From an uncultured Psychroserpens sp. (lineage in GTDB: Bacteria; Bacteroidota; Bacteroidia; Flavobacteriales; Flavobacteriaceae): DNA of 64,000 nucleotides. Each line of letters starts with the position of its first letter. Within the stretch, counting starts at the first letter, position 1. Shown here in pieces: positions 1 to 64,000 of this stretch. The notes under the pieces were generated by a model that made no database searches, was not told the DNA's origin, and saw nothing but the letters and a program-made list of their open reading frames with translations. Where the stretch lies: the NCBI RefSeq assembly GCF_947500255.1, contig NZ_CANMRL010000002.1, positions 1 through 64,000 on the forward strand. Reading direction: 5' to 3'. The translations under genes were made by a program, and so were the position numbers.

Positions 1-588
1 TGTGCGTGGGAGATCACTGGTACACAACCTGCTGAACCTGCAACAGAGTGTTATGAAACTGCAACATTTAATAACACAACATGTGCGTGGGAGATAACAG
101 ATAATGGAACAGGAATAACCTATTATGCAGATACAGATAATGACGGGTTTGGAGATCCTGACAACTCAATTGTTGATTGTTCTCAACCAGCTGGATATGT
201 TATAGACAATACAGATTGTGATGACACCAATGATCAGATTTACCCTGGCGCAACAGAAATACCAGATAATGGAATTGATGAAGATTGTGATGGTATGGAT
301 GATAATACTCTAGATACTGAAGAGTTTAACAGTAGAGATATTTCTATTAGACCAAACCCATTCACAACTACCATAACTGTTAGTTTGCCACTAAGCTTGA
401 ATGGTAGTGAATTTGAAATAAACATCTATGACCTAAATGGTAGAGTTGTTTATAAAAAGAGAAAATCTAGTATAGATGGATCTATAGTTATCGATGAGCT
501 TGACAGGTTAGAACAAGCACCATATTTCATCAAGATATCTAATAGAGATAATGGTATAATTGTTACTAAGAAACTAATTAAATTTTAG
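1..588 (+). CDS. Secreted repeat protein with MopE-like metal-binding segment and T9SS type A sorting domain (5' truncated)
   Basis: The frame is open from base 1, so the gene begins before the window. It encodes the last 195 residues. First come two copies of a Cys-containing repeat (CAWEIT-type, with ECYETATF between them). Next is an Asp/Asn-rich stretch at about residues 40-100 ([24 protein letters not shown]) typical of MopE-type putative metal-binding repeats. The last 85 or so residues form a type A T9SS sorting domain (IRPNPF at its start, IYDLNGRVV in the middle, ending KKLIKF). The product is most likely exported by the Por/T9SS machinery and held at the surface or released. The metal is inferred from the family, and calcium is the likely ligand. 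A strong terminator follows. Confidence 0.85.
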
Positions 589-610
589 TGATAAATCAAT
601 TAAACAAAAA

Positions 611-640
611 AGCTGAATTATAATAATTCAGCTTTTTTTT
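611..640 (+). terminator. Intrinsic terminator of the first gene
   Basis: A perfect 10-bp stem (611-620 with 624-633, 3-nt loop) is followed by a run of eight T. It lies 22 bp after the stop codon. Confidence 0.9.
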
Positions 641-740
641 GTAACATACTAAAACACAGACAATAACAACTAAGACCTAATTAGAGCAAATATCTAAAAA
701 TACTCTATTTGTAAATATCTGAAAATCAGGTGTTAAAAAA

Positions 741-797
741 TTATATTTGCATTTCATCGATTATATTTGCATTTCACAGAGTATACACATACATTTG
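741..797 (+). promoter_or_regulatory. Tandem promoter region of the LamG-type adhesin gene
   Basis: A 20-bp unit is repeated in tandem (741-760 and 761-780) with two mismatches. Each copy contains the Bacteroidota -7 element TATATTTG. A third -7-like element, TACATTTG, lies at 790-797, with a TTTGC -33-like element 20 bp upstream inside the second repeat. The last would give a leader of about 35 nt. Confidence 0.5.
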
Positions 798-812
798 TAT
801 TATAAATTTATT

Positions 813-839
813 AGTCCCAAACTAAAATTTAACCGCTTA
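813..839 (+). promoter_or_regulatory. Conserved leader motif shared with the gene at 61933
   Basis: AGTCCCAAACTAA (813-825) followed by TTAACCGCTTA (829-839) sits immediately before, and one base into, the start codon. Both blocks recur exactly upstream of the surface-protein gene at 61933. This suggests a shared 5' untranslated or translational control element for surface proteins. The function is inferred. Confidence 0.45.
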
Positions 840-3800
840 TGAAAATTTCTACTTTTTTTCAGAAAAAGTATGCTCTAATGGTTTTTACAATAATAACCAT
901 GAGCATATGTAACGCTCAAACGACTACAACCCTAGGTTTTTATGATTTCGAATCAGGAACCCAAGGATGGACAGGAGGCTCTTTAGCCTATAGAAACATG
1001 TCCACCTTTTGGTCTTATGATGGCACATATGCATTTTGGCTTCGTAATGGTTCAACACCTGCGAACTCAACTATGACTTCGCCTTCTTTCAGCTTAAATT
1101 CTTACGACAAAATAGATTTCAAATTCTTTTTCTCATCCTATAGTATGGAATCGGGTGAAGATTTCATCATAGAGTATTATGATGGATCTACTTGGCAAAC
1201 GATTGCCACTTACAGAGCTGGCTCAGTCGCAGGTAAAAATGCCGATTTTGAAAGTACTACTGTAAAATATTTTTATAGTAAAACGGCGACTATATTTGCA
1301 TCGGATTATACATTCCCATTATTACCAACAGGACAATTCAGGATTGTAATACGAGCCAATAACAATGGTGATTATGTTTTTGTTGATGCTATAACTATAA
1401 CAGGAACAACTTTCCAAACACCAACAACCGCACCTGGTGGTATAACATCAGACCTTGACCTCTGGCTAAAAGCAGATCAATTAGATGGATCTTCTGTTGC
1501 CGCAGATGGTTCACTAGTATCTCAATGGATAGATAATGGTAAAGGTAATCATGCAGAAACTGTAATTACAGGACAAGAACCCGTCTATAGAAATAATATT
1601 ACAAACAATTTTAATTTCAACCCTGTTATAGAGTTTGAAAATGATAATAATACAGCTAATCGAGATATGTCATATATCATTAGTGATGGCAGTAGAGATG
1701 TTTTAAAAGGTACAGGTGGTTTTAACACTAATGATATGTTCGTTGTATTAATGCCTGATCCTGATATTACAACATCAATGATTCCATTAGATACATTTAC
1801 AAGTACTGACCCTACAGGTCAAACTTATGATGAAGATGTTACAGGTTTTGGATATGGAGCTTATTCGGCTAGATTCGATAACGAACGACTCACCTACTGT
1901 ATTGGAGTTACCAATGAAAGTTCTGCTTCCAACCCTGCACCAAGTTATGATGATGGTTATGGACGTGGCGATCTAGGTACTGGAACCGATTATAATCAAA
2001 TCCACATTGTCAATATTAGACAAAATGCTGCCGATACTGATATGGAATTGTACTTTAATGCCAATCAAGTGGGTACCCTTACTAATGACATAGCTGCATA
2101 TGCTCAAGTAAACAATGCTAGGTACTGGATTGGTCGTAGTCAATATTGGTCTGGAAGTTATGATGGTCGAATTGCAGAAGTCATCACATATGATTCTAGA
2201 AAAACGGATGCCGATCTTACACAAGAACGCAATAGAATTCAATCATACCTTGCTGTTAAATACGGAATCACATTAGGTGTTAATGGAACATCTCAGGATT
2301 ATGTGAATAGCGATGGTACTATTATTTGGGATCAATCTAAAGATGCTGCTACCTACAATTACGATATTACGGGAATAGGAAGAGATGATGTTTCCGAATT
2401 AAATCAAAAACAATCTAGAAGTGTTAATGACGCTGTAGACGGAACTGGAAGAATTGAAGGAATCCTTACAATGGGATTGACAGAAATCTACGATACCAAT
2501 AGCGATAACATTACTTCTAATGCTACTACTTTTGGAGATAAAGAATACCTCGTATGGGGAAATAATGGCGCCGATCTAAATTTAGCTGCTACTACAATTT
2601 CTGTCAATATGAGTGCTGGTATCTCACCTGCGCTTACAACTAATGTATCCTTTACTGCGATGCAACGTGTATGGCGTGTGGAAGAAACTGGTGGTGATAT
2701 TCCTTCAGTAAAAGTTAGAATACCTCAAGCTGCTATTAGAAATATTACACCTCCAGGAAGCTACTATATGTTTATATCGAGCACTGGAGTCTTCGATCCT
2801 ACTGCAGATTATAGAGTAATGACATCGGATGGTAACGGTAACCTTGAAACTAATTACGATTTTGATGGTACGAAATACATCACTTTTGGTTATGCACCAA
2901 TGGTTATTGTAGAGCGTTCCGTTTATTTTGATGGTTCGGTTGATTATGTTGATATGGAAGATGCCTTAGACTTAAACCCTTCAGAATATACCATTTCAGC
3001 ATGGATCAAAAGAGATGCGGCAGATACTGGAACAAAATCTATCGTATCCAAAAGAGACAATCCATTTACAACGGGTTACGACCTGAGAATTCTTACTGAT
3101 AATAGAATTCAAATGTGGATAAAGAATGGAACAGATCAAATATTAACTACATCTGCAGCCATACCAGATGATGAATGGCATCATGTTGCGGTTATTTATA
3201 ATGGCACAAGACTCTACATATACATAGATGGTGTTGTTGCAAATCAAGCGAATAGAACAGCTCCTGTTGATACTGATGAATCCTTCTATATTGCTGCTGC
3301 CGGTAAGAATACGCCAACACAACACTTTAGAGGTAATATTGACGAAGTGCGTGTTTGGGATGTTGAACTTAGCGTAGATGAATTAAGGTTCATCATGAAT
3401 CAGGAAATAGAAGACAATGCAACATTTGTTGGTGGTAAAGTATTACCAACAACGATTACTAAAAATGATGTGGCTACAATTCCATGGTCTGATCTCGCAG
3501 GATATTATCCAATGTCTGTATATACCTATACAAATACCGAAGATGCTTCAGGCAACAGTAATCAAGGTGCTTTAAGAAACCTAGATACTGTAGATAGACA
3601 AACAGCTCCTTTACCTTTTGAATCTCAAGGAAATGGTGATTGGACCACCGAAGCGACTTGGTTAAACAACACTGTTCAACCATTACCAAATGAATTATCG
3701 ATAGTAGATGGAACGACGCCTATCGACTGGAACATCGTTAGAATTGGTCATAATGTAACTATTGATACTGAAGTGGTCTTAGGAAGAGATCGTCAAGTAT

Positions 3801-5497
3801 TAGGACTATTTGTCGATGCTGGTGAATTAACTGTTGATGGCGACAATGCAGATGCTGCTGCTGGAAATGGTTTAACAGTATCACATTATTTAAAGCTTGA
3901 TGGAAAAATCGATCTAGAAGGGCAATCACAATTAGTACAAACTGAAGATAGTGATCTAGACCCTACCTCATCAGGTTCTCTGGAAAAAGATCAACAAGGT
4001 ACTGCCGATGTACATACGTACAACTATTGGTCGTCTCCTGTTGGTGAAATTAATTCAACAACAAATAATAATTCATATACAGTAACAGATGTCATGTTTG
4101 ATGGTGTTAACCCGATTAACTTTATCAATACAGGCTATGATGGATCTGATGGTGCTACCATTAGTATTGCTGATTATTGGATATGGAAATTTGCCAACCA
4201 ATTAGATGATGACTATTCTGCATGGCAACATGTGAGACGTAATGGAACATTATTAACTGGTGAAGGATTCACGATGAAAGGTCCTGGATCTGGAACAATA
4301 GTAGATCAACAAAACTATGTTTTCCTTGGAAAACCAAATAATGGTGATGTTAACTTAACCCTTAACGCCGGAAACGATTACTTAGTAGGTAACCCATACC
4401 CTTCTGCAATTGATGCAAATCAATTTATTACTGATAACGGACCAAATATTACTGGTGCTGGTGCCGACCCATTAATTAGTGGTACACTTTACTTCTGGGA
4501 ACATTGGGGAGGTGGAACTCACAACTTATTAGATTACCAAGGTGGTTATGCAACGTATAACTTCTCTGGTGGTACAGGAGCACCTTCGTTAGGAACTAAT
4601 GATCCAGACGTTGGAACTGGCGGAACTCCAACAAAACTTCCAGCTCGTTACATCCCAGTAAGTCAAGGATTCTTTGTTGTTGGTGAAAGTACTGGTACAA
4701 TTAATTTTAATAATGGCCAACGTATTTACCGAAAAGAAGGCACTGGAACATCAGTTTTTGTTAGAAATGCTAATCCGAATACTATTGCTGGAGCGGACAC
4801 CCAAACTGAAGCTGTAGATAATCGTATGAAGTTTAGAATTGGTTACAATTCTATAAATACTATTCACAGACAGTTATTGTTAACTATTGATGAATCGACT
4901 ACAACTGGATATGATTGGGGATATGACGCCAAGACTTATGACAATCAAATGGATGATCTATTCTGGATGATAGCTGATGAAAAGTATACGATACAAGGAA
5001 GTAATTTAGCTGAATCTGATACAGTATATCCATTAGGTATCAAAACAAATGATGATGGATTAAATACGATTACTATTGATAATCTAGAAAATGTACCTAG
5101 TACGATTGATATATTTATCCACGATATAGAAAATGATACGTATCATAATCTTAGAGAAGGAGATTTCCAATTTTTCCTTCCTGCAGGTGAATATTTAAAC
5201 AGATTTGAATTAACATTTAGTGAAGGAGATTCATTAAGCGTTGACGACAATGAATTGAAAACAGTAGATGTTTTCTATAACAATGAAACAGAAAGCATTG
5301 TATTATTGAATCCTAACGCTATTGATGTGAAGTCTATAGAATTATATAACATCATAGGACAAAATATTACAACCATTGAAAATATTTCAGAACTGGACTA
5401 TTCTGAATACAAAGTTAAGAGCCTAAGCACTGGAACTTACATCATTAAGATAGATACTTTAAGCGGTTTGTTATCTAAGAAAGTTTTGGTGAAATAA
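839..5497 (+). CDS. Large secreted LamG-domain protein with T9SS type A sorting domain
   Basis: The product has 1552 residues. A signal peptide (about 1-26, ending CNA) is followed by a jelly-roll/MAM-like region (about 28-190). Next is a concanavalin-like region (about 200-475) beginning with an LDLWLKAD motif and ending QSYLAVKYGITLG. This arrangement is common in flavobacterial surface proteins and related to DUF8202. A LamG/pentraxin-like domain spans about 694-860 (YFDGSVDYVDM, DDEWHHVAV, GNIDEVRVW). A long beta-rich region follows. The last 85 or so residues are a type A T9SS sorting domain (ELYNIIGQ near the middle, ending KKVLVK). Likely role: surface adhesin or glycan-binding protein. 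No catalytic domain was recognised. It is monocistronic, with its own promoter and terminator. Confidence 0.88.
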   Translation: MKISTFFQKKYALMVFTIITMSICNAQTTTTLGFYDFESGTQGWTGGSLAYRNMSTFWSYDGTYAFWLRNGSTPANSTMTSPSFSLNSYDKIDFKFFFSSYSMESGEDFIIEYYDGSTWQTIATYRAGSVAGKNADFESTTVKYFYSKTATIFASDYTFPLLPTGQFRIVIRANNNGDYVFVDAITITGTTFQTPTTAPGGITSDLDLWLKADQLDGSSVAADGSLVSQWIDNGKGNHAETVITGQEPVYRNNITNNFNFNPVIEFENDNNTANRDMSYIISDGSRDVLKGTGGFNTNDMFVVLMPDPDITTSMIPLDTFTSTDPTGQTYDEDVTGFGYGAYSARFDNERLTYCIGVTNESSASNPAPSYDDGYGRGDLGTGTDYNQIHIVNIRQNAADTDMELYFNANQVGTLTNDIAAYAQVNNARYWIGRSQYWSGSYDGRIAEVITYDSRKTDADLTQERNRIQSYLAVKYGITLGVNGTSQDYVNSDGTIIWDQSKDAATYNYDITGIGRDDVSELNQKQSRSVNDAVDGTGRIEGILTMGLTEIYDTNSDNITSNATTFGDKEYLVWGNNGADLNLAATTISVNMSAGISPALTTNVSFTAMQRVWRVEETGGDIPSVKVRIPQAAIRNITPPGSYYMFISSTGVFDPTADYRVMTSDGNGNLETNYDFDGTKYITFGYAPMVIVERSVYFDGSVDYVDMEDALDLNPSEYTISAWIKRDAADTGTKSIVSKRDNPFTTGYDLRILTDNRIQMWIKNGTDQILTTSAAIPDDEWHHVAVIYNGTRLYIYIDGVVANQANRTAPVDTDESFYIAAAGKNTPTQHFRGNIDEVRVWDVELSVDELRFIMNQEIEDNATFVGGKVLPTTITKNDVATIPWSDLAGYYPMSVYTYTNTEDASGNSNQGALRNLDTVDRQTAPLPFESQGNGDWTTEATWLNNTVQPLPNELSIVDGTTPIDWNIVRIGHNVTIDTEVVLGRDRQVLGLFVDAGELTVDGDNADAAAGNGLTVSHYLKLDGKIDLEGQSQLVQTEDSDLDPTSSGSLEKDQQGTADVHTYNYWSSPVGEINSTTNNNSYTVTDVMFDGVNPINFINTGYDGSDGATISIADYWIWKFANQLDDDYSAWQHVRRNGTLLTGEGFTMKGPGSGTIVDQQNYVFLGKPNNGDVNLTLNAGNDYLVGNPYPSAIDANQFITDNGPNITGAGADPLISGTLYFWEHWGGGTHNLLDYQGGYATYNFSGGTGAPSLGTNDPDVGTGGTPTKLPARYIPVSQGFFVVGESTGTINFNNGQRIYRKEGTGTSVFVRNANPNTIAGADTQTEAVDNRMKFRIGYNSINTIHRQLLLTIDESTTTGYDWGYDAKTYDNQMDDLFWMIADEKYTIQGSNLAESDTVYPLGIKTNDDGLNTITIDNLENVPSTIDIFIHDIENDTYHNLREGDFQFFLPAGEYLNRFELTFSEGDSLSVDDNELKTVDVFYNNETESIVLLNPNAIDVKSIELYNIIGQNITTIENISELDYSEYKVKSLSTGTYIIKIDTLSGLLSKKVLVK

Positions 5498-5535
5498 AAT
5501 AGACCCAAATCTACCGTGATCTTAACTTATAAATG

Positions 5536-5566
5536 GCCTCTCTCCTAATGGATTGAGGCTTTTTTT
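5536..5566 (+). terminator. Terminator of the LamG-domain protein gene
   Basis: GCCTC at 5536-5540 pairs with GAGGC at 5555-5559 around a 14-nt loop, followed by seven T. It lies about 40 bp after the stop codon. Confidence 0.7.
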
Positions 5567-5779
5567 GTAATCTATCAACTCTAAAAACAGATTGTGATTG
5601 ATATGGATTTTTCTAAAATACTAGATCTCGTTTTTTAGAGTCGCATATTTCTTTTGGAATGCAAGATTTTTATGCCGTATTCATTTTCCGAAGAATCGAA
5701 AATCATTTTAATACATTTAAATCTTTCACAAAAAAATTATAAATTTTAGATGCATTCGAAAGTTATTTCAATTTTATAG

Positions 5780-5787
5780 TAACTTTA
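5780..5787 (+). promoter_or_regulatory. -7 element (TAACTTTA) of the ABC permease gene
   Basis: It matches TAnnTTTG with A in the last position, about 50 bp before the chosen ATG. It lies upstream of the alternative GTG at 5791, and initiation from it would place that GTG at or near the transcript end. Confidence 0.4.
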
Positions 5788-5838
5788 TGGGTGTTTAGTA
5801 GTCTTACTATAAAACACAACCAAATTTTAACGTATAAT

Positions 5839-7077
5839 ATGTTTTCATTAGTTAGAGAAAATATCCGAATTGCATTTGATTCTATTAGAAGTCAATTGTT
5901 ACGAACTATTCTTACCGTTTTAATTATAGCCATAGGTATAACTGCTCTCGTAGGTATTTTAAGCGCTGTTTCTGCATTAGAAAACACTATCTCTAGTGAT
6001 TTTTCATCAATGGGAGCCAACACGTTTAATATCCAACGCTATGAGTTCAACACTCAACGACGTGGTGATGAATCTCAAAAGATAAATCCGGTTATTAATT
6101 ACCGACAAGTAAAAGCGTTTGAAGAGGAATATAACTATCCGTACACAAAAACATCGATTGCCTTTTTAGGTACACGAACTGCTGAAGTAAAGTATGAAAA
6201 TGAAAAAACTGATCCCGAAGTACAAGTATATGGTGTCAATGAACATTTTATTCAAAATACAGGACTAGAAGTTGAAACTGGACGTGCTTTGAATTACTTT
6301 GATGTTGAAAACAGTAATACCGTTTGTGTTATTGGTAGTGATCTCAAAAAAGCACTATTGGATGATGTTAACCCTTTAGGTAAAACCATTAGCATTAGAG
6401 GTGCTAAATTTAAAGTTGTTGGCGTGCTAAAAGAAAAGGGCGCAACCTTTGGTAATAATCAAGATCTACGTGTGCTTATGCCACTGCAAAAAGCACGTAC
6501 TATTTTCACTAATGCAAATATCAACTATAATTTAAGTATCAAAGCCGATAAAAAAGACATGCTTGAAGGCGCTCAGGACGAGGCTATTTTATTATTCCGA
6601 AATATTAGAGGGTTGAATCCCGTAGAAGAAAACAATTTTGGTATCGAAAAAAGTGATGACCTTATTAATCGTATTGGTTCTATTACAGGTGTACTATCTA
6701 CTGCTGCGTGGATTATTAGTATCATTACAATCTTTGGATCTACCATTGCATTGTTAAACATGATGTTGGTATCTGTAACCGAACGAACTCGTGAAATTGG
6801 TGTACGTAAATCTTTAGGTGCTAAACGCCGCACTATTGCCTTTCAATTTTTTATTGAAACTATTATTATTGGGCAATTAGGCGGATTATTAGGTATTCTA
6901 TTAGGTATCCTGATTGGTTACATTTTTGCAGCAGCAGTCGATTTTAACTTTGTCATTCCTTGGGGAGCGATGATATGGGCAAGTGTCATCACGTTTGTAG
7001 TTGCTGTAATTTCTGGCTCATATCCTGCAAATAAAGCAGCTAAACTTGACCCTGTGGAGTCGTTGCGCTATGAATAA
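5839..7077 (+). CDS. MacB-type ABC transporter permease
   Basis: The product is an inner-membrane permease of the MacB/FtsX superfamily, 412 residues from ATG 5839. The in-frame GTG at 5791 would add 16 residues unlike the family. One N-terminal membrane segment (about 20-42) is followed by a periplasmic MacB-PCD-like domain (about 45-265). Three C-terminal membrane segments follow, with the conserved TERTREIGVRKSLGAKRR motif between the first two, and a PANKAAKLDPVESLRYE ending. Such permeases work with a separate ATPase (MacD/LolD type) that is not adjacent here, and move substrates such as peptides, antibiotics or lipoproteins by mechanotransmission. The next gene starts inside its 3' end, so the two are probably co-transcribed. 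The substrate is unknown. Confidence 0.88.
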   Translation: MFSLVRENIRIAFDSIRSQLLRTILTVLIIAIGITALVGILSAVSALENTISSDFSSMGANTFNIQRYEFNTQRRGDESQKINPVINYRQVKAFEEEYNYPYTKTSIAFLGTRTAEVKYENEKTDPEVQVYGVNEHFIQNTGLEVETGRALNYFDVENSNTVCVIGSDLKKALLDDVNPLGKTISIRGAKFKVVGVLKEKGATFGNNQDLRVLMPLQKARTIFTNANINYNLSIKADKKDMLEGAQDEAILLFRNIRGLNPVEENNFGIEKSDDLINRIGSITGVLSTAAWIISIITIFGSTIALLNMMLVSVTERTREIGVRKSLGAKRRTIAFQFFIETIIIGQLGGLLGILLGILIGYIFAAAVDFNFVIPWGAMIWASVITFVVAVISGSYPANKAAKLDPVESLRYE

Positions 7078-7588
7078 TTCTAGAGTTCAATTACTTTCTG
7101 AAATTGAACCTTACAAATCTTTATTAATTGGCAAAAAGCTAATAAACGTATTTTTTACCCACCAACGTAAAGGCACTGTGCATCTTGAAGGATTAGGAAG
7201 CGCTTACTATTTTTCTACTATTTTAGAAACTGAAGACAAAAAAAAGTATTGTTTTGGTAACGATTGGATTACCAAATGGGATACTAATGAACATCTTTAT
7301 GAAGTGACACATGAAAACTGGAGGATACCAAGAAATATCAAGTATAGAAACATTGCAATAATTGATATACTAATAGACGATGATGACGAAATTTATATAA
7401 GATTAGAAAATGATGTATTAATCTATCACACTATGGATTATGGAGATAAATTATTTTTTGATGAGTATTCGACATTGTTTGATAAAAATGGAAAACTGCT
7501 GAATGAAGAATTACCTAGACAAAACAGAGGTTTAAGTCTATCATATAGGGCAAATTTTTTCACAAAGCTTTTACGTAAATTGTTTTAG
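7070..7588 (+). CDS. Hypothetical protein
   Basis: The product has 172 residues and no recognised family. Translation from ATG 7070 overlaps the stop of the permease gene by 8 bp, pointing to translational coupling. An earlier in-frame TTG at 7046 lies deep in the permease coding region and is less likely. The protein is soluble-looking, with no signal peptide or membrane span. Its acidic centre (IDDDDE at about residues 104-109) is followed by short beta-prone segments, and the C-terminus is basic. A function cannot be assigned. Coupling to the permease is the only contextual hint. Confidence 0.7.
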   Translation: MNNSRVQLLSEIEPYKSLLIGKKLINVFFTHQRKGTVHLEGLGSAYYFSTILETEDKKKYCFGNDWITKWDTNEHLYEVTHENWRIPRNIKYRNIAIIDILIDDDDEIYIRLENDVLIYHTMDYGDKLFFDEYSTLFDKNGKLLNEELPRQNRGLSLSYRANFFTKLLRKLF

Positions 7589-7590
7589 TT

Positions 7591-7598
7591 TATTTTTG
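7591..7598 (+). promoter_or_regulatory. -7 element (TATTTTTG) of the AraC-type regulator
   Basis: It is an exact TAnnTTTG match. Its last base is the G of a possible GTG start at 7598, which argues that the real start is ATG 7607, only 8 nt downstream. The transcript would be leaderless or nearly so. Confidence 0.5.
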
Positions 7599-7606
7599 TG
7601 AATTCA

Positions 7607-8512
7607 ATGACACTTTCCAAAGATCACATTAAAAGCATTAACAAAGGCCTAGATTATATCGAAAAACATCTAGAACGCGATCTGTCTCTAGAGCAAATTT
7701 CAAGAGTTGCACATTACTCACCTTATCACTTTCATCGCATATTTAAAGTGTTCACAAAAGAAACACTTAACAATTATATAGCGAGAAAACGTGTTGAAAA
7801 AGCTTCGGCAGATTTACTACATCGTGAACATATCACTATTTCAGAATTATCGACGCAGTATGGGTTTACAAGCAACTCATCTTTTAGCAGAGCTTTTAAA
7901 AAGTTCTATGGTGTGAGTCCGTCCAATTTCCGAAGACATAGCAAAGGAAAATATAGCAAGATTAGTCAAGCGAAAAGCAAGAATGGGCAACCCATTACTA
8001 CATTTGAAGACTATGTTTGTCATACAAATCAAAACAACGACACAGTTATGACAACAAACATTAAGGTAGAAACGATTGACAGCATTCACACACTAGGTAT
8101 TACATGTATTGGAAAACATCAGTTAACACCAACTTTTAATCAATTATTAGATTGGGCTGGACAACAAGGTTTGTTACGTAATCCAGATTTTAAAATGGGA
8201 ACACTATATTACGACAGCTTTAAAATTACTGCACCAGATAAGGTACGAATGACTGCTTGTCTGCTTGTTGATGAACCTTCAAAAACTGATGGCGAAGTAA
8301 TTTCGACTACAATTAAAGGTGGACTGCACATCACAGCTCATTATGAAATTGGCATTGATGAGTTTCCTACAACTTGGATGAATTTATTTAAATGGATGAA
8401 TGATAATGGTTACAAAAAGCGTTCGGAACCGCCTTTTGAGATTTATCACAATGATTTTAATAAGCATCCTGAAAAGAAATGTATTGTAGATCTCTACATT
8501 CCAGTTGACTAA
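7607..8512 (+). CDS. AraC-family regulator with GyrI-like ligand domain
   Basis: The product has 301 residues. Residues 1-110 carry the two helix-turn-helix units of an AraC DNA-binding domain (LSLEQISRVAHYSPYHFHRIFK, then ISELSTQYGFTSNSSFSRAFKK ending in the GVSPSNFR signature). A linker of about 35 residues follows. Residues from about 145 on form a GyrI-like/effector-binding domain (SOUL/GyrI fold: HTLGITCIGKH, GGLHITAHYEIG, IVDLYIPV at the end). Fusions of this type (Rob-like) sense small, often toxic molecules and control efflux or stress genes. GTG 7598 is an alternative start. It converges on the DUF6495 gene with a 2-bp gap. The targets are unknown. Confidence 0.88.
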   Translation: MTLSKDHIKSINKGLDYIEKHLERDLSLEQISRVAHYSPYHFHRIFKVFTKETLNNYIARKRVEKASADLLHREHITISELSTQYGFTSNSSFSRAFKKFYGVSPSNFRRHSKGKYSKISQAKSKNGQPITTFEDYVCHTNQNNDTVMTTNIKVETIDSIHTLGITCIGKHQLTPTFNQLLDWAGQQGLLRNPDFKMGTLYYDSFKITAPDKVRMTACLLVDEPSKTDGEVISTTIKGGLHITAHYEIGIDEFPTTWMNLFKWMNDNGYKKRSEPPFEIYHNDFNKHPEKKCIVDLYIPVD

Positions 8513-8514
8513 AT

Positions 8515-8988
8515 TTATTTACTCACTAAATTTTCAAAATATTGATATAAGGCTCCTTTAGTAATGTTGGCTCCTTCCTGTATTAATTTGAACTTATCCT
8601 GACCTTTATCATCAGAGTAATCCTTTTTTGCTGTGAAGAATTCGACATCATCAGACATCAAATTATCTCTAAACCATGTATAACCTTCTTTTGTAGTGAT
8701 ATCAATAGAGTCTTTCTTAACTTTTAATGCAATAAGCCTCATATGCTTATCTGTACAATGAAACAAATGCATCTGTTGTGGAGAAATATGCTCTAGATAC
8801 TTCACCTTAGAAAGCACACCTTCCCATATGAGATCACTAAAGACGTCTAGTTCTTGTTCGGCTACTTCAGGTGTATTAGTTTTAATAGCTGCCCACTCTT
8901 TGGCAGTAATAGATTGTGTTGCTAAAAAGTTGATGAATTCTTGGTGTAATTCTTCAAATTGTTCCTTTGTGAGTCTAGAATATTTCAT
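8515..8988 (-). CDS. DUF6495 family protein
   Basis: The product has 157 residues. The N-terminus (MKYSRLTKEQFEELHQEF, FLATQSI, EWAAIKT) and the ENLVSK-type ending match the flavobacterial DUF6495 family as I recall it; its function is unknown. ATG 8988 is preferred because the upstream in-frame start at 8994 is a TTG without support and the family begins at this Met. The protein is cytosolic and rich in Glu, Lys and Gln, with one aromatic segment (GYTWFRDNLM). It converges on the AraC-type gene. Confidence 0.75.
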   Translation of the reverse strand: MKYSRLTKEQFEELHQEFINFLATQSITAKEWAAIKTNTPEVAEQELDVFSDLIWEGVLSKVKYLEHISPQQMHLFHCTDKHMRLIALKVKKDSIDITTKEGYTWFRDNLMSDDVEFFTAKKDYSDDKGQDKFKLIQEGANITKGALYQYFENLVSK

Positions 8989-9000
8989 ATACAATGATAA

Positions 9001-9029
9001 AAAAATGCGCTCTTAAAATTAAGAGCGCA
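9001..9029 (-). terminator. Terminator of the TonB-dependent receptor gene
   Basis: A perfect 9-bp stem (9006-9014 with 9021-9029, 6-nt loop) is followed on the minus strand by seven T (8999-9005). It lies about 25 bp past the receptor stop codon. Confidence 0.85.
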
Positions 9030-9035
9030 AATTTA
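9028..9035 (-). promoter_or_regulatory. -7 element (TAAATTTG) for the DUF6495 gene, overlapping a terminator
   Basis: It is an exact TAnnTTTG match on the minus strand. It abuts the receptor terminator stem, so a transcript from here would begin within that hairpin and have a leader of about 33 nt. Confidence 0.4.
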
Positions 9036-9052
9036 ATGAATTTATCTAGTAT

Positions 9053-12000
9053 TTAGAAGATATATCGTACTCCAAATTGTGCTTGCCATCTTGAAGCTAA
9101 ACTTGTATCATAACTAAATGTTTCTTGCAAGTCTGCGTTGAATGTATAGGTTGGCACATTGGTACCAGGGTCTACAACAACACCTAAAGGTTGCACACTA
9201 ATTGGCTGTTGAATAACACCCCAATCACTATTAATTAAGTTTCCGACATTTAATACATCTACACTTAATTGAATCGTGTTCACCTTATCACCTGAAACTT
9301 TAAAATTAAAGTCTTGAAGCAACTTAAGATCCCAACGTCCTCTCCATGGTGCTAATGCGCCATAACGCTCGGCATATTGACCTCTTCTATCATTTAAATA
9401 ATCATCTTGTTGAATATAAGATTCGAAAGCTTCTGCTTGTCCAGCTCCAGAAAACTGCATTTGTGATATTTCACTCGCAGTAGGAATGTATAGTAAGTCA
9501 TTTAAATTTGACCCATCACCATTAAGATCTCCTCCATATGTATAGTTGAAACGACCACCACGAGCATATTCGAAAAACGTTGAAATAGTCGTTGACCATT
9601 TATCACTACCATAAGTCCATTTCTTACTAGCAACACCAATAATTCGGTGTGTATCTCCATATCTAGAATAACTTAATACATCGTCGTTAACATTTCCTAA
9701 GGCAGGATTAAACGCAAAGGCATCTCCAGTAATTTCAGCCTCAATAGAATTCACATCTTTAGCATTTAAATAGCTATAACCTAACATGGTGTATAATCCA
9801 TTATCAAATGATTTTTGTGCTTTAAATGAAGCATTCCAAATTCTACCTTTATCTGAGTTTGTAAATACGTATGCGTTATTAATAATATCGTTAGATGTAT
9901 AAATTGCTCTGTTATCAACTCCAGCCAAAGTTCCTGAAGGAGGTAATAGTCCCCAATTTTGTACATGAGCACCATTAATATCTTTTGTATAAGACACATC
10001 TCCTGTTAATATCAAACCATTTTCAAATCTATAATCTGTTCCTAAATTAGTACGCCATACCTGCGGAAATTTATAATCTGGATCAACAGCTTGGTAAAAG
10101 AATACATTAGGATTACCAATTTGGTTTCCTAACCATACAAATGGAAAACGACCAGTAAATAATCCTGAACCACCTCTTAATTGTAAACTTCTATCTCCTT
10201 TTACATCATAGTTAAAACCAACTCTTGGTGAGATCAACCAATCATTATTTGGCATTTGCGTATTATCTAGGAATACTGTTTCTCCAGTATTTGGATTTAC
10301 ATATGGAATGTCTGGTGCATAGCAGCAAGCAACATCAATCACATCTTGTGCTTTTTCTGCACTATCAAAAAACAATGGTTTATCGAAACGCACACCATAA
10401 GTTAATTTAAACTTCTCGGAAACGTTCCATTCATCTTGAAGATAAAATGACATCTGACCAACATTAGTTTCAGCTAAAGCAAAACCTCCAGCTTCTCCAA
10501 CTTGATTACCCGATAATGATGCGTGTGCTGCAAGCGCTTGATTGTATAAATCTTGTAACTGTCCAGAATCAACTAGGTCTTGGAAACCGTCCATAGTCGT
10601 GGTTGGAAAAAATACACCTTGGGCTCCATAAACACCTAGGTTAAATGAGTTATCAAACTGAAACTTCTCAAAAGCAAAACCAATTGTATACGTGTGATCT
10701 CCATCAAAGTAATTCATGTTATTTGAAAACTGAAGTACTTTTTGATCTAATCTATTATTGATTGAGAATGGTTCATGTCCAGCGATAATATAGTTAGAAC
10801 CATCTTGGGTAATTGTAATGGTTGGTGCTGGCGTGGACAATGGATCTCTAAAGTCGTCAAAATGAGTAAATCCAAATTGAAATTTATTAGATACTTGATC
10901 AGAGAATGTTGAATTTAATTCTAACTGAACAGATCTAATATTATTATTGATCTCATAACCTGCATTTTCAAATTGTAATGTATTAGCATTTGGCCCTCTA
11001 AATCCTAAAGCAGTAGGGTGTGCTGGCTTTTCTTTAGAAGCATTTAAAAAGTTATAAATTATTGCTAATCGGTTGTTGTCATTGATATTCCAATCTAATT
11101 TTATAATACCTTTATTAGACTCAGCTGCATAAGTAAATCCTTGGTAAGCACCAGGATTATAACCTAAATCTAATAGTGCATTTTGAACTGCAATTAAATC
11201 AGACTCCAGCACTCTAGATTCGTTAATAGCACCACTTCCTGTATTTGGAACCCAACCATTACTTCCTAAATCAGTTCGTTCATCCTTTTCGAAATTAGCG
11301 AAGAAAAATAGTTTGTTCTTTATGATCGGTCCGCCAATACTAAATCCGTACTGATTTTGTTCTAATTTCGGTTTTACAACATCTTCACCTCTAACCGTTC
11401 CACCAGTAAGGTCTTCATTTCTAAAAAACCCATAAACAGTACCATGAAATTCATTAGTACCACTTTTTGTTACGGCGTTAACAGCAGCACCAGTAAATCC
11501 AGCTTGAGTCACGTCGTAAGGAGCTGTGCTTACAGTAATTTGGTCTATCGCATCAATTGATATTGGTGTCGATTCTGTTTGTCCACCAGGCTGAGCTGCA
11601 TCCAAACCAAAAGGATTATTGAAGATAGCACCATCTAGCGAGAAGTTATTAAATTGGTCATTACGTCCACCAAACGATCCAGCACTAGCAGTTGGTTCTA
11701 ATCTTGTAAAATCGTTAGTTGATCTTGTAATTGTTGGTAATCTTGTTAATTCACGTCTACCAACAGATGTTTCGGCACCTGTTCTATCTGTACTAAATGT
11801 TCCTGTAGTGCTACCAGTAATGACTACAGCATCAAGCTGTTCACTATCAGGTGTCATTTGTAAATCAATATTCTCCGTTTTACCTAAAGTTAAGAATACA
11901 TCATTAAAGACTTGTTCTTTATAGCCTACATAAGATATGGTAATTGTATAAGGACCACCAACTCTCATATTAATGATATTGTAGCGTCCGTCAAAATTTG

Positions 12001-12172
12001 TAGCAGCTCCATACTTTGTACCAGTTGGCGTATGTACAGCAACTACATTAGCTCCAGGCAAGGGTTGAGAGCTTTCGTCTAAAATAACACCTTTTAAACT
12101 AGAGGTTGTTACCTGAGCAAAAGCCATAGTAACAAATAGTAGCATAAAAGCTGTAAAAAGGTTTTTTTTCAT
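9053..12172 (-). CDS. Oar-like TonB-dependent outer-membrane receptor
   Basis: The product has 1039 residues. A signal peptide (1-19, ending AFA) precedes a carboxypeptidase-like regulatory domain (about 25-110: GVILDESSQPLPGANVVAV, GYKEQVF). A plug domain (about 125-250: DAVVITGS, TEST-PISIDAIDQ region, GAAVNAVTKSGTNEFHGT) is followed by a long beta-barrel ending in the typical aromatic C-terminus (RYIF). The TPTGTKYG and FGGRN-type features are those of Oar/OmpA-related receptors, which lack a SusD partner, and none is encoded here. The likely role is energised uptake of a large substrate such as peptides or protein-derived material, or adhesion. The substrate is not predictable. Transcription is monocistronic, with promoter and terminator visible. 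Confidence 0.92.
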   Translation of the reverse strand: MKKNLFTAFMLLFVTMAFAQVTTSSLKGVILDESSQPLPGANVVAVHTPTGTKYGAATNFDGRYNIINMRVGGPYTITISYVGYKEQVFNDVFLTLGKTENIDLQMTPDSEQLDAVVITGSTTGTFSTDRTGAETSVGRRELTRLPTITRSTNDFTRLEPTASAGSFGGRNDQFNNFSLDGAIFNNPFGLDAAQPGGQTESTPISIDAIDQITVSTAPYDVTQAGFTGAAVNAVTKSGTNEFHGTVYGFFRNEDLTGGTVRGEDVVKPKLEQNQYGFSIGGPIIKNKLFFFANFEKDERTDLGSNGWVPNTGSGAINESRVLESDLIAVQNALLDLGYNPGAYQGFTYAAESNKGIIKLDWNINDNNRLAIIYNFLNASKEKPAHPTALGFRGPNANTLQFENAGYEINNNIRSVQLELNSTFSDQVSNKFQFGFTHFDDFRDPLSTPAPTITITQDGSNYIIAGHEPFSINNRLDQKVLQFSNNMNYFDGDHTYTIGFAFEKFQFDNSFNLGVYGAQGVFFPTTTMDGFQDLVDSGQLQDLYNQALAAHASLSGNQVGEAGGFALAETNVGQMSFYLQDEWNVSEKFKLTYGVRFDKPLFFDSAEKAQDVIDVACCYAPDIPYVNPNTGETVFLDNTQMPNNDWLISPRVGFNYDVKGDRSLQLRGGSGLFTGRFPFVWLGNQIGNPNVFFYQAVDPDYKFPQVWRTNLGTDYRFENGLILTGDVSYTKDINGAHVQNWGLLPPSGTLAGVDNRAIYTSNDIINNAYVFTNSDKGRIWNASFKAQKSFDNGLYTMLGYSYLNAKDVNSIEAEITGDAFAFNPALGNVNDDVLSYSRYGDTHRIIGVASKKWTYGSDKWSTTISTFFEYARGGRFNYTYGGDLNGDGSNLNDLLYIPTASEISQMQFSGAGQAEAFESYIQQDDYLNDRRGQYAERYGALAPWRGRWDLKLLQDFNFKVSGDKVNTIQLSVDVLNVGNLINSDWGVIQQPISVQPLGVVVDPGTNVPTYTFNADLQETFSYDTSLASRWQAQFGVRYIF

Positions 12173-12205
12173 TTGTATTTAGTTTTTGGTTGTTATAGAT
12201 TAGCC

Positions 12206-12213
12206 TAAAGTTA
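12206..12213 (-). promoter_or_regulatory. -7 element (TAACTTTA) of the TonB-dependent receptor gene
   Basis: It lies on the minus strand 33 bp before the receptor ATG and directly after the terminator of the ribosomal protein operon. It matches TAnnTTTG except for the last base. Confidence 0.4.
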
Positions 12214-12216
12214 ATA

Positions 12217-12242
12217 AAAAAAGACTGTTCAAATGAACAGCC
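12217..12242 (-). terminator. Terminator of the rpsF-rpsR-rplI operon
   Basis: CTGTTC (12225-12230) pairs with GAACAG (12235-12240) around a 4-nt loop. On the minus strand it is followed shortly by a run of seven T. Confidence 0.8.
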
Positions 12243-12274
12243 TTTTTTTATTTATTAACCTTTGTTGTAAACTA

Positions 12275-12724
12275 CTAAGCCTCAGCAACTACTTCAAATG
12301 GTAAATCTACTGATACTTCTCTGTGTAATCTTACTACAGCATCGTATTTTCCTAAACGCTTTACAGTTCCACCAGCAACAGAGATGAATTTTTTGTCAAT
12401 CTCATGACCAGCTTTTTGTAATTCGTTAGCTAAATCAATATTATTTACAGATCCAAATAATTTATCTCCAGTACCTACTTTAGATGAAATCTTGATTTCT
12501 AAATCTTTAATAGCGTCTGCAGTTTTTTGAGCTGCTTCAATAATTGATTTTTCTTTATAAGCTCTTTGCTTTAAAGTTTCTTCTAGGACTTTCTTTGCAG
12601 ATGATGTTGCCATTACTGCTTGTCCTTGAGGAATTAAAAAGTTTCTACCATAACCGTTCTTAACTGTTACAATATCGTCTTTAAATCCTAAATTTTCAAC
12701 GTCTTGTTTTAATATAAGTTCCAT
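12275..12724 (-). CDS. rplI: 50S ribosomal protein L9
   Basis: The product has 149 residues, the usual bacterial length. The N-terminal rRNA-binding domain carries the L9 signature (GFKDDIVTVKNGYGRNFLIP, residues 13-32), followed by the long connecting helix and the C-terminal domain. L9 binds 23S rRNA domain V near the L1 stalk and helps reading-frame maintenance. It is the last gene of the rpsF-rpsR-rplI operon. Confidence 0.98.
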   Translation of the reverse strand: MELILKQDVENLGFKDDIVTVKNGYGRNFLIPQGQAVMATSSAKKVLEETLKQRAYKEKSIIEAAQKTADAIKDLEIKISSKVGTGDKLFGSVNNIDLANELQKAGHEIDKKFISVAGGTVKRLGKYDAVVRLHREVSVDLPFEVVAEA

Positions 12725-12737
12725 AGTTATTGGTATT

Positions 12738-13034
12738 TTATTTTAATAAATCTGCTACGTAAGGCATTAACGCTAAGTGACGCGCTCGTTTTACGGCAAC
12801 AGATACTTTTCTTTGGTATTTTAAAGATGTTCCTGTTAAACGTCTCGGTAAGATTTTACCTTGCTCGTTAACAAAACCTAATAACCAATCTGCATCTTTG
12901 TAATCTACATACTTGATACCAGATTTCTTAAAACGACAATATTTCTTCGTTTTGCTTGTGTCAATGTTTAACGGAGTAAGATATCTGATCTCTCCATCTT
13001 TTTTTCCTTTTGCTTGTTGTTCAATTGAAGACAT
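12738..13034 (-). CDS. rpsR: 30S ribosomal protein S18
   Basis: The product has 98 residues, with the S18 core [18 protein letters not shown] at about 30-47 and the [17 protein letters not shown] segment that contacts 16S rRNA. S18 forms a heterodimer with S6 on the platform of the small subunit. The gene lies 13 bp before rplI and 2 bp after rpsF. Confidence 0.98.
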
Positions 13035-13036
13035 AA

Positions 13037-13375
13037 TTACGCTTTTTGTTTATCTCTGTTTCTTCTCTTTTCTGCCCAAGCAATTGCATGCTTGTCTAAT
13101 TTTACCGTTAAGTAACGCATAAAACGCTCATCACGTCTAAACTCTACTTCTAATGGATTAATAACTTCTCCATCAACAGTGTACTCAAATAAGTGATAAA
13201 AACCACTCTTTTTGTTTTGGATTGGATATGCTAATTTTTTTAAGCCCCAATCTTCTTTGGCTACCATCTTCGCTCCTCTAGAAACAAGAAAATCTTCATA
13301 TTTCTTTACTGTTTCCTTTATCTGGTCATCAGATAAAACGGGATTTAAGATGAAAACAGTTTCATAATGATTCAT
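13037..13375 (-). CDS. rpsF: 30S ribosomal protein S6
   Basis: The product has 112 residues. It begins [16 protein letters not shown], with the conserved [17 protein letters not shown] segment at about 64-80 and VKLDKHA near the end. S6 binds S18 and 16S rRNA. It heads the rpsF-rpsR-rplI operon. S6-S18 repression through a leader RNA element is known in several phyla, but no such element could be identified in this leader. Confidence 0.98.
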
Positions 13376-13407
13376 AAAAATCTTTTTTATTGTGTTAAAA
13401 ATGAGTG

Positions 13408-13438
13408 CAAAAATAACTATAATTTATGTTTCTGGCAA
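13408..13438 (-). promoter_or_regulatory. Promoter of the rpsF operon
   Basis: On the minus strand a TTGCC -33 element (13434-13438) is separated by 18 bp from TATTTTTG (13408-13415), an exact -7 match. The leader would be about 27 nt. Confidence 0.7.
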
Positions 13439-13576
13439 CGTTTTTGTATATAAAATTTTAGGTATCAAAAAAATGTTAATATTTTGTTAAAAATCACACT
13501 TTACCGATGTTTTTTGGTTTTTATCCGAATTTTTCGTACTATTGTCGATATCTTAACCTAAAATATAAATAATGTT

Positions 13577-14272
13577 ATGACTTTAAACTGTGTAGTAGTT
13601 GATGATTCTGCGATTCAACGTTTATCGATTGTAAAGTTAATAGAGAATCATTCCTCTCTTAACCTTATTGCAGAATATAGTAGCGCATTAGAGACCAAGA
13701 ACGGACTAAACACTCATAAAGTAGATTTAATCTTCTTAGATATTGAGATGCCTGTATTGAACGGTTTCGAGCTACTTGATGTACTCAACAACAAACCCCA
13801 AATTATTTTCGTTACAGGTAAAACTGAATACGCATTTAAAGCTTTTAATTATGATGCAACCGATTATCTTCAAAAACCTATAACTAGGGAACGATTTAAT
13901 CAATCTGTTGAAAAAGCATTAGAGCAACATAAATTAAAGCTAGATTTCAATGAAACTGATGGCGAACACATCTTTGTCAAAAGTAATCTAAAAAAACGAA
14001 AAGTTTACATTAAAGATATTAAATGGATTGAAGCTCTTGGTGATTATGTAAAACTAGTTACCGAAGAAAACAGCTTAGTCGTTTTATCTACTATGAAAGC
14101 TTTTGAACATGAATTACCAGAAGGTAAATTCTTAAGAATCCATAAATCATACATCGTAAACCTTGATAAAGTTGATCGATTTAATAGTAAAAATGTTGAA
14201 GTTGGTGCTTATGAGATTCCATTAAGTAGAAATAAGAAGACCCAACTTGTTGATGCATTAAATAATATCTAA
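13577..14272 (+). CDS. LytTR-type response regulator
   Basis: The product has 231 residues. The receiver domain (1-120) carries the acidic pair D9-D10, phospho-acceptor D55 (LDIEMPVLNG), T80 and K100. The LytTR DNA-binding domain (about 130-231) has the typical IKWIEALGDYVKL and FLRIHKSYIVNLDKV segments. It is a transcription factor activated by phosphorylation. No histidine kinase of the LytS type is adjacent, so the partner is elsewhere. It is divergent from rpsF. A weak -7-like element (TACTATTG) lies just upstream. Confidence 0.93.
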   Translation: MTLNCVVVDDSAIQRLSIVKLIENHSSLNLIAEYSSALETKNGLNTHKVDLIFLDIEMPVLNGFELLDVLNNKPQIIFVTGKTEYAFKAFNYDATDYLQKPITRERFNQSVEKALEQHKLKLDFNETDGEHIFVKSNLKKRKVYIKDIKWIEALGDYVKLVTEENSLVVLSTMKAFEHELPEGKFLRIHKSYIVNLDKVDRFNSKNVEVGAYEIPLSRNKKTQLVDALNNI

Positions 14273-14332
14273 AGGCCTTAAGACTAATAATAGTTTGAAG
14301 ATATAACTTATAACTAACCTAACTAATTAGCT

Positions 14333-16849
14333 TTAATAATTATCGACATTTAAGATTACTCTTATTGCCCTAAAATCTTTCACGCTTAAGAAGCTGTTAT
14401 TAATTTTAATGATAGCTTCTTTTGTTTTCGCCAACGATTGTTTCTGAGGAATTTTTACTAAAATATGTTTTAAATACTGATTTCTAATCCTTGCTACAGG
14501 TGGAAACTCTGGACCAAGTACATGCTGACTAAAAACGGTTAGAAGCGATTTAGCATACCAATCGGCTCCAACATTGACACGATTATAATCTTTATGTTTT
14601 AATGTGATTTTAATCATCCTATATATTGGAGGATATTTATAAATGTGACGTTCATCTAACTGTTCTTCAAACATCTGAACATAATTATTTGTAGACACTT
14701 GTTGCAATATCTTATGATATGGATTATACGTTTGAATTAACACTTTTCCGCGTTCTTCTGTACGTCCTGCTCTACCAGATACTTGAGCCATTAATTGATA
14801 ACTTCTTTCGTGAGCTCTAAAATCTGGAAAATTAAGCATATTATCAGCATTCATAATACCTACAAGTTTCACATTTCTAAAATCCAATCCTTTAGTTAGC
14901 ATTTGGGTTCCAACTAAGATGTCTATTTCACCTTGCTCTAGCGCTGTTATAATTTTCTCATAACCATACTTACCTCGAGTTGTATCTAAGTCCATACGCG
15001 CTACATTATGCTCTGGAAACAATAATTTAGCCTCCTGCTCTACCTGTTCTGTACCAAGACCTTTACTGTCTAATTCTAGACTTCCACAAGCATCACAGGT
15101 TTTTGGCATCACGGTATTGTAGCCACAATAGTGACAACGCAGCTGATTTTTATATTGATGAAAGGTTAAACTCACATCACAATTTGGACATTGAGGCGAA
15201 TGACCACAAGTATGACATTCTACAATTGGCGAAAAACCACGTCTGTTCTGAAACAAAATAATTTGATGACCATTCTTCAAGGTTTCGGTCATTTCTTCAA
15301 TTAATCGGTCACTAAAATGACCTTGCATACGCTTTCGTTTGTGTTTATCCTTAATATCTACCAATTCAATATCTGGCATCAACACATTGTTATAGCGATG
15401 ATTTAATTCTACCAATCCGTATTTTGATTGCTTTGCATTATAATAACTCTCGAGACTTGGTGTAGCAGAGCCTAATATTGTTTTACATTGAAAGATACTT
15501 GCCAAAACAATAGCAGTATCACGCGCATGGTATCGTGGTGCTGGATCAAACTGTTTATACGACGATTCGTGCTCTTCATCCACAATGATTAATCCTAAGT
15601 TCTGAAATGGTAATAACACCGAAGAACGGGCTCCTAAAACCACCTGAACCGTAGATGAATTAGAGAGTACATTATTCCAAACCTCAACGCGCTCATGAGA
15701 AGAATACTTACTATGAAATACAGCAACCTTTTCGCCAAAATAATTTTGAAGACGCTCTACCAACTGAGTAGTTAACGCAATTTCTGGTAACAAATACAGG
15801 ACTTGTTTTTTAGCTTTAAGCTGCTCTTCAATAAGCTTAACATAGATTTCCGTTTTCCCAGAAGACGTCACACCATGCAGGAGCGTAATATTTTGATTAT
15901 CAAATGATGTATTGATTTCACCTAAAGCTTTTTCTTGATGTGTATTTAATCGTTTTGAATCTTCATTATCATCTCCTTCATAAGTTACACGATCGGTTTG
16001 AATATAATATTCTTCTAGAATTCCTTTATTGATCAATGCTTTTACAATGGCACTAGACGTCCCACTTTCCGAAGTAAGGTCAGATACCTTTACTGGTTTT
16101 TTGGTTTGTGCAGAAATTGAAAACAAAGTCATTACTACATCTCTTTGCTTTGGTGCTCGACTGAGATCTGTGAGTAACTCCTGTAAGGCATTTTCCGAAG
16201 TATAAGACGCGCCTAATTTCACATAGCGCACTAATTTAGGCTTATACTTTTCATAGATTTCCTCTTGAACCGAAATAGCATTTTTATCAAGTAATCGCTT
16301 GATCACTGGTAAAACATTTTTCTTGTCGAGAATAGACATCAAATCTTGAATCTTCAATGATGATTGATGATGCAAGGCTTCATAGATTACAAATTCATCA
16401 TCTCTAAGATCAGCATCGTTAATTACAGTCGTATCATTTTTAGAAATAATAGTTTCGCTTTCTAAAATAAATGCGCTAGGTAAAGCTGCACGCATCACAT
16501 CTCCTAATGTACACATGTAATAGCTTGCAATCCATTTCCAATGCTCTAACTGCTTTTGTGTCACAATAGGAGCTTCATCTAGTATTTGGTGAATGTCTTT
16601 AGCCTCATAGGTTAAAGGTGCATTGTTATGAATATCAATAACCAAAGCTGTGTAGATCTTTGTTTTTCCAAATGGAACAGAAACACGTATACCTGGCTTT
16701 AGAAAGTTGGCTTCTGCCTTGGTAATTGCATAGGTGAAGCTCTTTTCTAGAGGAATTGGTAATATGACGTTAATGAAATAGTTCAGCTTAATGGAATGGT
16801 TTGATGTCTCGATATAAGATTGATAATATCTCTTCAAAGGTAAGGACAT
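14333..16849 (-). CDS. priA: Primosomal replication-restart helicase PriA
   Basis: The product has 838 residues. The N-terminal 3'-binding and winged-helix domains are followed by a superfamily 2 helicase core: Walker A GVTSSGKTE at about 326-334 and Walker B DEEH at about 424-427. The zinc-binding insertion has four Cys-x-x-Cys pairs between about 545 and 588. The helicase C-lobe includes VSGRAGR. PriA reloads the replisome at stalled forks. Homologous proteins start near the YFINVILPIPLEKSFTYA segment (residue 24 here), so the first 20 or so residues may be over-extended. No ATG lies closer, and only CTG or ATT codons would fit, so ATG 16849 is kept. Confidence 0.95.
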   Translation of the reverse strand: MSLPLKRYYQSYIETSNHSIKLNYFINVILPIPLEKSFTYAITKAEANFLKPGIRVSVPFGKTKIYTALVIDIHNNAPLTYEAKDIHQILDEAPIVTQKQLEHWKWIASYYMCTLGDVMRAALPSAFILESETIISKNDTTVINDADLRDDEFVIYEALHHQSSLKIQDLMSILDKKNVLPVIKRLLDKNAISVQEEIYEKYKPKLVRYVKLGASYTSENALQELLTDLSRAPKQRDVVMTLFSISAQTKKPVKVSDLTSESGTSSAIVKALINKGILEEYYIQTDRVTYEGDDNEDSKRLNTHQEKALGEINTSFDNQNITLLHGVTSSGKTEIYVKLIEEQLKAKKQVLYLLPEIALTTQLVERLQNYFGEKVAVFHSKYSSHERVEVWNNVLSNSSTVQVVLGARSSVLLPFQNLGLIIVDEEHESSYKQFDPAPRYHARDTAIVLASIFQCKTILGSATPSLESYYNAKQSKYGLVELNHRYNNVLMPDIELVDIKDKHKRKRMQGHFSDRLIEEMTETLKNGHQIILFQNRRGFSPIVECHTCGHSPQCPNCDVSLTFHQYKNQLRCHYCGYNTVMPKTCDACGSLELDSKGLGTEQVEQEAKLLFPEHNVARMDLDTTRGKYGYEKIITALEQGEIDILVGTQMLTKGLDFRNVKLVGIMNADNMLNFPDFRAHERSYQLMAQVSGRAGRTEERGKVLIQTYNPYHKILQQVSTNNYVQMFEEQLDERHIYKYPPIYRMIKITLKHKDYNRVNVGADWYAKSLLTVFSQHVLGPEFPPVARIRNQYLKHILVKIPQKQSLAKTKEAIIKINNSFLSVKDFRAIRVILNVDNY

Positions 16850-16954
16850 CTTCTTTGTTTATCAACCTAAGTGTTTTAATAAATAGATTATCGTTATGAA
16901 TTTCTATTTCTAGTTCATTAAAAAGCAACAAATAGAATATCTAGAAACATAAAA

Positions 16955-17383
16955 CTAGTCTTCAGCTCTTACCCAATACTGTGTTCGATAAAAGAAAGCT
17001 ACATAGCCACGTACTTGAAGTCTATCGGCATTGTCTTCGTCTAGTTGTAATCGGCAATCATACTGTTTTCCATCTTCTGGGTTTGTGATGGTTCCTTTTT
17101 TATAAGCATCACCAGATTTTTCCATGTTCTTGATGATTTTCAATCCTAGTACAGGTTTATTATAATCATCGCCTTCACAGAATTTACAGGGTAAATCTCG
17201 TTTTTTAGGATCAAAAATTTCAATGATTTTTCCAAACACCTTTCCATTTTCTTTGTAGATCTCAACAATAGACTTCTCCTCGCCTGTTTTGTCATCAATT
17301 GTTTTCCATTTCCCAAGAATGCTTTGTGCAGAGACGCTTATGGTCATTAAAAGTATAACTATAACAAGGCCAATTTTATTCAT
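16955..17383 (-). CDS. DUF2147 family secreted protein
   Basis: The product has 142 residues from ATG 17383; an ATG at 17392 would add three residues. A signal peptide (about 1-19, ending VSA) is followed by a DUF2147 domain: GKWKTIDDKTGE, IVEIYKENGKVFGKI, GLKIIKNM, and the C-terminal RGYVAFFYRTQYWVR. A CKFC pair lies in the middle. DUF2147 proteins are small lipocalin-like periplasmic proteins of unknown function. The gene overlaps the end of the YihY gene by 8 bp, in an apparent nadC-yihY-DUF2147 operon. Confidence 0.88.
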   Translation of the reverse strand: MNKIGLVIVILLMTISVSAQSILGKWKTIDDKTGEEKSIVEIYKENGKVFGKIIEIFDPKKRDLPCKFCEGDDYNKPVLGLKIIKNMEKSGDAYKKGTITNPEDGKQYDCRLQLDEDNADRLQVRGYVAFFYRTQYWVRAED

Positions 17384-18332
17384 CTTCTCCATTCTTTTTC
17401 TTTTTTAAACGTCTAATTGTCGCATTTAGTTCATAACCTAGCAACAATATATTAGCATTTAACCACAAATACAACAATAAAATCAATAGAGCTCCAATAG
17501 AACCATAAAGCTTATTATACTGTGAAAAGTTTTCGATATAAATACCAAATAAATATGATGTTAATATGATTAACAAAGTCGTGAACAAAGCACCAATGGA
17601 GAAAAACCTTGACGTACGTCCTTCCTTTGTACCAAAATAATATAGGGTTGCTGTGGCGATGTATACCATAAATACAAAGAATAAATATTTAGCAAAAACA
17701 ACCCAAAACACATTAGATTGATTGGCCTTAAAATCGATACTATCAAATTGTTCATATAAAGGTTGAATCACATAAATTTGAAAATACCCAAAGAAAGCCA
17801 CTGTTAAAACTACTAGCAAAGCTAAAATCAAAGCGACTCCTAAAGCATATAAATACTGTTTAAATATATTTCTTGTGAGCTCCTGATGGTATGAGTTTTC
17901 AAATCCAGAAAACACCGCATTTACACCATTGGCCATTAATAAAATGGATACGATAAAAACAGAGGATAATAATCCGCCACGTTCTGTATTCTCAATATTT
18001 TCAAAAATATTGGAAAAGAAAAAATCTGAAGTTTGAGGCGGTAAAAATGACGTTAAAAATTGTTGAAAATCAACTTGAAACCCTTCAATAGGTATATAAG
18101 GCATCAAAATAAGTACAAACAATAAAAACGGAAATATGGCTGTAAAAAAACTAAAGGCTATGGCGCTAGCCCTGGCTGTAAGTGCTCCTTTAAAAATACC
18201 TATAGCATAAAGCACCAGTAAATCATATAGTGTTAAACCTTCAAGAGCAGGTAATTTTATCTTCCTAAGTAAATCTACAATTCGATTTACGATAGGGATT
18301 TTACTCAATATCTCTTTTAATGATTTAGACAT
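17376..18332 (-). CDS. YihY/BrkB family inner-membrane protein
   Basis: The product has 318 residues with about six membrane segments. It shows the family hallmarks ALTARASAIAFSFFTAIFPFLLF (about 51-73), YLYALGVALIL and YGSIGALLILLLYLWLNANILLLGYELNA near the C-terminus. The tail is highly charged. Older names suggest ribonuclease BN, but that activity belongs to another protein; the family's transport or envelope role is not settled. The start shares one base with the nadC stop (TAATG), so translation is coupled. Confidence 0.92.
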   Translation of the reverse strand: MSKSLKEILSKIPIVNRIVDLLRKIKLPALEGLTLYDLLVLYAIGIFKGALTARASAIAFSFFTAIFPFLLFVLILMPYIPIEGFQVDFQQFLTSFLPPQTSDFFFSNIFENIENTERGGLLSSVFIVSILLMANGVNAVFSGFENSYHQELTRNIFKQYLYALGVALILALLVVLTVAFFGYFQIYVIQPLYEQFDSIDFKANQSNVFWVVFAKYLFFVFMVYIATATLYYFGTKEGRTSRFFSIGALFTTLLIILTSYLFGIYIENFSQYNKLYGSIGALLILLLYLWLNANILLLGYELNATIRRLKKKKNGEDE

Positions 18333-19189
18333 TAAACTGCTTTAAGACTTAAATCCATATTATACACAGAGTGCGTCAAAGCTCCAGAAGAAATATAATC
18401 TACACCACACTCGGCATACTTTCGTACGGTTTTTTCATTGATTCCTCCTGAAGATTCTGTTAGGCATTGGTTGCCAATTAACCGCACTGCTGTTCGAGTG
18501 TCTTCATAATTAAAATTGTCAATGAGAATACGATACACGCCTTCAGTCTCTAAAATTTCTTTAATCTCTTCAAGGTTTCTAGCTTCTACTATAATCTTTA
18601 AATCACGTTTAGAATCTTTTAAATACTGTTTAGTTTTATTGATAGCTTTGGTAATTCCTCCAGAAAAATCAATATGGTTATCTTTCAGCATAATCATATC
18701 ATACAATGCAAATCGATGGTTTTCACCTCCTCCAATTTTTACAGCCCATTTTTCTAAAGCTCTAATTCCTGGTGTTGTTTTTCTTGTATCCAAAATTTTA
18801 GTTCCTGTACCTTCTAATAAATCTACAAATTGCTTTGTTTTTGTTGCAATAGCACTCATACGTTGCATAGCATTAAGTACTAAGCGTTCGGCTTTTAAAA
18901 TAGATTGTGATGCGCCCTCAACATAAAACACAATATCTCCATACTTGACATGACTTCCATCTTCGATTAGTGTCTCTACTTTCATATCTGCATCAACATA
19001 AGCAAAAACCTGCTTAGCAAACTCGACACCAGCAATAACACCTTCATCTTTTACTAAAAGTTTAGCTTTCCCTTTAGCTGAAGAAGGAATACAAGCCAGC
19101 GAGCTATGGTCACCATCGCCTACATCTTCTCTAATGGCATTAGCAATAATGCCTGCTATTTCTTTATCAAATTGTTCTTTTGAAATCAT
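18332..19189 (-). CDS. nadC: Nicotinate-nucleotide pyrophosphorylase (carboxylating)
   Basis: The product has 285 residues. It converts quinolinate and phosphoribosyl pyrophosphate to nicotinate mononucleotide and CO2 in de novo NAD synthesis. Visible family motifs are LNAMQRMSAIAT (about 125-136), LDTRKTTPGIRALEKWAVKIGGGENHR (about 154-180), MLKDNHI, and the C-terminal SSGGINEKTVRKYAECGVDYISSGALTHS phosphate-binding region. It heads a three-gene operon. On the minus strand TATTTTTA (19207-19214) is a plausible -7 element, divergent from that of rlmH. Confidence 0.97.
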   Translation of the reverse strand: MISKEQFDKEIAGIIANAIREDVGDGDHSSLACIPSSAKGKAKLLVKDEGVIAGVEFAKQVFAYVDADMKVETLIEDGSHVKYGDIVFYVEGASQSILKAERLVLNAMQRMSAIATKTKQFVDLLEGTGTKILDTRKTTPGIRALEKWAVKIGGGENHRFALYDMIMLKDNHIDFSGGITKAINKTKQYLKDSKRDLKIIVEARNLEEIKEILETEGVYRILIDNFNYEDTRTAVRLIGNQCLTESSGGINEKTVRKYAECGVDYISSGALTHSVYNMDLSLKAV

Positions 19190-19246
19190 GTTTTGGATAT
19201 TTACCGTAAAAATAGCAATTGCAACTTAAAAAATTTCAAAAAAGCA

Positions 19247-19254
19247 TAACTTTG
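19247..19254 (+). promoter_or_regulatory. -7 element (TAACTTTG) of rlmH
   Basis: It is an exact TAnnTTTG match only 4 nt before the ATG at 19259, implying a leaderless transcript. A TTG lies 25 bp upstream of it, a rather long spacing. Confidence 0.55.
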
Positions 19255-19258
19255 AAAT

Positions 19259-19732
19259 ATGACAATTAAACTTCTTGCCATTGGCAAAACAGACAATAGA
19301 GATTTGCAATCGCTGATTGATGATTATCAAAAACGGTTAGGGTTTTATATCAAATTTGAATTTGAAATCATACCAGATCTCAAAAAAGCAAAAAACTTAA
19401 GTGAAGCGCAGCAGAAGCAAAAGGAAGGTGACCTTATTTTAAACAAACTTAACACAACTGACGTTTTAATTTTATTAGATGAAAACGGAAAGCAATTAGA
19501 CTCAGTAGCATTTTCTCAGTATTTACAAAAGCATATGAACTCTGGTATTAAACAATTAGTATTTGTAATAGGTGGCCCATATGGGTTTTCTCCTGAAGTT
19601 TATCAAAAAGCACAAGGAAAGCTATCATTATCAAAAATGACCTTTTCCCATCAAATGATTCGTTTATTTGTTATAGAGCAGTTGTACAGAGGATTTACTA
19701 TCTTGAAGAACGAGCCTTACCACCATAGATAA
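19259..19732 (+). CDS. rlmH: 23S rRNA (pseudouridine-1915-N3) methyltransferase RlmH
   Basis: The product has 157 residues, normal for this SPOUT-fold methyltransferase. The knot region has FVIGGPYGFSPEV (about 102-114), then SLSKMTFSHQMIRLFVIEQLYR and the terminal YHHR. It methylates pseudouridine 1915 in helix 69 of 23S rRNA on the assembled ribosome. Its last 35 bp overlap, in antisense, the 3' end of the HXXEE gene. Confidence 0.97.
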   Translation: MTIKLLAIGKTDNRDLQSLIDDYQKRLGFYIKFEFEIIPDLKKAKNLSEAQQKQKEGDLILNKLNTTDVLILLDENGKQLDSVAFSQYLQKHMNSGIKQLVFVIGGPYGFSPEVYQKAQGKLSLSKMTFSHQMIRLFVIEQLYRGFTILKNEPYHHR

Positions 19733-20126
19733 GCGTTATCAAATACACTGCTGTAATAAGCAATAAAGGTGCTGTAATAACGCCTGGCGTATAACTCTTT
19801 TGCATGATAGTCCATATAGGATGTCCCACACCATTCACTAATTCAATAAACAACCAAAATCCAATCACAAACTTAGCGAGTATATGATCTGGTCTCACAA
19901 CATAATACCAAGCTGTTATTCCAAAAATGAAGAGTCCGATATTAATAATTAGAAAACCCAAATGACGATCTTCAGAGATCAAACCAGTTAGCCAAGTTGC
20001 TGGAGGAAAGTTTTCCCAGAGCTTACCAATATATTCTTCTATAGAATGAAATGCTTGAAAACAAACCAGTAGCAAAAAAACCGTTGAGATTCTATTCGCT
20101 TTATGTGTGCTTTCAAGCATTATCAT
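19698..20126 (-). CDS. HXXEE-domain membrane protein
   Basis: The product has 142 residues with four predicted membrane segments. The motif HSIEE at about 27-31 fits the family name, and NGVGHPIWT followed by YTPGVITAP completes the conserved pattern. The family is integral-membrane and its biochemical role is unknown; the His/Glu set resembles a metal site. An ATG at 20120 is an alternative start. Convergent overlap with rlmH. Confidence 0.8.
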   Translation of the reverse strand: MIMLESTHKANRISTVFLLLVCFQAFHSIEEYIGKLWENFPPATWLTGLISEDRHLGFLIINIGLFIFGITAWYYVVRPDHILAKFVIGFWLFIELVNGVGHPIWTIMQKSYTPGVITAPLLLITAVYLITLIYGGKARSSR

Positions 20127-20143
20127 TTTAAAATTTAGGCGTA

Positions 20144-20443
20144 TTAATACGTTTTATAAACTTCTTTTCTCTTTTTTAGTTGTCGTACTAAATCACTGAT
20201 GGTTTCTCTTACAGCAACTTCATATTGAGCTTCATTAGAAGTCGCAAAAATACGTGGCCCAGGCAAACTTAATTCAATATCACAAATCTTACCTTTAGTG
20301 TGGTCATTGTCATCTTGTTTGAAGCGTACAGTTGCACCTACTATAAACTCATATCTGTCTGATAATTTGTTTAATTTTTCTTCGGTAAACTCATTAAGGG
20401 TCTCACTTCTATCGACACCTACATATCTAATCATAACATTCAT
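20144..20443 (-). CDS. hpf: Ribosome hibernation-promoting factor, short form (HPF/RaiA family)
   Basis: The product has 99 residues, so it is the short form without the C-terminal dimerisation domain of long HPF. The beta-alpha-beta-beta-beta-alpha fold is recognisable (MIRYVGVDRSETLNEFTEEKL, ICDIELSLPGPRIFATS, AVRETISDLVRQLKKRKE). It binds the decoding region of the 30S subunit and keeps idle ribosomes inactive. The gene is probably transcribed alone; its leader shows no clear -7 element. Confidence 0.93.
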   Translation of the reverse strand: MNVMIRYVGVDRSETLNEFTEEKLNKLSDRYEFIVGATVRFKQDDNDHTKGKICDIELSLPGPRIFATSNEAQYEVAVRETISDLVRQLKKRKEVYKTY

Positions 20444-20555
20444 AATCGTTCCTTGTTTTTAGGTTAATTTCGTTACTCTAATTTACGAAAATTTGAACGA
20501 TTAATAATGATAAATCTCATAAAGAATTGATAATATTTTCTTATGGAAATTATAG

Positions 20556-20912
20556 TTATTTTTTAATCAAAGTTAAAATCTCTTCATTACCTGAGCGACT
20601 CATTGTAAAAGACAATGTATCAGTATTGAGCGTATTAATTTCTACTGCTATTTCTAATTTATCTTTTGGTGTAGAGTACAAAATACCATCGGCTATCTTA
20701 TAGGTTCCACTGGTTTCTTGAGCACCTACTTTAGATGTATAGGTCTTGTCTTTTTTAAAACTGAAATACGCATTGCTATTGCATTTGTCTTTCGCTGTAG
20801 CTGTATCAATCCAACTAGTGCATTCCCATTCGCCAACAATAGCTTCGGCATATTTAGCATCATTACAAGACACTAGTAATATAACAGCTAACAACATCAA
20901 TAATTTTCTCAT
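20556..20912 (-). CDS. Lipocalin-like lipoprotein
   Basis: The product has 118 residues. A lipoprotein signal ends in the lipobox LVSC (Cys16). The mature part reads IVGEWECTSW, YFSFKKDKTYTSKVG, SGTYKIADGILYSTP, as in small lipocalin-like domains of Bacteroidota (two short beta-sheet halves). A ligand is not predictable. A -7-like element lies 30 bp upstream. Confidence 0.75.
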   Translation of the reverse strand: MRKLLMLLAVILLVSCNDAKYAEAIVGEWECTSWIDTATAKDKCNSNAYFSFKKDKTYTSKVGAQETSGTYKIADGILYSTPKDKLEIAVEINTLNTDTLSFTMSRSGNEEILTLIKK

Positions 20913-20941
20913 AGTTTATAGTTTAGATTCATTAGTAATGA

Positions 20942-20949
20942 TAAAGGTA
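20942..20949 (-). promoter_or_regulatory. -7 element (TACCTTTA) of the lipocalin-like gene
   Basis: It is a TAnnTTTG match except for the last base, on the minus strand, about 30 bp upstream of the ATG. Confidence 0.35.
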
Positions 20950-21046
20950 AATAAAGCAATATCAAAATTTGAATACTAAAAAAAATCGAATGATATTGTA
21001 AGCACCTCTAAAATTGTTCGTCTACCTAATTAAATATCAACATATT

Positions 21047-21433
21047 ATGAGAAGAGAGATTACTAAAGATATTATCATTTTTGATGGCGAATGTAATTTG
21101 TGTAATGGCGTTGTAGGTTGGCTTTTAAAGTTTGCACCTAAAGACTTATTCCAATTTGTAGCTTTTCAATCAAAATATGGACAACAATTACTGGGCAAAC
21201 ATGGTTTTCCTACTGAACGGTTAGACACCGTTATTTTAATCGACGATAATGGTGTAAAAACGCATTCTGATGGCTTTTTAAGAATTGTTTCTAAAATCCC
21301 TAAATGGAAACGCGTTGCTGCCTTATTAGCCTTTATTCCAAGAATGATACGTGACTTTATTTATAAAACTGCTTCGAAAAATAGAGTAAAATGGTTTGGA
21401 CAGTCGAAAAGTTGTACTATAGATTTTAGGTAA
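21047..21433 (+). CDS. DCC family thiol-disulfide oxidoreductase-like protein (DUF393)
   Basis: The product has 128 residues from ATG 21047; an in-frame TTG at 21014 is unlikely. It has the family signature FDGECNLCNG (Asp and Cys-x-x-Cys, about 14-23), followed by VGWLLKFAPKDLFQFVAFQS, the SDGFLRIVSKIPKW motif and a C-terminal RDFIYKTASKNRVKWFG. DUF393 proteins have a predicted thioredoxin-like fold and redox role that is not biochemically settled. It converges on the atoE-type gene. Confidence 0.9.
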   Translation: MRREITKDIIIFDGECNLCNGVVGWLLKFAPKDLFQFVAFQSKYGQQLLGKHGFPTERLDTVILIDDNGVKTHSDGFLRIVSKIPKWKRVAALLAFIPRMIRDFIYKTASKNRVKWFGQSKSCTIDFR

Positions 21434-21456
21434 AAAAAGATTTAAGGCTACTGAAT

Positions 21457-22854
21457 CTATAATGGTACATATAATACCATCAGCGCTTGAATAATAAAAA
21501 ATATAATAAAAGGCACAACTAAATACCCCATAATATCTCTAGCCTGCAACTTTACTCCTGCTCCCATTACTGGCAATACTAATAATATAAAGAATGGCTG
21601 TAACATATTACTCAAACTCTCTCCATAAGCTACAGACAATGATGCACGAGACACCATAGCTGTTACTTGATCTGGAGGTAATCCAGCTCCAATATCTTTA
21701 ACCGCCTCAATCATACTCGGACCCACAACAGCAAACTCTCCTCCTGCCGAAGGAATAGCGAAGTTAACAACGCCTCCTGTGAGATAGGCATAAAACGGAT
21801 AGGTATCTATAGTCATAACAGATAACAATGCGTCTGTGAGTTGCTCACCAACTCCTGTATACATCATAATTCCCATAATTCCGGCATAAAACGGATATTG
21901 AAATAGCACTCCAGAAATATTATTACTTGCACGTTTCATCGCAATACTATAGCGCATAGGTGTTTTATGCATTAATAATCCTAACATTAAAAAAATGAAT
22001 ATCATGATGTTTAAATTCACATCAAACCCGTTTTCAACAAAATGGATGACGATATAAGTCAAGCCCATAGCAAAAATTAGAATTGATAATAAGAATGTGT
22101 TATTTAGGGTGTCTGAAATAGCCTTTATAGGAAGTTTAAAACTTTCGGCTTCTTCTTCAATAGATTCCTCCTGAGATTCGTAGCCTGGCTTTAATAAGTC
22201 TTTTAGCTCTTTACCTGTTGTGTTTTTCGGAATTAAAAACAAAAACAATATAGGTGGCAAAAGAACAAATACTGCAATCATTAGCAAGTTTAATGTAGAT
22301 CCCAACGTAAAACTTGTAGAAATTACATTAGATAGTACATTTTTCTCAATCAAAAAATTATCATTGGTATTTAGTAATAATGGAATAGAACTTGACAAAC
22401 CGCTCACCCATCCACCAAATGTAAAATATGTGCATGCAATTAAAAACGGATAATTAACACCTTTGACGCGTAAAGCTAATTCTCTTGCTAATAAACAAGT
22501 AATAACAATCCATCCAAAACTCACAAATGATAATAACGTTCCAACCACTAAAACAAACATGTATACCTGTTTTGGTGTTTTAATATATACTGTCAATTTT
22601 TCAATACCACGCTTTATTTTTGGAGATAATGCGATACTAAAACCAGTAATAATAATTAACACGATCTGCATCCCAAATTTTAGCAACTCGAAAAAACCAT
22701 TATACCATGATTTAATGATCTTTACTGGTGATGCATCAGCCCAAAAATAAGCTCCCAAAGCCGCAATTAAAGTTAACAGGATAGCAAATACAAAGGCACT
22801 TGGCATATACTTTTGAAAGATATCTGTAAATTTTTCGCCGAGTTTAGTGAGCAT
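21457..22854 (-). CDS. atoE: Short-chain fatty acid transporter, AtoE family
   Basis: The product has 465 residues with about 10-12 membrane segments. The motifs FTDIFQKYMPSAFVFAILLT at the N-terminus, FGGWVSGLSSSIPLLL (about 150-165), FQYPFYAGIMGIM and the FAIPSAGGEFAVVGPSMIEA segment are those of the AtoE/SCFA transporter family. It imports short-chain acids such as acetoacetate or butyrate. No ato catabolic genes are adjacent. It is divergent from rdgB. Confidence 0.9.
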   Translation of the reverse strand: MLTKLGEKFTDIFQKYMPSAFVFAILLTLIAALGAYFWADASPVKIIKSWYNGFFELLKFGMQIVLIIITGFSIALSPKIKRGIEKLTVYIKTPKQVYMFVLVVGTLLSFVSFGWIVITCLLARELALRVKGVNYPFLIACTYFTFGGWVSGLSSSIPLLLNTNDNFLIEKNVLSNVISTSFTLGSTLNLLMIAVFVLLPPILFLFLIPKNTTGKELKDLLKPGYESQEESIEEEAESFKLPIKAISDTLNNTFLLSILIFAMGLTYIVIHFVENGFDVNLNIMIFIFLMLGLLMHKTPMRYSIAMKRASNNISGVLFQYPFYAGIMGIMMYTGVGEQLTDALLSVMTIDTYPFYAYLTGGVVNFAIPSAGGEFAVVGPSMIEAVKDIGAGLPPDQVTAMVSRASLSVAYGESLSNMLQPFFILLVLPVMGAGVKLQARDIMGYLVVPFIIFFIIQALMVLYVPL

Positions 22855-22899
22855 GGTTAATCAAGTTAAAATTTAAGTCACAATTTAAGTAAAAATATA

Positions 22900-22907
22900 T
22901 ACTTTTG
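22900..22907 (+). promoter_or_regulatory. -7 element (TACTTTTG) of rdgB
   Basis: It is an exact TAnnTTTG match 18 nt before the rdgB start codon. Confidence 0.5.
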
Positions 22908-22925
22908 ATTTAAACACTTATCTAT

Positions 22926-23501
22926 ATGCAACTCGTTTTCGCTACTAACAATTTAAATAAGCTTAAAGAAGTACAAGCACTCATTCCAGATAATATACAA
23001 CTACTTAGTTTAAAAGATATTGGTTGTTTTGAAGATGTACCTGAAACACAAATGACCATTGAAGGTAATGCGATTCAAAAAGCTGTATATATCAAAGATC
23101 ATTATGGTTTTGACTGTTTTGCAGATGACACTGGTTTAGAGGTTGAAGCACTTAATGGCGAACCTGGTGTTTTTAGCGCACGTTATGCTGGTGAATCGCG
23201 TGATGCCAATAGCAATATGGATCTTTTGCTTAACAACCTAAAAGAAAAGCCTGATAGAACCGCACAATTTAAAACGGTTATTGCTCTAGACCTTAATGGT
23301 AAATTAGAAACGTTTACAGGAATCTGTAAAGGTGAGATTACCACAACCAAACAAGGCGACAAAGGGTTTGGCTATGATCCAATTTTTAAAGCAGAAGGTT
23401 ATGATAAAACCTTTGCCGAAATTTCTCTAGAAGAAAAAAATAACATTGGACACCGTGGAAAAGCAGTAAGGTTACTTGTCAATTTTTTAAATCAACTATA
23501 G
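22926..23501 (+). CDS. rdgB: Non-canonical purine NTP pyrophosphatase (RdgB/HAM1)
   Basis: The product has 191 residues. It hydrolyses dITP, ITP and XTP to monophosphates, cleaning the nucleotide pool. The motifs are complete: FATNNLNKLKEVQ (5-17), DDTGLEVEALNGEPGVFSARYAG (about 67-89), GFGYDPIF and the terminal NNIGHRGKAV. The esterase gene starts 5 bp after its stop, so the two are probably co-transcribed. Confidence 0.97.
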   Translation: MQLVFATNNLNKLKEVQALIPDNIQLLSLKDIGCFEDVPETQMTIEGNAIQKAVYIKDHYGFDCFADDTGLEVEALNGEPGVFSARYAGESRDANSNMDLLLNNLKEKPDRTAQFKTVIALDLNGKLETFTGICKGEITTTKQGDKGFGYDPIFKAEGYDKTFAEISLEEKNNIGHRGKAVRLLVNFLNQL

Positions 23502-23506
23502 TTTAT

Positions 23507-24337
23507 ATGAAACTCAAGACCATAATAATCCTTATTACTACGATAGTTACGTACCAAATAAATGCACAAACTCCAATTATAGAAACATCTAAAACGACAT
23601 TATCAATTGGCGAAAAAGTAATCTTGGATTCTAAAATTCTGAATGAAAATAGAACATTAAACATCTATCTACCTCATAGTTATGCTCAAGACTCGTTAAA
23701 AACCTATCCTGTAATTTATTTATTAGATGGCTCAATTGATGAAGACTTTTTGCATATTTCTGGACTTGTACAATTTGGTTCATTTTCTTGGATAAATATG
23801 CTTCCTGAATCTATTGTTGTTGGTATTTCTAATGTTGATAGAAAACGAGATTTCACTTATCCAACTTCTAACAAAAAAGATAAAGCAGATTTCCCAACAA
23901 CAGGAAAGTCTGAAGCATTTATAAACTTCTTAGGCACCGAATTACAGCCATATATAGATCAAAATTACAGAACTAATAAGACCAAGACAATTATAGGTCA
24001 GTCTTTAGGTGGTTTATTGGCAACAGAAATTTTGTATAAAACCCCTGACCTCTTTGATAATTATATTATTGTTAGTCCTAGTCTATGGTGGGACGATAAC
24101 TCATTACTAAAGTCAAAACCAAAAGCCTATACGACGAAAAAAAGCATTTATGTAGGTGTAGGAAAAGAAGGTTCTATTATGGAGAAAGCTGCTACAGACT
24201 TATTCAAAACATTAAAATCAAACAAAAAGGAAAACACACAGGTCTATTTTGGTTTTTTTGAAGATTTAGATCATGGTGATACTTTGCATTTAGCAGTTTA
24301 TGATGCCTTTGAACTCCTATTTAAAACCAAGGAATAG
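23507..24337 (+). CDS. Secreted alpha/beta hydrolase of the esterase D (PF00756) family
   Basis: The product has 276 residues. A signal peptide (about 1-20, ending INA) is followed by an enterochelin-esterase-like alpha/beta fold: NIYLPHSYAQD, YPVIYLLDGS, nucleophile elbow GQSLGG (about 164-169) and the catalytic-His region DLDHGDTLHLAVY near the C-terminus. The related proteins include siderophore esterases and feruloyl or acetyl esterases, so the substrate is open. No siderophore genes are nearby. Follows rdgB by 5 bp. Confidence 0.88.
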   Translation: MKLKTIIILITTIVTYQINAQTPIIETSKTTLSIGEKVILDSKILNENRTLNIYLPHSYAQDSLKTYPVIYLLDGSIDEDFLHISGLVQFGSFSWINMLPESIVVGISNVDRKRDFTYPTSNKKDKADFPTTGKSEAFINFLGTELQPYIDQNYRTNKTKTIIGQSLGGLLATEILYKTPDLFDNYIIVSPSLWWDDNSLLKSKPKAYTTKKSIYVGVGKEGSIMEKAATDLFKTLKSNKKENTQVYFGFFEDLDHGDTLHLAVYDAFELLFKTKE

Positions 24338-24499
24338 GCTATAGGTGAGCATTTATCATATTTTAAAATCTAGTATCGAGCAAAAACAAACGATCTAATC
24401 TCGCGTTAACGATGGAGCAATTGTTGGAGCTCTTTTGGAAAAAAGCGACTTGTGAGAGCGTGTTAAAACGCCATAATATTGATTATCCAAATAATAGTC

Positions 24500-24507
24500 T
24501 ATCTTTG
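24500..24507 (+). promoter_or_regulatory. -7 element (TATCTTTG) of the DEAD-box helicase gene
   Basis: It is an exact TAnnTTTG match followed by CACC. It lies 135 bp before the start codon, giving an unusually long leader for this window. Confidence 0.55.
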
Positions 24508-24519
24508 CACCTTGAAATT

Positions 24520-24557
24520 CCCGAAGGATCGGGACGTTAAATTCCTCAGAGTGAGGA
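24520..24557 (+). promoter_or_regulatory. Twin hairpins in the helicase leader
   Basis: CCCGA (24520-24524) pairs with TCGGG (24529-24533) over a 4-nt loop. TCCTCA (24543-24548) pairs with TGAGGA (24552-24557) over a 3-nt loop. Neither has a T-run, so they are not terminators. Long structured leaders are typical of cold-shock helicase mRNAs; a regulatory role is inferred. Confidence 0.4.
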
Positions 24558-24642
24558 TGTGTTACCTAGAAGTTTAAGTGTTTAGTATGTCGATTCGCTT
24601 CTTTTGTAACACCAAAGAACATAATCGAATACAAACAAAAGA

Positions 24643-26535
24643 ATGAGCACATTCCAAGAACTCGGTCTTAATGAAGACCTGCTTGCTGCTATTAATGATC
24701 TAGGATTTGAAACGCCTAGTGATGTACAAGCAAAAGCCATCCCAATTTTATTAGAAGAAGAATCAGACCTCGTTGCTTTAGCGCAAACAGGTACTGGTAA
24801 AACAGCTGCTTTTGGTTTTCCAATGCTACAAAAGATCGATATTGATAGTCGTACGACTCAAGGATTGATCTTATCACCAACACGTGAATTGTGTTTACAA
24901 ATCACAAACGAACTAAAGCTCTACGGAAAGCACTGTAAAGGTTTGAACGTAGTTGCAATTTATGGTGGAGCCAGCATTACAGATCAAGCACGACAAGTAA
25001 AGCGTGGTGCACAAATTATTGTTGCTACTCCTGGCCGAATGAAAGATATGATTAGCCGAAATATGGTTGATATTTCTAAAATTGAATATTCGGTTTTAGA
25101 TGAAGCTGATGAGATGCTAAACATGGGGTTCTATGAAGATATCACTGATATCTTATCTCATACTCCCGACGACAAGAATACTTGGTTATTTTCGGCAACA
25201 ATGCCTAAAGAGGTGGCTAGAATCGCTAGAGATTTTATGCACGATCCAATTGAGATCACTGTAGGAAATAGAAATGAAAGTACAAGTCAAGTGTCTCACG
25301 AATATTATTTAGTAAATGCCAGAGATCGTTACCAAGCTTTAAAGCGTTTAGCAGATGCCAATCCTGATATTTTTTCGGTGATTTTCTGTCGTACGAAACG
25401 CGATACTCAAAAAGTAGCTGAAAACTTAATTGAAGATGGTTATAGTGCTGGCGCATTACATGGTGATTTAAGTCAGAATCAACGTGACCTAGTGATGAAA
25501 TCATTTAGAAACAAGCAAATACAAATGCTTGTTGCAACAGATGTTGCTGCTCGTGGAATTGATGTAGACGATATTACTCATGTTATTAACTATCAGTTGC
25601 CAGATGAAATTGAAACCTATACACACCGTTCTGGTCGTACAGGTCGTGCCGGAAAAACTGGTGTTTCTATGGTGATTGTTTCGAAAAGTGAGGTACGTAA
25701 GATTAAAAGTATCGAACGTATCATCAAAAAGGAATTTGAGAAAAAAGAGATTCCTGATGGTATGGAAATTTGTGAAGTACAATTAATGTCACTTGCCAAT
25801 AAGGTTCATAATACTGAAGTAAATCACGAAATTGATTCTTATTTAGTTAGTATTAACGAGCTCTTTGAGGATACAGATAAAGAGGAATTGATTAAAAAAT
25901 TCTTTTCAGTAGAATTTTCTCGTTTCTTTAATTATTACCAAAAAGCAAAAGATCTGAATGTATCAGACTCTTCAAGAGGTCACGATGAAGAAGGCTCAAG
26001 GCGAAGTGGTAATGAAACACGTTACTTTATTAATGTAGGTCGAAAAGATGGTTACGATTGGATGAAATTGAAAGATTTCTTAAAAGAAGTCTTAGAGCTA
26101 GGCCGTGATGATGTATTCAAGGTAGATGTTAAAGATAGCTTCTCTTTCTTTAATACTGAAAAAACGATTCAAGAGAAAGTATTAGCCTTTTTTACTGATT
26201 TTAAACACAACGGACGTTTTGTAAATGTTGAAGTTAGCGAAGATAGAGGTGGTGGACGAAACCGAGGCGGAAGACGACGTGATGGTGGTGGACGACGCAG
26301 ACGTGATGACAAACCTAGAGGAGAAAGACGTTCTAGACGTAGTGATTCAGGTTCTGGTAACCGAAGTGATAGACGTTCATCGGAAAGCTCAGGAGGACGA
26401 AGTGACAGACGTTCTGGAGAAAACTCTGGAAACAGAAAAGATAGGCGACGTTCGGAGAGAGAATCTAGCGGATCTAGACGTTCTGATCGTAAACCAGTTT
26501 CTGATAGACCTAGACGATCTCGACGCAGAGATTAA
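24643..26535 (+). CDS. DEAD-box ATP-dependent RNA helicase (DeaD/CsdA-like) with Arg-rich tail
   Basis: The product has 630 residues. The helicase core (about 1-375) has the Q motif (F3, GFETPSDVQ), AQTGTGKT, PTRELCLQI, TPGRMKDM, DEAD, SAT, ARGIDVDD and HRSGRTGRAGKTG. A spacer follows, then a DbpA-like RNA-binding domain (about 460-535: YFINVGRKDGYDWMKLKDFL). The last 90 or so residues are a low-complexity Arg/Gly/Ser/Asp tail (GGGRNRGGRRRDGGGRRRRD and SDRRS-type repeats). Such helicases help ribosome assembly and mRNA turnover, often in the cold. The tail probably binds RNA non-specifically. A terminator follows at 26549. Confidence 0.95.
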   Translation: MSTFQELGLNEDLLAAINDLGFETPSDVQAKAIPILLEEESDLVALAQTGTGKTAAFGFPMLQKIDIDSRTTQGLILSPTRELCLQITNELKLYGKHCKGLNVVAIYGGASITDQARQVKRGAQIIVATPGRMKDMISRNMVDISKIEYSVLDEADEMLNMGFYEDITDILSHTPDDKNTWLFSATMPKEVARIARDFMHDPIEITVGNRNESTSQVSHEYYLVNARDRYQALKRLADANPDIFSVIFCRTKRDTQKVAENLIEDGYSAGALHGDLSQNQRDLVMKSFRNKQIQMLVATDVAARGIDVDDITHVINYQLPDEIETYTHRSGRTGRAGKTGVSMVIVSKSEVRKIKSIERIIKKEFEKKEIPDGMEICEVQLMSLANKVHNTEVNHEIDSYLVSINELFEDTDKEELIKKFFSVEFSRFFNYYQKAKDLNVSDSSRGHDEEGSRRSGNETRYFINVGRKDGYDWMKLKDFLKEVLELGRDDVFKVDVKDSFSFFNTEKTIQEKVLAFFTDFKHNGRFVNVEVSEDRGGGRNRGGRRRDGGGRRRRDDKPRGERRSRRSDSGSGNRSDRRSSESSGGRSDRRSGENSGNRKDRRRSERESSGSRRSDRKPVSDRPRRSRRRD

Positions 26536-26548
26536 ATTTAAATACATA

Positions 26549-26578
26549 AACCTCATGATAACCTCATGAGGTTTTTTT
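26549..26578 (+). terminator. Terminator of the DEAD-box helicase gene
   Basis: A perfect 9-bp stem (26549-26557 with 26564-26572, 7-nt loop) runs into a series of T ending at 26578. Confidence 0.9.
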
Positions 26579-26668
26579 AAACCATGTTGTTAATATTAAG
26601 TCAAATTTACGTCTACTTACTTAGTGGTATGCAATTTGTTTAGTACTTTTAACACATATTATAAGTGT

Positions 26669-27511
26669 ATGAAATATTTATTTACAGTATTTTTATTTGC
26701 TTTTGCCTTAACTACAGGATTTTCACAAGACGCTAAAAATCAAAACACTAAAGTCAAAGACTCGACAAGTCAAGACTCTACTAGTGTAAAAGTAGCGACT
26801 AGTGTGAGAGGTACTATCATTGATTTAAGTACCGATAAGCCTATAGATCGTGTAAATATTGTAAACCTTAATCAGGTGATAGGAACCTCAACTGATGATG
26901 ATGGTAATTTTGAAATCAAGGCTCAAGTAAATGATACACTTCACTTATCGTATTTAGGATATAAATCCATTAAAGTAAGAGTTACAAACGACTGGTTAAA
27001 GTTTGGTGAAACCAAGATAGGCATGACAGAATTAGCGCTGGCTTTAGAAGAAGTAGTTGTTAATCAATTAAAGCTAACAGGCTATCTAGAAATAGATGTT
27101 AAGCAAGTCCCTATTAAATCTAATTATAGGTATAGTATTTCTGGTTTATCAAACAAAGGTTATGAAGCTGGAAACAAAAGACCTAATGCGGTTAGCAAAG
27201 TTCTTGGTGCTATTTTTAATCCGGCCGATTTCTTGCATAATATGTTTGGTAAAAAACCTCGTGAATTGAGAAAACTAAAGAAAATGAAGAAGGACGATGA
27301 GATTAGAAATCTTTTAGCTTCTCGTTTTGATCGTGAAATGCTAATGGTATTATTAGAAGTCGATCGTTTTGATTTAGACGAAATTGTTAACCAATGTAAC
27401 TACTCTAAAGACTTTATTCAATCTGCTAACGATCTTCAAATCCTAGACGCCATAAGTGAATGCTATGAAGAATATAAGATCTTAAACAGGAACAAATCTG
27501 GAAGATTTTAA
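26669..27511 (+). CDS. Secreted protein with carboxypeptidase-like regulatory domain
   Basis: The product has 280 residues from ATG 26669; an upstream in-frame ATG at 26624 would bury the signal peptide. The signal peptide (about 1-19, ending FS) is followed by a Ser/Thr/Lys-rich linker. A CarboxypepD_reg-like beta-sandwich follows (about 45-130: VRGTIIDLSTDKPIDRVNIV, TSTDDDGNFEIKAQVNDTL, LSYLGYKSIKV). The C-terminal half is helical, basic then acidic, and lacks a TonB plug or barrel. Stand-alone proteins of this architecture are common in Flavobacteriaceae and of unknown function. The last 30 bp overlap the converging membrane-protein gene. Confidence 0.8.
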   Translation: MKYLFTVFLFAFALTTGFSQDAKNQNTKVKDSTSQDSTSVKVATSVRGTIIDLSTDKPIDRVNIVNLNQVIGTSTDDDGNFEIKAQVNDTLHLSYLGYKSIKVRVTNDWLKFGETKIGMTELALALEEVVVNQLKLTGYLEIDVKQVPIKSNYRYSISGLSNKGYEAGNKRPNAVSKVLGAIFNPADFLHNMFGKKPRELRKLKKMKKDDEIRNLLASRFDREMLMVLLEVDRFDLDEIVNQCNYSKDFIQSANDLQILDAISECYEEYKILNRNKSGRF

Positions 27512-28132
27512 GGTCTGACTCTGAAATATTTGCCTACAAGTTCTCGCAAAATAAAATAACCAACTTACAATCCCTATAAATTTAGCACCATCTTCAAGCA
27601 ATTTTGTAATGTAAGGCGAAGATTCGTAAAAGAAATTATCTACGAACAGGGAGGCACCAAACCAAAAAAAAGCGCACAATAACAATAAATAATCTGTGCG
27701 CAAAAGCACTTTAAAAAAAGTCAAAGCATACACAGATATAATGACTAAATAGCTTAGGTAAACTATTTTTTGTGGAATGCCTAGCGATGGCAAAACAGAT
27801 TCGTGCAACATAAAGACATCATCAAATCCGAGCAACATAGAAATCAAAGCAGAAGAAATCACAAATGCTTTGAGGCGTTTATTTTTTACGAGTTGACTGC
27901 AAAATACACATATAGCTGCAGTAGCAGCCCATAAAAAAATGCCAAACTGAGATAACATACCTATATACGCAGGAAGTTGTGCAATTACAGCCGGATCATC
28001 TGTAAGAGTTTCTAGTGCAATATTTTTAGAATAATGAACATATAAAACAATGCTTATAACACTAAGTGAAAAGACAAAAACAGAAATAAATGAGGATAGT
28101 AATGATTTTAATTGATTGGTTAAAATAGTCAC
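27482..28132 (-). CDS. Hypothetical integral membrane protein
   Basis: The product has 216 residues with about six hydrophobic segments and no family that I recognise. Notable is the conserved-looking segment GFDDVFMLHE (about 101-110) between membrane spans, followed by DNFFYES. The Asp/His/Glu pattern at a membrane boundary could coordinate a metal or be catalytic, as in membrane-bound hydrolases of the ceramidase/CREST type. This is inference only. Its 3' end overlaps the preceding gene by 30 bp in antisense. Confidence 0.7.
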   Translation of the reverse strand: MTILTNQLKSLLSSFISVFVFSLSVISIVLYVHYSKNIALETLTDDPAVIAQLPAYIGMLSQFGIFLWAATAAICVFCSQLVKNKRLKAFVISSALISMLLGFDDVFMLHESVLPSLGIPQKIVYLSYLVIISVYALTFFKVLLRTDYLLLLCAFFWFGASLFVDNFFYESSPYITKLLEDGAKFIGIVSWLFYFARTCRQIFQSQTLKSSRFVPV

Positions 28133-28236
28133 TTTAATAATAGCTAATTATTAGAACTAATCTAAAGCTATAGCACAAACAAGCAAATTAAATCACGTAA
28201 ACTACAGATATATCAGATTATCAGTAATTTACAATA

Positions 28237-28611
28237 CTATTTATTAGAATGCAATGCAACTCTATTCCCTTCTGTATCAATAAAAACTGCCATGAAACCA
28301 TGTTCTGGTGAAATTTCAGTCTTAGGCTGATATATGTGTCCGCCTGCAACTTCAATTCGGTCTAATTCATTTTGCACATTACTACTTACAAAATAGACTA
28401 AAGTCCCTTCCTGACTAGGAATATAACTCTCTTGCTTAATTAAAGTACCTGTGGCTCCCGGTTTTTTTTCATCAAAAGGAAACCATCCCATAAGTATGCC
28501 TCCAAAATCATGAATAGCAATATCTACTTTAAAAACAGCTTCATAAAATGCTTTGGCCCTATCCATATCATGTACTGGAATTTCGAACCATCCTACCATA
28601 TTGTGTTCCAT
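28237..28611 (-). CDS. VOC-family protein (glyoxalase/bleomycin-resistance fold)
   Basis: The product has 124 residues with two beta-alpha-beta-beta-beta modules. It begins GWFEIPVHDMDRAKAFYEAVF and ends with GFMAVFIDTEGNRVALHS. The position-specific metal ligands of glyoxalase I are not all obvious, so a specific activity cannot be given. It lies 5 bp downstream of the SRPBCC gene and is probably co-transcribed with it. Confidence 0.9.
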   Translation of the reverse strand: MEHNMVGWFEIPVHDMDRAKAFYEAVFKVDIAIHDFGGILMGWFPFDEKKPGATGTLIKQESYIPSQEGTLVYFVSSNVQNELDRIEVAGGHIYQPKTEISPEHGFMAVFIDTEGNRVALHSNK

Positions 28612-28616
28612 AACTA

Positions 28617-29141
28617 TTATGTTTCTAATATCTCCTTTAAACTTGCTAAGCCCTCTTCAAAATCTTTACCTACATGCTTATCAACATTATATAACATCAT
28701 GAAAATGTTAGCAGGCACTTTATTAATTCCTGAAAATCCCCAAGTCACTTTTGTTTTTCCATCACCAGCATCATCGACTCTAGTCACAGCATCTGATTCA
28801 GATTTCCATGGTTTAAAAAAACGTAACCTCGCTTCTAGTCTATCATTTTCAACAATATTCATGATTTCCTGCTCACCTGTTCCAACTTCTTTATTTCCAT
28901 CCCATTTAGATATAAAACCAACTTGTCCATCTGTACCTATAAATTCTTGTGTCATATTAGGATCTCTTTTTTTCCACGGTGACCAATGGTTTTGATTTTT
29001 AATGTGCTTCAAATAATTGAATACCTCAGGAAGTGGTTTATCAATTATTATGCTTCTATTAACTTCATAATGCTTAGGTGCTATTAAAGCGAGAAGAATA
29101 ATAAGTGCTACTATTCCTCCTAAAATGTAAAGAACTATCAT
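28617..29141 (-). CDS. SRPBCC family protein (polyketide-cyclase/START-like)
   Basis: The product has 174 residues. One N-terminal membrane anchor (about 2-22) precedes a START-like ligand-binding domain: RSIIIDKPLPEVFNYLKHIKNQNHWSPW, GTDGQVGFISKWDGNKEVGTGEQ, and a C-terminal helix DKHVGKDFEEGLASLKEIL. Members bind hydrophobic ligands. Upstream of and probably co-transcribed with the VOC gene. The ligand is unknown. Confidence 0.88.
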   Translation of the reverse strand: MIVLYILGGIVALIILLALIAPKHYEVNRSIIIDKPLPEVFNYLKHIKNQNHWSPWKKRDPNMTQEFIGTDGQVGFISKWDGNKEVGTGEQEIMNIVENDRLEARLRFFKPWKSESDAVTRVDDAGDGKTKVTWGFSGINKVPANIFMMLYNVDKHVGKDFEEGLASLKEILET

Positions 29142-29179
29142 AATTATAGGGTTTTGGTTGTTGTATTAAAATTACGAAA

Positions 29180-29836
29180 TTATCGCGTTTGATAAAAACG
29201 CTCTATAATTTCTTTATGACTCTTTATCGTTTTTTTACACCAATCTAATCGCTTTTCCAGCTGCTCATCTTCAGTTAATTGCCAATTCACGTTGGTTTGC
29301 TTGAGTTTTGTAGTCACATGCTGAAGAATTATTGCAGCAGAAACTGATATATTTAAACTTTCAGTAAAACCTACCATAGGTATTTTCAAAAAACAATCGG
29401 CTGCTTCAATCACTTCAGCTGAGAGTCCGCTCATTTCCCTTCCGAAAAAAAAACAAGACGGTTTTGTAACATCAAAATCTTCAAGCAAACTATCATCTTC
29501 ATGCGGTGTTGTTGCTACAATTTGATACCCTTTCCTTTCGAGGTCATTAATCGCTTCTTTCACTGAATGGTAACGGTTTAAATCTACCCACTTTTGCGCT
29601 CCCATAGCTATTTCCCTATCAATGCGTTTTGTATTTTGTTCTTCAATGATGTTTACTTCTTGAATCCCAAAAACATCGCAACTACGTATCACAGCACTGG
29701 TATTATGCAATTGATAGACGTCCTCTGTGGCAACTGTAAAATGCTTGGTACGCTGCGCTAATATGTTCGTAAATTTTTCTTTACGTTGATCTGTTAAATA
29801 ACTTTCAAGATGTTGTAAAAGTTTGACGTCTATCAT
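29180..29836 (-). CDS. trmH: tRNA (guanosine-18-2'-O)-methyltransferase, TrmH family
   Basis: The product has 218 residues of the SPOUT superfamily. Motif 1 (NTSAVIRSCDVFGIQEVNII, about 43-62), motif 2 (CFFFGREMSGLSAEVIEAAD) and motif 3 (IPMVGFTESLNISVSAAIIL) are intact, with the N-terminal and C-terminal extensions typical of TrmH rather than RlmB. It methylates the 2'-OH of G18 in the tRNA D-loop. It is divergent from the TPR protein gene with 36 bp between the starts, so both promoters must overlap there. Confidence 0.92.
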   Translation of the reverse strand: MIDVKLLQHLESYLTDQRKEKFTNILAQRTKHFTVATEDVYQLHNTSAVIRSCDVFGIQEVNIIEEQNTKRIDREIAMGAQKWVDLNRYHSVKEAINDLERKGYQIVATTPHEDDSLLEDFDVTKPSCFFFGREMSGLSAEVIEAADCFLKIPMVGFTESLNISVSAAIILQHVTTKLKQTNVNWQLTEDEQLEKRLDWCKKTIKSHKEIIERFYQTR

Positions 29837-29872
29837 GAAAAATAATTTATATTTATGAAAATATAAAACTCA

Positions 29873-31090
29873 ATGGGATATAAAAAACAATTACTCTTTT
29901 TTTCAATTCTAATCTTAAGTTGTTTCATTGTTGACGCACAAGAACTAACAAATGACATACGAAAAGACACAGTTTCATTCAGTGAAGAAAACACACAAAA
30001 AGTATTAGAATTTGGAGAATTCATTGCTGCCACTGTGCATAACAATGATTCAGAAGCCTTTATCTCTAAACTTAATGATAAAGTCTTTTTTGAACGCATT
30101 TTAAGTGTAAACCCATCAATAGATACCGAAGACAGCTACATTAAAGGATTTTTAATTGGTATGAAGCGCGCCTTGAACTCATTTCCAAATGAAATCATTA
30201 TGGAGGTCGAAAATGGAGCATATTATGACTTTATTAGCTACCGTTATGATCAAGAGGCACAAACTTACTATGCTCTATTTAGAATGTATTCGTCAGAATC
30301 TGGAATGAATTATCATGATTTCAGAATTCATAAAGAGAATGATGAGATTCTGTTTTCTGATATGTATGTGTATTTATCTGGTGAGCATTTCACCGAAACT
30401 TTGGGTAGACTAATGACCTATACGCTTCCTGAAAAAAAATTATTCGGACTCTTAGAATCGTCGCCAAATGAAGAATCTAAAGATCTTTTTAAAGCAATTA
30501 TGCATAATAAAAATGGAGACTTTTTAAAAGCCTTTGAAATTATGGATGGTCTAAAATCTGAATTAGCAAAAGAGAAGTTCTTACTCATTTTTAAAAGTCT
30601 AATTGCTAGCCAGATTGATGATGAGAAGTATTTAAAATCTTTAGAAGATTTGATTAACACCTTTCCAGATGATCCAACAATACTACTAAATAAAATCGAT
30701 TATCATATTTATAAAAGTGAGTATTTTGAAGCAATTCAAGTTATTAATCAATTACAAAACGCAACAGAAGATGATTTTTTAAACTATATAAAAGCTTCTG
30801 TAGCTTTTGAAGATCAAAACTATGATCTTGCGTTGAATTATTTTAAGTATACTGCTGAAAACTATCCTGATTTTTTTGAAGGTCAAGCCGGTTACCTCAA
30901 TACATTAATTATGATGAATGATTACCCAGAAGCTGTAAATTATCTTGATGAGTTAATTGCAGATGGCTATGATAAACCTGCAATTATAGAATATATTGAA
31001 GAAGATGACGAGTATGGAGAAAACATTCTTGAAACATTTTCAAAATCCAAAGATTTTAAAGCTTGGAAAAAGAAAAAAGAAAAAAACTAG
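29873..31090 (+). CDS. Secreted TPR-repeat protein
   Basis: The product has 405 residues. A signal peptide (about 1-22, ending VDA) is followed by an alpha/beta region (about 30-180), then helical repeats of TPR type from about 200 to 395 (ALNYFKYTAENYPDFFEGQAGYLNTLI, EAVNYLDELIADGYD). The tail is Lys-rich. The mature protein is expected in the periplasm or on the outer membrane. Its partners are unknown. The sirtuin gene begins 6 bp after the stop, suggesting an operon. Confidence 0.82.
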   Translation: MGYKKQLLFFSILILSCFIVDAQELTNDIRKDTVSFSEENTQKVLEFGEFIAATVHNNDSEAFISKLNDKVFFERILSVNPSIDTEDSYIKGFLIGMKRALNSFPNEIIMEVENGAYYDFISYRYDQEAQTYYALFRMYSSESGMNYHDFRIHKENDEILFSDMYVYLSGEHFTETLGRLMTYTLPEKKLFGLLESSPNEESKDLFKAIMHNKNGDFLKAFEIMDGLKSELAKEKFLLIFKSLIASQIDDEKYLKSLEDLINTFPDDPTILLNKIDYHIYKSEYFEAIQVINQLQNATEDDFLNYIKASVAFEDQNYDLALNYFKYTAENYPDFFEGQAGYLNTLIMMNDYPEAVNYLDELIADGYDKPAIIEYIEEDDEYGENILETFSKSKDFKAWKKKKEKN

Positions 31091-31096
31091 TAAGTT

Positions 31097-31780
31097 ATGA
31101 AACATCTTGTCGTTTTAACAGGTGCTGGAATAAGTGCAGAAAGTGGCATAAAGACCTTTAGAGATGCAGATGGTCTATGGGAAGGTCATGATGTTATGGA
31201 AGTCGCTACACCACAAGGTTTTGCTAAAAACCCAGAACTCGTTCTAGAGTTTTATAATCAACGTCGTAAACAACTATTTGAAGTACAACCGAATAGCGCT
31301 CATAGAGATGTTGCTGCTCTAGAGGAAGACTACAAAACCACTATAATTACACAAAACGTAGACGATTTACATGAACGCGCAGGAAGTAGTAATGTGATTC
31401 ATCTCCATGGCGAACTTCTTAAAGTGAGAAGTACAAAAAATTATAACGACATACAATCTTGGACAACTGATTTAAAACTTGGTGACCTTTGTGCTCAAGG
31501 ACATCAATTAAGACCTCATATTGTTTGGTTTGGTGAAGATGTGCCAATGATAGACAAAGCTATTACTATTTGTGAAACAGCAGATATATTATTAATCATA
31601 GGCACTTCTATGCAGGTTTATCCTGCTGCAGGATTAATGAATTATGTAAAACAATCTACACGAAAATTTTTTATAGACCCAAAACCAGCTATTAATAGTC
31701 AACCCAATCTTACAGTTATTGCAGATACGGCTACAAATGGAATGGAAAAGCTCAAATCAATATTAAGACAAGGTATATAA
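31097..31780 (+). CDS. cobB: NAD-dependent protein deacylase (sirtuin, CobB-like)
   Basis: The product has 227 residues. NAD-binding motifs GAGISAESGIKTFRDADGLWE (8-28) and TQNVDDLHERAG (about 95-106) with catalytic His in IHLHGELL are intact, as are RPHIVWFGEDVP and GTSMQVYPAAGL. The FYNQRR segment (about 52-57) holds the Tyr and Arg that in SIRT5/CobB-type enzymes select succinyl- and malonyl-lysine. The zinc-binding module has lost its four cysteines: only one Cys (DLCAQGHQLRPH) remains. The fold is therefore zinc-free, which I believe is shared by other Flavobacteriaceae. Confidence 0.93.
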   Translation: MKHLVVLTGAGISAESGIKTFRDADGLWEGHDVMEVATPQGFAKNPELVLEFYNQRRKQLFEVQPNSAHRDVAALEEDYKTTIITQNVDDLHERAGSSNVIHLHGELLKVRSTKNYNDIQSWTTDLKLGDLCAQGHQLRPHIVWFGEDVPMIDKAITICETADILLIIGTSMQVYPAAGLMNYVKQSTRKFFIDPKPAINSQPNLTVIADTATNGMEKLKSILRQGI

Positions 31781-31806
31781 TCATAGATACTAAAAACAAG
31801 CTTATT

Positions 31807-32007
31807 CTAATCATCTTGAGATAGTTTAAAAAAGTCATTAACAGGTTTACTAAAGACTTCAGAAAGTTTTAATGCTAAAACAGTTGAAGGTACATATCTA
31901 TTGGCTTCTATCGAATTTATTGTCTGTCTTGACACACCAATTTTTTTAGCCAAATCATCTTGAGTTAAGCTCAAAATGGCGCGTTCTACTTTAATTGTGT
32001 TTTCCAT
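31807..32007 (-). CDS. XRE-family helix-turn-helix regulator
   Basis: The product has 66 residues, a single HTH domain (RAILSLTQDDLAKKIGVSRQ, TINSIEANRYVPSTVLALKLSEVF) with a short tail. This YozG-like class usually represses its own operon. The start codon shares one base with the stop of the preceding membrane-protein gene, so the two are translationally coupled. A palindrome in the shared promoter is a candidate operator. Confidence 0.93.
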   Translation of the reverse strand: MENTIKVERAILSLTQDDLAKKIGVSRQTINSIEANRYVPSTVLALKLSEVFSKPVNDFFKLSQDD

Positions 32008-32456
32008 TATCTATAACGTTTTAAGTTATGATAAAACAACAATTGTATCATAAGCATGAACAATAAAACTTGAAAGTCTCCTAGGTCTTTAAAGGCTTGC
32101 CCTTCAGAGTTCACAACATTAGATACTCCAAATTCAACATAAGGCATTACCAATGCATAAATAACTCCAATCACAAAAGCAATCGCATAGGATTGGGCTC
32201 TTAAGCTTATGGTCATTTCATCTTCCTCTTTATCCTTGGACAACGACATAATTAATAAACCAACGAGCATTGTTTTTTGCAAGATGTGTTTTAGCCATAG
32301 CGTATCACCATCTAAAGCAAAAGCACGTACAAACATTGTAGTTATCGACAGAAGTACTACAGCAATTCCAATAGGCATAAATCGATGTGATAATCTAAAA
32401 TTAATAAACTTTTGAAATCGATTACGTTCGCAATCTATCATTTTCTCTCTATTCAT
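32007..32456 (-). CDS. Small membrane protein paired with the XRE regulator
   Basis: The product has 149 residues from ATG 32456; a TTG at 32465 would lie within the -7 element. It has four hydrophobic segments, a charged N-terminus (MNREKMIDCERNRFQKFINF) and a cytoplasmic loop SKDKEEDE. Membrane protein plus XRE pairs of this kind are frequent in Bacteroidota and Firmicutes (DUF2178-like or DUF3796-like context), with the membrane protein of unknown function. No closer family was recognised. Confidence 0.75.
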   Translation of the reverse strand: MNREKMIDCERNRFQKFINFRLSHRFMPIGIAVVLLSITTMFVRAFALDGDTLWLKHILQKTMLVGLLIMSLSKDKEEDEMTISLRAQSYAIAFVIGVIYALVMPYVEFGVSNVVNSEGQAFKDLGDFQVLLFMLMIQLLFYHNLKRYR

Positions 32457-32462
32457 AATTGA

Positions 32463-32512
32463 CAAATATATTTTATATTAAGTAAAAATGTTTTTACTAT
32501 ATGACAAATATA
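32463..32512 (-). promoter_or_regulatory. Double promoter with palindromic operator for the XRE operon
   Basis: On the minus strand two identical 11-bp elements TATATTTGTCA (32460-32470 and 32502-32512) each contain an exact -7 element. Between them is an 8-bp inverted repeat (32481-32488 and 32491-32498, 2-nt spacer), a likely binding site for the XRE regulator. The nearer -7 is 6 nt from the ATG, so its transcript would be leaderless. Confidence 0.55.
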
Positions 32513-32602
32513 CTTTACATTTTTGAATTACACAACTATTTTCTAAAATTTGTCTTTTAATGAAATTACTTTGAGAAAAATTATGGAGAGTGTATAAATA
32601 AT

Positions 32603-32634
32603 AAAATCCTGTCTGAGTAAACAGACAGGATTTT
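32603..32634. terminator. Perfect bidirectional hairpin downstream of mazG
   Basis: A perfect 13-bp stem (32603-32615 with 32622-32634, 6-nt loop) is flanked by four T on both strands. It lies about 150 bp past the mazG stop on the minus strand. It resembles the hairpins at 35.2-35.7 kb. Confidence 0.6.
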
Positions 32635-32785
32635 ACCCCTAACTAAACTAAATTTTAAATCTTAATGTGTCCGCTTAACTACTACATTAAGATTACCTAC
32701 TTATGATTAAGAAACTTTTATAAGTTCCTATCTGATTTATATACGAGTGATTTGATTGTTTTGGATTACGAAAACTAAAAAAAAA
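32635..32785. other. Intergenic stretch with an 11-bp inverted repeat
   Basis: An 11-bp perfect inverted repeat (32658-32668 with 32684-32694, 15-nt spacer) surrounds CCGCTTAAC. The plus strand here, with CCC, ACTAAACTAAATTTT and CCGCTTA, loosely copies the order of the leader motif at 813-839. No coding region was found. Confidence 0.45.
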
Positions 32786-33559
32786 TTATATTTTTTTTGC
32801 TTCTTCCCAAAAAACGTCCATTTGCGCTAGTGACATATCAGATAATGGTTGCTCTAAATCTTTAGATTTTTGTTCCAAATATTGGAAACGTTTCATGAAT
32901 TTTTTATTAGTACGCTCCAGAGCACTTTCAGGATCTATTTTTAAAAACCGTGCATAATTAATCATAGAAAACAACACATCTCCAAATTCGCTTTCAATTT
33001 TATCTTGGTCACCTTTATTTACTTCGTCCTGAAGTTCACCCAACTCCTCTTTTACCTTTTCAAAAACTTGATGTGGTTCTTCCCAATCAAAACCAACTCC
33101 AGCAACTTTATCCTGAATGCGGTTGGCCTTTACCATAGCAGGTAAACTTTTTGGGACTCCTTCTAAAACACTTTTCTTTCCTTCTTTTAGTTTTAATTGT
33201 TCCCAATTTCGTTTGACGTCCTCTTCGTCATTAACAGTAACATCTCCATAGATATGAGGATGACGCTCAACCAATTTATCACAAATGCTATGACACACAT
33301 CTGCAATATCAAAAGCATTAGTTTCACTACCAATTTTTGAATAAAACACGATATGAAGTAACACATCTCCTAATTCTTTCTTGACCTCATCAAGATCATT
33401 ATCTAGAATGGCATCACCAAGTTCGTAAACTTCTTCAATCGTTAAATGACGAAGTGTTTGTAGGGTTTGCTTTTTGTCCCATGGACATTGTTCACGCAAC
33501 TCATCCATAATGATAAGCAAGCGTTCAAAAGCTTTTAACTGTTGGGTTTTATTGGACAT
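32786..33559 (-). CDS. mazG: Nucleoside triphosphate pyrophosphohydrolase MazG
   Basis: The product has 257 residues with two MazG domains. The first has CPWDKKQTLQTLRHLTIEEVYELGDAI and KKELGDVLLHIVFY; the second has KVKEELGELQDEV and IESEFGDVLFSMINYARFL. These give the EExxE/ExxD metal sites. It hydrolyses (d)NTPs to monophosphates and is a house-cleaning enzyme that can also affect ppGpp. ATG 33559 is chosen since the upstream TTG at 33580 overlaps the -7 element. Confidence 0.95.
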   Translation of the reverse strand: MSNKTQQLKAFERLLIIMDELREQCPWDKKQTLQTLRHLTIEEVYELGDAILDNDLDEVKKELGDVLLHIVFYSKIGSETNAFDIADVCHSICDKLVERHPHIYGDVTVNDEEDVKRNWEQLKLKEGKKSVLEGVPKSLPAMVKANRIQDKVAGVGFDWEEPHQVFEKVKEELGELQDEVNKGDQDKIESEFGDVLFSMINYARFLKIDPESALERTNKKFMKRFQYLEQKSKDLEQPLSDMSLAQMDVFWEEAKKI

Positions 33560-33577
33560 TTTTTTGACATTAGATTT

Positions 33578-33585
33578 CAAAAATA
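33578..33585 (-). promoter_or_regulatory. -7 element (TATTTTTG) of mazG
   Basis: It is an exact TAnnTTTG match on the minus strand, 18 nt before ATG 33559. Confidence 0.55.
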
Positions 33586-33649
33586 CGACGCTTTCCCTCA
33601 GATAGAAATTCTAAGTGTAGTTTAATATGAACAATCTATCAACGACGTT

Positions 33650-34075
33650 CTATTCTTCTTCGTCTGCTGTAACTTCTTCGCCCTCTTCTAAGGCATCCAG
33701 CATATCATGTTTTTGAAGTAAATTATACCATTGTACAATTTTTTTGATATCGCTAGCATAAACACGGTCTTCATCATAATCTGGTAATACACCAAAGAAA
33801 TATTCTTCTAAAGTGTCTTTAGAATCTTTATGACTAATAGATGTCGTCTGTGCATTTTCTTTATCTCTAATTTTTTTAAAAACCTCTCTTAAAGGTAATT
33901 CTTCTGTTAAGGTATAAACAGCAATCTCACTTAACACACTAATGTTATTGTGAATATTAACAGCCATTTTCTTCTTATCAATTAAAGATTCTGCAACAAA
34001 ACCGCTACGTGTTTGTGCTACTATTTTATATAATCCTGGTTTTCCTGAAATGGAAAGTATTTTGTCTAAACTCAT
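33650..34075 (-). CDS. DUF5606 family protein
   Basis: The product has 141 residues. It begins SLDKILSISGKPGLYKIVAQTRSGF, an SH3-like beta-barrel found in the Bacteroidota-specific DUF5606 family. A helical segment (DTLEEYFFGVLPDYDEDRVYASDIKKIVQWYNLL) follows, then an acidic tail (EEGEEVTADEEE). The function is unknown. The gene lies 17 bp after def and is probably co-transcribed with it, as in many Flavobacteriaceae. Confidence 0.88.
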   Translation of the reverse strand: MSLDKILSISGKPGLYKIVAQTRSGFVAESLIDKKKMAVNIHNNISVLSEIAVYTLTEELPLREVFKKIRDKENAQTTSISHKDSKDTLEEYFFGVLPDYDEDRVYASDIKKIVQWYNLLQKHDMLDALEEGEEVTADEEE

Positions 34076-34092
34076 GGTAATATGTTTCAGTA

Positions 34093-34683
34093 TTAACGCT
34101 TCTTTTTCATTAATGGAAAGCGCATTCTGTAATCTACTTTTATTTTTCCTTTGGAAATATTAGTTAATTTCCCTTTAATTAAACGCTTTTTTAGTGATGA
34201 TAGTTTATCAGTAAATAAAATACCCTCAATATGATCATACTCATGTTGCACTACTCTAGCAATTAACCCATCAAATACTTCGGTGTGCTCCTTAAAATTT
34301 TCATCCTGATACTTTATGGTAACTTTAGGCTTTCTAAATACATCTTCTCTAACATCAGGAATACTTAAACACCCTTCATTAAATGCCCACTCATCACCTT
34401 CTTCTTCTAAAATTTCGGCATTAATAAATGTACGTTGAAAGTTTTTAAGCTGTTCTTGCTCCTCTTCAGTATAGGTCTCATCTTCAGCAAAAGGTTCAGT
34501 ATCGACTAAAAACAAACGGATGGGTAAACCAATTTGAGGCGCAGCTAATCCAACACCATAAGCACCATACATGGTATCTTTCATATTCTCGATTAGTGCA
34601 TCAAGATTAGGATAATCTTTAGTAATAGCCTTCGCTTTTTTTCTTAAGACTGGGTCGCCATAAGCAACAACTGGTAATATCAT
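34093..34683 (-). CDS. def: Peptide deformylase
   Basis: The product has 196 residues. All three motifs are present: GVGLAAPQIG (about 43-52), EGCLSIP with the metal-binding Cys (about 103-109) and QHEYDHIEG with two metal-binding His (about 145-153). It removes the formyl group from nascent N-termini. An acidic insertion (EDETYTEEEQEQ, about 71-82) is usual for Bacteroidota. First gene of a def-DUF5606 unit. Confidence 0.97.
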   Translation of the reverse strand: MILPVVAYGDPVLRKKAKAITKDYPNLDALIENMKDTMYGAYGVGLAAPQIGLPIRLFLVDTEPFAEDETYTEEEQEQLKNFQRTFINAEILEEEGDEWAFNEGCLSIPDVREDVFRKPKVTIKYQDENFKEHTEVFDGLIARVVQHEYDHIEGILFTDKLSSLKKRLIKGKLTNISKGKIKVDYRMRFPLMKKKR

Positions 34684-34703
34684 TGTATTGTAATTTTCGG
34701 GTG

Positions 34704-34711
34704 CAAAAATA
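34704..34711 (-). promoter_or_regulatory. -7 element (TATTTTTG) of def
   Basis: It is an exact TAnnTTTG match on the minus strand, 20 nt before the def start. Confidence 0.55.
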
Positions 34712-34748
34712 CGATTCTTATTATTATTTGAGAACTTTTAAGACGGTT

Positions 34749-35162
34749 TTAAGACTGATTATACAAATAACTTTGAAGAATAATCGTCGCGCTAATTTCA
34801 TCAACCAAGGCCTTATCTTGACGTTGCTTTTTTTTGAGTCCACTATCAATCATTGTTTGAAATGCCATCTTAGAGGTAAATCGCTCATCTACACGTTTAA
34901 CTGATAAATGAGGTATTTCTTTTGTAAGTGTCTCTAAAAATTTTGCTATGAAAACCTCACTTTCCGAAGCTTCAAAATTCATTTGCTTAGGCTCTCCTAC
35001 AATTATCAACTCAACATTCTCCTTAGAGATATAGGTCTTTAAAAATGGAATTAATGCTTTAGTCTCTACAGTTGTAAGACCAGAAGCAATAATTTGCAAC
35101 TCATCCGTAACTGCTATTCCTGTTCGTTTTGTTCCGTAATCTAAAGCTAAAATTCTCGCCAT
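34749..35162 (-). CDS. ruvX: Putative pre-16S rRNA nuclease / Holliday junction resolvase-like protein (YqgF)
   Basis: The product has 137 residues with an RNase H-like fold: ILALDYGTKRTGIAVTD (4-20), ELIIVGEPKQMN and VDERFTSKMA with the conserved catalytic acids. YqgF matures the 5' end of 16S rRNA in E. coli; the resolvase name comes from homology to RuvC. Its promoter is strong and nearly abuts the ATG. Confidence 0.95.
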   Translation of the reverse strand: MARILALDYGTKRTGIAVTDELQIIASGLTTVETKALIPFLKTYISKENVELIIVGEPKQMNFEASESEVFIAKFLETLTKEIPHLSVKRVDERFTSKMAFQTMIDSGLKKKQRQDKALVDEISATIILQSYLYNQS

Positions 35163-35166
35163 TTTG

Positions 35167-35196
35167 CAAAGTTAATCTTATAATCTTGTTTATCAA
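35167..35196 (-). promoter_or_regulatory. Promoter of ruvX, giving a leaderless mRNA
   Basis: On the minus strand a TTG (35194-35196) lies 19 bp before TAACTTTG (35167-35174), an exact -7 match. Only 4 nt separate the -7 element from the ATG. Confidence 0.65.
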
Positions 35197-35208
35197 TCTT
35201 AATGCCAT

Positions 35209-35347
35209 AAAAAAAACTCTTCTTTGCAAATCAAAGAAGAGTTTTAAAATAATCAACTATTAATAAATCCATGAAACTATTCACCCTCTACCTTAAACAG
35301 TTCATGTTTATATAATTAAGACACACCTGTTTAAAAAAAGTCACACA
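35209..35347 (-). ncRNA. Putative small RNA unit A of a four-unit tandem array
   Basis: On the minus strand the unit begins with the box TGTGAC-N14-TGTGTCTTAATTA (in 35308-35347). It contains TTAATAGTTGA before the stem and ends in a perfect 14-bp hairpin (35213-35226 with 35232-35245, 5-nt loop) followed by eight T. No open frame of note. The identity as an RNA gene is inferred from terminator polarity and repetition. Confidence 0.4.
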
Positions 35348-35354
35348 CCTCTAT

Positions 35355-35480
35355 AAAAAAACCTTTCTTATGTTTAAGAAAGGTTTTTAGTAGCTATTAG
35401 TTAGATAGGGTATAGATTAGGGATTATCTATAGTTTTTTCATGAAACTCAACTTCATCAAATCACAACTCTAACGTTTCT
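35355..35480 (-). ncRNA. Putative small RNA unit B of the tandem array (degenerate box)
   Basis: It ends in a perfect 14-bp hairpin (35357-35370 with 35375-35388, 4-nt loop) with seven T on the minus strand. CTAATAGCTA precedes the stem. The upstream box is degenerate; only a TGTGAT half is visible. GTTTCATG in its middle is shared with unit A. Confidence 0.35.
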
Positions 35481-35483
35481 CAT

Positions 35484-35614
35484 AAAAAAACCTTTCTTGG
35501 GGCGAAGAAAGGCTTTTAGTCTTGCTATTATATTAAAAAGGGTATATAGGGCTATTGCTATTATTAACTCAAAACCAATTATTTAGACACATCATTTTTT
35601 AATAGGTCACATGA
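35484..35614 (-). ncRNA. Putative small RNA unit C of the tandem array
   Basis: The box TGTGAC-N14-TGTGTCTAAATAA lies in 35582-35614. ATAATAGCAA precedes a hairpin whose 8-bp stem (35491-35498 with 35505-35512) continues after one mismatch, with seven T on the minus strand. Confidence 0.4.
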
Positions 35615-35618
35615 TTTC

Positions 35619-35770
35619 AAAAAAATAGAAAACTCTCCTAAGGGAGAAGGAGAGTTTTCACAAAAATTAGCTATTAATTATTAAATGTCTAGGCATTAGT
35701 TTTAGGGAAAATGCCCGACTAATAATAATTCACATTAATTAAGACACAACACTTTTTAAAAGGTCACATA
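35619..35770 (-). ncRNA. Putative small RNA unit D of the tandem array
   Basis: The box TGTGAC-N14-TGTGTCTTAATTA lies in 35735-35770. TTAATAGCTAA precedes a perfect 12-bp hairpin (35628-35639 with 35648-35659, 8-nt loop), followed by TA and seven T on the minus strand. Confidence 0.4.
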
Positions 35771-35819
35771 TATTTTATTTTTTTATTAATTCAGAATTTA
35801 TTCTAATCAATTATACCAT

Positions 35820-35827
35820 TATCTTTG
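35820..35827 (+). promoter_or_regulatory. -7 element (TATCTTTG) of dapD
   Basis: It is an exact TAnnTTTG match, 24 nt before the dapD ATG. Confidence 0.55.
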
Positions 35828-35851
35828 TGCAAATAGCAGATAAATTTCAAT

Positions 35852-36667
35852 ATGAAACAACTACAAGACACTATAGAAAAAGCTTGGAATGATCGTTCAT
35901 TATTAACTAGTGATGATACGATTAAAAGTATACGACAGGTCATTAACTTATTAGATGAAGGAACGCTTAGAGTTGCCGAGCCCACTCCAAGTGGATGGCA
36001 AGTGAATGAATGGGTAAAAAAAGCAGTTGTGCTTTATTTTCCAATTCAGAAAATGGAAACGCTTGAAGCTGGAATTTTTGAATACCATGACAAAATCCCT
36101 TTAAAGCGTGATTATGAAAAGAAAGGTATTCGTGTTGTCCCAAATGCGGTGGCACGTCATGGTGCCTATATTTCCCCAGGAACCATTTTAATGCCTAGCT
36201 ATGTGAATATTGGTGCTTATGTTGATGAAGGTACTATGGTAGATACGTGGGCAACGGTTGGAAGCTGTGCCCAAATAGGCAAAAATGTACACTTATCTGG
36301 TGGTGTTGGTATTGGAGGTGTATTAGAACCACTTCAAGCTGCACCAGTAATTATAGAAGATGGCGCCTTTATTGGCTCACGTTGTATTGTGGTTGAAGGC
36401 GTTCGTGTTGAGAAAGAAGCTGTTTTAGGTGCTAATGTGGTGCTAACCATGAGTACTAAAATTATTGATGTTACTGGAGATTCACCAGTAGAAATGAAAG
36501 GTGTCGTTCCAGAACGCTCTGTGGTTATACCTGGTAGTTATACAAAAACGTTTTCGGCAGGAAATTACAATGTGCCTTGTGCTTTAATTATTGGAAAACG
36601 AAAAGAAAGCACCAACAAAAAAACATCGCTTAATGATGCATTACGTGAATACGATGTTGCCGTGTAA
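35852..36667 (+). CDS. dapD: 2,3,4,5-tetrahydropyridine-2,6-dicarboxylate N-succinyltransferase
   Basis: The product has 271 residues of the left-handed beta-helix acyltransferase class. The N-terminal helical domain (1-90) is followed by hexapeptide repeats from about 100 to 200 (GAYISPGTILMPSYVNIGAYVDEGTMVDTWATVGS, VHLSGGVGIGGVLEPLQA). It uses succinyl-CoA to succinylate tetrahydrodipicolinate in the lysine/meso-diaminopimelate pathway, and so also serves peptidoglycan. It is followed after 14 bp by a lipoprotein gene and then by a GT9 gene, which are probably read from the same promoter. Confidence 0.97.
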   Translation: MKQLQDTIEKAWNDRSLLTSDDTIKSIRQVINLLDEGTLRVAEPTPSGWQVNEWVKKAVVLYFPIQKMETLEAGIFEYHDKIPLKRDYEKKGIRVVPNAVARHGAYISPGTILMPSYVNIGAYVDEGTMVDTWATVGSCAQIGKNVHLSGGVGIGGVLEPLQAAPVIIEDGAFIGSRCIVVEGVRVEKEAVLGANVVLTMSTKIIDVTGDSPVEMKGVVPERSVVIPGSYTKTFSAGNYNVPCALIIGKRKESTNKKTSLNDALREYDVAV

Positions 36668-36681
36668 TTAACTCGAACTAT

Positions 36682-37077
36682 ATGTTAAAGAGAATTGCCG
36701 TTTCCTTTTTATTAATCACAGTCCTATCTTGTCAAAAAAACAGGGTACTAACGTTTCGTGACTTTGTAGCTGTAGATAAAATAGAAAGCGTCCAAATGAT
36801 TAATAATTCGGGGGCTTTCAGTTTAACAGAGAAACAACTAATTAGATTCAAAAAAGAGATTTCTTCTATGACTTACGAACCAAATATTACAGCAAAGGTT
36901 GGTGCTATTAACATGAGTCTAATCATAGAAGGAAAATCTTATGATATGACAACAGCTACTCATGGAGATTTTATAGAAATTGATGGTGCTTTAGTCGTTA
37001 AAAACAAATCTAAATTTAAAAATCCTTTTTTTAAGACTAACAACATTAACTTTGATAATTATAAAGAAGATAAATAA
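36682..37077 (+). CDS. Hypothetical lipoprotein
   Basis: The product has 131 residues. A lipoprotein signal with lipobox VLSC (Cys17) is followed by a small beta-rich domain (VDKIESVQMIN, SLTEKQLIRFKKEISSMTYEPNI, GAINMSLIIEGKSYDM). No family was recognised. It sits between dapD and the glycosyltransferase cluster. Confidence 0.75.
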   Translation: MLKRIAVSFLLITVLSCQKNRVLTFRDFVAVDKIESVQMINNSGAFSLTEKQLIRFKKEISSMTYEPNITAKVGAINMSLIIEGKSYDMTTATHGDFIEIDGALVVKNKSKFKNPFFKTNNINFDNYKEDK

Positions 37078-37087
37078 CTAACTGGAT

Positions 37088-38146
37088 TTGAAAATCTTAA
37101 TTATACAACAAAAAATGATTGGTGATGTACTCACCACTAGCATTTTGTTTGAAGCGCTTAAAAATGAGCATCCAAATGCAGAATTGCACTATGTGATTAA
37201 TTCGCATACATTTCCTGTGGTTGAGAACAATCCATTTATTGATAAATTTTTGTTCTATACTCCTGAAATGGAAGAAAGCAAATCAACATTTCTTTCGTTT
37301 TTAAAGTCGTTAAAAAAAGAAAAGTATGATGCCGTTATAGATGTATACTCTAAGCTATCTAGTAATTTAATGACAAAATTTTCGGGAGCAAAAATTAAGA
37401 TTTCAAAACAAAAATGGTACACTTCACATTTCTACACACATACATTTAAAGAGCCCAAAACACCAAAAACAAAAGCTAGTATTGCTATTGAACACCGATT
37501 GCAATTACTAAAACCACTTTGCAATTCGATTCCTGAATATATTAAACCAAAAGTGTATCTCACACCTGAAGAAGCTGAACGATCGAAACAATTTTTGTTA
37601 GATTCGAATATCGATTTATCAAAACCAATATTTATGATAAGTGTCTTGGGAAGTGGTGAGAATAAAACCTATCCCCTTCCGCACATGGCAGATTTGATTG
37701 ATACGATTGTTGAGAATACTGGCGGACAAATTTTATTCAATTATATTCCAAAGCAAATAGATGAGGCAAAAACAATCTACAACTTTTGTAAAGCCGACAC
37801 TAAAAAACACATCTTTTTTGAAGTCTTTGGAAAAAGTTTACGCGAATTTCTTGCTATTACTCATCATTGTACGGCTCTAATTGGTAACGAAGGTGGCGCT
37901 GTAAATATGGCTAAAGCTTTGAGTATTCCTACGTTCACAGTGTTTTCACCATGGATATCTAAAGAATCTTGGAATATGTTTGAAAATGATTCATCACATG
38001 TATCGGTTCATTTAAAAGATTTTAAGCCAGAATTGTATGAAGGTAAAACACTGAAAGAAGCAAAAAACAATGTATTTTCCTTGTACAAAAGCTTTCCACC
38101 AGAATTAATCATTCCGAAGTTAAAAAACTACCTCAAACAATTTTAA
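37088..38146 (+). CDS. Glycosyltransferase family 9 (heptosyltransferase-like)
   Basis: The product has 352 residues and a TTG start, as no ATG fits the N-terminus KILIIQQKMIGDVLTTSILFEAL. Two Rossmann-like domains are visible; the second has FMISVLGSGENKTYPLPHMADLI (about 180-202) and GNEGGAVNMAKALSIPTFTVFSPW (about 273-296), the sugar-nucleotide site of GT9. It probably adds heptose or a related sugar to the LPS core. Its stop codon overlaps that of the converging GT2 gene (TTAA). Confidence 0.92.
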   Translation: MKILIIQQKMIGDVLTTSILFEALKNEHPNAELHYVINSHTFPVVENNPFIDKFLFYTPEMEESKSTFLSFLKSLKKEKYDAVIDVYSKLSSNLMTKFSGAKIKISKQKWYTSHFYTHTFKEPKTPKTKASIAIEHRLQLLKPLCNSIPEYIKPKVYLTPEEAERSKQFLLDSNIDLSKPIFMISVLGSGENKTYPLPHMADLIDTIVENTGGQILFNYIPKQIDEAKTIYNFCKADTKKHIFFEVFGKSLREFLAITHHCTALIGNEGGAVNMAKALSIPTFTVFSPWISKESWNMFENDSSHVSVHLKDFKPELYEGKTLKEAKNNVFSLYKSFPPELIIPKLKNYLKQF

Positions 38147-38964
38147 ATTGTTTCGATTCCAAAGTCCGTTTTAATTATTTTGTCCCGCTTAGTTATTGCA
38201 CGTATTTGATTATTTTTCTCAATCATATCTGGAGTCACGTAACTTCTTTCATGAAATAAATGTAAACAGATAGCACTATAACGTATTTGCTTAAACTTGA
38301 TGCCGTAATTCATAAGGCGTTCACCAAGTTCGCGATCTTCTCCTCCATATTGCATACGTTCATCAAAGCCATTTACAGCTAATATATCGGCTTTCCATGC
38401 TGATGCATTCATACCATCAAAAGTGGCTTTGGTTGGTGTTATAAAATTCAAAAAAGCCGCCTTTAATTTTGATGTTGTAAGCTTATTCATCTTAAAGGAT
38501 TTTGGTTGTCCTTTTTTTAAAAGCCAACGCGTATCGAAACATAGTTGTGATTTTATTTCAGATTGATCAACAACCTTAGACACCTCTTCTGTTAACTTAA
38601 AATATCCAGATGATAAGGCATAACCTTTAGCGCGAAATTTTAAATGTGTTTCAATAAAATCATTACGTGCAATACAATCACCATCTGTATAAATTAAATA
38701 ATCACCAAGACTAGCAACTGTTGCTTTATTCAATATCTTAGTTTTTTGAAATCCGTTGTCCTCCTGCCAAATATGTTGAATCGGGTAACTCAGTTCCTGT
38801 TTCATCCTATCAATTAAAACTTTTGTTTCATCTGTTGAGCCATCATCGGCTATAACAACCTCAAAGCTATTAATCGTTTGTTGATTAAAGCTCCAAAGCA
38901 CTTTTTGCAAACTTTCTGGCTTATTGTAAGTACTTATAATTACAGAAACATCAATGGTTTTCAT
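38143..38964 (-). CDS. Glycosyltransferase family 2 with galactosyltransferase-like C-terminus
   Basis: The product has 273 residues from ATG 38964; a start at 38991 lies upstream of the -7 element and is rejected. The GT-A fold shows VSVIISTYNKPESLQ, VIADDGSTDET and the metal-binding DGD (YTDGDCIARND, about 93-103). A GGEDRELGERL motif lies near the C-terminus as in Glyco_transf_7C. Part of the LPS/glycan cluster. The sugar is unknown. Confidence 0.92.
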   Translation of the reverse strand: MKTIDVSVIISTYNKPESLQKVLWSFNQQTINSFEVVIADDGSTDETKVLIDRMKQELSYPIQHIWQEDNGFQKTKILNKATVASLGDYLIYTDGDCIARNDFIETHLKFRAKGYALSSGYFKLTEEVSKVVDQSEIKSQLCFDTRWLLKKGQPKSFKMNKLTTSKLKAAFLNFITPTKATFDGMNASAWKADILAVNGFDERMQYGGEDRELGERLMNYGIKFKQIRYSAICLHLFHERSYVTPDMIEKNNQIRAITKRDKIIKTDFGIETI

Positions 38965-38969
38965 TGTTC

Positions 38970-38987
38970 CAAAAATAGTTATTTTTA
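38970..38987. promoter_or_regulatory. Back-to-back -7 elements of two divergent glycosyltransferase genes
   Basis: On the minus strand TATTTTTG (38970-38977) is 5 nt before ATG 38964. On the plus strand TATTTTTA (38980-38987) is 19 nt before ATG 39007. The two elements are separated by 2 bp and form an imperfect palindrome, so each polymerase would cover the other site. Confidence 0.5.
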
Positions 38988-39006
38988 CCAAATACTTTAA
39001 GTACTT

Positions 39007-39765
39007 ATGATTAAGATTTCAGGTGTTATAATAACTTTCAATGAAGAACGGAATATAGAAAACTGTATAACGTCTCTAATTGGTGTTGTTGATGAAATTT
39101 TAGTAGTAGATTCTTATTCTAAAGATCGTACTAAAGCGATTTGTGAGCACCATAATGTGAGGTTTATAGAACAGGAATTTTTAGGTTATATCGAGCAAAA
39201 AAACTTTGCTTTGAGTCAAGCAACTTTTGACTATGTTGTGTCTTTGGATGGTGATGAATCTTTATCGGAACAACTTCAAAAATCAATAATCAATTTAAAG
39301 ACCAATTGGAAATTTGATGGTTACTATTGTAATCGTTTTAATAATTTTTGTGGCCAATGGATTAAACATTCCGATTGGTATCCCAATAAAAAATTACGTG
39401 TATTTGATCGCAGAAAAGCGGCATGGAAAGGTATTAATCCTCACGATGAAGTTCAACTGCACGAGACATCTAAGACAGGTCATTTAAAAGGTGACATCTT
39501 ACACCTTACCTATCAAAGTTATTCAGAGTTTAACCAAAAGACTGAGCATTTTTCGACAATTGCAGCTAAATCTTATTACGATTTAGGAAAGAAAGCACCT
39601 GTTTGGAAAATTATGTTTAATCCGTTTTGGGCTTTTTTCAAATCCTATTTTTTAAGATTAGGTTTTTTAGATGGGTTTAATGGTTATGTAATATGCAAGC
39701 AAACAGCTAACATCACATTTTTAAAGTATTCTAAATTAAGAGAACTTTACAAGGCGGAAGTTTAG
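39007..39765 (+). CDS. Glycosyltransferase family 2, LPS core type (WaaE/KdtX-like)
   Basis: The product has 252 residues. The motifs GVIITFNEERNIENCITSL (5-23), ILVVDSYSKDRT and VVSLDGDESL (about 78-87) are those of the WaaE-like LPS-core beta-glucosyltransferases. The centre carries W-rich VFDRRKAAWKGINPHDEV, typical of this group. The 3' end overlaps the converging kinase gene by 4 bp. Confidence 0.92.
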   Translation: MIKISGVIITFNEERNIENCITSLIGVVDEILVVDSYSKDRTKAICEHHNVRFIEQEFLGYIEQKNFALSQATFDYVVSLDGDESLSEQLQKSIINLKTNWKFDGYYCNRFNNFCGQWIKHSDWYPNKKLRVFDRRKAAWKGINPHDEVQLHETSKTGHLKGDILHLTYQSYSEFNQKTEHFSTIAAKSYYDLGKKAPVWKIMFNPFWAFFKSYFLRLGFLDGFNGYVICKQTANITFLKYSKLRELYKAEV

Positions 39766-40517
39766 GCCTTTTTTTTGCGCCAGAATAGAATTTTATTCTT
39801 AATTCTTCGTTTTCGATGGTATCTATTTTGAAATTCTTGGGTGAAATCCCACATCATATTAAAAATAGTGTCATAAGATTCTCCAGTACATTTTGCATAT
39901 TCATCACTCATGGTTTCTATCATTGACCTGTGAATAGTAAGCTTTGCAAAATTCTTGATGCGAGTTTCAAAATCCATGGGTTCAAATTCCATTCGATTTA
40001 AATCTACCAAATAAAAATCATAACCCTCAGCATTCCTGGTGATAAGTGTGTTTCCTGGTGAGTGATCTAAAAAGTTAATTTGCTTCTGGTGCAAGCTATA
40101 TGTAAACCTTGTGAAAGCTCTCAAAATAGCATCGTGGTCAGCGATATCAAAATTAGTTGTTAATTCACGATAGGTCAGTTCATACGACACAAAAGAACTA
40201 ATGTAATAACTTGTTCTGAGTCCGAGCCAATTAAAATTTTCGATGTATTGAATGGGTTTTGGAGTTCCAATACCTAACTCACTTAGCTTTGAAGCATATT
40301 CAAAAGAGCGCTTAGCCTTACTCTTCCTAAAGTAGCGGTAAGCGATCTTATTAATTAAATTCGGAATTTTAAATGCTTTAATGACAATTTCGGTACCGTC
40401 ATGAAGCGTGTGTTTAGTGACCAGGTTTCTATCAGACTGTAAGGTCTTTGCTGAATTTTCACTTGCCTGATTGGCTATGATTTTAGCTATTTCATCTTGA
40501 TATTTATCCAACTTCAA
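39762..40517 (-). CDS. Lipopolysaccharide kinase-like protein (Kdo kinase/WaaP/InaA type)
   Basis: The product has 251 residues with a eukaryotic-type protein-kinase fold. IVIKAF holds the ATP-binding Lys (about 48). FLDHSPGNTLI (about 147-157) is the catalytic loop with Asp, and LVDLNRMEF (about 167-175) matches the metal-binding DxN/DFG position. The C-terminus is very basic (RYHRKRRIKNKILFWRKKKA). By context it phosphorylates Kdo or a core sugar. It is transcribed against its neighbours. The precise acceptor is inferred. Confidence 0.85.
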   Translation of the reverse strand: MKLDKYQDEIAKIIANQASENSAKTLQSDRNLVTKHTLHDGTEIVIKAFKIPNLINKIAYRYFRKSKAKRSFEYASKLSELGIGTPKPIQYIENFNWLGLRTSYYISSFVSYELTYRELTTNFDIADHDAILRAFTRFTYSLHQKQINFLDHSPGNTLITRNAEGYDFYLVDLNRMEFEPMDFETRIKNFAKLTIHRSMIETMSDEYAKCTGESYDTIFNMMWDFTQEFQNRYHRKRRIKNKILFWRKKKA

Positions 40518-40558
40518 CCTGATATTTATTCATCGGGTAAAATTATAAAATTATCCAC

Positions 40559-40566
40559 TACATTTG
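40559..40566 (+). promoter_or_regulatory. -7 element (TACATTTG) for the glycosyltransferase run 40590-43987
   Basis: It is an exact TAnnTTTG match 23 nt before ATG 40590. Confidence 0.55.
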
Positions 40567-40589
40567 CAATTAGCTTATCATAAATTATA

Positions 40590-41642
40590 ATGCCACAACA
40601 AACGGTTTATATCTTACATAAAAATGGTGCAGATAGTCACTATACAGGATTACAGTTTTTACTTCAAAAAGAAGATATAAACCTTGAATATAGAGAGTTT
40701 TCAGTATTGAGTAAGTTGTTTAAATCACTTACTAAATTTGACTTTAAATTATTTAGAAAACAATTAGTGAATGCAGCGTTCATGATAGGTCTCCTTTTTT
40801 CGAAAGACAAGAAAATTGTTTTAGGTATCGCGCCTTTTGACTCTAAATTAGGTGGATTGTTGAATTACTTGAAGAAACACCAAGTGTATTATCACACGTC
40901 ATGGACATTTTGGGATAAATCCTTTCATCCAAAAACAAAGAAAAATTCTCCAAAGGTTTTTAATACGTGGAAACAGTTTCTTGAAGAAAAAGTCTCACAT
41001 ATTTTTGCTGTAACTCATCAAAGTAAATCACAGCTACTTGAAAATTATACGCTTAAAGACAGTAAAATTAGTGTGGTTTATCATGCGATAGATAAAGCAT
41101 TCACAACTAAGATAACACCCAAAAGAAAACGACAAAGTTTTGTGTATTTAGGTAGACTTGTACCGCAAAAAGGAATTGAAGAGATTCTTGATTTTTTTGC
41201 CAAAAATGAGAAATGCTCACTAACTGTCATTGGTAAAGGACCACAACAAAACTTAGTTGAAGATCACGCTATTTCTTATAAAAATATAACGTATTTAAAA
41301 CATACGTCAAATAAAACGATACTAGCCGAATTACTAAGCACTCATGAATATGTGCTTCTTAATTCTAAAAGAAATAAAAAATGGGAAGAACTATTTGGAC
41401 TAATCATCATTGAGAGTATGGCCCAAGGTTTAATTTCTATTGCACCAGATCATTCTGGTCCTAAAGAGATCATTTCAGAAGATATAGGTTATATCTTTAA
41501 TGAAGGTAACTTAAAAGACACTTTAGACCATGTCTTAAGTTTAAATGTATTTGATAATACTATGTCAGAAACAGCTAAGAAAAAATCTGTATTTTATCTA
41601 CCAGAAAACATTGCTAAGCATTGGCAAGCTATATTAGAATAA
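40590..41642 (+). CDS. Glycosyltransferase family 4-like (GT-B)
   Basis: The product has 350 residues. The C-terminal GT1/4 domain shows FVYLGRLVPQKGIEEILDFF (about 184-203), LTVIGKGPQQ and the EE-containing nucleotide-sugar site ELFGLIIIESMAQGLISIAPDHSGPKEII. The N-terminal acceptor domain is divergent. It heads a four-gene run (40590-43987) with tight spacing; the next gene starts 2 bp on. Confidence 0.92.
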   Translation: MPQQTVYILHKNGADSHYTGLQFLLQKEDINLEYREFSVLSKLFKSLTKFDFKLFRKQLVNAAFMIGLLFSKDKKIVLGIAPFDSKLGGLLNYLKKHQVYYHTSWTFWDKSFHPKTKKNSPKVFNTWKQFLEEKVSHIFAVTHQSKSQLLENYTLKDSKISVVYHAIDKAFTTKITPKRKRQSFVYLGRLVPQKGIEEILDFFAKNEKCSLTVIGKGPQQNLVEDHAISYKNITYLKHTSNKTILAELLSTHEYVLLNSKRNKKWEELFGLIIIESMAQGLISIAPDHSGPKEIISEDIGYIFNEGNLKDTLDHVLSLNVFDNTMSETAKKKSVFYLPENIAKHWQAILE

Positions 41643-41643
41643 T

Positions 41644-42576
41644 ATGATTGATGTAAGTTGTATTTTAATAAACTATAATACGTCTCAATATACTATAGAC
41701 TGTATCAAGTCGATAATTGACAATACTCAAAACTCGATTACTTATGAAATTGTGGTCATTGATAATGCCTCTCGTTTTGAAGATTATAGCATATTAAAAA
41801 CACAAGTGGATGAATTAAATGCCAAGCAAGTAAAGCTTATCAGAAGTAAGCTCAATGTTGGTTTTGGCGCAGGTAACATGTTGGGTGTTCAGTATGCCGA
41901 ACCTTGTAAATATTATGCATTTATAAACAATGACACGCTACAAGTAAGTGAAAACTGTTTATACCATTTAAAAGCGTTTATGGATCAAACAACTGATGCT
42001 GGCGTATGTTCTCCTCAAATGTTGGACGAACACAAAAAGTTTAGAGTGACTATAGATCATTTTTCATCTATTCAGCGTGAAATTTTAAGAAGACCCTTAC
42101 TAGAAACATTATTTCCATCTACATATCTCAATCGCAAAAAAACGTACGATAAGCCTACAAAAGTGCATTATGTTCAGGGTTCTTTTATGTTTATAGATGC
42201 AAAAGACTTTGATGATATTGGTGGTTTTGACACTAATTTATTTCTGTATTACGAAGAATCTGATGTAAGCAGACGACTTTTAAAACAAAAGAATAAGTAT
42301 ACCTACTTAATACCTGATCTAGAATACATTCACTACAAAAGTGCTAGTATAAAAAAGAACATACATATAAAAATAGAGCAAAAAATCGCATTGCTGTATT
42401 ACATAAAAAAGCACTTTGGATGGCTACATCACAAAATTCTAATTATTTACTATTCTATTCGCTATTTTTTCACATCGATTATAAAACCTAGCTATTGGAA
42501 ATTATTTTATATTTTTTTAATTGGCGCACCATTATCAAAATCACTAAAACAGCAACAAAAAATTAATCAACAATAA
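41644..42576 (+). CDS. Glycosyltransferase family 2 (rhamnosyltransferase-like)
   Basis: The product has 310 residues. GT-A motifs are VSCILINYNTSQYTIDCIKSI (3-23), IVVIDNASR, LNVGFGAGNMLG and YAFINNDTL (about 97-105), where NNDT takes the DxD place. GGFDTNLFLYYEESDVSRRL holds the catalytic-base region. This pattern is typical of WbbL-like rhamnosyltransferases. The C-terminus is hydrophobic and basic, suggesting membrane contact. Confidence 0.92.
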   Translation: MIDVSCILINYNTSQYTIDCIKSIIDNTQNSITYEIVVIDNASRFEDYSILKTQVDELNAKQVKLIRSKLNVGFGAGNMLGVQYAEPCKYYAFINNDTLQVSENCLYHLKAFMDQTTDAGVCSPQMLDEHKKFRVTIDHFSSIQREILRRPLLETLFPSTYLNRKKTYDKPTKVHYVQGSFMFIDAKDFDDIGGFDTNLFLYYEESDVSRRLLKQKNKYTYLIPDLEYIHYKSASIKKNIHIKIEQKIALLYYIKKHFGWLHHKILIIYYSIRYFFTSIIKPSYWKLFYIFLIGAPLSKSLKQQQKINQQ

Positions 42577-42602
42577 CAAACTAACCATCAATAAAATATT
42601 AA

Positions 42603-43247
42603 ATGGATTATAACAATAAATCGAATACTTACTATAAAAATGAAAGAGAGGAAATGCTTGAGTTTTTCCCTACCGATGCCAAGACGGTTTTAGATATTGG
42701 TTGTGGCGAAGGTGCTTTTGCTTCAGTTATCAAGGAGAAGTATCAAATTGAAACTTGGGGAATTGAATACATGGAGGATCATGGTAATGAGGCAAAAAAA
42801 TCTCTAGACAAAGTTTTTATCGGTCCGTGTGAAGACTTTATTGAAGATCTTCCAGAAAACTATTTTGATGTTATTTACTGTAATGATGTCCTTGAACATC
42901 TGGTAGACCCTTACTGGGTTCTAGAAAAAATACAATCTAAATTAACAGACAAAGGCATCATTATTAGTTCAATACCTAATATGAGATATCACAGTGCATT
43001 AAAAAAGCTTGTTGTCAATAAGAGTTGGGAATATGAACGCAGTGGTGTTATGGACAAAACGCATTTACGTTTTTTTACTAAAAAAAGTATTAGAAATATG
43101 TATGAGCGTCTGGGTTATGAAGTAGTCACTCATAAAGGTATAAACAAAACCGGGTCAATAAAACCCTACTTATATAATATTCCATTATTGTTTACAGCTA
43201 CAGATATGTTTTATGTACAGTATGCAACTGTAGCAAAAAAAGCATAA
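42603..43247 (+). CDS. Class I SAM-dependent methyltransferase
   Basis: The product has 214 residues. The SAM-binding motif LDIGCGEGAFA (about 31-41) is followed by WGIEYMEDHG, the motif VIYCNDVLEHLVDPYWVLEKI (about 90-110) and IISSIPNMRYH. The family (Methyltransf_23) often modifies sugars or lipids in polysaccharide clusters. The acceptor is unknown. Confidence 0.92.
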   Translation: MDYNNKSNTYYKNEREEMLEFFPTDAKTVLDIGCGEGAFASVIKEKYQIETWGIEYMEDHGNEAKKSLDKVFIGPCEDFIEDLPENYFDVIYCNDVLEHLVDPYWVLEKIQSKLTDKGIIISSIPNMRYHSALKKLVVNKSWEYERSGVMDKTHLRFFTKKSIRNMYERLGYEVVTHKGINKTGSIKPYLYNIPLLFTATDMFYVQYATVAKKA

Positions 43248-43258
43248 TTTTATGTGTC

Positions 43259-43987
43259 ATGAGAAAATTCAAAAATGTTTTTGCAAAATTATTTAGGGCA
43301 TTATTTGGTAAAACACCAAGTGATTTCAAGAACATTCCAATTTTCATAAATAACTACAATCGGCTACCAACAATTCTAAAACTTATAGAGGCTTTAGAAA
43401 AAAGAGGATATACCAACATTCATATTTTAGATAATCAATCTACATATCCACCTCTTCTTGAATATTACAAGAACACGCCTTACAAAGTACATTTCCTTGA
43501 AAAAAACTTTGGCTCTAAAGCATTTTGGAAAAGTGGGTTGTGGTTAAAATTCGTAACATCATATTATGTCTATACAGATCCCGATGTTGTTCCAATAGAA
43601 GACTGTCCAGATGACTTTTTAGAATACTTCTATTCGTTGTTAAAGAAATACCCAAAAGCTCACAAAGTAGGTTTTTCACTCAAAATAGACGATCTACCTG
43701 ATACGTATATCAACAAAGAAAAAGTTATTGAATGGGAAAGTAGATACCATAAAGAAACCATAGAGGATAATGTATTTATAGCTGCAATAGATACCACTTT
43801 TGCGCTTTATCGCCCTTTTTCTAAGCTTGGACAACGCGACCATAGAACGTTGACATTGAGAACTGGAATTCCGTATCAAGCAAGACACTTACCTTGGTAC
43901 ATTGACAACGAGAATCTTGATGATGAAGAACTGTTCTATATCAATTCTATCGAAACAAGAACGGGTTGGTCTAGACAAAACAAGTAA
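43259..43987 (+). CDS. Glycosyltransferase of the GT-A type
   Basis: The product has 242 residues. It reads PIFINNYNRLPTILKLIEALEKRGYTNI (about 27-54), ILDNQST, then the metal motif DPD (YTDPDVVP, about 104-111), and RTGIPYQARHLPWY in the C-terminal half. It belongs to a divergent GT2-like group. Last gene of the 40590-43987 run. Confidence 0.88.
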   Translation: MRKFKNVFAKLFRALFGKTPSDFKNIPIFINNYNRLPTILKLIEALEKRGYTNIHILDNQSTYPPLLEYYKNTPYKVHFLEKNFGSKAFWKSGLWLKFVTSYYVYTDPDVVPIEDCPDDFLEYFYSLLKKYPKAHKVGFSLKIDDLPDTYINKEKVIEWESRYHKETIEDNVFIAAIDTTFALYRPFSKLGQRDHRTLTLRTGIPYQARHLPWYIDNENLDDEELFYINSIETRTGWSRQNK

Positions 43988-44032
43988 ATCAAAAAAAATC
44001 TCGAAATTTGCATCTTGTAAATTTAAATCATA

Positions 44033-44602
44033 GTGAGCATATTAGATACCGAAATAGAAAACGCCTTATCAATTCTTAAACAAGGAAAATTGATTCTCTA
44101 TCCAACAGATACTGTTTGGGGAATTGGTTGTGATGCATCAAATCATGAAGCTGTAAAGAAAGTCTACAAACTCAAACAAAGAGCAGATTCTAAGGCACTC
44201 ATATGTCTTGTCAATAACTATTCTATGTTAGAGAAACATGTTGATAAAGTGCCTCAAATGGCATATAGTATTTTAAATATCGCCGTAAAACCAACCACAA
44301 TTATTTATGATAATCCAGCTGGTGTTGCAGAAAATCTAATCGCTAATGATAATACTTTGGCCATTAGAGTTGTCAAAGATAAATTTTGCGAACAACTCAT
44401 TAAACAATTAAAAAAACCTCTGGTCTCAACTTCGGCAAATATTAGCGGTCAGCCTACTCCAAAATCATTCAAAGAAATAAGTGAAGAGATTTTAAAAGGT
44501 GTGGACTATGTCGTAAATTTGCAAAGCGAAAAAAGTGATATAAAACCATCGTCAATTATCAAACTAGGAAATGATGGGGCTATAAAAATCATACGAGAAT
44601 AA
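44033..44602 (+). CDS. tsaC: Threonylcarbamoyl-AMP synthase (Sua5/YciO/YrdC family)
   Basis: The product has 189 residues with a GTG start; no ATG fits. The substrate-binding cleft motifs are YPTDTVWGIGCDASN (about 23-37), KVYKLKQRADSKALI and VSTSANISGQPTP. It makes threonylcarbamoyl-AMP for the t6A37 modification of ANN-decoding tRNAs. The tRNA nucleotidyltransferase gene follows, and both are tRNA-maturation functions. Confidence 0.95.
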   Translation: MSILDTEIENALSILKQGKLILYPTDTVWGIGCDASNHEAVKKVYKLKQRADSKALICLVNNYSMLEKHVDKVPQMAYSILNIAVKPTTIIYDNPAGVAENLIANDNTLAIRVVKDKFCEQLIKQLKKPLVSTSANISGQPTPKSFKEISEEILKGVDYVVNLQSEKSDIKPSSIIKLGNDGAIKIIRE

Positions 44603-44626
44603 AACTTGCGTCGAGCAATTTTAATA

Positions 44627-46051
44627 ATGAATTATAAACAAGCATTAAAACATCCCATTTTTGCGGTTATTAGCAAGTCTGCTCAAGAATTAGGAGTCGA
44701 TAGTTATGTTATTGGTGGTTTTGTTCGTGATTTCATTTTAAACCGTGGTGAACACAAAGACATTGATATTGTTGCCATAGGAAGCGGTATCGCTCTTGCA
44801 AAACTAGTGGCTAAAAACTTGCCTTCTCAACCAAAAGTTCAAGTCTTTAAAACCTACGGAACTGCTATGTTAGTGCATGACGGAATGGATATTGAATTTG
44901 TTGGAGCACGAAAAGAATCATATTCTAAAAACAGTAGAAATCCAGTTGTCGAAAACGGTACACTACAAGATGACCAAAATAGGCGCGATTTTACAATAAA
45001 TGCCATGGCCTTAAATTTATCTGAGCAGCACTTCGGAAATTTGCTAGATCCTTTTAATGGCATTCAAGACCTAAAAGATAAAATCATACGTACACCTTTA
45101 GATCCTGACATCACTTATAGTGATGACCCTCTGAGAATGATGCGTGCGATTAGGTTTGCTACTCAGCTCAATTTCACTATTGAATCTAAATCGCTTCAAG
45201 CCATATCAAAAAACAACGATCGTATTAAGATTATTACTAAAGAACGTATTGTAGTCGAGCTTCATAAAATTCTTGAAAGTGATAAGCCCTCAATAGGATT
45301 TTTACATTTAGAAAAAACAGGTTTGCTAGACCATATCATGCCTGAGCTTACAGCACTTAAAGGTATTGATGAAGTTGAAGGTCAAACACATAAGGACAAT
45401 TTTTATCACACCTTAGAAGTTGTTGATAATATTGCAAAAACAACTAAGAACTTATGGTTGCGTTGGGCTGCACTACTACATGATATTGGCAAAGCTCCTA
45501 CTAAAAAGTTTAGCAAAAAAGTAGGCTGGACATTTCATGCCCATGAATTTGAAGGTGCCAAAATGGTATACCATTTATTCAAACGTCTAAAAATGCCTTT
45601 GAATGACAAAATGAAGTTTGTTCAAAAAATGGTATATATGAGTTCTCGCCCTATTGTTCTTGCTCAAGACATCGTTACAGATTCTGCAGTGAGACGCTTG
45701 GTTTTTGATGCTGGTGATTATGTCGAAGATTTGATGACATTGTGTGAAGCAGATATCACAACTAAGAATCCAAAAAAATTCAATAAGTATCATAACAATT
45801 TTAAAATTGTTCGTCAGAAAATTGAAGAAGTAGAAGCTCGTGATCATGTACGTAATTTTCAACCTCCAATTTCAGGAGAAGAAATTATGAAAGCCTTTAA
45901 TTTAAAACCATCAAGAGAAATTGGTCAAATTAAAGAAGTAATCAAAGAAGCGATTTTAGAAGGCGATATTCCTAATGAATATGAGGCTGCCTATCAACTT
46001 ATGCTGAAAGAAGGCGAACGATTAGGACTCAAAGTAAATTCTCAATTATGA
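44627..46051 (+). CDS. cca: tRNA nucleotidyltransferase / poly(A) polymerase family with HD domain
   Basis: The product has 474 residues from ATG 44627; an in-frame TTG at 44606 is less likely. The head domain has SYVIGGFVRDFILNRGEHKDIDIVAIG (about 26-52), then RRDFTINAMALNL. Residues from about 245 on form an HD phosphohydrolase domain (WAALLHDIGKAPTKK). It adds or repairs the 3' CCA of tRNA. The HD part may give 2',3'-phosphatase activity. The GNAT gene overlaps its stop by 4 bp. Confidence 0.95.
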   Translation: MNYKQALKHPIFAVISKSAQELGVDSYVIGGFVRDFILNRGEHKDIDIVAIGSGIALAKLVAKNLPSQPKVQVFKTYGTAMLVHDGMDIEFVGARKESYSKNSRNPVVENGTLQDDQNRRDFTINAMALNLSEQHFGNLLDPFNGIQDLKDKIIRTPLDPDITYSDDPLRMMRAIRFATQLNFTIESKSLQAISKNNDRIKIITKERIVVELHKILESDKPSIGFLHLEKTGLLDHIMPELTALKGIDEVEGQTHKDNFYHTLEVVDNIAKTTKNLWLRWAALLHDIGKAPTKKFSKKVGWTFHAHEFEGAKMVYHLFKRLKMPLNDKMKFVQKMVYMSSRPIVLAQDIVTDSAVRRLVFDAGDYVEDLMTLCEADITTKNPKKFNKYHNNFKIVRQKIEEVEARDHVRNFQPPISGEEIMKAFNLKPSREIGQIKEVIKEAILEGDIPNEYEAAYQLMLKEGERLGLKVNSQL

Positions 46052-46500
46052 TTAAAATCATAAGAACAGACTCAAAGAATGAAGATTTTAGCGACCTGAT
46101 AAAAGAGTTGGATGCCTATCTAAAAGTGACCGATGGGGATGAGCATGAATTTTACAATCAATTTAATGGCATTGATGTCTTGAATCATGTGATTCTTGTA
46201 TATGACCAAAATGAAGCTGTTGCTTGTGGTGCCTTCAAAGAATTTAACACCTCTAGTGTTGAGATTAAACGCATGTATACTAAACCAAAAACGAGAGGTA
46301 AAGGTTTGGCCTCACAAGTGTTAAGCGCTTTAGAAACCTGGGCTCATGAACTAGGCTATACAGCTTGTGTCCTTGAAACAGGAATACGTCAAAAAGAAGC
46401 TGTTCAGTTCTACAAAAAAAATAATTACACTAATATCCCAAACTATGGTCAATATATAAATATGACCAATAGCTTGTGCTTTGAAAAAAAACTAGTTTAA
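46048..46500 (+). CDS. GNAT-family N-acetyltransferase
   Basis: The product has 150 residues. The acetyl-CoA-binding motif A is KRMYTKPKTRGKGLASQVLSALETWAHELGY (about 72-102), with RGKGLAS as the pyrophosphate loop, and motif B is QKEAVQFYKKNNYT. The substrate is unknown. The ATG overlaps the stop of the preceding gene (ATGA), and the haem A synthase gene begins directly after its stop. Confidence 0.92.
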   Translation: MIKIIRTDSKNEDFSDLIKELDAYLKVTDGDEHEFYNQFNGIDVLNHVILVYDQNEAVACGAFKEFNTSSVEIKRMYTKPKTRGKGLASQVLSALETWAHELGYTACVLETGIRQKEAVQFYKKNNYTNIPNYGQYINMTNSLCFEKKLV

Positions 46501-47517
46501 ATGAAAAAGGATAATAAAAAAGTCATCTATTGGCTACTTATTGGCTGTGTTCTAATCTTTATAATGGTTATTGTTGGCGGTATTACCAGATTAACACATT
46601 CTGGATTATCTATATCAAACTATAAACTCATTTCTGGTACTATCCCACCTATGAATGATGTTGAATGGCAAGAAGCTTTTGAACTTTACAAACAATACCC
46701 TGAATATCAAAAATTAAATACGCATTTTGACTTACAAGATTTTAAAGATATTTATTTCTGGGAATGGTTACATCGCGTCATTGGTAGATTTATAGGACTC
46801 GTATTTATTATCCCTTTCTTATATTTTTTAATACGAAAGCAATTAACCAGAGCAACTATCAAAAAAAGTATTATTCTATTAGCCCTAGGCGCTTTTCAAG
46901 GCTTTCTAGGTTGGTATATGGTTAAAAGTGGCTTGGTCGATAATCCTGATGTAAGTCATTATCGTCTTGCTGCTCATTTAACAACAGCGTTTCTAACATT
47001 TGCTTTTACATTTTGGGTTGCCTTAGATTTAATCTTTCCGCAAAAAAAAGAGATTGAAAAAAAACTAAGAAACTTTATAAGAATAGCTTTAGTCGTTTTA
47101 ATATTACAAATTATCTATGGTGCATTTGTTGCAGGTTTAGATGCAGGCTTCATGCATAACCATTGGCCTATGATGAGTGAAGGCAAGTTTATTCATGAAA
47201 CTGTATATACTGAACATCAGCCACTTTATAAAAACTTTATTGAAGGCAGAAGCGGTGTACAGTTTGCCCATAGAACTTTAGCGTATATTGTTGTGATTTT
47301 TATTATTGCTATTTGGTTAAAGACTAGAAAACTAAACGTATCAAAGTACCAAGCAATCGGTATTAAAACACTATTAATCACCATAGCTATTCAGTTTATT
47401 CTAGGTGTTCTTACTATAATATATACTGTTCCTGTTTGGTTAGGGGTTTCTCATCAAGCTGGAGCATTCTTGCTTCTTTCTGCTATGGTATTTACATTGC
47501 ATCGTTTCAGTAAATAA
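46501..47517 (+). CDS. ctaA: Haem A synthase (COX15/CtaA family)
   Basis: The product has 338 residues with eight membrane segments. Haem-ligating histidines sit in RLTHSGLSI, WEWLHRVIGRFIG, HYRLAAHLTTAF, FAHRTLAY and SHQAGAFLLL. It oxidises the C8 methyl of haem O to make haem A for cytochrome c oxidase. It is the longer type found in Bacteroidota and eukaryotes, without the Cys pair of Bacillus CtaA. No ctaB is adjacent. Confidence 0.96.
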   Translation: MKKDNKKVIYWLLIGCVLIFIMVIVGGITRLTHSGLSISNYKLISGTIPPMNDVEWQEAFELYKQYPEYQKLNTHFDLQDFKDIYFWEWLHRVIGRFIGLVFIIPFLYFLIRKQLTRATIKKSIILLALGAFQGFLGWYMVKSGLVDNPDVSHYRLAAHLTTAFLTFAFTFWVALDLIFPQKKEIEKKLRNFIRIALVVLILQIIYGAFVAGLDAGFMHNHWPMMSEGKFIHETVYTEHQPLYKNFIEGRSGVQFAHRTLAYIVVIFIIAIWLKTRKLNVSKYQAIGIKTLLITIAIQFILGVLTIIYTVPVWLGVSHQAGAFLLLSAMVFTLHRFSK

Positions 47518-47530
47518 TTTAAAAAAAGCA

Positions 47531-47538
47531 TACCTTTG
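47531..47538 (+). promoter_or_regulatory. -7 element (TACCTTTG) of the pRiA4b ORF-3-like gene
   Basis: It is an exact TAnnTTTG match 17 nt before the ATG at 47556. Confidence 0.55.
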
Positions 47539-47555
47539 CGCTATAATTAATTACC

Positions 47556-48074
47556 ATGATTTACAGATTTAGAGTCATACTTGATAACGATACTGAAGAC
47601 GATATTTTTAGAGATATTGAAATTAGAGAAACAGATTCACTTGAAGATTTGCATAACACCATCACACAGTCTTTTGGTTTTGACGGATTAGAAATGGCCT
47701 CATTTTATGTGAGCAACGATGCCTGGGAACAAGGCGAAGAAATTTCGATGTTTGATGTGAGTGAAGGAGCAAATGCCGTGAGAACCATGAGTGAAACAGT
47801 TCTTAATGATATTGTACACGAAGCCCAAACAAAATTGATTTATGTGTATGACTTTTTAAACATGTGGACCTTCTTTGTAGAACTTGCTGAAATTGTAGAT
47901 GAAGCTGAAGGTGCCGACTACCCAAACCTCATGTATGTTCATGGTCAAATTCCTGATACCGCTCCTGAAAAAGCGTTTGAAGCTGAGGATCTTGATGACG
48001 ATTTCAATGAATTAGATGATGATATTGATGTAGGCGATTATGATAATTTAGATTTTGACGAAAATTGGAATTAA
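47556..48074 (+). CDS. Plasmid pRiA4b ORF-3-like protein (PF07929)
   Basis: The product has 172 residues. The N-terminal two thirds read YRFRVILDNDTEDDIFRDIEI, LEDLHNTITQSFGFDGLEMASFYVS and LIYVYDFLNMWTFFVELAEI, the pattern of this small family, which databases also label TnpR passenger of IS1096. The C-terminal 40 residues are strongly acidic (DLDDDFNELDDDIDVGDYDN). There is no transposon here; the name is historical. The function is unknown. Confidence 0.9.
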   Translation: MIYRFRVILDNDTEDDIFRDIEIRETDSLEDLHNTITQSFGFDGLEMASFYVSNDAWEQGEEISMFDVSEGANAVRTMSETVLNDIVHEAQTKLIYVYDFLNMWTFFVELAEIVDEAEGADYPNLMYVHGQIPDTAPEKAFEAEDLDDDFNELDDDIDVGDYDNLDFDENWN

Positions 48075-48086
48075 TACATTTAGAAA

Positions 48087-48665
48087 ATGAGTGAATTTTG
48101 GGATTTTTTAGTCGAAGGTGTTAATCATATTCTTGACCCAGAAGGTCTAGATCATTTCTACTTTATTCTCTCATTTTGTATCCTTTATACGTTTAAAGAC
48201 TGGAAAAAAATTCTGGGGCTTGTAACAGCATTTACTGTAGGCCATTGTATTACACTTTTTTTATCAGGTCTTAATATTGTAAGCATTAATACAGATGTCA
48301 TAGAATTTCTAATTCCTATTACCATTTTATTGAGTTGCCTCAATAATTTTTGGATACTTCTAAAAGACAAATCATACAAGCCTCAACTCTCAATTACATA
48401 CCTTATCTTATTAGTATTCGGACTCATTCACGGACTAGGATTCTCAAATTATATCAGACGATTTATTTTTGAGGACGAATCTATCGTTTTGCCTCTACTT
48501 GGCTTTAATGTTGGTATCGAATTGGCTCAACTACTTATTGTTGCTGGCTTCCTATCTATTATATCCATACTAGCCCTAATAGCAAAAAAGAATACAAAGT
48601 GGATAAAACTGAGTGTAAATTTAATTATTACTCTATTGGTTTTAAAAATGTTATTCTTAGATTGA
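48087..48665 (+). CDS. HupE/UreJ family membrane protein
   Basis: The product has 192 residues with about six membrane segments. The family motifs are GLDHFYFILSFC (about 19-30), FTVGHCITLFLS and GLIHGLGFSNYI (about 113-124), whose histidines may bind nickel or another metal. Members include nickel permeases and unassigned proteins. No hydrogenase or urease genes are near, so the cargo is open. Confidence 0.9.
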   Translation: MSEFWDFLVEGVNHILDPEGLDHFYFILSFCILYTFKDWKKILGLVTAFTVGHCITLFLSGLNIVSINTDVIEFLIPITILLSCLNNFWILLKDKSYKPQLSITYLILLVFGLIHGLGFSNYIRRFIFEDESIVLPLLGFNVGIELAQLLIVAGFLSIISILALIAKKNTKWIKLSVNLIITLLVLKMLFLD

Positions 48666-48779
48666 GAAGCATACATTTAGATGCTATAATTCATTTTTGT
48701 AACAAATCTAATTTATAGTCGTCATATTTAAATAATCAACCATTGCAGACCTTTGTGCTGCAAAAAAATCAATCAAATT

Positions 48780-49676
48780 TTGGAATCAATTTTAACCATT
48801 AACAATCTTACCAAGAAATTTGGGTACTTAACTGCTGTTAAAGATTTATCGTTTACTATAAATAAAGGTAATGTTTATGGCATCTTAGGACCCAATGGAA
48901 GTGGTAAATCAACCACGCTTGGAATCGTTTTAAATGTTGTCAATGAAACTGCTGGTGACTTTCACTGGTTTGATGGCAATGTATCGACTCATGATGCTCT
49001 AAAAAAAGTAGGCGCTATTATTGAGCGACCAAATTTCTATCCTTACATGACTGCGCATCAAAACCTAAAACTAGTCTGTAAGATAAAAGGAGTAGACAAT
49101 AGTAAAATTCAAGAAAAACTTGAAGTTGTCGGACTTTTAGATAGAAAAGACCATAAGTTCAAAACCTATTCTTTAGGTATGAAACAACGTTTAGCTATTG
49201 CCTCTGCATTACTAAACGACCCAGAAATCTTAATCTTAGATGAACCAACAAATGGTCTCGACCCTCAAGGAATTCATCAAATACGACAAATCATAAAAGA
49301 TATTGCTAACAACGGCACAACCATACTTTTAGCATCTCACCTTCTCGATGAAGTTGAAAAAGTATGTTCTCATGTTGTGGTCTTGAGAAAAGGAGAAAAA
49401 CTATACTCTGGACGCGTTGATGAAATGATCTCAAGTCATGGCTTTTTTGAACTCAAAACTGAAAAGCAGGATGAATTAATCCATCTTTTGGAAAATCATA
49501 AATCCTTCGGAAATATAAAAGTAGAAGACACTTTAATCACAGCGTTTTTAAATGATCCGATGGATGCAGAAACCTTCAATAAGCTGATGTTTGATAAAGG
49601 CATCATTTTATCTCATCTTGTTAAACGTAAAGAAAGCTTAGAAGAGCAATTCTTACAATTAACAGACAATAATTAA
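48780..49676 (+). CDS. ABC-2 type exporter, ATP-binding subunit
   Basis: The product has 298 residues, with a TTG start at 48780 chosen because a -7-like element (GACCTTTG, 48748-48755) covers the alternative TTG 48753. It has Walker A GPNGSGKST, the signature YSLGMKQRLAI, Walker B ILILDEPTNGLDPQG and switch ASHLLDEV. The C-terminal 80 residues are a variable domain typical of drug or bacteriocin-resistance exporters. The permease gene follows after 55 bp. Confidence 0.93.
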   Translation: MESILTINNLTKKFGYLTAVKDLSFTINKGNVYGILGPNGSGKSTTLGIVLNVVNETAGDFHWFDGNVSTHDALKKVGAIIERPNFYPYMTAHQNLKLVCKIKGVDNSKIQEKLEVVGLLDRKDHKFKTYSLGMKQRLAIASALLNDPEILILDEPTNGLDPQGIHQIRQIIKDIANNGTTILLASHLLDEVEKVCSHVVVLRKGEKLYSGRVDEMISSHGFFELKTEKQDELIHLLENHKSFGNIKVEDTLITAFLNDPMDAETFNKLMFDKGIILSHLVKRKESLEEQFLQLTDNN

Positions 49677-49693
49677 TCATCAATCAAAAGCAG

Positions 49694-49712
49694 TTCTGAA
49701 GTCGCTTCAGAA
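49694..49712 (+). repeat. Intra-operon hairpin between ABC subunits
   Basis: TTCTGAAG (49694-49701) pairs with CTTCAGAA (49705-49712) around TCG. There is no T-run, so it is more likely an mRNA stability or processing element than a terminator. Confidence 0.5.
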
Positions 49713-49731
49713 ACTATAAAAACCAACCACC

Positions 49732-50556
49732 ATGTTAAGATTATTACAACTAGAACTTCAAAAATTACTGCTCAATAGAGCGAGTAAGGTTCTTATTTTT
49801 ATATCATTTATTTTACCATTTTTTGTCATTATCCTATCATCACTACGAATTAACTTTTTTGGCTTTTTCGTACTAGAATTAGGTGACTACGGATTGTTCA
49901 ATTTCCCAATCGTATGGCACATTACCACATTTTTTGCTTCGCAATTCAAATTCTTTTTTGCTATTGTCGTCGTCAGTATGATCGGTAACGAATACAGCAA
50001 TAAAACACTCAAACAAAACCTCATCGACGGGTTGAGTAAAAAGGAATTTATTCTGTCAAAATTCTATACCATTATATTTTTCTCTGCGGTTGCTACCATT
50101 TTAATATTCCTCATTTGCTTATTCATCGGGTTATACTACTCTAGTATCAATGAAGCGCATTTAATTTTTAGAGAAACCGAATTCTTATTTGCTTACTTCT
50201 TAAAATTAGTTGGTTTCTTCAGCTTGTGTTTATTCTTAGGAATGCTCGTAAAACGTTCGGCGTTTGCCTTAGCATTCTTATTTGTACTCTATATTCTTGA
50301 ATGGATTATTTTCGGACTAATAACATGGAAAGCTAATGTTGATATTGCGGAGAAAATTCAAAATTTCTTCCCATTAAAATCCATGTATAAGTTAATTGAT
50401 CAGCCTTTCCAAAGAATTGCAATTTCTAAAGCGCCTAATGGTCAAGAGTTTTTATATGACTTCGCTGTGCATTGGCATGAGATCGCAATTGTATTAGCTT
50501 GGACAGCCTTATTTATCTTTTTATCGTATAGATTATTAAAAAAGCGAGATTTGTAA
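49732..50556 (+). CDS. ABC-2 type exporter, permease subunit
   Basis: The product has 274 residues with about six membrane segments. It begins MLRLLQLELQKLLLNRASKVLIFISFILP, has MIGNEYSNKTLKQNLIDGLSKKEFILSKF after the second span, and ends LSYRLLKKRDL. It pairs with the ATPase upstream. The substrate is unknown. Confidence 0.9.
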   Translation: MLRLLQLELQKLLLNRASKVLIFISFILPFFVIILSSLRINFFGFFVLELGDYGLFNFPIVWHITTFFASQFKFFFAIVVVSMIGNEYSNKTLKQNLIDGLSKKEFILSKFYTIIFFSAVATILIFLICLFIGLYYSSINEAHLIFRETEFLFAYFLKLVGFFSLCLFLGMLVKRSAFALAFLFVLYILEWIIFGLITWKANVDIAEKIQNFFPLKSMYKLIDQPFQRIAISKAPNGQEFLYDFAVHWHEIAIVLAWTALFIFLSYRLLKKRDL

Positions 50557-50686
50557 TATCTTTATTGGCTTAGGTGTCAATTATTTTATAGGTTTTAGTT
50601 AGGTGAGCTTTCCGAAGAAAAAAGTAGGAATTCTAAGGCTGAAACTGTTTAATAACTGACACTTCAAGGCTAATTGCAAATATTAC

Positions 50687-53600
50687 ATGAAAAAGAAATC
50701 CGTTTTAACCCTTATAACGTTACTTTCTGTTGCCCTCACTTTTGCTCAACAAGAAGCTTCTTTTTGGTATTTTGGTCAAAATGCTGGGCTCCAATTTGAC
50801 GCTGGAACTGGCAGTGTAACTGCAATAGTTGATGGCGAGTTGAACACCTTAGAGGGTTGCACCTCTATTTCAGATACAAACGGAAACTTACTATTTTATA
50901 CAGATGGGCAAACGGTCTGGAATCAAAATCACGAAATAATGGCAAATGGTGATTATTTTGGAGGTACAGGTTTATTGGGAGACCCATCTAGTACATCTTC
51001 TGGCTTAATAGTACCAAAACCACAAGACCCAACCCAATATTATATTTTTACTGTTGATGAGCCACATCACAATAACGCGAGTGTAAGTCCTAACCAATTT
51101 ACAGGTAATTATGATAGTGGTGGTACAGTTCCTGGTGCTGATGATGGATTCAATAATGGGTTCAATTATTCCTTGGTTGATATGACATTAAATGGAGGTC
51201 TAGGCGATGTTGTAGATACGGAAAAAAATATTCAGCTTGTCACTTATGATGTCACTAATCCTCAAGAAGTAGCTTATAAATGTTCAGAAAAAATCACTGC
51301 TGTAAAAGCAGATGACTGCTCTTCATTTTGGGTCATTACTCATTTTATAGATAAATTTTATGCGTTTAAAGTGGACATAAATGGTGTTGACACAACTCCT
51401 GTCATTTCTACTGTTGGTCCTGAAGTTCCTGTTTCTGGTTATCGTAGAAATTCGCTTGGTTATATTAAAGCATCTCCAGACGGAACTAAATTAGCTGTAG
51501 CGCATTTTGGATTTGCAAATATAGAAGCTGGCAATGCGGCTGGAGGCGTTTATTTGCTTGATTTTGATAATGATACAGGAGTCGTTTCTAACTCTGTTGA
51601 ATTATACGGACCAGAAAATAATAGAAGCCCATATGGTATTGAATTCTCTTCAGAAAACACAAAACTATATGCTAGTATTGGTAACGGTATTCAAGGTAAT
51701 GAAGGTAGTATTTTATTGCAGTGGGATCTTCTAGTAACGGACATTCCTACATCTGGGACTGAAATTCCTTCACCTGCTAATTTCACTGCTGGAGCTTTGC
51801 AATTAGGCATTGACAAAAAAATATATAGAGCACAATTTGACTTTACAGACGCCAACTCTGGTGATTATATAGGTATTATAGAAAACCCAGAAGCAGATGC
51901 CGGAAATATTATTTACAATGCTCAAGGAGTATTATTAGATGTTTCTGGCACAAATGAAAATGTGAGTCGTATCGGCTTACCGCCTTTTATCCAATCTTTA
52001 TTTAATTCGCAAATTGATATTATCCAAAATGGGATTAGTACTACTGAATTGAAACTTTGTACAGGTGATAGTTACACCTTAATTGCTGAAAACGTTCCAG
52101 GTGGCACCTATACTTGGATGAAAGATGGTATCGTCGTACCAGAAGATACGTTTGAGCTATTCGTTGACACACCTGGTTTTTATGAGGTATTTATTGAACC
52201 TAATAATGGCGAATGCCCAATCGAAGGTGAGGCTGTTGTTGGTGTTTTTGATATTCCTACAGCTACGCAACCTCAAGACATTATCGTTTGCGACTCATCT
52301 GAAACATCTCAGTTTGATCTCTCGGTTCAAGATGCCGATATATTAGGTTCACAAGATCCTAATCAATATACTGTGCATTATTATACCTCACAGGAAGATG
52401 CAGATTCTAATGACAATGAAATTACCGGTCTGTTTGAAAATACCGAAACACCTCAAATCATTTATGCACGCGTCGATAATAACGATAATCAAAACTGTTA
52501 TGCGACCACTTCATTTACCTTAAACGTATTTGTAACACCTGTTATTCTCACATTAGATGACATCACTGTTTGTGATACCGATTTTAATGGTAATAATATG
52601 GACGGATTTACCAACACTAATCTTCAAGATTTAAACGCAGGAATTTTAGGTCCGCAAGATGAGACACTTTATACTATTTCGTACCATCCTTCTCAACAAG
52701 ATGCTGATGATAACACCAATGCTCACTCAAGTATATATACCAATACAACACCTAATGTAGAAGAGATTTTCGTACGTATTGAAAATAATGCCAATACTGA
52801 TTGTTACAGTACAGATTCGTTTATTCTTACCGTGAACAACTCACCAGATGCCCTTGACGCAACACTTATACAATGTGATGAAGATGGGATTCCTGAAGGC
52901 TTTACCATATTTGACCTTAATCAAGCCTTTGATGATATTACTGGTGGTGCTCCAGACAGAACGATTAACTTCTATGTGTCGCTTTCTGATCTAGAAAATG
53001 ATGAAGATGAACTCAATGCTGATGCTTTTGAAAATTATTTCAATCCGCAAACCATCTATGCGTTAGTAACCGATACATCGACTGGATGTATTAATATTGC
53101 CGAACTCACTTTGGAGACTAGTTCTACAGCCTCTAACAATGCTATTTTGGAAGTCTGTGATGATGATGGTACCGAAGATGGATTCTATAACTTCAACCTC
53201 TCTAATGCTCTTGATGATATTCTCTTTGGACTGCCTTCCGATCTGGATGTGACCTTCTATGAAACCTATGAAGAGTCCTTAATCGAAGACAATCCATTGG
53301 GTAATAGCTTTATTAATACAACGCCATACTCTCAAACCATTTATGCGCGTGTGGAGAATATAAATGCCTGCTTTGGAATTAGCGAGATTCAACTCACTGT
53401 TTTCGAATTACCTAATATCGTCACTCAAGAAGAAGTATTTTATTGTCTCAATACCTTTCCCGAGACCATTACCCTAACTGGTGGACTCATTGATGACACA
53501 CCAAATAATTATTATTACGACTGGTCGACTGGTGAAGATGAATTTGAAATTCAGGTGAATGAACTAGGTATCTATACGGTTAGAGTGACCTCTACTGATG

Positions 53601-54124
53601 GTTGTTTTAAAGACAGAACCATTACTGTATCAGCTTCTGATATTGCTACATTTACCAGTATTGAAGTCACCGATGCCACGAACAATAACTCCATTTCTGT
53701 TTTTGTTTCTGGTGATGGCATTTATGAGTATGCACTAGACGATCCTAGCGGACCATACCAAGAGAGCAATGTCTTTGAAAATGTAAGCTTTGGATTTCAT
53801 ACGGTATATGTTCGTGATATTGAAAATGATTGCGGTATTGTAGATGAGATAGTTTCTGTAATTGGATTCCCAAAATTTTTCACGCCGAATGGTGATACGT
53901 ATAATCAACATTGGCAAGTAAAGGGAATTTCAGCAGATTTTCAACCAAACTCACAAATATTGATTTTTGATCGCTATGGGAAATTACTCAAAGAACTCGA
54001 TCCGCTTGGTCCTGGTTGGGATGGTACTTTTAATGGATTTAATATGCCATCTAGTGACTATTGGTTTGTAGTGACCTTAGAAGATGGTCGTGTATTTAAA
54101 AGTCATTTTGCACTGAAACGTTAA
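50687..54124 (+). CDS. T9SS type B surface protein with N-terminal propeller-like domain (paralogue 1)
   Basis: The product has 1145 residues. A signal peptide (1-20, ending TFA) is followed by a domain of about 420 residues with propeller-like repeats (ASFWYFGQNAGLQF, GNLLFYTDGQTVWNQNHEIM, LGYIKASPDGTKLAVAHFGF). An Ig-like segment comes next (about 450-525: ENVPGGTYTWMKDG, TPGFYEVFIEPNNGECPI). Several CDDDGTEDGFYNFNLSNAL-type modules follow, each about 90 residues with YARV near the end. The last 88 residues are a gliding-motility-associated C-terminal domain (FPKFFTPNGDTYNQ, ILIFDRYGKLLKEL, ending KSHFALKR) that directs T9SS export. First of three tandem paralogues. Confidence 0.9.
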   Translation: MKKKSVLTLITLLSVALTFAQQEASFWYFGQNAGLQFDAGTGSVTAIVDGELNTLEGCTSISDTNGNLLFYTDGQTVWNQNHEIMANGDYFGGTGLLGDPSSTSSGLIVPKPQDPTQYYIFTVDEPHHNNASVSPNQFTGNYDSGGTVPGADDGFNNGFNYSLVDMTLNGGLGDVVDTEKNIQLVTYDVTNPQEVAYKCSEKITAVKADDCSSFWVITHFIDKFYAFKVDINGVDTTPVISTVGPEVPVSGYRRNSLGYIKASPDGTKLAVAHFGFANIEAGNAAGGVYLLDFDNDTGVVSNSVELYGPENNRSPYGIEFSSENTKLYASIGNGIQGNEGSILLQWDLLVTDIPTSGTEIPSPANFTAGALQLGIDKKIYRAQFDFTDANSGDYIGIIENPEADAGNIIYNAQGVLLDVSGTNENVSRIGLPPFIQSLFNSQIDIIQNGISTTELKLCTGDSYTLIAENVPGGTYTWMKDGIVVPEDTFELFVDTPGFYEVFIEPNNGECPIEGEAVVGVFDIPTATQPQDIIVCDSSETSQFDLSVQDADILGSQDPNQYTVHYYTSQEDADSNDNEITGLFENTETPQIIYARVDNNDNQNCYATTSFTLNVFVTPVILTLDDITVCDTDFNGNNMDGFTNTNLQDLNAGILGPQDETLYTISYHPSQQDADDNTNAHSSIYTNTTPNVEEIFVRIENNANTDCYSTDSFILTVNNSPDALDATLIQCDEDGIPEGFTIFDLNQAFDDITGGAPDRTINFYVSLSDLENDEDELNADAFENYFNPQTIYALVTDTSTGCINIAELTLETSSTASNNAILEVCDDDGTEDGFYNFNLSNALDDILFGLPSDLDVTFYETYEESLIEDNPLGNSFINTTPYSQTIYARVENINACFGISEIQLTVFELPNIVTQEEVFYCLNTFPETITLTGGLIDDTPNNYYYDWSTGEDEFEIQVNELGIYTVRVTSTDGCFKDRTITVSASDIATFTSIEVTDATNNNSISVFVSGDGIYEYALDDPSGPYQESNVFENVSFGFHTVYVRDIENDCGIVDEIVSVIGFPKFFTPNGDTYNQHWQVKGISADFQPNSQILIFDRYGKLLKELDPLGPGWDGTFNGFNMPSSDYWFVVTLEDGRVFKSHFALKR
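52860..54124 (+). repeat. 1.26-kb duplicated 3' segment, copy 1
   Basis: This segment is nearly identical at nucleotide and protein level to 58136-59400, with no net length difference. It covers three modules and the T9SS sorting domain. Confidence 0.85.
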
Positions 54125-54131
54125 CATAAAC

Positions 54132-56954
54132 ATGAAATTTAAACTCCAATATCTAATCCTTCTCATCGGCTTTTTCGGTTATGGTCAAAGCGAAGGGTCG
54201 TATTGGTTTTTTAATGAAAATGCTGGCGTCAATTTTAATTTTTGTGATGATAATGTGGTGACAGATACCGATGGTATGGTTCAAAGTGATGAAGTGGGTT
54301 TTGAACGCTATCCTTCTGTAATTTCTGATAAATATGGAAATCTGTTATTCTATTCAGATAGTAGAACCATTTGGAACAGAAATCATCAACAATTTCCAAA
54401 TGCCAGCTTGCTTAATGGTACTGATTTAAAAGGGTTTAAAAACTCTGTCATTCTTCCAAAACCAAATAATCCTGGCCACTACTATATTTTTACGATAGAT
54501 CAAATAGGTCCAAACAACCTCTTTGACGATGGCATCAATAGTGGTTTGAACTATTCTGAAATAGATATGTCTTTAGATAATGGTCTAGGCGATGTCATAC
54601 CTAATCAAAAAGATATTGAACTTATTACCTATAATCCGCAATCCACCAACGAAACCATTATAAAAACAAGTTGGATGCTGACTGCTGTGAGAGGTTCAGA
54701 CTGCAACTCCTATTGGATAATCACGCATTTTCAATCTAATTTTTATGCTTTTAAAATGGATGAAAACGGTGTAGATCCAAACCCAGTGATTTCTACGGTC
54801 GCTCCTTTACAAGAAATTGGAATTTTTAATAGTACTGGTGATCCGTATTATTTTGGGTCTGGACAATTAAAATCGTCTCCTGATGGTACAAAATTAGCTA
54901 TAGCACACAGTGGGTTTGTTTCTGAAACTCAATTTATTGATCCAGGAAGTATCCATGTCTATGATTTTAATAATACCACAGGTCTCATAGACAATCGCAA
55001 AGATGTATTTGCTGGTCAAAATAGTAACGATTACCCTGTAGCAGTTGAATTTTCTCCTCTTGGTGATTGGCTTTATGGTATAACAGCTGAAGGTGACGCT
55101 ATAGATTTTGATGTGCCTAAACGGTTCTTGCGATGGAATTTAAACTCAGATAACATCTCAGATTCGATAGAAATAATAGAAGAAGAAGGTATTGCAACTG
55201 GTGATGCGTTACAGCTTGGTAATGACAATAAGATTTATAGAACTAATATCGTTTTTGATAGTAGTAATGATGACTATCTACGTTATATGAGTGTGATTAG
55301 CAATCCTGATGTCAATAATTTAGACAATATCAATTATATAGAGTTTAGTTTTTTAGTCGACATCAACGATGACCTACAAAATACGGTGAGAACAACTTTA
55401 CCTCAAATTAACAGACAATGGTTTAACCAACGCATTGATATTGTTAATAATGGCTTGAGCAGATGTGAACTTTTTCTATGTGGCGGACAAAGCAAAAATC
55501 TAATCGCCATTAATATTGAAGGCGCAACATATACATGGTTTCAAGATGGTCAAGTTCTCAATGGTGAAACAGGATTTATATTAGAGGTGACTACGCCAGG
55601 TTTTTACGAAGTATTTATCGAGCCTAATGATGGTCGCTGTCCTATCGAGGGTAACGCTACTGTTCTAATTTCTACAGAGGATATTCCAGTAGCAAATGAT
55701 GCTTCTATACTTCAATGTGATGACGATACCGACAATGTTACCATTTTCAACTTAAGTGAAATCGTAGAGGACGTTTCTAATGCAGCAGAAGGTGTTCAGG
55801 TTAAATTCTATGAAACCTTTAGTAATGCACAAAGTGAGATTGCTCCAATATCTGTTAATTATACAAATACATCTAATCCGCAAATTATTTATGCAGTCGT
55901 AAAAAATACTGATAATGGCTGTATTAATATTTCCGAAGTGACCTTAGAGGTAAGTAGTACAACTGCAAATAATGCGATCTTAGAAGATTGTGATATGGGA
56001 GAAAACGACGGATTAACAACATTTAATCTTTCCGATGCTAATGATGCCATAACAGCTGGTCTACCCGATGGATTAACTATTTCTTATTATCCAACCTATG
56101 AAGATGCTTTATTGGAAAGTTTCCCTCTAGCTACAAATTTTTCTAATACAATTCCGTATGCGCAAACCGTATATGCAAGAGTAGAAAACGATAATGCTTG
56201 CTATGGTATTAGTGAGATTCAATTGAGTGTTTATGAACTCCCAGATGTTGAACTAGAAGAAACACTATATTATTGTCTAAATACTGCTCAGGACACGATT
56301 ACACTTACTGGAGGTGTTATTGATGATTTGCCAAACAACTACTCTTACGAATGGTCTACTGGTGCTACAACTACAGAAATTGATGTTAATGAGCCAGGAA
56401 CTTATACGGTAAGCGTAAGTAATACTAACGGCTGTTTTGTTAATAGAACTATAACTGTACTCGCTTCTAATATAGCAACCATTACTGACATTCAAGTGAC
56501 AGATGCTACATTCAACAACTCTATATCTGTATTTGTAACTGGTGAAGGTATTTATGAATTTGCATTGGACAACCCTATGGGTCCGTATCAGGAAAGCTCT
56601 TTATTTGAAAATGTAAGTTTTGGTTTCCATACAGTGTATGTTAGAGACATTAAAAACGACTGTGGAATAGTTGAACAATTGGTTTCAGTGATTGGAGTTC
56701 CAAAATTCTTTACGCCAAATGGAGATACACATAATGTATTTTGGAATGTCAAAGGTATTTCAGCAGATTTTCAACCCAATACTCAAGTTTTGATTTTTGA
56801 TCGCTATGGTAAATTACTGATAGAGGTTGATCCGCTTGGTTCAGGTTGGGATGGTACATTTAATGGTTTTGATATGCCAACTAATGATTACTGGTATGTT
56901 ATTACGCTAGAAGACGGACGAATATTAAAAGGACATTTTACTTTAAAACGTTAA
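54132..56954 (+). CDS. T9SS type B surface protein (paralogue 2)
   Basis: The product has 940 residues. A signal peptide (about 1-18) is followed by the same propeller-like N-terminus as paralogue 1 (GSYWFFNENAGVNF, GNLLFYSDSRTIWNRNHQQF, LKSSPDGTKLAIAHSGF). An Ig-like segment (about 450-515) and two FDL-type modules follow. A type B sorting domain forms the last 88 residues (VPKFFTPNGDTHNV, LIFDRYGKLL, ending KGHFTLKR). It starts 7 bp after paralogue 1. It is more distant from paralogues 1 and 3 than these are from each other in the C-terminal half. Confidence 0.9.
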   Translation: MKFKLQYLILLIGFFGYGQSEGSYWFFNENAGVNFNFCDDNVVTDTDGMVQSDEVGFERYPSVISDKYGNLLFYSDSRTIWNRNHQQFPNASLLNGTDLKGFKNSVILPKPNNPGHYYIFTIDQIGPNNLFDDGINSGLNYSEIDMSLDNGLGDVIPNQKDIELITYNPQSTNETIIKTSWMLTAVRGSDCNSYWIITHFQSNFYAFKMDENGVDPNPVISTVAPLQEIGIFNSTGDPYYFGSGQLKSSPDGTKLAIAHSGFVSETQFIDPGSIHVYDFNNTTGLIDNRKDVFAGQNSNDYPVAVEFSPLGDWLYGITAEGDAIDFDVPKRFLRWNLNSDNISDSIEIIEEEGIATGDALQLGNDNKIYRTNIVFDSSNDDYLRYMSVISNPDVNNLDNINYIEFSFLVDINDDLQNTVRTTLPQINRQWFNQRIDIVNNGLSRCELFLCGGQSKNLIAINIEGATYTWFQDGQVLNGETGFILEVTTPGFYEVFIEPNDGRCPIEGNATVLISTEDIPVANDASILQCDDDTDNVTIFNLSEIVEDVSNAAEGVQVKFYETFSNAQSEIAPISVNYTNTSNPQIIYAVVKNTDNGCINISEVTLEVSSTTANNAILEDCDMGENDGLTTFNLSDANDAITAGLPDGLTISYYPTYEDALLESFPLATNFSNTIPYAQTVYARVENDNACYGISEIQLSVYELPDVELEETLYYCLNTAQDTITLTGGVIDDLPNNYSYEWSTGATTTEIDVNEPGTYTVSVSNTNGCFVNRTITVLASNIATITDIQVTDATFNNSISVFVTGEGIYEFALDNPMGPYQESSLFENVSFGFHTVYVRDIKNDCGIVEQLVSVIGVPKFFTPNGDTHNVFWNVKGISADFQPNTQVLIFDRYGKLLIEVDPLGSGWDGTFNGFDMPTNDYWYVITLEDGRILKGHFTLKR

Positions 56955-56961
56955 ATTTTAC

Positions 56962-59400
56962 ATGAATAGAACCCCAAAATTATCAGTATTAATCACTCTT
57001 TTATTATACTTTAACCTTATACAAGCGCAAACGCCTAACGACTGCTCGGATGCGATTCAAATTTGTGGTAATTCTAGTGTAGATTTAGATGTAAGTGGCA
57101 CAGGAAACATCGATACCTTTTCCAATGCCTGTGGTATGGTTGAGAATAATACCATATGGTTTAGACTCACTTTTGAACAAGGTGGAACTTTAGGTTTTGT
57201 GCTAACACCAAATAGTAGTGCGATTACAGAAGATTACGACTTTTCAGTATTTGGCCCAACAAATTCTTGTGCTAACTTAGGTCAAGCTATCAGATGTTCT
57301 ACAACTAACCCAGCTGCTGCAAATCAAGGCAATAACTTAACAGGAATGAGTGACCCAGAAACTGATGTTTCCGAAGGTCCTGGAGCAGATGGAAATAGTT
57401 TTGTTAGTTGGATTACGGTTCAAGCAGGAGAAACATACTACCTCTTAATTGATAGACCTATTGGTAATAGCCCATTTAGTTTAGAATGGACTGGAACAGC
57501 TCAGTTCCCAGAATCTCCAGAACCTCAAGTACCAAGTGATGATGCAGCACTTTCTTTTGATAGATGTGATAATCTAGCGCCTTTTGATGATGGTGTTGCC
57601 TCTTTTAATTTAGAAGAAAACACGCCTATTATTTTAGGTGGCCAAACCAATACTGTTGTGACTTATCATACGACTGAAGAAGATGCAATACTTGGCAACA
57701 ATCCTATTGCTAGTCCTTACATGAACACAAACAGCAATGAAATTATTTATTCAAGAATTGAAAACACCGTATCTGGCTGTTTTGTTACCACTCAATTTAA
57801 TCTTAATGTAAGAAGCATCAATGCGAATGCGCCCAGTGATTTGATTATTTGTGATAATGATAATGATGGCGATATTACCAACGGAATAGCTGAGTTTGAC
57901 TTAGAAGAGACCATATCTGAAGTTTTAAGCGGGCAAGATCCTGATAATTTTACAGTCACATTTCATAGCACAGAAAATGATGCAGAAAATGATACTAATC
58001 CAATTGCTACCATGTTTGAAAATACGACGCCTGATAATCAGCAAGTATTTATTCGTATTGAAGAAATTGCAAATGATTGTATTGGTGTTTTTCCTTTAAA
58101 CCTAACTGTTAATCCAATTCCTGAGGCCAATGACACCACACTTATTCAATGTGATGAAGATGGCATTCCAGAAGGTTTTACCATTTTTGACCTTAATCAA
58201 GCCTTTGATGATATCACTGGTGGTGCTCCAGACAGAACGATTAACTTCTATGTGTCGCTTTCAGATCTAGAAAATGATGAAGATGAACTCAATGCTGATG
58301 CCTTTGAAAATTACTTCAATCCGCAAACTATCTATGCGTTAGTGACCAACACTACTGTAGGTTGCACTAATATTGCTCAACTAACCTTAGAAACGAGTTC
58401 TACGGCTTCCAACAATGCCATTTTAGAAGTGTGTGATGATGATGGTACTGAAGATGGATTCTATAACTTCAACCTCTCTAATGCGCTTGATGATATTCTC
58501 TTTGGATTACCTACCGATTTAGATGTGACCTTCTATGAAACCTATGAAGAAGCATTAATCGAAGACAATCCTTTAGGTAATAACTTTACCAATACCATTC
58601 CTAATTCCCAAACCATTTACGCACGTGTTGAGAATATGAATGCTTGTTTTGGAATTAGTGACATACAGCTTACTGTTTTCGAACTCCCCAATATTGTCAT
58701 TCAGGAAGAAGTCTTTTACTGTCTTAATAATTTCCCTGAAACGATTACCCTAACTGGTGGCCTTATTGATGATATTCCTAATAATTATTATTACGATTGG
58801 TCTACTGGTGAAGATGAATTTGAAATTCAGGTGAATGAACCTGGCGTCTATACAGTAAGAGTAACCTCTACTGATGGCTGCTTTAAAGACAGAACCATTA
58901 CAGTATCATCTTCCGATATTGCTACATTTACCAGTATTGAAGTGACAGATGCAACATCCAATAATTCGATTTCTGTTTTTGTTTCTGGCGACGGCATTTA
59001 TGAATACGCGCTAGACGATCCTAGTGGGCCATACCAAGAAAGCAACGTCTTTGAAAATGTAAGCTTTGGATTTCATACGGTGTATGTGCGTGATATTGAA
59101 AATAATTGCGGCATTGTTGAAGAGTTGGTCTCTGTGATTGGATTCCCGAAATTTTTCACGCCTAATGGTGATACGTATAATCAATTTTGGCAGGTCAAGG
59201 GAATTTCAGCAGATTTTCAACCGAACTCACAAATATTGATCTTTGATCGCTTTGGAAAACTACTCAAAGAACTCGATCCGCTTGATGTTGGTTGGGATGG
59301 CACTTTTGATGGCTTTAATATGCCTGCAAGTGATTATTGGTTTGTAGTGACTTTAGAAGATGGTCGCACACTTAAAGGACATTTTGCATTAAAACGCTAA
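56962..59400 (+). CDS. T9SS type B surface protein (paralogue 3, different N-terminal domain)
   Basis: The product has 812 residues. A signal peptide (about 1-22, ending IQA) is followed by an N-terminal domain unlike that of its neighbours (NDCSDAIQICGNSSVDLDV, ENNTIWFRLTF, DYDFSVFGPTNSCANL, TYYLLIDRPIGNSPFSLEW), a PPC/CUB-like beta-sandwich common in flavobacterial secreted proteins. Four FDL-type modules follow, then a type B T9SS sorting domain ending KGHFALKR. It starts 7 bp after paralogue 2. The modules from about residue 392 on are almost those of paralogue 1. Confidence 0.9.
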   Translation: MNRTPKLSVLITLLLYFNLIQAQTPNDCSDAIQICGNSSVDLDVSGTGNIDTFSNACGMVENNTIWFRLTFEQGGTLGFVLTPNSSAITEDYDFSVFGPTNSCANLGQAIRCSTTNPAAANQGNNLTGMSDPETDVSEGPGADGNSFVSWITVQAGETYYLLIDRPIGNSPFSLEWTGTAQFPESPEPQVPSDDAALSFDRCDNLAPFDDGVASFNLEENTPIILGGQTNTVVTYHTTEEDAILGNNPIASPYMNTNSNEIIYSRIENTVSGCFVTTQFNLNVRSINANAPSDLIICDNDNDGDITNGIAEFDLEETISEVLSGQDPDNFTVTFHSTENDAENDTNPIATMFENTTPDNQQVFIRIEEIANDCIGVFPLNLTVNPIPEANDTTLIQCDEDGIPEGFTIFDLNQAFDDITGGAPDRTINFYVSLSDLENDEDELNADAFENYFNPQTIYALVTNTTVGCTNIAQLTLETSSTASNNAILEVCDDDGTEDGFYNFNLSNALDDILFGLPTDLDVTFYETYEEALIEDNPLGNNFTNTIPNSQTIYARVENMNACFGISDIQLTVFELPNIVIQEEVFYCLNNFPETITLTGGLIDDIPNNYYYDWSTGEDEFEIQVNEPGVYTVRVTSTDGCFKDRTITVSSSDIATFTSIEVTDATSNNSISVFVSGDGIYEYALDDPSGPYQESNVFENVSFGFHTVYVRDIENNCGIVEELVSVIGFPKFFTPNGDTYNQFWQVKGISADFQPNSQILIFDRFGKLLKELDPLDVGWDGTFDGFNMPASDYWFVVTLEDGRTLKGHFALKR
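58136..59400 (+). repeat. 1.26-kb duplicated 3' segment, copy 2
   Basis: It matches 52860-54124 with scattered, mainly synonymous differences. The intervening paralogue is clearly more divergent over the same region. Confidence 0.85.
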
Positions 59401-59438
59401 CTAAAATTTGTGTAAATTGAATATCTAAAAATGGTTGA

Positions 59439-61280
59439 ATGAGGTTCTTAAAACACATAATAGTTATTGTAGCCTTTGTTTTTACAATTCCCTCATTTGC
59501 GCAAGACATTGAACTTTTCCAGCAATTCAACGGCAGGTATGACTACACAGCTATTGGCAATACACTCAATCCGTTTGAGAATAATTTAGATGATAGCTTT
59601 TGTTTTCCTTTAGAATCTTCTAGTGCCACACTTAACTTGTCGTCCTCTGCTACTGTAGTCGCCGCTTATTTATATTGGGCAGGTTCTGGTACTGGAGACA
59701 CAAATGTCACACTTAACGGACTTTCAGTTGACGCTGTAGACACGTATACAGTTGATTACTCAGAGCCTTTAGCGGAGACGCTTACCTATTTTTCATGCTA
59801 TGCAGATATTACCGATTTTATAATTTCCGAGGGAAACACACTCTATGAACTATCTGATCTAGATTTAACAGATACATTAACCAATACACCTGGATTCTGT
59901 AATAATCGTACCAACTTTGCTGGCTGGAGCATCTATATCATTTTTGAAGATAGTACACTCCCATTAAATCAATTAAATCTATATCAAGGTTTGGAGATCA
60001 TTAATAGAAATAATCAAGAAAAAACCATTACGATTGATAACCTTAATGTGATTGATAATGAAGGTGCAAAAATTGGATTTCTAGCTTGGGAAGGTGATAA
60101 CAATCTAAACTTTGGAGAAAGCTTATCTATTAACGATAATATCTTATCAAATCCACCACTAAATTTAAGTGATAATGCGTTTAATGGAACCAATAGTTTT
60201 ACAAATTCGAGTGCATTTTATAACGCAGATTTAGATGTTTATGATATTCAAGATAACATCAACATTGGTGATACAAGCGCTGTCATAAAAATGACTACTG
60301 GTGATTTTGATGAGTTTGGTGTTTTTAGAGCAGACTTGATAATTATAAATAATATAGTTACTGTTTTAAATAGTCAATTACCAGATGCAACAATCGTACT
60401 TGATGATTATATTATCAATTGTGGTGATCGCAGTCTTGCTGTTGATTACACTGTTTTTAATACCAATAGTACAGATCATTTACCTGCAAATACGCCTTTA
60501 GCTTTGTATGCTGATGGTGTTCTTGTTGGACAAACACAAACACAAAATGACATCCCAATAGATGCTTCGGAAAGTGGTACGATTACAATAACATTACCAG
60601 ATACTATAGACGATATATTCTTGTTGACCTTAGTTATTGATGATGATGGCACTGGAAATGGAATTGTTATTGAAATCAATGAAAATAACAATATTGATGA
60701 TGAACTTATTGAACTTTTAGTCATTCCTCCTATTCAAATACTACCTAATGAAATTGCGTGTAATGAAGGCTTCAATAGTGCTGCTTTTAATTTAGTAGAA
60801 CTTTTTGAAAACTCTATAACGACTGAATTAGAAGTTGAATTTTATGAAACCATAGACGATTTAGAATCTAATATAAATGCCATTTCAAACCCTGAAGCCT
60901 ATTCAAATACTAGCAACCCAAAAACTATATATATCAAAGTATACAATCCACCTTGCTATGATGTATACCAGTTTGATCTTTCAGTAGAAAATTGTCCGCC
61001 TTATGTACCTGAAGGGTTTTCACCAAATGACGATGGTACAAATGATTGGTTTAACATTCAAGGGCTTTACGATATTTTTGAAGATCATAAACTAAAAATC
61101 TTTAACCGCTATGGCACGTTAATTTTTGAAGGCGACAATGGCAAAAAATGGTATGGCTTGATTAACAGAGGTTTAAACAATCATGGTAAACGTGTACCTG
61201 TTGGAACGTACTTCTATGTTCTTGATCTTAATGATGTTAACTATCGACCATTGGTAGGCTGGGTGTACGTAAATTACTAG
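59439..61280 (+). CDS. T9SS type B surface protein with DUF11/CARDB-like segment
   Basis: The product has 613 residues. A signal peptide (about 1-21, ending SFA) is followed by a large beta domain (about 22-310: SSATVVAAYLYWAGSGTGDTNV, FAGWSIYIIFED, IGFLAWEGDN). A CARDB-like segment (about 320-430) and one degenerate FDL module (ACNEGFNSAAFNLVELF) follow. The sorting domain begins VPEGFSPNDDGTNDWFNIQG and ends RPLVGWVYVNY; it is a different subtype from those of the three upstream paralogues. The start lies 38 bp after paralogue 3. It could share their transcript. Confidence 0.88.
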   Translation: MRFLKHIIVIVAFVFTIPSFAQDIELFQQFNGRYDYTAIGNTLNPFENNLDDSFCFPLESSSATLNLSSSATVVAAYLYWAGSGTGDTNVTLNGLSVDAVDTYTVDYSEPLAETLTYFSCYADITDFIISEGNTLYELSDLDLTDTLTNTPGFCNNRTNFAGWSIYIIFEDSTLPLNQLNLYQGLEIINRNNQEKTITIDNLNVIDNEGAKIGFLAWEGDNNLNFGESLSINDNILSNPPLNLSDNAFNGTNSFTNSSAFYNADLDVYDIQDNINIGDTSAVIKMTTGDFDEFGVFRADLIIINNIVTVLNSQLPDATIVLDDYIINCGDRSLAVDYTVFNTNSTDHLPANTPLALYADGVLVGQTQTQNDIPIDASESGTITITLPDTIDDIFLLTLVIDDDGTGNGIVIEINENNNIDDELIELLVIPPIQILPNEIACNEGFNSAAFNLVELFENSITTELEVEFYETIDDLESNINAISNPEAYSNTSNPKTIYIKVYNPPCYDVYQFDLSVENCPPYVPEGFSPNDDGTNDWFNIQGLYDIFEDHKLKIFNRYGTLIFEGDNGKKWYGLINRGLNNHGKRVPVGTYFYVLDLNDVNYRPLVGWVYVNY

Positions 61281-61421
61281 AAATGTTAAAATTTTATGTA
61301 ATTCATCTTATTTTTTTGTGCTTTAGCTTATTTAATCATAGTTTTCTATTGAAATCAACCTGATGTTCACAATCGTTCCCTACTATGTTTTCAAATTGTG
61401 TCTATCAACCAACCAACAAGT

Positions 61422-61760
61422 ATGAAACAATTTTCGTCAAGATTATCACGATACTTTAAAATTACACAATTACCTACTTACAAATTTTAAGCAGGAACCT
61501 ACCTTGGTACTACAACGACGTATTCTTCCCAGGAGAAACAGCTCCAAATCTTAACGTTAGTCAATCGGGAAAATCATACCGTTGTAGTCCAATTTCCTGT
61601 GATCATCTAATAACTATCAATTCAATTGACGAAACATAATGACAAAATGTTTTGTCGCTTTAATATTATGTTAGATACCTTAGAAATCGTTCAAATCAAT
61701 GAAAAGGAGAAAAAGACTTCTATGATGATTTAGTTATCGAAAACTGAAATAATTTAACAA
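61422..61760 (+). pseudogene. Decayed remnant of a surface-protein gene
   Basis: A 22-codon start-like frame (61422-61490) stops early. In another frame 61505-61573 encodes WYYNDVFFPGETAPNLNVSQ followed by SGK, closely resembling the segment WFLNNNSIPGETQSTLDVTQ followed by SGD in the next gene. The similarity continues only after a frame change (TVVVQFPV at about 61578-61601), then stops. Further down, about 61710-61750, a GEKDFYDDLVIEN-type scrap is read. No intact frame exists, so it is taken as a broken paralogue. Confidence 0.55.
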
Positions 61761-61885
61761 TTTGGACTTTAATAGACGTTATAAAGATCATAAATGTTAA
61801 AATTTTGCGCTATTCGTCGTCTTTTTTTGTATTTCATCCAAATTACATCTACTTTTCACTCCAACAGAATATCTATAATCAAACA

Positions 61886-61929
61886 AGTCCCAAACTAACT
61901 AGGTTGTGATATTATAACTTAACCGCTTA
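61886..61929 (+). promoter_or_regulatory. Conserved leader motif shared with the gene at 839
   Basis: AGTCCCAAACTAA (61886-61898) and TTAACCGCTTA (61919-61929) repeat the two blocks found before the gene at 839, here 20 bp apart instead of 3. The second block ends 3 bp before the ATG. Confidence 0.45.
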
Positions 61930-61932
61930 CAA

Positions 61933-64000
61933 ATGACATTTTTGAAACAATCCCTCTTCATTATTGCATGTCTTATATGCTGCACAATTGGTGCTCAGCA
62001 AATTAGTATCAATAACTCATTTACAGAACAAGAACTTATAGAAAACAATCTTATTCAAGGTTGTGTTGAAACGTCTAACATTCAATCCCAAGTTAACGGT
62101 CAAATAAACGGATTTAATAGTTTTGCTTATTTCGAGCGAGCAGGTTCTAATTTTCCTTTTGAAAACGGAATCATGTTATCTACAGGTAATGCTGCATCTG
62201 GAGGAAACACAGTAAATACTGCTGTTTTAAATGACGGTGAGCCCAATTGGACAACCGATTCAGATTTAGAGACAGCTCTTGGAATCACTGGAACACTAAA
62301 TGCTACGTCGATAGAGTTCGACTTTGTATCGGTTGCAAACCAAATTCAGTTTAATTATATCTTAGCATCTGAGGAATATTTTGGAAACTTCCCTTGCGAA
62401 TACTCTGATGGTTTTGCTTTTCTTATCAAAGAAGCAGGTACTAATGATCCTTATGTTAATATTGCAGTAATTCCTGGAACGACCACTCCCGTAAATACAA
62501 ACACTATTCATGATGAAATTGTTGGCTTTTGTAGTGCTTCAAACGACCAATTCTTTGAAGGTTACAATCTAGGCGACACTAATTACAATGGTCGTACAAC
62601 TGTAATGACAGCAACAGCAAGCATACAGCCTAACGTTCAGTATCATATCAAATTAATTATAGCAGATCAAACCGATAAAAATTATGATTCGGCAGTATTT
62701 ATTGAAGGAAATAGTTTTAACTCTACTGTAGATTTAGGTCCAAATATCCAAACCTGTGCCGATCTAGTGACTTTAGATGGAGATATTGAAAATCCGTTGG
62801 CCACATACTCTTGGTTTTTAAATAACAACAGTATTCCTGGTGAAACACAATCAACTTTAGATGTGACCCAATCTGGAGATTACCGAGTGGAAATTGAAAT
62901 TCCTTTGGCTGGTTCTACTTGCCTGATTGAAGATACCGTATCTGTAATTTTAAGTTCAACACAATCAGCTGGACCCATTTCAGATTATGAATTATGTGAT
63001 GATGCTAGTGCAGATCAAACAGAAACTTTTGATTTATCTACAAAAGACGCTGAAGCTATAGCAGCTGTTCCTGCTTCAAGTTACACAGTAAGCTATCATC
63101 TTACAGCAAATGATGCTCAAAATGCTGCAAATGCCGTATCAGGATCTTTTCAAAATACCTCAAACCCACAAACTATATTTGTAAGAATCGAAGATACAAG
63201 TACTGGATGTTTGGCATTTCAAAGTTTTGATTTAGTCGTTAACCCTTTACCTATTATTACACAACCAACAACTTTAATGGTTTGTGATGATGCAACAGCT
63301 GATGGTTTTACAACTATAGATTTATCTCAAAAAGATGATGAGATTACAAATGGAAATTTCGATCTTAGTGTTACATACCATTTGACACAAAACGATGCTG
63401 ATAATGGCATAAATGCTATCCCATTACCTTATGTGAATACGAATGCGAATGAAACTCTTTTTGTTAATGTCACAAATATAAACACAGGATGTTCTACAAC
63501 AACGACCTTAGATATTGAGGTTTTGAACAATCCTGTTATTAATACAGACGATCATTATATTGAAGCCTGTGATCCCGATCATGATGGTTTTGCCAACTTT
63601 GATCTCACTTCTGCAATTGATGATATTTTAGAAGGCTTAACTGGTGTTAATGTAACCTTTCATGAAACTCAAGAAGATGCCGATTTAGGTGTAAATGCAA
63701 TTGCAAATGAGACCAACTATACCAACATCACTAGTGGTGAACAAATCATTTATGTTCGTGTTGAAGATGCTGCAACAGGTTGCGCCTCTACAACGCCTAT
63801 TGAAATTCATCCAAATTTATTATTAACAGCAACAGACATAAGAAACTTTAATTTATGCGATGTTGATAATGATGGTATTGAAGAGTTTGACCTTATAAAT
63901 ATTAGTCAGACTATCGTTAATGACGTTGAGGAAGTGATGGAATATAATATCATAGTCGCTTTCTATTTAACAGAAGACGACAGAGACAATGAAGTTAATC
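61933..64000 (+). CDS. Choice-of-anchor L domain surface protein, probable T9SS type B cargo (3' truncated)
   Basis: The frame is open from ATG 61933 to the window end (689 codons). A signal peptide (about 1-21, ending IGA) is followed by a choice-of-anchor L domain (about 25-235: NLIQGCVETSNIQ, FPFENGIMLSTGNA, IQFNYILASEEYFGNFPCEYSDGFAFLI, NGRTTVMTATASIQPN). An Ig-like segment with the SWFLNNNSIPGE motif (about 277-300) follows, then a series of FDL-type modules of about 90 residues (ELCDDASADQTETFDLSTKDA, VCDDATADGFTTIDLSQKD). The C-terminal sorting domain lies beyond the window. Likely a cell-surface or released adhesin-like protein. Confidence 0.85.
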   Translation, partial: MTFLKQSLFIIACLICCTIGAQQISINNSFTEQELIENNLIQGCVETSNIQSQVNGQINGFNSFAYFERAGSNFPFENGIMLSTGNAASGGNTVNTAVLNDGEPNWTTDSDLETALGITGTLNATSIEFDFVSVANQIQFNYILASEEYFGNFPCEYSDGFAFLIKEAGTNDPYVNIAVIPGTTTPVNTNTIHDEIVGFCSASNDQFFEGYNLGDTNYNGRTTVMTATASIQPNVQYHIKLIIADQTDKNYDSAVFIEGNSFNSTVDLGPNIQTCADLVTLDGDIENPLATYSWFLNNNSIPGETQSTLDVTQSGDYRVEIEIPLAGSTCLIEDTVSVILSSTQSAGPISDYELCDDASADQTETFDLSTKDAEAIAAVPASSYTVSYHLTANDAQNAANAVSGSFQNTSNPQTIFVRIEDTSTGCLAFQSFDLVVNPLPIITQPTTLMVCDDATADGFTTIDLSQKDDEITNGNFDLSVTYHLTQNDADNGINAIPLPYVNTNANETLFVNVTNINTGCSTTTTLDIEVLNNPVINTDDHYIEACDPDHDGFANFDLTSAIDDILEGLTGVNVTFHETQEDADLGVNAIANETNYTNITSGEQIIYVRVEDAATGCASTTPIEIHPNLLLTATDIRNFNLCDVDNDGIEEFDLINISQTIVNDVEEVMEYNIIVAFYLTEDDRDNEVN

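Follow-up and report, generated by a model that had tools for sequence, protein, structure and literature searches.

Tandem candidate small-RNA genes between ruvX and dapD of Psychroserpens, very likely linked to an ECF sigma factor and an MscS-like channel

In the window, i.e. the whole 64,000-nucleotide stretch of Psychroserpens DNA analyzed here, the divergent housekeeping genes ruvX (minus strand) and dapD (plus strand) are separated by a 689-bp gap that very likely holds tandem noncoding small-RNA genes, constituting the RNA arm of an autoregulated ECF-sigma/MscS-like channel regulon. The sharing of a promoter, the linkage to a sigma gene, the RNA structure and the terminators can all be read directly from the DNA. 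An earlier note on this window had proposed a tandem small-RNA cluster here, and this proposal is upheld by the conserved minus-strand units, covarying helices, terminators, a sigma-tied promoter and the lack of a widely shared ATG frame. We surmise that each intact unit is a separate minus-strand gene, in which an ECF promoter would drive a 95-120-nt RNA ending at an intrinsic terminator; a single ECF sigma factor, itself autoregulated and with an MscS-like gene directly behind its own, most likely recognizes every box. This sigma factor would be activated by membrane tension, osmotic or envelope stress; as it is tied to a small mechanosensitive channel, in the manner of SigX-CmpX, membrane tension is a plausible signal. 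Once active, it would transcribe the array alongside stress and envelope genes; pairing of the RNAs with mRNAs would then adjust envelope or metabolic gene expression.

Layout, conservation and structure of the RNA units

The minus strand of the gap carries the boxed units A, B and D as well as unit C, each with a terminator-like hairpin (Table 1). The four near-perfect hairpins of the earlier note lie where it had placed them, with the stem of unit C at 35357-35388, and their T-runs, as read from the sequence, are indeed longer on the minus than on the plus strand; the T-run of unit A is interrupted (TATTTTTTT). A terminator scan of positions 35100-35900 returned 4 sites vs. a shuffle mean of 0.2, three of them on the minus strand at hairpins A and D and the fourth at hairpin B on the plus strand only; hairpin C was called on neither strand. 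The box TGTGAC-N14-TGTGTC occurs exactly three times in the 64 kb, always in this gap and on the minus strand, and has 5 exact copies in the 4.0-Mb genome. Unit C, the third in minus-strand order, retains only the half-site TGTGAT (35466-35461), as already noticed from the letters, and no -10 partner for it was seen in the window sequence. The TAATAGC-like sequence said to precede each stem reads TAATAGC in units A, B and C and TAATAGT in unit D. Both ruvX and dapD are equipped with their own TAnnTTTG box, the primary-sigma consensus (PMC9723704), rendering the 689-bp gap superfluous as promoter space.

Table 1. Features of the ruvX-dapD locus, with positions in the window
Feature	Position	Strand	Basis
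ruvX	34749..35162	-	Pfam RuvX
ruvX primary-sigma -7 box TAACTTTG	35167-35174	-	TAnnTTTG in 18/19 genus genomes
Candidate small RNA D	35206..35312	-	alignments A1/A4, covariation, model R1; kept in 19/19 aligned genus regions
Terminator hairpin of D, then T-run	35213..35245	-	hairpin search and terminator scan
5' hairpin of D, 10-nt loop AGGTAGAGGG at 35284-35293	35270..35306	-	covarying helix 7-19/30-43 of A4
Promoter of unit D, ECF-type	35320..35345	-	exact match; -10 GTGTCTTA at 35317-35324
Unit C, probable B duplicate without full promoter	35354..35467	-	blastn, fold z -4.2
TGTGAT half-box of unit C	35461..35466	-	read from sequence
Candidate small RNA B, containing the conserved GCCCTATATACCC	35483..35578	-	alignment A3, 12 sequences
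Terminator hairpin of B	35486..35517	-	hairpin search; compensatory changes
Promoter of unit B, ECF-type	35586..35611	-	exact TGTGAC-N14-TGTGTC
Candidate small RNA A	35619..35735	-	alignments A2/A5, covariation, fold z -6.4; 5' end inferred, about 6-8 nt past the -10
Terminator hairpin of A, then TATTTTTTT	35628..35659	-	hairpin search and terminator scan
Promoter of unit A, ECF-type, TGTGAC-N14-TGTGTC	35743..35768	-	exact match; -35 at 35763-35768, -10 GTGTCTTA at 35740-35747
dapD primary-sigma -7 box TATCTTTG	35820-35827	+	TAnnTTTG in 19/19 genus genomes
dapD	35852..36667	+	Pfam THDPS_N_2

Of the 19 genus regions in which the locus includes both genes, 12 have three boxes and 7 have two, with the first box in 19/19 and the third (unit B) in 12/19; units A (beside dapD) and D (beside ruvX) are the stable core of the array. 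The units, about 95-120 nt long, share a common plan consisting of a unit-specific conserved segment, TAATAG[C/T] and a terminator. In unit D, an invariant loop segment (TAGAGGGT) sits in a covarying 5' hairpin (alignment A4) and is followed by a conserved TTAATAGTTGATTA-like stretch and the terminator. In unit A, a long helix closes a covarying hairpin whose loop contains CCCTA in most rows, followed by an invariant ATAGCTAATT core, seen as TAATAGCTAATT in 20/21 rows, and then the terminator. As for unit B, GCCCTATATACCC is found in 7/12 rows and the terminator covaries. Unit C was found whole in the window genome and in L019 (97% over 114 nt by blastn) and partially in L020 (75% over 77 nt); since its 3' half matches unit B at 80% identity over 64 nt, C is probably a duplicate of B in decay, lacking a full promoter.

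Covariation in homologous loci, the absence of which had been named in the earlier note as counting against a small-RNA cluster, was found in units A and D. The consensus of D (21 rows) has 94.8% of cells paired and 9/26 pairs changed on both sides, a number matched by 0/500 shuffles; slid structures pair 45-57%, a control that somewhat favors the structures of both A and D because these were derived from the tested rows themselves. For A, 94.0% of cells are paired and 10/22 pairs are changed on both sides (reached by 2/500 shuffles) or, counted in cells, 48 (0/500). In the window the fold z-scores were -6.4 for A, -1.9 for B, -4.2 for C and -4.4 for D, with B folding only weakly better than its shuffles (9/200 fold as well); the minimum-energy fold of the window copy of D differs from the consensus 5' hairpin. 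Alignment A1 comprises 23 rows, from which L127 and L167 were dropped to give the 21 rows of A4 used for the model; A2/A5 likewise exclude these two and have L024 truncated, rows L001, L019 and L020 of A3 were trimmed to leave out unit C, and G015 is in no alignment. In G015 the array is split, with a boxed unit and dapD on one contig and boxed units on another (L026, G015:C13), which suggests a rearrangement between units.

The suggested link to Rfam and its Flavo-1 motif found no support, with 0 matches at the gathering score in the window and in 18 related loci. A weak sub-threshold match to PyrR (E 0.29, score 25.6 vs. a gathering score of 54) was obtained; such weak matches by E-value look like terminator look-alikes and were discarded.

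The unit-specific conserved segments would fit different targets for each unit, as the earlier note had envisaged. Exact-complement (seed) searches with the conserved segments of D and B in 21 genomes found no targets: the D-loop complement (ACCCTCTACC) gave 71 matches, including the array antisense, vs. 106 for the reversed pattern, and the B-segment complement (GGGTATATAGGG) gave 12, of which 8 are by coordinates the array's own antisense strand and 4 lie outside the array (vs. 1 in the control), all 4 overlapping open frames of at least 100 codons. Duplex energies between units, and between units and the anti-Shine-Dalgarno, reached a best z of about -2.6 vs. shuffles, for the paralogous pair B with C, and we claim no pairing from them.

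The shared promoter box and the ECF sigma gene

We noticed that the box is best written as TGTGAC-N15-GTGTCTTA, which is most likely the -35/-10 pair of an ECF-sigma-type promoter. The earlier note had taken it for two TGTGwC direct repeats, a description that has to be corrected: the real elements are GTGAC and GTGTCTTA, and the leading T of the second is poorly kept (40% of the 20 sigma-gene promoters have a T there, as do 54% of the 50 array boxes), which speaks for a -35/-10 pair and against a direct repeat. A base tally of these two sets yielded the same core, i.e. GTGAC, 15 nt, G-T/G-GTC and then TTA. Compared with the SigX promoter of B. subtilis (TGWAAC-N16-CGWC), the spacing and the GTC core of the box are those of ECF promoters. 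Thus, where a regulator or dedicated promoter had been suggested, the evidence favors a dedicated promoter of ECF type, with a box shared with an ECF sigma gene, over a direct-repeat operator.

In its own genome, the box allowing at most 1 mismatch has 17 sites vs. 3 for the reversed pattern. The 14 sites outside the array, with ORF overlap in 6 (L007, L008, L010, L012, L014, L018), are a mixture; of the others, most lie just upstream of genes, which include that of a 190-aa ECF sigma factor as well as those of a DUF2853 protein, a 143-aa protein of unknown kind, a LysM/BON protein, a PAS histidine kinase and an OmpA-family protein.

This 190-aa sigma factor (G000:C7:165657-166226) matches PF04542, PF08281/PF04545 and, weakly, PF07638 only, thus having Sigma70 regions 2 and 4 without 1.2 or 3, the domain content of an ECF sigma factor. 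Among the matches listed, it is 82-91% identical to Psychroserpens proteins, and it has relatives in PDB (SigW, RpoE). Its best NCBIfam match is SigX (PRK09640), with 107.3 bits falling below the equivalog cut-off of 194. Directly downstream is an MscS-like channel gene (Pfam of the window genome's copy), and an MscS-like gene follows the sigma gene in the same direction in 48/48 loci, one of which is a diverged paralogue. The box is upstream of the sigma gene in 20/20 genus orthologues, its -10 GTC lying 31-36 nt ahead of the start codon, and the sigma factor is most likely autoregulated through it. A diverged second sigma gene (45% identity) at L068 (G014:C2) is preceded by a similar but weaker box and has an MscS-like neighbor of its own.

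Within the genus, the sigma gene was called at E<=1e-30 in 20/23 genomes, and an array match was obtained in the same 20. The exact TGTGAC-N15-GTGTCTTA was matched in 19 of these 20 sigma-positive genomes, with 84 sites vs. 0 for the reversed control; the remaining one, G022, has box variants only. Three genomes were negative for the sigma gene: 1) G003 has a 92-nt gap with no array and no exact box; 2) G021 has no exact box, and its gap (L343) is 1204 nt of unrelated tandem repeat containing TGTGACTTCAA; 3) G016 has one exact box. In G016 there is no intact sigma gene, as evidenced by a remnant for which tblastn matched residues 1-46 (another reading gives 1-88, interrupted by three stops), still with a box in front, that runs straight into channel-gene pieces corresponding to residues 148-225 of a 226-residue stretch; the sigma-channel pair (L348, G016:C10; L342) has apparently been hit by an internal deletion. 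Its 497-nt ruvX-dapD gap is a recognizable decaying array as judged by eye: the A box is gone, the TAATAGC of A is changed and its stem mismatched, B is almost gone, the loop and T-run of D are altered, and one box survives. A strict co-absence of array and sigma was accordingly refined, as G016, array-negative by the first search, holds a decayed relic with an intact box. Decay of the array along with the sigma gene is what one would expect if the array depends on the sigma factor, and G016 amounts to a natural knockout within the genus, with the sigma-channel pair mostly missing and the array decaying.

Alternative readings of the boxes and hairpins

One alternative is that a transcription factor binds the two elements as direct-repeat operators, the small RNAs being transcribed with the primary sigma. 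Within the window alone the elements do resemble TGTGwC repeats 20 bp apart, but this account is improbable in light of a second element reading GTGTCTTA with no conserved leading T, a box positioned directly upstream of the sigma gene in all 20 genus genomes, and a primary-sigma box TAnnTTTG that was found near the start of only 1/50 boxed array units vs. 18/19 for ruvX and 19/19 for dapD. These same TAnnTTTG boxes speak against the hairpins being terminators or leaders for ruvX and dapD, a reading that draws on the position of the units between divergent genes and on the T-run of D ending 43 nt short of ruvX in the window; ruvX and dapD diverge, so nothing here needs terminating, and the box is absent between the genes in 52/53 named divergent ruvX-dapD loci, leaving this explanation with very little probability.

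Equally hard to credit is the notion that the units encode small peptides. Short frames do exist, including a TTG-started frame into the D terminator that is open in 19/21 rows, which conservation of the stem would explain; yet for frames of at least 10 codons with other starts, a single start column is common to at most 11/21 (A), 6/21 (D) and 5/12 (B) rows, and the helices covary as RNA. Least probable of all, in our view, is a REP/BIME-like repeat class or mobile element without RNA function. The tandem head-to-tail units, the varying copy number (2 or 3 boxes per genus region, n = 19) and the resemblance of C to a recent B duplicate would agree with such a class; on the other hand, the 651-bp region is single-copy, matching its own genome only at itself with no dispersed copies of the REP/BIME kind besides the locus, the position between ruvX and dapD is fixed, the units are orthologous across species, the structure covaries and a promoter precedes each intact unit.

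We retain tandem small-RNA genes behind an ECF promoter as the preferred reading. What is expected of ECF-sigma-dependent small RNAs is found here in several respects: an ECF promoter directly upstream that is shared with the sigma gene's own promoter; a cognate sigma in 58/61 box-positive genomes; and a terminator (called by the scan on the expected strand for A and D, on the opposite one for B and on neither for C), a conserved structure and no ATG frame that is widely shared.

Known systems and the wider Flavobacteriaceae

In Proteobacteria, small RNAs under sigma control are at the heart of the response to envelope stress, and MicA and RybB are ECF-sigma-dependent small RNAs of Gram-negative bacteria. 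Bacteroidota are mostly without Hfq and use unusual expression signals. VrrA is described as a small RNA under sigma-E in Vibrio. Judged from descriptions, the units resemble VrrA, MicA and RybB in being noncoding RNAs with an ECF promoter, an intrinsic terminator and an envelope-type sigma regulon; they differ in forming tandem diversified units, in another phylum and with a promoter sequence other than that of sigma-E. The LhrC copies of Listeria are tandem and near-identical. As described in PMC4132741 and PMC5880928, LhrC1-5 are multicopy small RNAs under the LisRK two-component system, comparable to our array in placing several copies under one envelope-stress regulator; in contrast to near-identical copies under LisR, the units here have diverged from each other and share an ECF box. 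Closer in phylogeny, FopS/GibS of Bacteroides, with 14 paralogous FopS genes under primary-sigma promoters (PMC11697453), is likewise a paralogous small-RNA family in Bacteroidota, unlike the present units, which form a single tandem array behind an ECF promoter.

The Rfp small RNAs are also flavobacterial, and one of them, Rfp11, is listed among the promoters matching SM6, an ECF-type motif of Flavobacterium psychrophilum with a CGT box that serves type IX secretion genes (PMC9723704). Guerin et al. 2021 (PMC9723704) remark that further ECF start sites may await discovery, and no description of the array or its box was found in the parts of the main text covered here. In the SigX-CmpX pair of Pseudomonas, an ECF sigma factor is associated with a small MscS-like channel as well as with envelope functions (PMC7641640). 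Our sigma gene is likewise beside an MscS-like gene and has SigX as its best NCBIfam name, but it scores 107 vs. the SigX cut-off of 194. We know of no small-RNA array at the Pseudomonas SigX-CmpX locus. Among the matches listed from the open-access literature, nothing was found on this promoter, sigma regulon or array, and the regulon is apparently undescribed in the literature searched, which does not establish its absence in print. Bacteroidota have few worked examples of sigma-dependent small RNAs, and this locus supplies a promoter, a sigma gene and mostly 2-4 RNA units per genome that are testable together in marine bacteria.

Across 249 Flavobacteriaceae genomes, the exact box has 120 sites in 61 genomes vs. 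3 matches of the reversed pattern. It is present in 58/87 genomes with the sigma at E<=1e-40, being absent in exact form from the other 29, and in 3/162 genomes without it (Fisher p about 1e-30, with shared ancestry ignored); at E<=1e-75, a line set only after the list was seen, the box is present in 41/42 genomes. Conversely, a sigma match at E<=1e-40 is found in 58 of the 61 box-positive genomes, leaving 3 without one. Among these 3 is G238, where boxed units form a second tandem pair at another locus (L135). ORFs of at least 120 aa contain 2/119 placed sites (one site, G166:C23, is left out for want of a usable locus) vs. 1820/2380 random positions (76%) in the same loci; one of the two, in G193, sits just upstream of a sigma gene, and the ORF there may be spurious. 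The box is upstream of an ECF sigma gene at 23 sites in 23 genomes and upstream of ruvX at 10 sites in 8 genomes; other recurring genes, assigned by Pfam on single examples, are LysM (6 sites), DUF2853 (5), rpoD (4), M48 lipoprotein (4) and MscS (3). A terminator-like hairpin without an earlier long ORF is found behind 26/119 exact sites, a count without control.

Outside the genus, the ruvX-dapD gap holds four boxes at L122, two each at L126, L127, L128, L165 and L038, and a single one in Winogradskyella thalassocola (L167) and in G072. Among named DapD relatives, ruvX and dapD are divergent in 53/80 loci, with the box only in that Winogradskyella. The D model R1 gave clear matches in 6/249 family genomes (E<=9e-7); at E<=0.01 the count is 24/249, of which 18 (2e-4 to 7e-3) were dismissed as a group as chance matches. 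R1 did not recognize the boxed units of L122, L127, L128 and L165, implying that those RNAs have diverged or are different. GCTATTA, the reverse complement of TAATAGC, lies within 60 nt behind 15/120 exact family boxes, where letter shuffles gave 0.6 on average and 3 at most. TAATAGC follows 12/120 of these boxes within 100 nt (1.5 on average and at most 6 in shuffles). The counts are partly non-independent as some sites are orthologous; at exact boxes no genome had both. At L098, L102, L108, L115, L137, L140 and L143, all in other genera, the box is followed by GCTATTA and then a hairpin, making these other short candidate small RNAs, for which Rfam gave no match.

It is conceivable, if on balance doubtful, that these elements belong to a general envelope/osmotic stress circuit of Flavobacteriaceae, in which an ECF sigma and an MscS-like channel would be the counterpart of sigma-E with MicA/RybB. 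Diversified tandem small RNAs with different seeds would be its RNA arm, other genera would use the same promoter for GCUAUUA small RNAs, and both kinds may act on a common partner or motif from opposite sides. In four family genomes the box stands before rpoD, the primary sigma gene (L157, L163; Pfam for L163), and the ECF sigma may thus feed the housekeeping sigma.
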